33,478 nt of DNA, from NCBI GenBank assembly GCA_021108255.1, contig JAIORG010000220.1, forward strand, positions 1 through 33,478, given 5' to 3'. Position numbers and translations under genes: made by a program. This document shows, in pieces, positions 1 through 33,478 of this stretch. A model generated the notes under the pieces. The model did not search any database. It had not been told where the DNA came from and worked only from the letters and a program-made list of their open reading frames with translations. Each line of letters opens with the position of its first letter. Positions within the stretch are counted from its first letter, which is position 1. The DNA is from Anaerolineales bacterium. Its GTDB lineage: Bacteria > Chloroflexota > Anaerolineae > Anaerolineales > UBA11858.

Positions 1-477
1 GATGTCTGGATTAGTTCCAAGAAAAGGTACACCTTGAAGAATCAACCTCGCTGCTTGTTTAATATTTTCATACGTTAACCCCCGATCCAATCCAGCTGCA
101 ACTGCTAGAATATTTTCATCACGGGGATTCTCAACGTGAAAAAATTTCTGGTTCTGGAGCGCTTCCATGAGCCCCTGTTCTCCGACAACATAAACTGAAC
201 CACCAGCCGGATATTTCAGTGCCAGATAATCAGCCGTGGCTTCAGCGCTGGTAATCATCTGTTTCTTATTAAGTCTAACTCCATACTTTTCCAATTGCCT
301 CAGATGGTAATCCACCGTACGGGTAGAATTGTTGGTGATACAGAAAACAGACAGGTTATGTGCATTTATGCAGGCAAATAGCTTAGAAATATCTAAAATT
401 GGATCAGGACCTCGCCAGAGGACGCCATCCATATCCAGCAGAACTATTTTTACAGCGGGGTAGTCTTCTATAAGCAC
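1..477 (-). CDS. HAD-IIA family hydrolase (NagD/phosphoglycolate phosphatase-like), C-terminus beyond window edge
   Basis: Minus-strand translation from a GTG start reads VLIEDYPAVKIVLLDMDGVLWRGPDPILDISKLFACINAHNLSVFCITNNSTRTVDYHLRQLEKYGV..., with the HAD motif DMDGVLWRG and the motif II-like ITNNSTR. Open to the window edge; absent from the supplied ORF track. Confidence 0.88.
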   Translation of the reverse strand, partial: MLIEDYPAVKIVLLDMDGVLWRGPDPILDISKLFACINAHNLSVFCITNNSTRTVDYHLRQLEKYGVRLNKKQMITSAEATADYLALKYPAGGSVYVVGEQGLMEALQNQKFFHVENPRDENILAVAAGLDRGLTYENIKQAARLILQGVPFLGTNPDI

Positions 478-495
478 AGGATATCCATTTAGGGA

Positions 496-531
496 TATAA
501 AAAAGCCCGGTTTGATAGAAAACCGGGCTTT
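496..531 (-). terminator. Rho-independent terminator downstream of clpP
   Basis: Minus strand AAAGCCCGGTTT-TCTATC-AAACCGGGCTTTTTTATAT: perfect 12-bp stem (502-513 with 520-531), 6-nt loop, T tract. Confidence 0.85.
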
Positions 532-543
532 GAGTTTTACTTC

Positions 544-1209
544 TTATTCCAACGAAGCTTCTTCTTTATCGCCTTTCTTATCTTCTTTTTCTGCTGATAA
601 TGTTGAATCTTTGCTCGGTTCAAGCACTTTGTCTACAAGACCATACTCCACAGCGTCCTGGGCAGTTAACCAATAATCGCGCTCAGTATCAGTTTTAATT
701 TTCTCTTCTGATTGGCCGGTATGATTAGCCAAAATTTCGTTGAGTTTTTTCCTTAATCTCATGATTTCGTTGGCCTGGATCTCAATATCTGTGGCCTGAC
801 CCTGGACTCCGCCAAGAGGCTGGTGCAGATGGATAGTCGCATGGGGTAGGGCAAAGCGCTGACCTTTTGTTCCTGCGGTCAACAGCACTGTGCCAAAAGA
901 AGCAGTCACGCCAACTGCTACAGTATTGATCGGATTGGCTATCATCTGCATGGTGTCATAAATAGCTAATCCCGCGTAAATCTGACCTCCAGGAGAATTG
1001 ATGTACATTTGGATGGACGATTCTGAGTCCTCGTTGCTTAGATATAGTAATTGGGCAACGATCAAATTTGCAGTCTGGTCTGTGATTTGGGTCCCAACAA
1101 AAACAATTCTATTTTTTAGCAGCAGCGAATATATATCGTACGCTCTTTCCATCTGGCCAGATTTTTCTATCACCATCGGAATAAGCGCCTGGGGTTCTAC
1201 CGTATGCAT
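544..1209 (-). CDS. clpP: ATP-dependent Clp protease proteolytic subunit ClpP
   Basis: ClpP motifs YINSPGGQIYAGLAIYDTM, TASFGTVLL (Ser), HLHQPLGGVQGQATDIEI (His), TERDYWLTAQDAVEYGLVD (Asp). The ATG at 1209 follows AAAGGAGG, so the track start at 1239 is probably too long. Confidence 0.95.
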   Translation of the reverse strand: MHTVEPQALIPMVIEKSGQMERAYDIYSLLLKNRIVFVGTQITDQTANLIVAQLLYLSNEDSESSIQMYINSPGGQIYAGLAIYDTMQMIANPINTVAVGVTASFGTVLLTAGTKGQRFALPHATIHLHQPLGGVQGQATDIEIQANEIMRLRKKLNEILANHTGQSEEKIKTDTERDYWLTAQDAVEYGLVDKVLEPSKDSTLSAEKEDKKGDKEEASLE

Positions 1210-1238
1210 AATGCCTCCTTTAAATTCAGGCACGACCA

Positions 1239-2747
1239 CTAATCCTGCTCTTCTTTTTCATTTTCTTTTTCAGTATCTAGTTCTGCTTCTTCTTCACCTG
1301 TAACTTCCTTGCTGGGTTTTTCTAAGGGCGTTTCCACAATTTCTTCATCCGTGGAATCAACCGATCCATTTTCTTCTTCTATTTCTTCTTCTTCCGGTTT
1401 CAGAAACACAGAAATATCTTCACCTTTAGCAACCGCTATCAGGAAATCCAGGGTTTTTCTAGTAACAACCTGCGAACTGATTCTATTCAACAGGGCAACT
1501 GATTCTCCACTGTTCATATATTCTGTACGGCCAGATTCGTCATCGCCAAAATGATTATTCAGGACTGACTGAAATTCTCCGGTTATTTCCTCAGGATTAA
1601 TATCCAAGTCTTCTGCTTCTGAGATCTTCCCAATCAACAAACCTTGAATGATCCGCTTTTCCGCATTGGGTTTTATTTGCTCCCGAAGCCCCTCTTCTTC
1701 CATATCTTGAATGCCAAGGTACATCTCTAAATCCATTCCCTGGGATTTTAGTCTGGCTTCCAATTCATGAACTTCTCCTTCAATTTCACTATCAAGCATT
1801 TGAGGGGGGAATTTCACCTCAGCATCCTCCAAGATAGTCTCTAGAATCTGGTTGATATAGGTATTTTCTTCTTCTACTTCCCGCTGTGTGTTTAATTCTT
1901 CCTGAATTTGGTCTTTAAGTTCTGTTACGGTCTCCAGTTCGCTGATCGTTTTTACAAACTCGTCATCCAGCTCAGGAAGAACACGTTCGCGAATTCCTTC
2001 TACCGAGACCTTATAGAGAACTTCTTTTCCCCTGTAATCCTCGTCGACCGTTTCTTCATCCGGGAATTCGTGGATCAACTCCAGAGAATCATCTGCTGAA
2101 ACACCCAGCAGTTGACGCGAGAAACCCGGGAAAGGCCATTCCTTGGAGTCATCTTCGTCTTTTGTTTTTATCATTACCGGCAAGGGTTGTTTCTTCAGCA
2201 GGAAATTGTCTTCATCTTCAGATTCGCTATCAGTTGGATAACAATCCAATGAAGTATCTACCAGATTGCCTTCTTCAGCCGGGTGCTCTACAGTTTCCAC
2301 TGACGCCTGTTGAGAGAGCATCCGCTCAATCACTTCATCCACATCATCGCTTGAAACATCACTCTGTTCATATACTATCCGAATCTCCCTGTAATCTCCC
2401 AGGGTAACTTCAGGCTGAAGCGGGATATTAAAGATGAAAGTTGGAGGTTCAAGGCTCTTTATCTCTTTTACCTGCCCGGGGCCATACGGCTCCTGTTCAA
2501 CTTCATCCAGGATTTTTGGATAAATATCATCCAAAAAATGCTCGAGAGCTTGATCGATTATTGCTCCCTCGCCAAAGTGATTTACTATCAGTTGATAAGG
2601 CGCTTTGCCCGGGCGATATCCAGGAATCTTTTTTCCTTTTGCAAGCTCTTTTGCCGCCAGGTATTTTGCTTTTTCAAAAGTCTCCTGTTCTGCTTCAACA
2701 ATAACTTCCAGCTGATGTTCTTCTAGATAACTCTGTTCAATTTTCAA
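1239..2747 (-). CDS. tig: Trigger factor, with acidic insertion and acidic C-terminal tail
   Basis: N-terminal ribosome-binding domain with KGKKIPGYRPGKAPYQLIVNHFG (GFRxGxxP-like signature), PEVTLGDYREI, and a Trigger_C-like helical region. TTG start preceded by GAGGCGAGG. Lies directly upstream of clpP. Confidence 0.88.
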   Translation of the reverse strand: MKIEQSYLEEHQLEVIVEAEQETFEKAKYLAAKELAKGKKIPGYRPGKAPYQLIVNHFGEGAIIDQALEHFLDDIYPKILDEVEQEPYGPGQVKEIKSLEPPTFIFNIPLQPEVTLGDYREIRIVYEQSDVSSDDVDEVIERMLSQQASVETVEHPAEEGNLVDTSLDCYPTDSESEDEDNFLLKKQPLPVMIKTKDEDDSKEWPFPGFSRQLLGVSADDSLELIHEFPDEETVDEDYRGKEVLYKVSVEGIRERVLPELDDEFVKTISELETVTELKDQIQEELNTQREVEEENTYINQILETILEDAEVKFPPQMLDSEIEGEVHELEARLKSQGMDLEMYLGIQDMEEEGLREQIKPNAEKRIIQGLLIGKISEAEDLDINPEEITGEFQSVLNNHFGDDESGRTEYMNSGESVALLNRISSQVVTRKTLDFLIAVAKGEDISVFLKPEEEEIEEENGSVDSTDEEIVETPLEKPSKEVTGEEEAELDTEKENEKEEQD

Positions 2748-2827
2748 TTTAATCCTCGCCTCTTATTGTGGCATTAGAAAAGGGCCATAATCCACCAAGC
2801 CCTTCATCTGCGCCTTGTCTGCTAATA

Positions 2828-2911
2828 TGGGGAAGGTGGGGGTCGAACCCACACGCCTCTAAAGGCACATGATCCTAAGTCATGCCTGTCTGCCAATTCC
2901 AGCACTTCCCC
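2828..2911 (-). tRNA. tRNA-Leu (anticodon UAG)
   Basis: Minus strand GGGGAAGTGCTGGAATTGGCAGACAGGCATGACTTAGGATCATGTGCCTTTAGAGGCGTGTGGGTTCGACCCCCACCTTCCCCA: GGGGAAG/CTTCCCC acceptor, CATGA-CTTAGGA-TCATG anticodon arm, long variable arm, GTGGG-TTCGACC-CCCAC T arm. Confidence 0.95.
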
Positions 2912-2932
2912 AATATAGTTGGTGCGAAAAAA

Positions 2933-2961
2933 ATTATAAGCCAGAGGTCCCCAGGCGTCAA
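2933..2961 (-). promoter_or_regulatory. Sigma-70-type promoter for tRNA-Leu
   Basis: Minus strand TTGACG-N17-TATAAT, about 20 bp upstream of the tRNA 5' end. Confidence 0.75.
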
Positions 2962-3048
2962 TAAATCTACTATAATAGTTTTGTTAATCAAATCTCCGGA
3001 GGAGCTTCCCCGGACAATACAACTTTATCAGTATCATGGAGAAAAATA

Positions 3049-3621
3049 ATGTTTGATCACTTTAATATTCTTGCCCCGATATACGAACGTGTGATAAAAG
3101 CAAAACTTCCTGAAAGATTGGTGGAACTTGTTGATATCAACTCAACCGGAAGAATGCTGGATGCAGGTGGGGGGACCGGAAGAGTCTCCCAATTCTTTTC
3201 TGATCGGGTAGATCAAATTGTTATCGCTGATTCATCTTTTCAAATGCTTGCTAAATCCAAATCCAAGAAAGGTTTATACCCGGTAAATTCGAATTCTGAA
3301 ATCCTGCCATTTCCGAATGAATCTTTTGATCGGATCATTATGGTTGACGCCTTGCATCATGTATATGATCAATCCAAAACAGCCCAGGAATTATGGAGAG
3401 TGATTAAACCGGGCGGCAAAATCGTGATAGAAGAACCTGACATTCACAACCGATCAGTGAAACTGATTGCCCTGGCAGAAAAACTGGCCTTTATGCGCAG
3501 CCATTTTCTTGATGGGCATGAAATCAAGGGCTTATTCTCCTCCTTTCCTGCTGATATAGAAATTTACAAAGAAGAACATTTTGTTTGGGTAATCGTTGAT
3601 AAAAAGCAGGGGGAAAACTGA
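3049..3621 (+). CDS. Class I SAM-dependent methyltransferase (Methyltransf_11/UbiE-like)
   Basis: MLDAGGGTGRVSQFF (motif I), LPFPNESFDRIIMVDALHHV, LWRVIKPGGKIVIEEP. Confidence 0.9.
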   Translation: MFDHFNILAPIYERVIKAKLPERLVELVDINSTGRMLDAGGGTGRVSQFFSDRVDQIVIADSSFQMLAKSKSKKGLYPVNSNSEILPFPNESFDRIIMVDALHHVYDQSKTAQELWRVIKPGGKIVIEEPDIHNRSVKLIALAEKLAFMRSHFLDGHEIKGLFSSFPADIEIYKEEHFVWVIVDKKQGEN

Positions 3622-3940
3622 TTCTCCCCAGTAAGTGTTTCGTATAGTATTAATGAAGAAATTCGTTTTTACCCCTAAATATCGGGATTATTTTGCAAAT
3701 CAATAGTAAGAGGGGAGTGAAGAATATTTCTAAAAGATTATTCGCTTCCTTGCGTTAAATCCAAGTCCCTCAAATTAGGGTTCCAGCAGTGAACATTATC
3801 GCTGAGGAAAGCTCTTTTCCCAGAAAAAGCATCCAACGTTATGAACCAAAACGATTTAACCCGACAGGGAAGGAGCCATCCATTCCGGCATTCTTCTGGA
3901 CGTTTTTCATATTACTAAAGGCAGATTAAAAGATTGATTC

Positions 3941-4513
3941 TCAACGCCCAAATACTGATAAAGCAGATCCAAGACCCAGGGCACCAAATCCCAGCAAACT
4001 GGTAATGATGGCACTGATGATAAAAACAACCACCCAGCCCAGAACCACAGTTACCAGGGTTTCAGTGGTATCCAGATCAAGAGCTTCCTGTACGCCGAAA
4101 AAGCCTGCTACAAGGGCCCAGATACTTCCCCCTAAACTTAGGATTCCTCCCAAACAAGGGATAAAGACCAACAAACTGAGAATCCTGGGACCACTGGCGT
4201 ATCCAAGCACACGCAGCAATTCTCCTGGCTCTGCTTCTCCTTTAAACATATTGGTTCCAATGAAATGGGTCACATATGCCCAGATAAAGTAATTAGCAAT
4301 ACCAACTGCAGTGCTGACAATCAGCGCCAGGATAGCGGCACCGATTTCTCCACCAAACAGCCTTCCAACAAAGGTTCCAACGCCGGCAGCAATGGACACG
4401 ATAATTACTACTAACAAAGCTTCCTGGTTAAGATTGGTATCTGCCTCGGCTTCCTTATAAAATTCCTTATCCAACAAAGCTGCTCTCATCACTCTATTAA
4501 CCAAAACGTTCAT
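3941..4513 (-). CDS. YIP1-family-like integral membrane protein
   Basis: Several hydrophobic segments; N-terminus VMRAALLDKEFYKEAEADTNLNQEALLVVIIVSI and a central YASGPRILSLLVFIPCLGGI segment resembling bacterial YIP1-family proteins. Confidence 0.65.
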   Translation of the reverse strand: MNVLVNRVMRAALLDKEFYKEAEADTNLNQEALLVVIIVSIAAGVGTFVGRLFGGEIGAAILALIVSTAVGIANYFIWAYVTHFIGTNMFKGEAEPGELLRVLGYASGPRILSLLVFIPCLGGILSLGGSIWALVAGFFGVQEALDLDTTETLVTVVLGWVVVFIISAIITSLLGFGALGLGSALSVFGR

Positions 4514-4589
4514 TATTCCTCCAGGGCGAGATAACTAGTTCTTTCAGTTTACTTAGGGCCGGGGGCAAGTGCAATCAAACAGATTTGTT

Positions 4590-5237
4590 TTACTCTAAAA
4601 TTTGCCAATTTCTTATCTCTGCTGTTTTTCGTAGTCTTCGGTCCGGGAAAACGGCTATGGGCCGGCGAGCTTGCTCAAGCAGGGGAATATCTGCAAAAGT
4701 ATCTCCAAGAGCAATCTCTATCGTATTTGAACCAATTATATTTTTCACCTTTTCAAGTTTTTTTTCTCTTGTGGTCAAGGTTTCTTCCAGGGAGATTCTC
4801 TTTTCAGTAAGAAATATCTTGGTTCCGATAGCGGTTATCCTCTCTTCCCCGATTTTTTTCGCGAACTCCAGTACAGCCGGTTCAAACGCAGCACTTACGA
4901 GGATTATTTCTGCTCCCTGGTTGTGAAACTCCTTAAGCAGGGAAACAGGTCTCTCCCGTCGTTTTGGCCATAATTCACTTTCAACGACATAAGACATAAT
5001 TGAATTAACCAACTCCTCATCTGGAGATTGGATCAGGTCCAATACTTTGCGCATTGTTCTATCAGCCCAGATATCAAGTTCTTTCAACCCGGCCTTTACT
5101 TGCAAGTAAGAAAATAAAACCCTGTATTTAAACAGCCTGGGGCGGAGCCAGGGCTGATTATTTTCAGCCCAATTTGCAATCGCCAATATTGGAGATCCAG
5201 TTGTTAGTGTGCCATTGAGGTCTGATGCAACAATCAT
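4590..5237 (-). CDS. HAD-superfamily (IB/SerB-like) phosphatase
   Basis: MIVASDLNGTLT (motif I DxxGTLT), ILVSAAFEPAVLEFAKKIG (motif II), ALGDTFADIPLLEQA (motif IV GDxxxDxxLL). Confidence 0.78.
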   Translation of the reverse strand: MIVASDLNGTLTTGSPILAIANWAENNQPWLRPRLFKYRVLFSYLQVKAGLKELDIWADRTMRKVLDLIQSPDEELVNSIMSYVVESELWPKRRERPVSLLKEFHNQGAEIILVSAAFEPAVLEFAKKIGEERITAIGTKIFLTEKRISLEETLTTREKKLEKVKNIIGSNTIEIALGDTFADIPLLEQARRPIAVFPDRRLRKTAEIRNWQILE

Positions 5238-5346
5238 TTTTCCCTTGTTGTTTCGTATAGTATTATCCCTTGTTATCCCTCATACTAAAAGAGCAGGGGG
5301 ATTGTTTGGATTAGATAGCAATCAAAATTTCCGGGTGAACCAGCGG

Positions 5347-6486
5347 TCAATCTGGGGCAAATATCTTATCAATCTTAACCATCCACTCACTAATGGGAAT
5401 TCCCTGGGGGCATTTTTCCTCACATTCTCCGCAAGCCACACATAAATTTGCCCGATTTTTAACTGGTACCCAATTGCTGTAATCAGCCTTTGCATACTCG
5501 TGTTTATCATACATTATGCTGTCATTATATATATTGAGTATACGAGGGATATCAACACCTTCCGGGCAGGGAACACAATACCCACATCTTGTGCATGGAA
5601 TTAATGCTAAATTTTCATACTCTTTCCGAACTCTGGAAACAGTGTTCAACTCTGCTTCTAATAAACTTTGTATTCCTGATTTATTTGCGCTGGCAACATT
5701 TTCAACTACATGCTGCATCTCACTCATTCCACTAAGAACTATCGAAACTTCGGGCTGATTCCACAGCCACTGCAAAGCCCAATCTGCAGGAGTTCTCAGG
5801 GTTTCGGATTGTTCCCATACATCCTGTACTTGTTGAGGGGGATCAGTCAGGCGCCCGCCGCGTATGGGCTCCATAACAACTACTGCCAAACCATTTTCAG
5901 CCGCATAATCCAGCCCTTTTTTACCTGCCTGGTAATCCACATCCATATAGTTATATTGAATCTGGCAGAACTCCCAGCTGTCATAAGCATCGATGATAGT
6001 CTTAAAGACTGAATATTCATCGTGAAATGAAAAGCCCAGATGCGAAATTCTGCCATCCTCCAGTGCTTTTTCAGCCCAAGGAAGAACGTCTAGCTCCTCC
6101 ATCTTCTGCCAATTTTTACCATTCAATGCATGCAAAAGGTAAAAATCAATTTGCTCCGTTTTCAATCGATCCAGCTGCTCATTTAGGAAATAATCAAAAT
6201 CCTTTTTTTTCTCAACTTTCCAACAAGGAAGCTTGGTAGCGAGCTTAACTTTATCCCGGTACGCTCCCTGAAGCGTTCTCCCCACAAAACCTTCACTTTG
6301 TCCGCTGTGATATAGATACGCTGTGTCAATGTAATTTACACCGTGATCGATGGCATAATAAAGCATTTCTGCAGCAGGTTTTTCATCAATCCGCCCTGAG
6401 TCTCCCTCAATAACAGGAAAACGCATACATCCGAACCCTAAAGCGGAAACTTTCGTAGCCATACTACCAAATTGACGGTATTCCAT
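5347..6486 (-). CDS. Aldo/keto reductase with C-terminal 4Fe-4S ferredoxin domain
   Basis: MEYRQFGSMATKVSALGFGCMRFP, GVNYIDTAYLYHSGQSE, and C-terminal Cys motifs CTRCGYCVPCPEGVDIP and CVACGECEEKCPQGIPI. Confidence 0.9.
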   Translation of the reverse strand: MEYRQFGSMATKVSALGFGCMRFPVIEGDSGRIDEKPAAEMLYYAIDHGVNYIDTAYLYHSGQSEGFVGRTLQGAYRDKVKLATKLPCWKVEKKKDFDYFLNEQLDRLKTEQIDFYLLHALNGKNWQKMEELDVLPWAEKALEDGRISHLGFSFHDEYSVFKTIIDAYDSWEFCQIQYNYMDVDYQAGKKGLDYAAENGLAVVVMEPIRGGRLTDPPQQVQDVWEQSETLRTPADWALQWLWNQPEVSIVLSGMSEMQHVVENVASANKSGIQSLLEAELNTVSRVRKEYENLALIPCTRCGYCVPCPEGVDIPRILNIYNDSIMYDKHEYAKADYSNWVPVKNRANLCVACGECEEKCPQGIPISEWMVKIDKIFAPD

Positions 6487-6499
6487 GTTCTTTTAGCTC

Positions 6500-7489
6500 C
6501 TAGTCTTCAAAAATTTCGAAATATCCCTTATCTAATTCATCATCACTTAAATGTGCATACCGCTGTGTAATTTGAATATTCTTGTGACGGGCAAGTTTTT
6601 GAGCAAGCTTAATGTTCCCTCCCGATCCCTGAAGAATTTCAGTAACAAAATAATGCCGGAATGAGTGGGGAGTGATAGTTCCGGCAGCATCATCGCCCAA
6701 AGCCTCCCTGACCCTTTGATTAATGATATTCCGGCCTGTTGTCGTGCTGATTGGCTCAATCCTTTTACCAGCGCCCAGATCATGCCGGGCAAATATAGGC
6801 AGAGAGGTAAGCGCTTTGCCAAAGGCTCCATCATTCTCTGCCCTGGTATTCAGGTAATCTCTGAGAGCGTTCATTGCCCTGGTGGAAAACCGGACAATGG
6901 CTTCCTGATTTCCTTTTCCGATGATAACAGCTTTCCCTTCCTGCCAATCGACATCTCCACGCCTCAAATTACAGGCTTCATGCACTCGAAGACCAGTATC
7001 CGCCAGGGTAAGGATGAATGCCCGATCTCTAAGCAGCTGCAAACGCTGCCTTTTGCTTTCTGAGGGTATTTGTACCATTGATTGCGCATAGTTTAATACA
7101 ATTTTGATATCTGCCTTCGGAAACTGGGGGAGTCGCTGTCCAACCCGCCGTGATCTCCGTTTAATTAACATCCTCATCCGGGGAAGATTGATAACTGCTA
7201 AATTATCTGCTGCTAAAAATTCATAAAATCCAGTAGCAGCAGTCAGGTAAAGCTGCTCTGTATTGGGTGAGTAGGATTTTAGATCCGCAGCAAAATCAGC
7301 TATAAAATCTTCATTTAGAGAAGATACTTTAATTTCTGCTGGATCATTACCTTTTCTTATCCAGGAGGCTAAGAATGATTGCATCGCATTTGTATAAGTA
7401 CGGGCAGTATTTGAGCTGCGCGACAATCGCACGCTGTCAAGGTATTTATTTATTGCATCCAGAACAGTAAATGTGTTAGAAGGGGGCAA
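6500..7489 (-). CDS. Tyrosine recombinase, XerC/XerD-like
   Basis: N-terminal SAM-like domain plus a complete apparent catalytic set: DTGLRVHEACNLRRGD (Arg), IGKGNQEA (Lys), TPHSFRHYFVT (HxxR), LARHKNIQITQRYAHL (His and Tyr). TTG start. Confidence 0.88.
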   Translation of the reverse strand: MPPSNTFTVLDAINKYLDSVRLSRSSNTARTYTNAMQSFLASWIRKGNDPAEIKVSSLNEDFIADFAADLKSYSPNTEQLYLTAATGFYEFLAADNLAVINLPRMRMLIKRRSRRVGQRLPQFPKADIKIVLNYAQSMVQIPSESKRQRLQLLRDRAFILTLADTGLRVHEACNLRRGDVDWQEGKAVIIGKGNQEAIVRFSTRAMNALRDYLNTRAENDGAFGKALTSLPIFARHDLGAGKRIEPISTTTGRNIINQRVREALGDDAAGTITPHSFRHYFVTEILQGSGGNIKLAQKLARHKNIQITQRYAHLSDDELDKGYFEIFED

Positions 7490-7507
7490 AAGGTCATCTC
7501 CTCGGGT

Positions 7508-7555
7508 AAATCCTTATGCTTGCGATAATAGTACTTATCACAAGCATAAGGATTT
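7508..7555. promoter_or_regulatory. 48-bp near-perfect dyad, candidate dif-like Xer recombination site or operator
   Basis: AAATCCTTATGCTTGCGATAA-TAGTAC-TTATCACAAGCATAAGGATTT: 20 of 21 arm positions complementary, 6-bp asymmetric centre. Located 18 bp upstream of the recombinase start codon. Confidence 0.55.
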
Positions 7556-7702
7556 TAACAGTATTTTGATACCAGGTCAAGCCCCTGCTCTAAAGCATTT
7601 GCCATGAAATACATTCCAGTCCATGATCATAAAGTTTGCGATCACAATCCCCGCCTTTTCATCATCCATTCAATAATATCGACTATCCAACCCCAATAAT
7701 GA

Positions 7703-7731
7703 TTGAATAAGTAGAACGTATGTGCTATACT
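7703..7731 (+). promoter_or_regulatory. Sigma-70-type promoter for the radical SAM gene
   Basis: TTGAAT-N17-TATACT, with the -10 hexamer ending 6 bp before the ATG at 7738. Confidence 0.6.
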
Positions 7732-7737
7732 GGCTAA

Positions 7738-8883
7738 ATGAGTGACATCGAACGATTAGAGCTTCTGACCCGGCAAATGCATTTAGAACCTGCGGAGGAC
7801 TACTGCTATACATGTCCCTTACCTTCTCAAGGTAAAGAGGCAATTGCTGTCAAAACGGCTTTAATGCCAAACGGTCATGGCATTCGTCTTTTAAAGACCT
7901 TGCTCAGCTCCTATTGTGAAAAAAACTGTGTTTACTGCCCTTTCCGTTCCGGCCGTGACTTTCCCCGGGCATCCTTTACTCCGGATGATTTCGCACGATT
8001 ATTCCACTCCCTGTACCAATCTGGCTATGTAGAAGGTATTTTCCTTAGTTCCAGTGTGTTTCATGGCGCTGTGAAGACTCAGGACCTTTTGCTTGATACA
8101 GCTGCAATTCTTCGTAAACGATACCAATTCCGCGGTTATTTACATCTTAAAATCATGCCTGGAGCCGAAAAAGAGCAGATACAGCAAGCTATGCTGCTGG
8201 CAGATCGACTTTCCGTGAATTTAGAGGCTCCTACCTCTGATACATTAGCAATTCTGGCTCCACAGAAAGATTTCCATTCAGATTTACTGAACCAGCTGCG
8301 ATGGATTCAGGAAATCAGGATAGAGAAGCCGCCTGATCATGCCTGGAAGGGATCCTGGCCGTCCTCTGCTACCCAGTTTGTTGTTGGCGCTGCAGGTGAA
8401 ACAGATTTGGATCTGCTGTCAGCTACAGAAAACCTCTATCAGCAGACCAAGATTTCCCGCGCCTACTATTCAAGCTTTAGCCCCATAGAGGATACCCCCC
8501 TGGAAAATCTTTCGCCTTCCCCTCCTAGACGGGAATTCCGCTTATATTAAGCTTCCTTTCTCCTTCGTGATTACGGTTTTTCTGTGGAAGACCTTGTCTA
8601 CAATGAATCTGGTACTCTTTCCCAGGAAATTGATCCAAAGTTAGCCTGGGCTGAACAAAATCTGCTTCATCAACCGCTGGAAATTAATACGGCATCACGA
8701 TCCAAGCTACTTCGTATTCCTGGCATTGGCCCCACTCGTGCTGATAGAATCATCTCCCTTCGTCGTGCGGACCCAATAAAATCCTTCAGCAAATTACGTA
8801 AATTGAATTTGATTACCCCGAAAACTTCACCTTATATATTAATCAATGGAAAATCCCCCACCCTTCAGCTCAACCTCTTTTAA
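7738..8883 (+). pseudogene. Radical SAM / helix-hairpin-helix putative DNA modification or repair protein, interrupted by an in-frame TAA at 8548-8550
   Basis: ORF 7738-8550 carries SSYCEKNCVYCPFRSG (CxxxxCxxC-type radical SAM cluster motif). The same frame continues after the stop as ASFLLRDYGFSVEDLVYNESGTLSQEIDPKLAWAEQNLLHQPLEINTASRSKLLRIPGIGPTRADRII (HhH) to 8883. Joined, they read as one family-length protein. Confidence 0.8.
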
Positions 8884-8952
8884 CCGTCTGTCCTCCTTCG
8901 CTCTCTGAGTACCTGGATAACTTTGAAGATGGCGGATTATCCCCATAACAAT

Positions 8953-8982
8953 AAGAACCCGAGTGCAAATCCTCAGGTTCTT
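8953..8982 (+). terminator. Hairpin terminator candidate after the radical SAM gene
   Basis: AAGAACC-CGAGTGCAAATCCTCA-GGTTCTT with inner GAG/CTC pairing, followed by a T-rich run (TTTATCT). Confidence 0.5.
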
Positions 8983-9018
8983 TATCTAATTACCGCAATT
9001 CGTTATAAACGCAAGTAC

Positions 9019-9951
9019 TTATTTTGGGAACTCTTCCAAATCAATTCCAGCCATAAATTCGTCCAGGAGGAGTTTAATGCTTCCGGGTTCTTTTTCCAGC
9101 CACACAAATCCCTTCCAATCTGGGATATACAATGTATCTTTGGGTATACGGGTAAATTGAATAGCATTTTCTTCCATTTTGGCTGCCAGGCAAAGAAATT
9201 GACTGATCTCCGCCAGATGCATATCTGTCAGCACATTGCCTTTATAAAGACCTATTAGCTCAGGAATTTTTGGAATCACAGAAATACTGAAAATTTGCTC
9301 AAATAGGGCTTTCAATACAATCTCATGGCGGTCAACCCGATCATAAACATTCAGGGGATTTCGGTATCGGGCATATGACAAGGCGTCCTTTCCTGAAAAA
9401 AAATACCCTCCGGCAAGAAGTGCGGGTTTATTGCTATTATGGGACGAATATATTGGAGAAGGATTGTAGATCTTTAACCCGCCTACAGCATCAATCACGT
9501 CGCGGAATACTCGCATATTGATCACAATATAGTGATCAATATCAATTCCCCAATTCTGCTGAAAAGTAGCCATCATTAATCCCGCGCCATATCCCGGACC
9601 GTCGTAAAAATCCATGCTTTCGGTGCCGTAAAAATAGGCTTGAGTAAGTTTTCCATGCGTTCTATCAGCTTCTTCCACATCGGGTATCTCCACCCACAGA
9701 TCTCGGGGAAATCCCATCACTGAAACTACCTGGTTCTGAAAATCCACCCGGAATAGCATGGTTGTATCTGCTAAACCTTTAAAGTAGCCCACGCCCCGGG
9801 TATCAGTGCCAATCACAAGAATGGTCATAACCTCATCAGGCCCATTGCATATCCCATTCTGAGGTTCTGCGGCTTGCACAGTTTTGACATTAACAAGTGG
9901 CGAAAGCAAGCTGATGACAATTAGGCTAATTATTATTCTTTTCTTATTCAT
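9019..9951 (-). CDS. LytR-CpsA-Psr (LCP) family protein
   Basis: ILVIGTDTRG, DTTMLFRVDFQNQVVSVMGFPRDLWVEIP, DHYIVINMRVFRDVIDAVGGLKI, and SYARYRNPLNVYDRVDRHEIVLKALF are characteristic LCP motifs; N-terminal hydrophobic segment. Confidence 0.9.
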   Translation of the reverse strand: MNKKRIIISLIVISLLSPLVNVKTVQAAEPQNGICNGPDEVMTILVIGTDTRGVGYFKGLADTTMLFRVDFQNQVVSVMGFPRDLWVEIPDVEEADRTHGKLTQAYFYGTESMDFYDGPGYGAGLMMATFQQNWGIDIDHYIVINMRVFRDVIDAVGGLKIYNPSPIYSSHNSNKPALLAGGYFFSGKDALSYARYRNPLNVYDRVDRHEIVLKALFEQIFSISVIPKIPELIGLYKGNVLTDMHLAEISQFLCLAAKMEENAIQFTRIPKDTLYIPDWKGFVWLEKEPGSIKLLLDEFMAGIDLEEFPK

Positions 9952-9966
9952 AATCAGTTCCCAGGA

Positions 9967-10914
9967 TCACTCAGAAAGCGCTGTCTCAATAAATTCCAGC
10001 AGCAGGATCAGTGGATCAGGAGCCCGTAAGGGCTGCAGCAGTTCGAAACCGTGATAATCAACATATCCATAATCCACTAATACGGCCTCAGGAACCGCAG
10101 AACATGTCTCTACTGATGCATCATCTCTTAATCCATACAAGCAGTAGACAGGAATAGATGGGTCATTCTGCAGCAATTCAAGGGCGACATTTTCAAAAGG
10201 CACTAACAATAATGAACCCGGTGATAATGCAAATGCTCCCCGGCATTCACCCAATCCGCTTTGATTTAGCCAAACACATCCATTGACTGCTCCATCTGCT
10301 CCGATTGATGCTCCGGCTGTCATGATTTGATTGCTGTCCACTCCTGTTAACCCGGCAGCTGTTGTCATTGCTGCCTGAATATCCAGCAGCCACTCTGCAG
10401 GTAGGTAACTTAGACATCCGCCAGTACATTCGCGAAGGGTAAAAGTAAATACACCCATAGAAATACCTGAGGTGTTTTCAGGATACCAGTCGGAAGATTT
10501 CCAGGAATTATTGTAATCCGGCGCTCGAACCAATTCGGATCTATTTTGAAGCCATAAAGCTATCTCGGTCCACTCCTCCTGGTCTCCCCTAGCCCAGTGC
10601 ATCAATACCATCAGGGGTGCCGGGTTTGAGTCTGCAGGAAAATAAACTCCCGAAAGCACCTGTCCATCTTCTGCATAAAATTCTATCTCCAGGGGTGAAG
10701 GGTCCAATATCACGATAGGCGTTTTGGTTGGTGTGCTTGTCATTGTTGGAGAGATAGCTGCTGTAGGCTCTGGAGTTTCAGTGACTGTTGCAGGAGGCGC
10801 TGGCGGCGTTTCACTCATTTCAGGTTGATCTGTAACCTGATTATTCACCAAACTGCAGGAGGCTATAAAACAACTAAATATTAGAATGTATGTTTTTAAT
10901 AATTTCCGAGCCAT
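9967..10914 (-). CDS. Lipoprotein with alpha/beta-hydrolase (dienelactone-hydrolase-like) domain
   Basis: Lipobox-like FIASC near the N-terminus, Thr/Pro-rich linker, PLMVLMHWARGDQEEW, and the nucleophile-elbow-like MTAGASIGADGA. Confidence 0.65.
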   Translation of the reverse strand: MARKLLKTYILIFSCFIASCSLVNNQVTDQPEMSETPPAPPATVTETPEPTAAISPTMTSTPTKTPIVILDPSPLEIEFYAEDGQVLSGVYFPADSNPAPLMVLMHWARGDQEEWTEIALWLQNRSELVRAPDYNNSWKSSDWYPENTSGISMGVFTFTLRECTGGCLSYLPAEWLLDIQAAMTTAAGLTGVDSNQIMTAGASIGADGAVNGCVWLNQSGLGECRGAFALSPGSLLLVPFENVALELLQNDPSIPVYCLYGLRDDASVETCSAVPEAVLVDYGYVDYHGFELLQPLRAPDPLILLLEFIETALSE

Positions 10915-10959
10915 TAAAACCTCTGTTTATCTTTATCCCAAAAGGTAACTATTGTCCAA

Positions 10960-10965
10960 ATTATA
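10960..10965 (-). promoter_or_regulatory. Candidate -10 element (GAGTATAAT) for the lipoprotein gene
   Basis: Minus-strand TATAAT about 45 bp upstream of the start at 10914; no convincing -35. Confidence 0.4.
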
Positions 10966-11030
10966 CTCTCCTTGCCATAGTTATTCCTTTCCCCTGACTA
11001 TCATTTCCGATAGGGGTAATAATAAATAAT

Positions 11031-11059
11031 TGGACAATCTTTCCAAACGGGAGTATAAT
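11031..11059 (+). promoter_or_regulatory. Sigma-70-type promoter for secDF
   Basis: TGGACA-N17-TATAAT; the gene start is at 11149. Confidence 0.6.
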
Positions 11060-11148
11060 TTTTTCGATCAGCTTACGAAAGCCGTAGCTGATATTATTTT
11101 GCCAGATTCATCTATCTACTATTAGGAACATGAGGTAGTCCCAAATAT

Positions 11149-12507
11149 ATGAAAAGCAATCAACGTTGGATTATTCCAATCCTCATACTTCTTGCCATAT
11201 CCATTTATATCAACCTCCCAAATCACCCTGGAATTCACATTGGCGATTTTCACAAAGAGATAGAAACTCATTTAGGGTTAGATCTAGTAGGCGGGGTGCA
11301 AGCATTACTCGAGGCTGATTTACCCGAGGATGTTGTGATCTCCCAGGAAAATATGCAAACAGCCCGGGGGATAATTGAAGACCGGGTTAATGGATTGGGA
11401 GTCAGTGAAGCCGTTGTGCAAATCGCTGGAGACCGCCGTATCCTGGTTGAGCTGCCGGGAGAACAGGATCCTGAACAAGCATTAGCAACTGTAAAAGAAA
11501 CTGCTCTCCTGGAATTTGTTGATTTTGGGGATCTTTCAGTACAGGAAGCATCCCTCCTGTACAATGCCAAAATACAAACAGATTATCAAACTTCAACTGA
11601 TAATGCAGACCTCTCCACTTCCAGTCCTGACAATCCAGTGTTTCACACTGTGATTACCGGCGCATCTATCAAACAGGTAGGTGTCACAACGGACGGGATC
11701 GGCAATCCCCGGGTCATTTTTGAATTGACCCCGGAAGGATCCATAATATTCAGCGAATTTACTTCTGCCAACATTGGAAGTATGTTGGCGATTGTATTGG
11801 ACAAAGAAGTGATTTCCACGCCCAGGATAGATGATGCAATTACTGGCGGTCAAGGATCAATCAGCGGTAATTTTACAATTGATAGTGCTAATGAGTTAGC
11901 AATTCAACTGAGATACGGGTCCCTGCCCGTCCCATTAAAAGTGGTTCAGACACAAACAATCGGACCAACGCTGGGAGAAGATTCACTTAATAGAAGTCTG
12001 GTCGCGGGGATCATTGGCATGGCTGTTGTGATGGTATTTATGGCTCTTTATTACCGCCTTCCGGGGCTCATCGCCGATCTTGCCTTGTTGATGTATGCCC
12101 TGATAACTTTTGCTATCTACCGTTGGATACCAATAACCCTGACTCTACCCGGCATCGCAGGATTTATTCTCACTTTTGGGGTTGCGGTTGATGCAAACGT
12201 GTTAATTTTCGAAAGGATGAAAGAGGAATTACGCAAAGGTCGAACAATCCAACAAGCGATATCCCTCGGTTGGGAACGAGCCTGGCCCTCCATCCGTGAT
12301 TCAAATTTATCAACATTAATAACTTCAGCGATCCTGTTCTGGTTCGGCAGCTCTTTCGGTGCCAGCATCGTAAAAGGATTTTCGCTGACATTGGCAATCG
12401 GTGTTCTAGTCAGCTTGTTTACAGCTGTTACTGCAACACGGACTTTCCTGCACCTTATGCTGGATAATATCAAAGCTGCGGATCGACCAGAGTGGTTTGG
12501 AGTGTAA
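11149..12507 (+). CDS. secD: Protein translocase subunit SecD
   Basis: LGLDLVGGVQALLEADLP, IIEDRVNGLGVSEAVVQ, GQGSISGNFTIDSANELAIQLRYGSLPVPLKV, GVAVDANVLIFERMKEELRKG. Confidence 0.96.
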   Translation: MKSNQRWIIPILILLAISIYINLPNHPGIHIGDFHKEIETHLGLDLVGGVQALLEADLPEDVVISQENMQTARGIIEDRVNGLGVSEAVVQIAGDRRILVELPGEQDPEQALATVKETALLEFVDFGDLSVQEASLLYNAKIQTDYQTSTDNADLSTSSPDNPVFHTVITGASIKQVGVTTDGIGNPRVIFELTPEGSIIFSEFTSANIGSMLAIVLDKEVISTPRIDDAITGGQGSISGNFTIDSANELAIQLRYGSLPVPLKVVQTQTIGPTLGEDSLNRSLVAGIIGMAVVMVFMALYYRLPGLIADLALLMYALITFAIYRWIPITLTLPGIAGFILTFGVAVDANVLIFERMKEELRKGRTIQQAISLGWERAWPSIRDSNLSTLITSAILFWFGSSFGASIVKGFSLTLAIGVLVSLFTAVTATRTFLHLMLDNIKAADRPEWFGV

Positions 12508-12517
12508 TAAGGAATCC

Positions 12518-13426
12518 ATGTTAAATATTGTAAAACACCGTTATCTATATTTTTTAATTTCCCTGATCGCAATCCTGCCCGGCATCGCAGCGGTGCTGGT
12601 TTGGGGTTTGCCAACCGGAATTGACTTCACGGGTGGGAGTTTGCTCGAAATCAAGTTTGAAAGCGCCCTACCCTCTTCGGAGAAAGTTCACGAAATCTTA
12701 ACCGAGTTTGGCTTTCCCGATGCCAAGGTTCAAACAGCTGGCGATGATAAGCTAATCATCAGAACAAAAGCAATGAGTGAGGGTGCTGAAGTATTAATCT
12801 TAGCAGAAATTGAATCCCGCTTTAATACAGATGTTGTACTTGACAAATTCGAGAGTGTTGGACCCTCAATCGGGAAAGAGGTTGCTCAGCGAGCCGCCGG
12901 CGCAGTAGGTCTAGCCGCCCTGGGAATTCTGGCATATATTACTTACGCCTTCAGAGGAGTAAATCATGCCTTCCGCTATGGAGTAGCTGCCATTATAGCT
13001 ATGCTCCACGATGTGATCCTGGTACTAGGAATTGAATCCATTCTGGGTCATTACCTGGGCTGGGAAGCAGATGCTTTATTCTTGACAGCGCTGCTCACTG
13101 TGATTGGATTTTCAGTCCACGATTCCATTGTCGTTTTTGACCGTATACGTGAGAATGAACGTCTCCACCGCCAGTTGGATTATGAAACACTTGTCAATCA
13201 CTCTATCGTCCAGACGTTGGATCGTTCAATTAACACTCAATTAACTGTGATGCTTACCCTGCTTGCCCTGGTGCTATTTGGAGGCAGTACAATCCGCCAT
13301 TTTGTTGTAATCCTGCTAATTGGAGTCTTCTCCGGGACTTATTCATCTATCTTTAATGCAGCGCCTATCCTGGTGGTATGGGAAAATAAAGAGTGGAGGT
13401 CCTGGTTCAAAAGGACTCCGGCTTAA
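12518..13426 (+). CDS. secF: Protein translocase subunit SecF
   Basis: LPTGIDFTGGSLLEIKFE, SVGPSIGKEVAQRA, TVIGFSVHDSIVVFDRIRENE. The ATG at 12518 follows TAAGGAA and is preferred over the TTG at 12497. Confidence 0.95.
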   Translation: MLNIVKHRYLYFLISLIAILPGIAAVLVWGLPTGIDFTGGSLLEIKFESALPSSEKVHEILTEFGFPDAKVQTAGDDKLIIRTKAMSEGAEVLILAEIESRFNTDVVLDKFESVGPSIGKEVAQRAAGAVGLAALGILAYITYAFRGVNHAFRYGVAAIIAMLHDVILVLGIESILGHYLGWEADALFLTALLTVIGFSVHDSIVVFDRIRENERLHRQLDYETLVNHSIVQTLDRSINTQLTVMLTLLALVLFGGSTIRHFVVILLIGVFSGTYSSIFNAAPILVVWENKEWRSWFKRTPA

Positions 13427-13447
13427 GCTTTCTACGGTTCCTAAAAT

Positions 13448-13487
13448 AAAAAATCCTTGCCCGATAATAATCAGGCAAGGATTTTTT
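13448..13487. terminator. Bidirectional terminator between secF (+) and the prepilin peptidase gene (-)
   Basis: AAAAAATCCTTGCCCGATAATAATCAGGCAAGGATTTTTT: CCTTGCC/GGCAAGG stem with inner GAT/ATC, A tract on the left and T tract on the right. Confidence 0.85.
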
Positions 13488-13619
13488 ATATCAATTAATT
13501 ATTTGCTTATTTTTGCATATCCAGGTAAGGGGGTTGTTCAAAATTTTCATCAATCATTCACCTAATTAATGTTTGATTCAATTTAAGACTCAAAGCAGTC
13601 AAGATAATTCAATTTTTAG

Positions 13620-14369
13620 TTATATGTTGGCAGATATGTAGAGTAAAACGACTACACTCAATACCAGAAAGGGACCGTAAGGCAGTGCCTGATATGCCTG
13701 ATATTTTTTTCTTAGGACCTGCAATACCAGGTACCCTCCACTTACGACCCCCCCTATGAGGATAGCCAAAATGATCCCTGCAATTATGCCTGGCCAACCA
13801 AGCAGTAAACCTATCACACCAGCTAGATTTACGTCTCCAAAACCCAGAGCAATTTCTTCTATTTCCTCACCTCGGGATTTTGATAAAACCTTCACAAATA
13901 ATTCCCCCAGATAGTATAAAATCAGCATTAAACCAAAACCTGCTCCACCACCCAATATTGTGTTAAGAAATCCATGATTCACGGTGCCAAATATAAATCC
14001 TAATCCAGCGCCAGTTATACTGACTGGATGCAGAATTAAACGATGCTCCAGGTCAATTACAATCACTACGCTAAAATAAACCAACCATAGTATGGCTCCG
14101 AAATTACCCAAACTCTCCAAAGGGAATTGAGCCAGTAACCCGGTGAATATCGGTACCAGAATCAAGACTATTATATGCCGTAGAGATGGTTTAGTTCCAC
14201 AGTGCTTGCAGGAAGTCAGCAGGAAATAAAATTTCCAGGAAAGTTGTTCTCCACAGCGATTGCATTTTGGTGTAGTAATTTTTCTCTCGCTTGGCAAAAT
14301 ATCAGCCAGGAAATTTACCAGACAAGCTCCAATCCATCCCCAAATCATATTAATCAGAAAAGTTATCAT
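13620..14369 (-). CDS. Prepilin peptidase (A24 family)
   Basis: CNRCGEQ...CKHCGTKPS zinc motif, VIVIDLEHRLILHP and EIALGFGDVNLAGVIGLLLGW (two catalytic Asp motifs), multi-pass membrane profile. Confidence 0.9.
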   Translation of the reverse strand: MITFLINMIWGWIGACLVNFLADILPSERKITTPKCNRCGEQLSWKFYFLLTSCKHCGTKPSLRHIIVLILVPIFTGLLAQFPLESLGNFGAILWLVYFSVVIVIDLEHRLILHPVSITGAGLGFIFGTVNHGFLNTILGGGAGFGLMLILYYLGELFVKVLSKSRGEEIEEIALGFGDVNLAGVIGLLLGWPGIIAGIILAILIGGVVSGGYLVLQVLRKKYQAYQALPYGPFLVLSVVVLLYISANI

Positions 14370-14375
14370 GCTCGT

Positions 14376-14383
14376 ATTATAAT
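14376..14383. promoter_or_regulatory. Palindromic -10 element ATTATAAT shared by a divergent gene pair
   Basis: TATAAT is read on both strands within ATTATAAT between the starts at 14369 (-) and 14420 (+). Confidence 0.45.
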
Positions 14384-14419
14384 TTATTCAACAAGAAATA
14401 CCGTAAACTGGAAATCTCT

Positions 14420-15250
14420 ATGAAACAACCGCTCATCGCTCTCCTTACAGACTTTGGCACTTCGGACCCCTATGTGGGTATTATGAAAGGGATCCTTGCC
14501 AGTATCTCTCCAGAAACAAGGTTCATTGATCTTACCAATCACATCCCGCCGGGAGATATTCAGCGAGGTGCGTTCGCACTCTGGCAATCTTCCCTCGATC
14601 TTCCTTCTGGAACAATATTTTTAGCTGTTGTTGATCCTGGAGTTGGCACTGAAAGAAAGGCTATCTGCCTGGATTGTGCTGGACAGCGGTTCATCGGTCC
14701 TGACAATGGTCTATTTAGTTTCCTTCTCTATGGGAAAGAGTATCATGCCTGGGAACTATCGAACCCGGCCTACCAATTATCCACACCGGGCTCCACTTTT
14801 CACGGCAGAGATATATTTGCGCCAGCAGCCGCTCACGCGGCTAATGGAATACCGGGAGAAAAATTCGGAAATCCTGTAAAATCCATCAAACGTTTGGCAG
14901 AACCCATACTTGAATTAGAAGGAAATTCTCTCTCTGGCGAAGTACTCTCCTCAGACAGATTTGGAAACCTGTCCACGTCCCTGGGCCATTTTCATTCTAA
15001 AGATTCCTGGGATTTAATTCTCAGTTCCTGGATTAATCAAACTAAATGCAAAACCAAGGATCGTTCTTGTGTTGAGATCCTCGTGAAAGATAAAACTTTA
15101 CCTCTGGTAAAAACATTTTCTTCGATTCCAGAAGGGAACTGCGCCGGTCTTATTGGCAGCACAGGATTACTGGAAATCGTCTGCAACCTGGGTTCCGCAA
15201 AAGATATCCTGGGTTTAAAAAGAGGTGATCCTATCCTCCTCCGGTGGTGA
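14420..15250 (+). CDS. S-adenosyl-L-methionine hydroxide adenosyltransferase family (DUF62)
   Basis: LIALLTDFGTSDPYVGIMKGIL, FLAVVDPGVGTERKAI, FIGPDNGLFS, TFHGRDIFAPAAAHAANG. Confidence 0.92.
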   Translation: MKQPLIALLTDFGTSDPYVGIMKGILASISPETRFIDLTNHIPPGDIQRGAFALWQSSLDLPSGTIFLAVVDPGVGTERKAICLDCAGQRFIGPDNGLFSFLLYGKEYHAWELSNPAYQLSTPGSTFHGRDIFAPAAAHAANGIPGEKFGNPVKSIKRLAEPILELEGNSLSGEVLSSDRFGNLSTSLGHFHSKDSWDLILSSWINQTKCKTKDRSCVEILVKDKTLPLVKTFSSIPEGNCAGLIGSTGLLEIVCNLGSAKDILGLKRGDPILLRW

Positions 15251-15355
15251 AAACCAAGAAAACAGGTACGCTTAACTCGAGTTATGGTACAAATAAGGTT
15301 TGTTGCTCATTATCAAATTTAGTAAATATGTGGATGGATGTAAAAAGGAAAACTC

Positions 15356-16642
15356 ATGGATAAATTTATCATCCAAGGTGGAATACCACTTAAAGGTCAA
15401 GTCACTCCTTCTGGAAATAAAAATGCCGCTCTACCCTTGCTGGCAGCGTGCATTCTCACTGAAGAACCCGTAGTGCTCCACAACGTTCCGGAGATCAATG
15501 ACGTAAAGACAATGCGTGATTTGCTAAAAAGCATCGGCGTTAAAGTTACTTATCTGGGGAACCATTCCTGGGAGTTGCATGCAAAGGATATAGAATGCAC
15601 CAACCTCGATCCAGAACTTTGTAGAAAAATAAGGGCTTCTATCTTACTCGCGGGTCCCGTAACAGCCAGGACCGGGCAATTAAAATTACCTCCTCCAGGC
15701 GGTGATGTCATCGGGCGCCGACGTCTCGACACTCACATCCTGGCTCTAAAAGCCCTGGGTATAAAAACCATCTATGACAAGGAACAAAAATTATTCCAGT
15801 TCACTGCTGGGAAAATGAAAGGCGCAGATATACTTTTAGACGAAGCGAGCGTTACCGCAACTGAAAACGCAGTAATGGCAGCTGTAACCGCTGAAGGCAA
15901 AACTATCATTCGCAATGCTGCCTCAGAACCACACGTTCAGGATTTATGCCTATTTCTTAACTCTTTGGGAGCAAAAATCAGCCATATTGGATCCAACACC
16001 TTGCTCATCGATGGCATAAAAAAGTTAGGAAGTGGCGAATTTACCGTCGGTCCGGATTACATGGAAGTCATTAGCTATGTTGGTGCAGCCGTTGTGACCG
16101 GCGGTGAAATTACAATCCGCAACGCCGGTCCTGAATACTTATTTATGATCGAACAGGTTTTTCAGAGGCTTGGTGTTGAATGGGCTATTCAAGGAAAGGA
16201 TATCTTTGTTCCTGCCAATCAATCCCAAATAATCAAACCTGATTTCAGAGGAGCGATCCCTGAAATCAGCGTCATGCCTTGGCCGGCATTTCCCTCTGAT
16301 TTGATGAGTGTAGCAATCGTGGTGGCCACCCAATCCAGCGGAAATATCCTCTTTCATGACTGGATGTATGAAGGCCGAATGTACTTCACGGATAAGCTAA
16401 CCGGCATGGGAGCACAAATTGTTCTCTGCGACCCTCACCGCTGTATCGTAAACGGTCCTTCGGAACTGTTCTCAGGTAATGTTGACAGTCCCGATATCAG
16501 AGCAGGACTAGCATTAGTCCTGGCAGCTCTGGCTGCAAATGGAGAATCAGTAATCCGCAATGTCGGCCAAATTGACCGCGGTTATGAACGTATAGATGAA
16601 AAGCTCCTCTCTTTGGGAGCTAACATCACCAGGGAAAGCTAA
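15356..16642 (+). CDS. murA: UDP-N-acetylglucosamine 1-carboxyvinyltransferase
   Basis: GQVTPSGNKNAALPLLAACILTEEPVVLHNVPEINDV, IRASILLAGP, PPPGGDVIGRRRLDTHI, PAFPSDLMS, GQIDRGYERIDEKL. Confidence 0.93.
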   Translation: MDKFIIQGGIPLKGQVTPSGNKNAALPLLAACILTEEPVVLHNVPEINDVKTMRDLLKSIGVKVTYLGNHSWELHAKDIECTNLDPELCRKIRASILLAGPVTARTGQLKLPPPGGDVIGRRRLDTHILALKALGIKTIYDKEQKLFQFTAGKMKGADILLDEASVTATENAVMAAVTAEGKTIIRNAASEPHVQDLCLFLNSLGAKISHIGSNTLLIDGIKKLGSGEFTVGPDYMEVISYVGAAVVTGGEITIRNAGPEYLFMIEQVFQRLGVEWAIQGKDIFVPANQSQIIKPDFRGAIPEISVMPWPAFPSDLMSVAIVVATQSSGNILFHDWMYEGRMYFTDKLTGMGAQIVLCDPHRCIVNGPSELFSGNVDSPDIRAGLALVLAALAANGESVIRNVGQIDRGYERIDEKLLSLGANITRES

Positions 16643-16645
16643 ACC

Positions 16646-17677
16646 ATGCCGCTTTATGATGAAATATTGGAGCAACCGGAAGTCCTCTCAGGATTGCTCA
16701 ATTCCCAACAGAAAAACATCGAAGAAATAGTAAAGTCCGTTGGTAAACCAAAGGGCATATTTATCGCTGCCCGGGGAACTTCTGACAACGCCGCCAGGTA
16801 TGCAAAATACGTTTGGGGCTCTTACAATCAAATCCCAGTTGCCCTGGCTGCTCCCTCATTATTCAGTATTTACAACAAACCACCCAACTTGTCAGGCATG
16901 TTGGTGGTCGGAATCAGCCAATCAGGTGAATCCCCAGATTTGTTGTCAGTTATTAAAGAAGCCAATCGCCAGGGCTGTGCGACATTAGCTATTACCAATC
17001 ATAAAGACTCTCCCCTGGCAAAGCAATCCTCATATTTGATAGACATTCAGGCTGGTTCAGAACTTTCAGTAGCTGCAACGAAATCCTACTCTGCCCAATT
17101 GGGGGTAATTGCAATGCTTTCTGCTGCCTGGAATAATCACGAGGGTCAATGGAATGAAATTAGAGGAGTCCCTGAGCTGATGAGCCAGGCCCTCGAAGTT
17201 GAATCACAAATAGAGAAATTTGCTCCCCGGTACAGGTATATGGATCAATGTATCGTGCTCGGCAGAGGGTATAACTATGCAACAGCTTATGAATGGTCTC
17301 TAAAATTAAAAGAACTCGCTTATGTTGTTGCCCAACCCTATTCATCGGCTGATTTCCAGCATGGACCTATCGCCTTGGTTTCGAATGGTTTCCCGGTTTT
17401 TGCTATCGCTCCCCAGGGCGAGATATTTGCTGATATGGCCAATCTCCTCAAACGATTAAAACAAGAGCACCAGGCTGATTTGTTCCTGATTTCCGACAAT
17501 CAGGCGGTCCTTGAATTAGCAGATTGCCCTCTATTACTACCTGGAGGAATTCCCGAATGGCTGACACCAATTATTGGAATTCTTCCAGCTCAATTGTTCA
17601 GCTACCATTTGACACTTGTCAAGCGGATCGATCCTGATGCCCCACGCGGATTAACCAAAATTACCAGGACCAATTAA
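16646..17677 (+). CDS. SIS-domain protein (isomerase half of GlmS/AgaS-like)
   Basis: FIAARGTSDNAARYAKY, VGISQSGESPDLLSVI, SELSVAATKSYSAQL, LKLKELAYVVAQPYSSADFQHGPIAL; no glutaminase domain. Confidence 0.88.
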   Translation: MPLYDEILEQPEVLSGLLNSQQKNIEEIVKSVGKPKGIFIAARGTSDNAARYAKYVWGSYNQIPVALAAPSLFSIYNKPPNLSGMLVVGISQSGESPDLLSVIKEANRQGCATLAITNHKDSPLAKQSSYLIDIQAGSELSVAATKSYSAQLGVIAMLSAAWNNHEGQWNEIRGVPELMSQALEVESQIEKFAPRYRYMDQCIVLGRGYNYATAYEWSLKLKELAYVVAQPYSSADFQHGPIALVSNGFPVFAIAPQGEIFADMANLLKRLKQEHQADLFLISDNQAVLELADCPLLLPGGIPEWLTPIIGILPAQLFSYHLTLVKRIDPDAPRGLTKITRTN

Positions 17678-17714
17678 TGTTCCTTCTAATCTCTTTAGAT
17701 TACACCAGGTAAGG

Positions 17715-18959
17715 TTGCCCATACCCATGCAGAATCTCAGTGATCAGATCTCTACTATCCAGAGCTCGCCTACTCTCTCTCTGAATGAAAAAGCCCGCCA
17801 GCTGCGCGAAAAAGGTGCCGATATAATAAACTTGGGAATCGGCGAACCTCTGAACGATTTCCCCGAAAGTGCACTATTATCTGCGCGGGAAAAATTAGAG
17901 ACTCGCCAGCTAAAGTATGGTCCCACAGGAGGTCAAAAATCCCTAAAAATTGCCATCCAGGGCTATACGAAAAAGCACTACGGGCGAACCCCAACTTTGA
18001 ACAATATTACAGTGACTGTTGGTGCCAAACAAGCCCTATTCAATTTGCTGTATGTCCTGCTCAATCCCGGAGAGGAAGTTATCCTCTTGACTCCCTACTG
18101 GGTCAGTTACCCAGAAATGGTTAAACTCGCTCGCGGCAAACCAGTATTTATTCCAACCAATGAACTTTTTATTCCTGAAATCGATGTTATTCTGGCCGCA
18201 GTGACAGCAAAAACCAAGGCAATTCTCCTCAACACTCCCAATAACCCCACAGGCGCGGTTTATTCTCCGGAGCTGATTGCTGCCCTTGTGGATTATTGTG
18301 AAACCAATAATATATTCCTGATTATGGATGATATTTACCACCAGCTTATATTTGGTCCCACCCAATGGGTTCCAGGTTATGTGTTTACCTCTAAACCAAT
18401 CAATAAATCTCATTTGATCATAATCAACGGTATATCCAAAACCTATGGAATGACTGGATTTCGGATTGGATGGGCGATTGCGTCTGAATCAATTATCGAA
18501 GCCATGGAAAAAGTACAGGGCCATACTACTTCTGGTGCTTCTGTTCTGCTCCAAGAAGCAGCCCTGGGGGCACTAAAGGATGGCGAGCAGACCATCTCTG
18601 ATCTTAAGACATTCATCAAGACCAACAAGGATATTATGACAGGGGAATTAAAGAAGATCAAAGGTATAAATTTAGCTGATCCTGGCGGCACCTTTTATTG
18701 TTTCCCTGATTTCCGGGCATTCAATTCAGATTCGCAGCAGCTAGCTGCCCTTCTACTGGAAAAAGCATATGTCGCCACAGTCCCAGGGATTGCTTTTGGG
18801 CAAGAAGGTTTTCTGCGGTTGAGTTATACCTGTTCAACAGAACAAACGGCTGAGAGCGCGGCAAGAATCCGCTGGGCAATTGATCCGGAAGCTCCCCGGG
18901 AAATCATGATTGGGGATAAATCTTGTATATGTGATTGGGAGAGAAAAAAAGAAGTATGA
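17715..18959 (+). CDS. PLP-dependent class I/II aminotransferase (aspartate-aminotransferase-like)
   Basis: DIINLGIGEPLNDFPE, LKYGPTGGQKSLK, NTPNNPTGAVYS, INGISKTYGMTGFRIGWAIA (PLP Lys motif). Confidence 0.92.
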   Translation: MPIPMQNLSDQISTIQSSPTLSLNEKARQLREKGADIINLGIGEPLNDFPESALLSAREKLETRQLKYGPTGGQKSLKIAIQGYTKKHYGRTPTLNNITVTVGAKQALFNLLYVLLNPGEEVILLTPYWVSYPEMVKLARGKPVFIPTNELFIPEIDVILAAVTAKTKAILLNTPNNPTGAVYSPELIAALVDYCETNNIFLIMDDIYHQLIFGPTQWVPGYVFTSKPINKSHLIIINGISKTYGMTGFRIGWAIASESIIEAMEKVQGHTTSGASVLLQEAALGALKDGEQTISDLKTFIKTNKDIMTGELKKIKGINLADPGGTFYCFPDFRAFNSDSQQLAALLLEKAYVATVPGIAFGQEGFLRLSYTCSTEQTAESAARIRWAIDPEAPREIMIGDKSCICDWERKKEV

Positions 18960-20611
18960 CTAAAAATCAAAATACTCCATTTGAAGACCAGGCCGAAGAT
19001 CGCAAGAGTGATTTCGGGCTTGATTATCTCGACTTATTCGGATATAGAAAATCTTACTGGAATTTAACGACCGATGGTTATTACCAGGAAGCCCTTTTTA
19101 GGGGAGAAGGAATTCAAACCCCGCAGGGAGCGCTCATTGTCCGTTCGGGCGAACGGACCGCCCGGTCTGCAAATGATAAATTTATTGTTAAGGAAGACAG
19201 CTCTGCTGGAGATATCTCCTGGGGCGAATACAATACTCCCTTTAACGAGGCTGATTTCGACCGCATTTTTGACAAGATGCGGCAATTCCTGGTTGGAAAA
19301 GACATCTTCATCCAGGACGGCATAGCTGGAGCAAGTCCTCAGCACCAGATTCCGGTCAGGGTTATTTCAACCTGGGCCTGGTTGGGATTATTTACAAAGA
19401 ACATGTTTATCTCACCGGATGAACCCCAAGAGTGGAAAACCCATCAACCAGAATTTACTGTCATTTCCTTACCTGATTTCTCTGGAGATCCCGCTGAGGA
19501 TCCTCTTAACAGTCCTACCTTAATTTTGTTAAACTTCAAAAAGAAGCTTGTTCTAATTGGCAATTCCGGGTACGGCGGCGAAGTAAAAAAATCCATCTTC
19601 ACCGCATTAAATTACTATCTGCCAAAGAAAAAAGTTCTTACCATGCACTGCTCGGCAAATGTTGGTCCCCGTGGTGACTCTGCATTATTCTTTGGCTTAT
19701 CAGGAACAGGAAAAACCACCCTTTCCGCCGATCCAAAGAGAAAGCTAATCGGAGATGACGAACATGGCTGGGACGATGAGGGCATTTTTAACTTTGAGGA
19801 TGGATCCTATGCCAAAGTGATTGATCTGTCCCAAAAAGCTGAACCGGATATTTATGCCTGCACCCAAACCTACGGCACAATCCTTGAAAATGTGATCATG
19901 GATCCAGATACCGGTGATTTGGATCTTTATGACGATTCGATTACCAAAAATACCCGGGCATCCTATCCTCTCAAGTACATTCCTTATTCCTTGCCATCCA
20001 AACGGGGGAACCACCCTGAGAATATTGTTTTTCTGACTTTTGACGCTAATGGGGTTATGCCCCCAATAGCCAGGTTATCCCACAATCAGGCTTTGTACCA
20101 TTTCATCTCCGGATATACTTCCAAGGTGGGTGGAACAGAAGCGGGAGTAGGCGAAGCACCCGAACTCACTTTCAGCGCCTGTTTCGGTGCGCCGTTTATG
20201 GTTTTTCATCCGGCTTACTATGCAGATTTGCTAAAGAAGAACCTGGTGAAATACAGTGTAAAAACCTGGTTGCTAAATACAGGATTGGTTGGAGGACCAG
20301 CTGGAATCGGAAAACGGATCAGTATTAACCATACCCGGGCTTTGTTATCAGCAGTATTGAATGGCGATCTGGATCAGGTATCGTATCAAGTTGATCCCTG
20401 GTTTGGATTTGGGATTCCCCAAAGCTGCCCCCATGTTCCCGATGAGATATTAAACCCGTCTGTAATGTGGACTGATAAAAAAGCCTATGCTAGAAGTATC
20501 AACCAACTCGTTGAGCAGTTCAATACCAATATTCTGAAATACAAAGACTCAACTCCGGAAGAGGTGCTGCTTGCCGGGCCTACCCATCAACCAGAGATGG
20601 AACAAGAATAA
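18956..20611 (+). CDS. pckA: Phosphoenolpyruvate carboxykinase (ATP)
   Basis: FGLSGTGKTTLSADPKRKLIGDDEHGWDDEGIFNFEDGSYAKVIDL, GYTSKVGGTEAG, LNTGLVGGPAGIGKRISI. The ATG at 18956 overlaps the upstream stop (ATGA). Confidence 0.96.
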   Translation: MTKNQNTPFEDQAEDRKSDFGLDYLDLFGYRKSYWNLTTDGYYQEALFRGEGIQTPQGALIVRSGERTARSANDKFIVKEDSSAGDISWGEYNTPFNEADFDRIFDKMRQFLVGKDIFIQDGIAGASPQHQIPVRVISTWAWLGLFTKNMFISPDEPQEWKTHQPEFTVISLPDFSGDPAEDPLNSPTLILLNFKKKLVLIGNSGYGGEVKKSIFTALNYYLPKKKVLTMHCSANVGPRGDSALFFGLSGTGKTTLSADPKRKLIGDDEHGWDDEGIFNFEDGSYAKVIDLSQKAEPDIYACTQTYGTILENVIMDPDTGDLDLYDDSITKNTRASYPLKYIPYSLPSKRGNHPENIVFLTFDANGVMPPIARLSHNQALYHFISGYTSKVGGTEAGVGEAPELTFSACFGAPFMVFHPAYYADLLKKNLVKYSVKTWLLNTGLVGGPAGIGKRISINHTRALLSAVLNGDLDQVSYQVDPWFGFGIPQSCPHVPDEILNPSVMWTDKKAYARSINQLVEQFNTNILKYKDSTPEEVLLAGPTHQPEMEQE

Positions 20612-20656
20612 TCACCCACTAACTTATATTCCCTCAAAATCAGGACATTGGCGGAT

Positions 20657-21988
20657 CTAATTCGGGATAAAACCTTCTACAATATAAGGTTTATATTTAG
20701 TTAGATGTCTGACGGGCAGTCGACCCTGAATAAAAACTCCCTCGTATCGATTCTCAATCTGGTCCACCTGTCCCTCTTCATGGAACAACGAAATCAACCC
20801 TCCCATATTGTAGGGAATCTCAACCTGAACTGTTTCATATGATTCATACAATTTGCTTTTTATAGTTTGAAGCAGTTCCAATATCCCGTCCCCTCTTAGT
20901 GCAGAAATTGCGACTGCATTCGGAAAAGAATCCAGCGCATGCTGAGCTCCTTCCGGATCACTCAACCGGTCAATTTTATTCAGCACCGGTATGCTGGGGA
21001 TATCTTGAGCCTCGATAATTTCCAAGGTATTGTGGACTGCTTCTGCCTGTGACATGGCATGCGGGTGGGTCACATCAACAACATGTAAAAGCAAATCTGC
21101 TTCTGCGATTTCCTCCAAAGTTGCCCGGAAAGCTGCCACCAGTGTTGTGGGCAGCTTCTGGATAAATCCAACCGTATCAGTGACTAGAATTTGTTGACCA
21201 TCCGCCAATTCCACCTGCCTGGTAGTGGGATCAAGGGTAGCAAACAATTTATTTGCCACGTACACATCAGCGCCAGAAATCTGGTTTAACAAGGTGGATT
21301 TCCCAGCGTTGGTATACCCTACAAGGGAGACTATCGGAATATTGGATTCCTTTCTCCTCGTCCTGTGACGCTGCCTGTGCGCCCGTACTTTCTCTAGTTC
21401 TTCTTTTATATGGCTTATTCGGCGCCGAATATCCCGCCTATCAACCTCCAACTGGGTTTCTCCAGGTCCCCTGAGCCCAACACCGGCAGTTCCTCCCGTT
21501 CTCCCACCGCCTCCACCTGCCTGTCTTACCAGGTGAGTCCAGGCCCTGGTCAACCTCGGAAGGCGATATTCATACTGAGCAAGCTCGACCTGCAGAGAGC
21601 CCTCACTTGTATTAGCATGCTGCGCAAAAATATCCAGGATCAATGCTGTCCTATCAATAATCCGAGTATCCTGCCGCAATAATTCCTCAAGTTCCCGTTG
21701 ATGCCGGGGTGATAGTTCATCATCAAATAAAATCACATCGGCCATCAGTTCATCTGCGATGGATTTCACCTCTTTCACCTTCCCGGTTCCAATGAAAGTT
21801 TTCGGGTTGGGACGACTCATTTTTTGAGTAACTTCACCAACCACTTCAAATCCAGCTGTATCCGCTAATCGACGAAGCTCAGCCAGTGAATTTTCCAAGG
21901 ACAGTACCTTCTTGTCGTTAAATATTTCTACGCCAACTAACAAAGCCCGATCTACTTTTAACCCTTTCGGTTGTTTACCCTGATTCAT
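20657..21988 (-). CDS. hflX: GTPase HflX
   Basis: DRTALILDIFAQHANTSEGSLQVELAQYEYRLPRL, GGRTGGTAGVGLRGPGETQLEVDRR, VSLVGYTNAGKSTLLN, TDTVGFIQKLP, LNKIDRL. Confidence 0.95.
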   Translation of the reverse strand: MNQGKQPKGLKVDRALLVGVEIFNDKKVLSLENSLAELRRLADTAGFEVVGEVTQKMSRPNPKTFIGTGKVKEVKSIADELMADVILFDDELSPRHQRELEELLRQDTRIIDRTALILDIFAQHANTSEGSLQVELAQYEYRLPRLTRAWTHLVRQAGGGGGRTGGTAGVGLRGPGETQLEVDRRDIRRRISHIKEELEKVRAHRQRHRTRRKESNIPIVSLVGYTNAGKSTLLNQISGADVYVANKLFATLDPTTRQVELADGQQILVTDTVGFIQKLPTTLVAAFRATLEEIAEADLLLHVVDVTHPHAMSQAEAVHNTLEIIEAQDIPSIPVLNKIDRLSDPEGAQHALDSFPNAVAISALRGDGILELLQTIKSKLYESYETVQVEIPYNMGGLISLFHEEGQVDQIENRYEGVFIQGRLPVRHLTKYKPYIVEGFIPN

Positions 21989-22021
21989 AAAACTCTCTTT
22001 TTATATTTATCTATTTAAAAA

Positions 22022-22930
22022 TTACTCTAATGACAAAATCCAGGCCAATAAAGTATCACCAACAATTTGCAAGCTCTCAACGGATACCTTGTCCGCAGTG
22101 TCAGCGGTTGTGTGCCAATAAGGGTAATCCAGATCAATTATATCCACCGCTGGGATTCCCGCTTCGATAAACGGAGTGTGATCATCCAGCACTGAAAACT
22201 TATATTCTGATAAAAACACCTCATCGTATCCCAGTAATCTTGCCTTTTCCCAGATCTGCTCAATTAAATCATCATTTGAATTATATTCCTTATAAATTTT
22301 CAAATCAGCATCTCCGACCATGTCCACAATAATCGCAGCTTCCGGCGGAATTTCCAATTGTTTAACGAAAGCACGGGACCCTAGAATCCAATCCCAATCT
22401 CCTATACCTCCATTATCTTCTGCATCAAAAAACACTATCTGAACCGGCATATGTAAATCATCAGGAAGAATTCTTGCCATTTCAAGCAAGACAGCTACAC
22501 CTGATCCCCCATCGTTAGCGCCCGGCACTGGAGAATTTCTCAGCCCAGGATCCGGATCAAGATCAGCAAAAATCCTGGTGTCATAGTGTGCTCCAAGTAG
22601 AATGTATTGACCATCCTCCCCCCTGCTGGCAATTAAATTTGTTATAGTTTTTCCTTTTATCTCATGGACCTGCAACTCTACGTCCCATCCATATTGTGTT
22701 AATTCTTCGTTCAGCCACTTTAGAATCTGGTCTTGTCCTGGCGTACCAGGAATTCGGGGACCGAGAGATACCTGGTATTCGACATCACTGTATGCCCTCT
22801 CACCATTAAAACCAGGAATTTCTTTTTCTATCTCATTATATTCACTGCATCCAGCGGAAAAAATAACTGTAAAAAGTATAATTAAACATGTTAAAAGAAA
22901 TAATTTAAGGAAAATTGATCTGTTATCCAT
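22022..22930 (-). CDS. M28-family / glutaminyl-peptide-cyclotransferase-like lipoprotein
   Basis: Lipobox-like IFSAGC, GAHYDTR, PGANDGGSGVAVLLEMAR, FFDAEDNGGIGDWDWILGSRAF, YWHTTADTADKVS. ATG at 22930 preferred over the TTG at 22945. Confidence 0.8.
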   Translation of the reverse strand: MDNRSIFLKLFLLTCLIILFTVIFSAGCSEYNEIEKEIPGFNGERAYSDVEYQVSLGPRIPGTPGQDQILKWLNEELTQYGWDVELQVHEIKGKTITNLIASRGEDGQYILLGAHYDTRIFADLDPDPGLRNSPVPGANDGGSGVAVLLEMARILPDDLHMPVQIVFFDAEDNGGIGDWDWILGSRAFVKQLEIPPEAAIIVDMVGDADLKIYKEYNSNDDLIEQIWEKARLLGYDEVFLSEYKFSVLDDHTPFIEAGIPAVDIIDLDYPYWHTTADTADKVSVESLQIVGDTLLAWILSLE

Positions 22931-23075
22931 ATTGCCTACACGCAATTTACTGGCGTTTTGAGTGCCAAATACTCTCTGAGATATCTTAACTTAATTTTAC
23001 CACTCAGCTTCCAGCTCCGCTCTCCTCCCTAATATTTTTCATTTGAGATACTCCGGTACAAATATTGCTACTAGT

Positions 23076-23092
23076 TTGGCATACATCTTGCA
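23076..23092 (+). promoter_or_regulatory. Candidate sigma-54 (-24/-12) promoter upstream of rpoN
   Basis: TTGGCATACATCTTGCA compared with the consensus YTGGCACGRNNNTTGCW: correct GG-N10-GC spacing, mismatches limited to CGR -> TAC. Confidence 0.6.
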
Positions 23093-23132
23093 ACATTTGA
23101 GATATAACGCTATACTTTAGGAGGAGAACATT

Positions 23133-24548
23133 ATGTTCCAAATTCAAAATCAAGTGCTGCGACCGCAAGTTACCGCTCACCTCGCCCAAACCATGTCCCT
23201 GCTCCAAATGCCAGCGACGGAAATCCGGCAGAAAATTCGGACTGAATTGGCAAATAATCCGGCTTTAGAAATCGTTGAAGACCGGCGCTGCCCCAGCTGT
23301 GGACGAATAATATCAACACCAGGGCCTTGCCCAGTTTGCAGTCAATCATATGATAACAAGCTGGATGAACCAATTGTCTTCATTTCGTCTCCGGAAGATT
23401 TCCCTGGTTCCTATACTAATAAAGGTGGACAGCGGGGATCAAATGAAGTTTCTTATGATAATCTTGCTCCCCAGGTTGAGGATTTACCCTCCTTTGTTCT
23501 CCGCCAGATAGCCCCTGAAATCCGGGAAGACGAGAGACTCATTGCGGCTCATATTCTCAACAACCTGGACGAAGATGGATTGTTGTCTGTTCCCCTGGAG
23601 GAAATCAGCCAGTATTATCATGTTCCGCTCTCCAGGGTAACCCGGGTAGCAGATATCATCAAACATGCCGAGCCGGCAGGTGTAGGCGCCTCCTCTCCAA
23701 CTGAAGCATTATTAATTCAATTGAGTTTATTGAAAGAAGATACCAATGTGCCTCGGCTGGCCGAAGAAGCAATTCAAAAAGGCATGAAGGATCTCAGCAA
23801 GCACAGCTACAGAAAACTGGCGAAAGAGCTGAATACCTCTTATGAACATGCCCAGGAAATTGCTGAGTTTATCCGGGCAAACCTCAATCCTTATCCAGGT
23901 CGGGCATTCTGGGGAGATTTTCGCCAACCCAGCAAACCTCAAACCCAGGCCTACCATCAACCGGACATTATCCTTAAGGAGGTTGAAAATTCGCCCCAGC
24001 GGAGATTAATCGTTGAAATAATCAGCCCTTACCGGGGAACCCTGCGCATCAATCCTCTATTCCGGCAAGCACAAAAACAAGCCCCGGATGAAAAAAGCGA
24101 GGCCTGGGCAAAAGACATAGAAAATGCCGGGCTGCTTATCAAATGCCTCCAGCAGCGCAATCACACCATGGAACAGTTGATGACCAAGCTTGTTACAGAA
24201 CAGCGGAGTTATATTCTCAGCGGCGACCCAGCATCAATGCAGCCTCAAACTCAAGCTGAAATGTCAGTGCACCTGGGAGTTCACGAGTCCACTATATCCC
24301 GGGCAGTCTCCGACAAATCTGTTCAACTCCCCAACAGAAAAATCATTCCCCTCAAACGGTTTTTTGACCGCAGCTTGCCCGTTAGAACCACTCTCCTCCG
24401 TTTAGTCGAGAACGAGGATACCCCTCTAACTGACACTGAACTTGTCGAGGAATTATCCCTAGCCGGGTATAATATTGCACGGAGAACAGTCGCTAAATAT
24501 CGGGCAATGGAAGGCATATTATCATCCCGCCTGCGCCAGAAAGTTTAA
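23133..24548 (+). CDS. rpoN: RNA polymerase sigma-54 factor with zinc-ribbon-like insertion
   Basis: Region I-like LAQTMSLLQMPATEIRQKIRTELANNPALE; HLGVHESTISRAVSDKSVQLPNRKIIPLKRFF; RpoN box ARRTVAKYRAMEGI; SD AGGAGG before the ATG. Confidence 0.95.
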   Translation: MFQIQNQVLRPQVTAHLAQTMSLLQMPATEIRQKIRTELANNPALEIVEDRRCPSCGRIISTPGPCPVCSQSYDNKLDEPIVFISSPEDFPGSYTNKGGQRGSNEVSYDNLAPQVEDLPSFVLRQIAPEIREDERLIAAHILNNLDEDGLLSVPLEEISQYYHVPLSRVTRVADIIKHAEPAGVGASSPTEALLIQLSLLKEDTNVPRLAEEAIQKGMKDLSKHSYRKLAKELNTSYEHAQEIAEFIRANLNPYPGRAFWGDFRQPSKPQTQAYHQPDIILKEVENSPQRRLIVEIISPYRGTLRINPLFRQAQKQAPDEKSEAWAKDIENAGLLIKCLQQRNHTMEQLMTKLVTEQRSYILSGDPASMQPQTQAEMSVHLGVHESTISRAVSDKSVQLPNRKIIPLKRFFDRSLPVRTTLLRLVENEDTPLTDTELVEELSLAGYNIARRTVAKYRAMEGILSSRLRQKV

Positions 24549-24554
24549 AGGTCT

Positions 24555-26555
24555 ATGGTATCGTTGATTTCTAACCCTTCAAGATCTTCAGATGAGATAG
24601 AATTGATCTCCGATGAGATAAGCCACCTGCTGGATATCTCTCCTGATCCTTCTATCCTGGTATCCAATCCTGCTCTTGAAATATTGGCAGTAAATGCCTC
24701 GATGTCGGAACTGACGGGCTATACACGAAAAGAATTATTATCTCTCCACCTTGAGACCTTGCTTCCAAAATTACTATCCATCACCCAGGATCCAGCTCTC
24801 AATCTTGAACTACACAGTATCCAGGGACGGGAGCTTGACCTCATCACCCGCCGGAAACTAAAAATCACCACCTCAGTCCGGGCAAACACCTTGGGCAAAT
24901 CCAAACGTTTCACAATTTTCCGGCTGAACATACTTGGAAATTCAAGCAGGCGCAATATTTCCGCAGCCCTGGAATCTTCCCAGTTTGATGGCATACTGGC
25001 CTTGTCCCAAGTCTTTTATCAAACTGACCTGGATCAAGCGCTGGATATCATTATTCAGGTTGGCAAGAATATGCTCTCTGCAGAATCTTTGGGTATATAC
25101 AAAATTGACTCAAATCATCCTCAGTTGAAAGCTGTTATTCTGGACAATCCATCTAATTTTTTACCCCCAACTATCTCCACTGCAGATTTTTTCTCTCATT
25201 ACAAGGACAGTCAATTTTCACCTCCTTATAAACCACCGCTCTCTCCTCTGATGGAACGAGCGGCTCAGATGGGCTCCTCCTTCGTAATTTCATCACCACT
25301 GGATGATGAAAATTCAATTAGCGGCCTGATAGTCGCCATGGGGCCAAGTGATTCATATCCTCCCGAGAGACAAGCCTCTCTGGCAGCGATGAAATTGCTG
25401 GTAGCAGCTACTGAAGGTGTTTTTAACAACTTCATTCTCAATTCAAACCTTAGTGACAGTTTAACTAAGACAGCTCTCAAAAAAGCCATCGGGGATACAA
25501 TCAACAAATATACACCTGAAGGGATCCTCTATTTAAATCCGGAGCTTCTGATTGAACAGGTAAACCCCTCAGCGGAGCAAATTCTTGGTTATGCTGAACA
25601 GGAAGTCATTAACCGCCATATTGATGATGTCGTTATTGGCACGGACCGATTAACTCCTGCACTCCAGGAGGCTTTAGCCAATATACCCACCCACGACTTG
25701 GGACAACTTAAAATTCATCATCGGGATGGCAGTGAATTTCCGGCGCTAATTAAAACTTTTCCTGTGACAAAACCGGATACCGAGGAAATTCAGGGTATTT
25801 TGATTTTTGTCCAGGATATCAGCAAGGAAGAAAAAGTCCGCATTCAAACCCAGCAGCTTGAACGCCGGGCACTGGTAGGCCAAATGAACGCGATATTTGC
25901 GCATGAGATACGAAACCCCATTAACAACATCTCCTCAGGTGTTCAGCTGCTGGAGAAAATTCTCCCGGAAGACTTCCAACAACGCGATGTTCTTAAAGGT
26001 ATAAATGATGATTGTGACCGACTCACTCACATTGTGGATACGGTGCTCACTTTTTCTAAATCCCAGAGTTATCATAAAAACCCAATAGACCTTCCAGGCC
26101 TGATCGGTCAGATTCTAAACCGCTGGGTACCGCGCATGAAAAGAACTTCAGTCACCCACGTTCTTAAAGTCGAACCCGATCTCCCTTATGTTCTTGGGGA
26201 TGAACGGGCTCTAGGCCAGGTATTCAATAACCTGGTCAGTAATGCAGTAAGAGCAATGGAAGAAACTGACGGCGGTGTTTTATCTGTTAGATTAAAGTCT
26301 ATCCAAAAAATCACAGGAGCGACGGGAATACAGATTGATGTCCTCGATACCGGTCCGGGTATTCCCCTGGAAGCCCAGGATCATATATTTGAACCATTTT
26401 TCACTACAAAGTCAGATGGAACAGGGCTCGGCTTATCCATCACCAAACAGATTATTACCATGCATGAAGGAACAATCACATTAGTCCCCCTCCCGGAAGG
26501 TACCTCTTTTCAAATTATTCTTCCCGGAGCCAATGAGGAGGAACTCAAGGAATGA
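24555..26555 (+). CDS. PAS-domain sensor histidine kinase (NtrB-like, apparently cytosolic)
   Basis: Two PAS-like segments, a GAF-like middle region, HisKA FAHEIRNPINNISSGVQLL, ATPase motifs NNLVSNAVRAM, DTGPGIP, TKSDGTGLGLSI; no transmembrane segments apparent. Confidence 0.92.
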   Translation: MVSLISNPSRSSDEIELISDEISHLLDISPDPSILVSNPALEILAVNASMSELTGYTRKELLSLHLETLLPKLLSITQDPALNLELHSIQGRELDLITRRKLKITTSVRANTLGKSKRFTIFRLNILGNSSRRNISAALESSQFDGILALSQVFYQTDLDQALDIIIQVGKNMLSAESLGIYKIDSNHPQLKAVILDNPSNFLPPTISTADFFSHYKDSQFSPPYKPPLSPLMERAAQMGSSFVISSPLDDENSISGLIVAMGPSDSYPPERQASLAAMKLLVAATEGVFNNFILNSNLSDSLTKTALKKAIGDTINKYTPEGILYLNPELLIEQVNPSAEQILGYAEQEVINRHIDDVVIGTDRLTPALQEALANIPTHDLGQLKIHHRDGSEFPALIKTFPVTKPDTEEIQGILIFVQDISKEEKVRIQTQQLERRALVGQMNAIFAHEIRNPINNISSGVQLLEKILPEDFQQRDVLKGINDDCDRLTHIVDTVLTFSKSQSYHKNPIDLPGLIGQILNRWVPRMKRTSVTHVLKVEPDLPYVLGDERALGQVFNNLVSNAVRAMEETDGGVLSVRLKSIQKITGATGIQIDVLDTGPGIPLEAQDHIFEPFFTTKSDGTGLGLSITKQIITMHEGTITLVPLPEGTSFQIILPGANEEELKE

Positions 26556-27718
26556 CCGCAACCATCTTGCTTGTAGATGATGAAAAAAATGCCAGGAATA
26601 ATATCGGCAGTTATTTGGAATCTGAGGGGTATGAAGTTCTTCTGGCGGCAGATTTGAAAACCGCCCGAAAACATCTCGCAGCCCAGGAAGCGGATATTGT
26701 CCTTCTGGACGTTCAGCTTCCAGACGGCTATGGCCCGGATTTATTGGCAGAGACATCCCAGTTAGCCAGTCGTCCGCCGATCATTATGATCACTGCCCAT
26801 GGAAAAATTGACATGGCTGTTGAAGCTATGAAAAACGGCGCCCATGATTTCATCCAAAAACCCATCAAATTTGAACGGCTTGAACAATCCATTAAACGGG
26901 CTCAGGATATCGTGGAGATGAGGGAAGAATTAAATCATTACCGGAAAACCCAGCGCGATTCGCTGGATTCGATTGTGATCAATTCCGATATCATGCGCGA
27001 TGTTTTTGCCCAGGCTCAACGGGCAGCCAAAAGATCAACATCAATATTGATAGCCGGAGAAACAGGCACAGGAAAAGAAGTCTTGGCCCGCGCAATCCAC
27101 CGAATGGGTCCACGCAGTGATAAGTCATTTATTGATATCAACTGCGCTGCAGTCCAGAATACAATGCTGGAATCTGAGCTGTTCGGATATGAAGCCGGCG
27201 CGTTCACAGGGGCGCAAAAAAGGAAACGCGGATTATTAGAAGTAGCCGATGAAGGAATATTATTCCTGGACGAAATATCCTCCATGTCTTCCGATATGCA
27301 GGCCAAAGTACTACGGGCATTGGAAGAGCGGACTTTCCGGCGAGTTGGCAGCACAACCTCAATCCAGGTAGATGTCCAAATTTTAGCTGCATCCAATAGA
27401 GACCTCCCCTCGTTGATTGAGACAGGAGCATTCCGGGAAGATTTATATTATCGGTTAAAGGTGATAAATCTGGAAATCCCTCCCTTAAGGGAACATCCAG
27501 AAGATATCCCGGGGCTATCAGGTCACTTCATTAAAGCAAATAATCCAAAAATGGGTCTAAATATAGAGAATATGACACCGGCCGCGCTGGCCTTGCTAAA
27601 AAAATACCAATGGCCGGGTAATATTCGGGAACTACGAAACGTCATAGAAAGAGCAATGATCTTCTGTGACGAGGCGACCATTGACGTTCAGCATCTACCT
27701 GCTGAACTAAAAACCTAG
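26552..27718 (+). CDS. Sigma-54-dependent response regulator (REC-AAA+), no DNA-binding HTH
   Basis: REC domain (LLVDDEKNARNNI, DIVLLDVQLPDG), Walker A GETGTGKE, YEAGAFTGAQKRKRG (GAFTGA), GNIRELRNVIERAMIF; ends at DVQHLPAELKT. Start overlaps the kinase stop (ATGA). Confidence 0.93.
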   Translation: MTATILLVDDEKNARNNIGSYLESEGYEVLLAADLKTARKHLAAQEADIVLLDVQLPDGYGPDLLAETSQLASRPPIIMITAHGKIDMAVEAMKNGAHDFIQKPIKFERLEQSIKRAQDIVEMREELNHYRKTQRDSLDSIVINSDIMRDVFAQAQRAAKRSTSILIAGETGTGKEVLARAIHRMGPRSDKSFIDINCAAVQNTMLESELFGYEAGAFTGAQKRKRGLLEVADEGILFLDEISSMSSDMQAKVLRALEERTFRRVGSTTSIQVDVQILAASNRDLPSLIETGAFREDLYYRLKVINLEIPPLREHPEDIPGLSGHFIKANNPKMGLNIENMTPAALALLKKYQWPGNIRELRNVIERAMIFCDEATIDVQHLPAELKT

Positions 27719-27759
27719 ACAATAACATTCTGGAGATAACCGTATCAACGTGGATTTTT

Positions 27760-28914
27760 ATGAGTAGACGTCTTTTAACTGCCATCCTTTCCGGATTATT
27801 TCTGGCTTTGATCCCTTCCACTACCCTTGCTGAAGGAAATGAAGACAGATCCATACCCCTTTGCCCACCAGACATCTTCTACTATTCCACCCAGGATTGC
27901 ATGCCGCTAGGTCCCACAGCTTATCTTCTGGACATGGCTGAGATAGGAATAACATTCCCGGAAACTCCCCTCCCGATCCAGGACCCAGACCCATCCCTGG
28001 CAGATTTGGAATATAAATACGCTTATGTGCTTCCTGACAGAACGCCAGCGCCAATATTCCGCACATTGAATGATGCTGTCAACAACAATAAGGGAAATAT
28101 CATCCGCCGGATTACTCCGGGTTTTAATTATGTTTCCATTTCTCAAACTGCATACAGCCAGGGGAAATACTATCACTACACAGATGTGGGCTGGATGTCT
28201 GGATCAGACCTGGCACTCACCGACGTTCCCTTTTTTCAAGGCATGGAATTTACAGAAACCCCAAAACAAGATTTTGGTTGGATTCTATCTATGTTTGCAG
28301 CCGGTGGAAAAGCTGAAACCAAACGGACCCCCGGTTATGACACTGTTGACTATACCGGCCGAGATCTGGATCATCAGCAATTAGTGCAGATTTATGACGT
28401 ACAAACTGTCGGGAAATGGGACTGGTATATGGTTGGTCCAGATGAGTGGGTAATCCAGACCGCTGTCGCAAAAGTTTCACCTCGTTCGGAGCCTCCTGAA
28501 GGAATGACCTGGAACCGGTGGATTGAAATCAACCTCTATGAGCAAACTATAACTGTATACGAGAACCGAGAATTGGTATTTTCATCCCTGATTGCCAGCG
28601 GGATTGGTCCCTACTATACCTATCCAGGTATTTTTACAATCGAGGAAAAAGAAGCTCTAACCCGGATGCGTTGGTTGACTGACCCGGATGATGCCTACAA
28701 TCTTGAGAATGTTCCCTGGACCATGTACTTTGATGAGAGCCGAGCTTTTCATGGTGCCTATTGGCGGGCAAATCTGGGATACCCGCAATCGCATGGGTGT
28801 GTAAATATGTCAGTCGGTGATTCTCACTGGCTGTTTAATTGGGCCAGCATCGGGGATCATGTTTATGTTTACGATCCATCCGGAAAAACACCTCTTTCTG
28901 AATCAGATCGCTAG
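27760..28914 (+). CDS. L,D-transpeptidase (YkuD family), secreted
   Basis: N-terminal signal peptide; RWIEINLYEQTITVYENRELVFSSLIASG and catalytic motif YPQSHGCVNMSVGDSHWLFNW. Confidence 0.9.
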   Translation: MSRRLLTAILSGLFLALIPSTTLAEGNEDRSIPLCPPDIFYYSTQDCMPLGPTAYLLDMAEIGITFPETPLPIQDPDPSLADLEYKYAYVLPDRTPAPIFRTLNDAVNNNKGNIIRRITPGFNYVSISQTAYSQGKYYHYTDVGWMSGSDLALTDVPFFQGMEFTETPKQDFGWILSMFAAGGKAETKRTPGYDTVDYTGRDLDHQQLVQIYDVQTVGKWDWYMVGPDEWVIQTAVAKVSPRSEPPEGMTWNRWIEINLYEQTITVYENRELVFSSLIASGIGPYYTYPGIFTIEEKEALTRMRWLTDPDDAYNLENVPWTMYFDESRAFHGAYWRANLGYPQSHGCVNMSVGDSHWLFNWASIGDHVYVYDPSGKTPLSESDR

Positions 28915-28960
28915 CTGAGAGCAAATCCGTAAACTCCGGTTTTCAGGAAAATGAAGAAAT

Positions 28961-28990
28961 ACAAAAGCGAGGAAAATTCCTCGCTTTTGT
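28961..28990. terminator. Bidirectional terminator between the L,D-transpeptidase (+) and Flp pilin (-) genes
   Basis: ACAAAAGCGAGGAA-AA-TTCCTCGCTTTTGT: perfect 14-bp arms between convergent genes. Confidence 0.75.
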
Positions 28991-29056
28991 CATTATATTT
29001 GATCGAATAGGATAGTAAATATTTCAAATTAATATAAATTTACATCTCAAATTTTA

Positions 29057-29197
29057 TCAGGGAATATTACTGATAATGTTGCTGTAAGCATTAGCTATCC
29101 CAGTACCAAAGATTGATACGACTACTACCAATACTATCGATACGAAAACAAGAATCAGGGCATATTCAACCAATCCCTGACCGGATTCTGAAAACAT
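29057..29197 (-). CDS. Flp-family type IVb pilin-like small protein (46 aa)
   Basis: Minus-strand translation MFSESGQGLVEYALILVFVSIVLVVVVSIFGTGIANAYSNIISNIP*; G/QGLVEY gives E+5, Y+6 after the predicted cleavage; SD GAGGAGG before the ATG. Below the track length cutoff. Confidence 0.85.
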   Translation of the reverse strand: MFSESGQGLVEYALILVFVSIVLVVVVSIFGTGIANAYSNIISNIP

Positions 29198-29211
29198 CTC
29201 AAACCTCCTCT

Positions 29212-30384
29212 TTACGCTAAACGAATGACAAAACCCTTGAGGTAAATCCCTTCCGGGAAACTCAAGTTGGCTGAGTGGTCTGCACTTTGTCCCATATGTA
29301 CTTGTATTCTAGCATTAATTTCTGCATCCTGTGCAGCACCTGACAAAATTCTAAGGAAGAAGTCCTGGCTGATTCCACCGGAACAAGAAAATGTGGCTAG
29401 CATTCCTCCTGGTTTCAGTAATTTAAATGCTAATAAATTGATGTCCTTATAGCCCCGGGCAGCTTTATCCGCGAAAGAAGCCGTGGGTGCAAACTTGGGT
29501 GGATCAAGAACGATGACATCAAATTTCCTGGCTTGGTCCCGGAATTTTCGCAGTACCTGAAAGACATCTCCCTGGAGAAGATCTATCTTTCCACCTTCCA
29601 GCTTGTTTTCTGCGGCATTCTTTTCAGCCAGGTCCAATGCCTTCCTGGACTCGTCCACCAGGGTAACTGATTCAGCCCCATTCTTAAGCGCATGTACTGA
29701 AAATCCACCTGAATAACAAAAACAATCCAGTACGGATTTCCCTTTGCACATCCTCCCCACCAGATCCCTGTTTTCGCGTTGATCAAGATAAAAGCCAGTT
29801 TTGTGGCCATTACGGATATCAATCCAGAACTCCAGGTCTTGCTCCCTGATTTTCAACAGGGGATCTGGATCCGGCCCAAACAACGTTCCACTCTGCAAAG
29901 GCAGCCCTTCCAACTTCCTTACCTTAACATCGGATCGTTCATAAATTGTTGCGGCGCCGGTTAAATCTCTCAGAATTTCAACAATCTCGTCTTTCCAATA
30001 TTCGCTGCCGGCGCAGAGAAACTGCACAACCAGAGTTTCCGCATACTTATCGACAATCAATCCCGGTAGCCCATCCGATTCCGCAAATACCAGCCGCTTC
30101 ATCTGGGAGTTCAATCCTATCAGGTCTCGATATTCCAAACTGCGTTTAATCTTGGCGTTTAAGAAATCCCGGGAGATAAGTTCTTCAGGAATCCAGCTCC
30201 AAATTCTCGCTCTGATTTGTGATGACGGGCTGTAGGATCCCCAGGCTAAAAAAGACCCTTCTTTATCAAGAATCTGTATTGTTTCCCCGGACAAAGGATC
30301 TCCTTCCACTCGATCCACTGCGCCGGAAAAAATCCAGGGGTGCCGGTGAAGAATTGGTTTTTCCCGCCCCTTTTTTAAATACAT
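29212..30384 (-). CDS. Class I SAM-dependent rRNA methyltransferase (RlmI-like, PUA + methyltransferase)
   Basis: KKGREKPILHRHPWIFSGAVDRVEG (PUA-like), RNGHKTGFYLDQRENRDLVGRM, VLDCFCYSGGFSVHALKNGA, DVIVLDPPKFA. Confidence 0.92.
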   Translation of the reverse strand: MYLKKGREKPILHRHPWIFSGAVDRVEGDPLSGETIQILDKEGSFLAWGSYSPSSQIRARIWSWIPEELISRDFLNAKIKRSLEYRDLIGLNSQMKRLVFAESDGLPGLIVDKYAETLVVQFLCAGSEYWKDEIVEILRDLTGAATIYERSDVKVRKLEGLPLQSGTLFGPDPDPLLKIREQDLEFWIDIRNGHKTGFYLDQRENRDLVGRMCKGKSVLDCFCYSGGFSVHALKNGAESVTLVDESRKALDLAEKNAAENKLEGGKIDLLQGDVFQVLRKFRDQARKFDVIVLDPPKFAPTASFADKAARGYKDINLLAFKLLKPGGMLATFSCSGGISQDFFLRILSGAAQDAEINARIQVHMGQSADHSANLSFPEGIYLKGFVIRLA

Positions 30385-30416
30385 CCGTTTATTTTCTGCC
30401 AGTTTTAGTCCTTTTT

Positions 30417-32459
30417 TTAATTGTTAAAATCCTTGATCATCGCTCTGAACTCGTCCTCAATGATAATTTTAATTCCCAGTTCTTGCGCTTTATCGTGCTT
30501 TGATCCCGGATCATCTCCAACCAGAATGTAGTCTGTATTAGCGCTGACTGATCCAGTCACTTTGCCGCCTGATGCCTGAATAATCTCTTTAATTTCTCCC
30601 CTGGTGTAACTTTTTAATTTTCCAGTGAGGACAAAAACCAGCCCGGTTAACTTCATGTCCTCAAGGTCTGCTTTGGTTTTAGTCTCAACAGAAGGCCAAA
30701 CCCCATTCACTTTTAATTTCCGAAGAACTTGCTGGTTAGTTGGACGGTTGAACCAATCAATGATTGCCTGAGCTATATTCGGTCCAATTCCCGGGATATT
30801 TTCCAACTCTTCCAAAGAAGCCTGGTTAAGTGCATCCAAGTTCCTGTAATTCCTGGCTAATATTCCTGAGACTACCTCCCCTACTCCCCTGATCCCCAGC
30901 GCAGTGATCAATCTATCCAGGAGCTGGTTTTTTGATTGGGTAATTGCCTCCAAAAGGTTGTCTGCCTTTTTCTCGGCAAACCCTTCTAACTTCAATAGAT
31001 CAGCCTTCTGCAGACTGTATAAATCCCCTACACTGGTTATCAGGCCTTCATTGGCCAGTTGTTCAACAATCTTAATCCCCAAACCAACAATATCCATAGC
31101 CGTCCTGGAGACAAAGTGTTCAATATTCCTGATCAACTGCGCTTCGCAGCTGGAATTAACACAATACCAGGCGACTTCCCCTTCAATGTGTTCAACTGGT
31201 TCTTGGCATACTGGGCAAATTTCAGGAGGTGAATAAACCCTTTCCGCTCCTGTCCGGATGTCCTTCACTGGTCCCATAATATACGGAATTACTTCTCCCG
31301 CCCGCTTCACCATTACCCGATCACCTTTCCGAATATCCTTATCGCTGATGAAATCAAAGTTGTGAAGCGTAGCTTGTTTTACAGTCACACCTCCAATTTC
31401 CACTGGCTCAAGAACTGCATAAGGTGTCAACACACCAGTTCTACCGACATTTACTCTGATATCCTCAAGTGTAGTATTTACAACCTGGGCAGGAAATTTA
31501 AAGGCAATTGCCCCTCTGGGCGCTTTTCCTACCACTCCCAGATTATCAGCTAAATCCAGATCATTGATCTTAATAACCACACCATCAATCTCATAGTCCA
31601 GTTTCCGACGTCGGTCTTCCCAGTCCTCCAGGGAATTGATCACAGCATCCAGATCAGGGCAAAAATCGAAATCCGGAGTTGGAAAACCCAGCTGCTCCAG
31701 GTAAGAAAGGGTTTCTTTTTGCGTCCTTGGCAAAGTATCGGAACTGGTTACAATTTGATACACAAGTAGAGTCAGCGGACGTTTTGCAGTTAATGAAGAA
31801 TCCAACTGGCGCAATGATCCTGCCGCTGTATTTCGTGGATTTACATATGTTCTTTCCCCTGCTTCTTCGAGGTATTTGTTCAGTTTATCAAAGTCAGATA
31901 TCCGGATAAACGCCTCCCCTCTGACTACAAGGTTTTGCGGAGGCACCGTGCTTTCCGGATCTGGCGGAATTCGAAGCGGCAGCGTTCGGATCGTTCTTAG
32001 ATTCTCCGTAATTTCCTCGCCGATTACACTATTTCCCCTGGTTGCACCCCTGGTAAACAAACCGTTTTCATAATGCAGCACAACTGTTAATCCATCCAGC
32101 TTCGGCTCCATCATAAATTCAGCGCCTGCCGCACTTTCATCCAGCCGGGATATCCGTTCCTGCCAGGCTCTCAACTCATCCGCTGAAAAGGCGTTGTCGA
32201 GACTCAAAATCGGCGCCGGGTGCTCCAGTCGGGTGAATGCTTCAGAAGGGGGAGTACCAGCCCGTTGTGTTGGAGAATCGGGAGTTTTTAATGCAGGATA
32301 TTTTTCCTCTAGCTCCAAAAGTTCTCTGTAATAATTGTCATATTCGTTATCACTGATTACCGGATTATTAAGAATATAATAGCGATAATTATGTGATCTT
32401 AGCAGCTGCTGGAGCTCTACCAAACGTTGTTGGTGGGGGTTGTATTCCATAAATCCCAT
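30417..32459 (-). CDS. ligA: NAD-dependent DNA ligase LigA
   Basis: MMEPKLDGLTVVLHYENG (KxDG), AFKFPAQVVNT, CPVCQEPVEHIEGEVAWYCVNSSC zinc finger, HhH repeats, C-terminal BRCT (LTGLVFVLTGKL...DYILVGDDPGSKHDKAQELGI). Confidence 0.97.
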   Translation of the reverse strand: MGFMEYNPHQQRLVELQQLLRSHNYRYYILNNPVISDNEYDNYYRELLELEEKYPALKTPDSPTQRAGTPPSEAFTRLEHPAPILSLDNAFSADELRAWQERISRLDESAAGAEFMMEPKLDGLTVVLHYENGLFTRGATRGNSVIGEEITENLRTIRTLPLRIPPDPESTVPPQNLVVRGEAFIRISDFDKLNKYLEEAGERTYVNPRNTAAGSLRQLDSSLTAKRPLTLLVYQIVTSSDTLPRTQKETLSYLEQLGFPTPDFDFCPDLDAVINSLEDWEDRRRKLDYEIDGVVIKINDLDLADNLGVVGKAPRGAIAFKFPAQVVNTTLEDIRVNVGRTGVLTPYAVLEPVEIGGVTVKQATLHNFDFISDKDIRKGDRVMVKRAGEVIPYIMGPVKDIRTGAERVYSPPEICPVCQEPVEHIEGEVAWYCVNSSCEAQLIRNIEHFVSRTAMDIVGLGIKIVEQLANEGLITSVGDLYSLQKADLLKLEGFAEKKADNLLEAITQSKNQLLDRLITALGIRGVGEVVSGILARNYRNLDALNQASLEELENIPGIGPNIAQAIIDWFNRPTNQQVLRKLKVNGVWPSVETKTKADLEDMKLTGLVFVLTGKLKSYTRGEIKEIIQASGGKVTGSVSANTDYILVGDDPGSKHDKAQELGIKIIIEDEFRAMIKDFNN

Positions 32460-32658
32460 TATAGCTTATATCCGTCGTGGAATAATCCCCTTGCCATTTT
32501 TGGAATAGCTGGAATTTAATTCCTGCCCAGTGAGGATATTGGTATAATGCTTACGGATAATGAAAGAATTATCCAACTTAAAACTATCAGTAAGTTACCA
32601 AATTATTTCTTATACTTAATAAAATGATTTCCCAAAATCTATTTTATGAGGAGCGATC

Positions 32659-33018
32659 ATGTCTGCTGGAAAACTAATCGGCTATATCTTTGCAGCTATT
32701 GCGATTTTTTTTGGTGTGATTTTTATCTGGGGTGCTTTTGGCTCAGAAGGGCAACCATCCTGGATTATCGTCGGCACCATAAGTGTGCTGATAGGGTTTG
32801 GAATTATTTGGTTTGCTGGGAGAAAACAGACAACCGGAGATGAAGAAGTAACAGTCAAAATAGATCTATCCGGAGATGTTAATCTGGATTCACTCACCTG
32901 TAAGTCCTGTGGAAGTCCGTTAAGTCCTGAGCATATATCCATGGTCGCTGGCGCCCCTGTGGTTTCCTGTCCATCGTGTGGAACAACATATCAACTTACT
33001 GAAGAGCCAAAATGGTAA
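32659..33018 (+). CDS. Small membrane protein with C-terminal zinc-ribbon-like motif
   Basis: Two hydrophobic segments, then LTCKSCGSPLSPEHISMVAGAPVVSCPSCGTTYQLTEE; SD GAGGAG upstream. Confidence 0.7.
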   Translation: MSAGKLIGYIFAAIAIFFGVIFIWGAFGSEGQPSWIIVGTISVLIGFGIIWFAGRKQTTGDEEVTVKIDLSGDVNLDSLTCKSCGSPLSPEHISMVAGAPVVSCPSCGTTYQLTEEPKW

Positions 33019-33035
33019 CCAGGAAGAGGCTATCC

Positions 33036-33478
33036 ATGAAAAAAACTGCTTTATTTCTCCTGCTGCTTATTGTTCTGCTGATTCCCAGCTCTGCACTTGC
33101 GCAGAGTTATTACTTCAGACTGGACATAGAAACTGTCCATGTCTTTTGGGAAGCTGACGGTACGCTGGATTTGATATATGAATTCTTTTTTATTAATCAG
33201 CCAGAGGGACATACTATCGAGTACGTGGACGTAGGTTTGCCTAACAACCAATATTCTGATAGCAACATTTCAGCCGACATAAACGGCCAATCGCTTTCCT
33301 ACATTTCCAGTTCCGGGTACGAAGGTAGCGGAACAGGTGTTGCCGTGGGATTAGGCTCCAATTCGATACCTCCTAGCGGGCAGGGTGTGGTCAGGGTTTT
33401 TATAAACGATATCGAAGATGTTTTGTTTCCTGACACTGAATCCGATGATTATGCAAGCGCAGTTTTTATGCCATCCTA
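33036..33478 (+). CDS. Secreted/membrane protein, possibly DUF2207-like, truncated by window edge
   Basis: MKKTALFLLLLIVLLIPSSALAQSYYFRLDIETVHVFWEADGTLDLIYEFFFIN...: clear signal peptide; open to the window end; not in the supplied track. Confidence 0.65.
   Translation, partial: MKKTALFLLLLIVLLIPSSALAQSYYFRLDIETVHVFWEADGTLDLIYEFFFINQPEGHTIEYVDVGLPNNQYSDSNISADINGQSLSYISSSGYEGSGTGVAVGLGSNSIPPSGQGVVRVFINDIEDVLFPDTESDDYASAVFMPS

Follow-up and report, generated by a model that had tools for sequence, protein, structure and literature searches.

The 28 bp at positions 7518–7545 of the window (the whole stretch of 33,478 nucleotides analysed here) are very probably a chromosomal dif site, served by a single Xer recombinase which is the product of the adjacent gene, as judged by comparison with related genomes. 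We refer to this protein as XerX, a name coined in this analysis. The preliminary description of the window had suggested a self-contained, one-recombinase system for dimer resolution, and this reading is now supported by the copy number of the site, its linkage to the recombinase gene, its position at the terminus in relatives and the finding of a lone intact recombinase.

The site lies within a longer inverted repeat at 7508–7555 (AAATCCTTATGCTTGCGATAA-TAGTAC-TTATCACAAGCATAAGGATTT) of 21-6-21 layout, whose arms pair at 20 of 21 positions around a 6-bp centre, exactly as first described. No other 21-6-21 dyad in the window pairs as well, and the best score in 20 windows simulated with a first-order Markov model was 16/21. 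However, because a second dyad with 19/21 is found at 13444, between convergent genes and terminator-like by placement, length alone is not special, and it is conservation rather than length that distinguishes the 7508–7555 dyad. The inner 28 bp have 11-bp arms, GCTTGCGATAA and TTATCACAAGC, around the centre TAGTAC (GTACTA in gene orientation; neither the site nor the extended dyad is assigned a strand), and the dif-like 11-6-11 layout attributed to them earlier recurs in the consensus of 44 sites. These 28 bp are conserved order-wide, whereas the outer 10-bp extension of each arm is kept only among the closest relatives, and on such grounds we take the functional unit to be the 28-mer and not the 48-mer. 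The start codon of the recombinase gene is 18 bp from the dyad (a distance we reproduced) and 28 bp from the inner 28-mer, and the reported divergent arrangement is also correct, with the recombinase gene on the minus strand and its divergent neighbour starting at 7738. The exact 28-mer is present once in the 2.98-Mb assembly of the source genome, where the next-best matches have 2–3 mismatches, and the dispersed REP-like repeat raised in the preliminary description is rejected on this basis.

Conservation of the site beside orthologous recombinases is seen in dozens of genomes (relatives that carry a name are labelled as Chloroflexota or Anaerolineaceae MAGs, and the majority of the genomes are fragmented MAGs). 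The 44 distinct sites, which come from many families, give the consensus GnTTnnGATAA-GTAYYA-TTATCnnAAnC in gene orientation, i.e. 28 bp with two 11-bp inverted arms and a conserved asymmetric 6-bp centre as expected of a dif. The arms hold 16.3 and 15.6 bits of information and the centre 8.0 bits, with arm symmetry somewhat inflated by the use of a symmetric consensus in the site search; near-identical arms of similar conservation would suit one recombinase binding both sides, as had been proposed. It should be noted that dyads of 7–9/11 are common among these sites, and base-pairing as such is therefore not conserved. A strict first pattern found sites in 35 of 72 genomes with an XerX gene and in one of 29 without. 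When 150 genomes were scanned (members of the order at least 95% complete, except for the source genome at 94%), 98 matched the consensus with no more than two mismatches, and 50 exact matches were found in 50 different genomes, one apiece; a control pattern read backwards gave three matches in total. Linkage to the recombinase gene, which is expected of a single-recombinase Xer system, was found in that the distance from site to start codon is mostly 8–60 bp, with values of up to 377 bp and 1.1 kb once. The site stands apart from the gene by 68 kb in genome G079 and by 1.1 kb in G087 and is on a separate contig in G094, and some five of the fetched orthologues have no recognisable adjacent site.

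The sites are also close to single-copy, again as expected of a dif, with the exception of genomes of family f12 which have two non-identical sites each. These are located at C20:26219 and C52:33159 in G044, C1:15036 and C39:41395 in G056, C122:2803 and C135:3279 in G086, and C177:4394 and C259:5404 in G093, and the paired sites differ in having CTATCA-type and GTnnnA-type centres. At each of the two sites in G044 and G056 a plus skew gives way to a weaker or minus one (the gene-side stretch in G056 is short), and two chromosomes with one dif each would fit these double sites.

XerX (6500–7489, minus strand) is a 329-aa Xer-type tyrosine recombinase with a TTG start and matches in both Pfam and NCBIfam, and a Shine–Dalgarno-like sequence, GAGGAG, lies upstream of the gene at 7498–7503 (minus strand). 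The Phage_integrase domain scores 98.9 bits (Pfam), and the R-K-H-R-H-Y set, previously called apparently complete, has all six residues (R168, K192, H275, R278, H302 and Y311), which are invariant in an alignment of 30 orthologues. The best NCBIfam match is to XerA (126.6 bits, cut-off 220), with XerC (125.2 against 335), XerD (112.7 against 330) and XerS (63 against 267) also below their cut-offs; we therefore do not file the protein under any of these names, and by sequence it belongs in the Xer branch, well under all of the curated cut-offs. Among solved structures, archaeal XerA and E. coli XerD are the closest in sequence, no XerH structure was matched at E 0.001, and XerA and XerD are also the top structural matches of the AlphaFold model, which is itself weak (pLDDT 66). 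XerX forms its own supported clade in a tree of Xer-type proteins, but this tree leaves the deep branching order unresolved and includes some mis-framed entries, and we give it no weight.

Orthologues of XerX at E ≤ 1e-50 were identified in 70 of 101 genomes (the source genome and its relatives) with a fragment in two more, and those that were aligned share 53–91% identity. The gene is absent from the remaining 29, partly as a result of incompleteness, with G032, G045, G069 and G021 lacking it despite being 97–99% complete. At the level of the phylum, a sample of 251 genomes searched with a strict E-value placed the family only in this order and in one other family of the class. These data bear on whether the recombinase and dyad might be an integrated mobile element, that is, an integrase with its att site, which we regard as extremely improbable. 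Phage and plasmid integrases are distant homologues (25–29% identical, and so under 30% among the matches listed) and integrases often adjoin att sites, but XerX is found order-wide in near single copy with the identity noted above, is surrounded by housekeeping genes in the window, is without a close homologue among 50,697 phage and 72,556 plasmid records, and is accompanied by a site located at the terminus in relatives.

This location was determined from four single-contig genomes which were sampled at 20 places each for GC skew, with three then sampled more finely around the site. In these three, G057, G098 and G030, which are complete genomes from three families, the site coincides with a local maximum of cumulative skew, the switch at the replication terminus where a dif is expected. 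In G057 the cumulative skew climbs to the 5-kb bin of the recombinase start (1,683,250) and then drops, with the site at 1,683,292; for G098 the turn comes at 1,513,158 and the site at 1,513,112; and for G030 the end of the local maximum, at 2,386,900, compares with a site position of 2,387,036. The concern that the locus might be near the origin is thus answered in relatives. We note that the site and dnaA are 44–53% apart in G057, G098 and G075 but separated by just 15% of the chromosome in G030, which argues that the site tracks the skew switch and not dnaA; dnaA was rejected as an origin marker because of this failure in G030, and GC skew was used instead. The skew of G075 is disordered. 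Within the window, raw GC skew is negative on both sides of the site, while the strand-corrected skew at four-fold sites is −0.04 to the left and −0.22 to the right (p = 0.002, uncorrected) with the best break near 12.5 kb and not at the site, and the fragmented source genome is compatible with, rather than proof of, a terminus location. The site provides a precise terminus marker for a large and mostly uncultured order.

Two Phage_integrase genes are present in each of the complete single-contig genomes G057 and G075, one encoding XerX and the other a 306–325-aa paralogue in which KK replaces the first catalytic Arg motif, SFxMCRW replaces HxxRH, and there is no Tyr nucleophile. Neither genome has a second gene with intact catalytic residues, so that only one catalytically competent Xer is encoded, and because the second recombinase is degenerate, a lone active enzyme most likely handles both half-sites. 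A canonical XerC/XerD pair elsewhere had been given as a finding that would count against the one-recombinase reading; G057 and G075 hold just the degenerate paralogue besides XerX, and none of the 101 genomes passes the XerD cut-off, which is strict and was passed by only 4 of 14 control genomes. We rejected such a pair since there was no curated match in the 101 genomes. However, XerD-like genes scoring 265–306 bits are found in several f3, f4 and f10 genomes, and some members of the order may therefore use, or additionally keep, another system.

The paralogue itself is found in about 90 of the 101 genomes, mostly in single copy, and these include genomes without XerX. In the source genome it is located outside the window at C76:6224–7153 (L257; L008 1132–2061) and lacks the catalytic Arg, His and Tyr, and in G000, G075 and G098 it adjoins a tilS-like gene (named by sequence). 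The remaining recombinases of the source genome (C197, C207 and fragments) resemble mobile-element integrases, and other genomes harbour further integrases of likely mobile origin. We consider it unlikely that this is a two-recombinase dif in which the paralogue, or some other recombinase, occupies one half-site. The near-universal, mostly single-copy distribution of the paralogue and its retained Xer-like N-terminal region are in keeping with such an arrangement, but the protein is without catalytic residues, it occurs where XerX does not, and the two arms of the site are near-identical and similarly conserved. It also seems rather unlikely that the one active recombinase is joined by the catalytically dead paralogue as a structural or regulatory partner, with the dif in the promoter coupling recombination to expression; if true, dimer resolution across the order would rely on an active recombinase plus a dead Xer paralogue. 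Each of the nine genomes tested encodes an FtsK-type protein carrying a gamma domain, and G007, G013, G030, G044, G057, G075, G079 and G098 encode two such proteins, not one.

The recombinase gene has a predicted sigma-70-like promoter on the minus strand, with a −35 element (TTGACC, 7575–7580) and a 17-bp spacer to a −10 element (TAAAAT, 7552–7557) which falls mostly within the outer right arm of the extended dyad and places the predicted transcription start at dif. A promoter of this type, with the −10 ending 6 bp before dif, is present in 16 of 46 orthologous upstream regions, and 74% of these regions have a promoter score of at least 9/12 compared with 9% of shuffles. The proposal that the long arms hold extra binding sites for the recombinase is not supported, because the right arm contains the −10 and the outer arms are conserved only among near relatives. 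It might be argued that the dyad serves solely as an operator or 5′-leader hairpin regulating the recombinase gene, with the recombinase acting elsewhere, given that a strong predicted promoter adjoins the site in many orthologues and that the leader RNA has a folding energy of −32.7 kcal/mol (z = −8.9). We judge this to be very unlikely, as the asymmetric centre is conserved but pairing itself is not (dyads of 7–9/11 are common), the site is located at the skew switch in relatives, and single-copy sites occur far from the gene (G079) or on a different contig (G094); a site that can be separate from its gene is not merely an operator. A terminator or other leader RNA was likewise rejected despite the strong fold, since conservation ignores base-pairing and no Rfam family was matched. 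The operator put forward in the preliminary description as the main alternative does not stand as an alternative, given sites far from the gene, but it does as a probable second role: as the promoter abuts and runs into dif, XerX is likely to repress its own gene by blocking RNA polymerase there.

Upstream of the promoter is a one-sided G-run (CAGGGG, 7582–7587, minus strand), conserved as GGGG(A/G) at 25–55 bp from dif. Such a run, often GGGGAG, is found at this distance upstream of the site in 35 of 49 cases, whereas the opposite strand gives 2, the downstream side 3 and shuffled sequences 13.6. The run points toward dif, and in sampled DNA GGGGGAG is biased to the leading strand (33:6 in G030, 27:6 in G057 and 12:2 in G098). 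It may guide FtsK, although this is a guess. The E. coli KOPS GGGNAGGG shows strong polarity around dif in G098 (40:2) and none in G057 (7:7), and was rejected as a general marker for want of polarity in the latter.

We propose that XerX would bind dif as two subunits, one on each of its near-identical 11-bp arms, and that two sister sites would then synapse as a XerX homotetramer. Strand exchange would take place across the asymmetric 6-bp centre, whose polarity would keep the exchange directional, and chromosome dimers would be converted to monomers at the terminus before division, probably under the control of FtsK. The dif-bound recombinase would also repress its own gene and so make its expression self-limiting.

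This system would resemble several that are already known. XerS/difSL of Streptococcus and Lactococcus likewise has a single recombinase with the site directly beside the gene as one module, but difSL is 31 bp long with a central region of 11 bp, and XerS is a 356-aa protein (PMC5357621), whereas here we find an 11-6-11 site with a 6-bp centre and a 329-aa protein scoring 63 bits of the 267 needed for XerS. XerH/difH of Helicobacter and Campylobacter is also a linked single-recombinase module (PMC5357621, PMC2731167), with the site usually linked and near the GC-skew peak (PMC2731167), but XerH is longer than XerX at 354–362 aa (PMC5357621). Archaeal XerA/dif shares the single recombinase and 11-6-11 dif, with gene and site together in some species (PMC5357621), but XerX has a bacterial host with FtsK-gamma and reaches 126.6 bits of 220. 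XerL/dif of the Legionellales is a further case of chromosome dimer resolution by a single recombinase outside XerS and XerH (PMC9765430); on the published description, its catalytic tyrosine at Y387 indicates a longer protein than XerX (PMC9765430). XerX would work like XerS/difSL, XerH/difH and XerL but with a conventional 11-6-11 site. This 28-bp layout, the ATAA-N6-TTAT core and the terminus location are shared with XerCD/dif of E. coli and B. subtilis, which uses two recombinases, whereas here a single active recombinase is found, the arms are conserved to a similar degree and there is no curated match to XerC or XerD. XerX/dif is most likely a further single-recombinase family, one having a conventional 28-bp dif with near-identical arms, and this points to one-enzyme systems having arisen, or been retained, on more than one occasion. 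How such a system is controlled becomes a testable question in view of the promoter overlap and the conserved dead paralogue. A large 2011 survey of dif sites made no provision for single-recombinase systems, and its Chloroflexi comprised only three Dehalococcoides genomes (PMC3025954). We found no publication naming an Anaerolineae dif, which is weak evidence as subscription journals were thinly covered.

Several further observations were made in relatives and in the window. Three genomes of genus g15 (L302–L304; G324, G099 and G067) have a divergent recombinase, about 39% identical, in place of XerX, and this is associated with a distinct dyad (ATTGAATATAA-N6-TTATATACCAT) which overlaps the −10 of its own promoter and is a candidate dif. 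In the window, the divergent neighbour of the XerX gene (7738–8550 and 8584–8883, plus strand) resembles the radical-SAM family TIGR03916 but is split, with a 270-aa ORF for the first part ending at a stop and followed by a separate 99-aa helix-hairpin-helix ORF, and this reflects either a real truncation or a sequence error. A perfect 11-6-11 dyad, ATATTGATCACAATATAGTGATCAATAT, is also found at 9515–9542 within the gene at 9019–9951.
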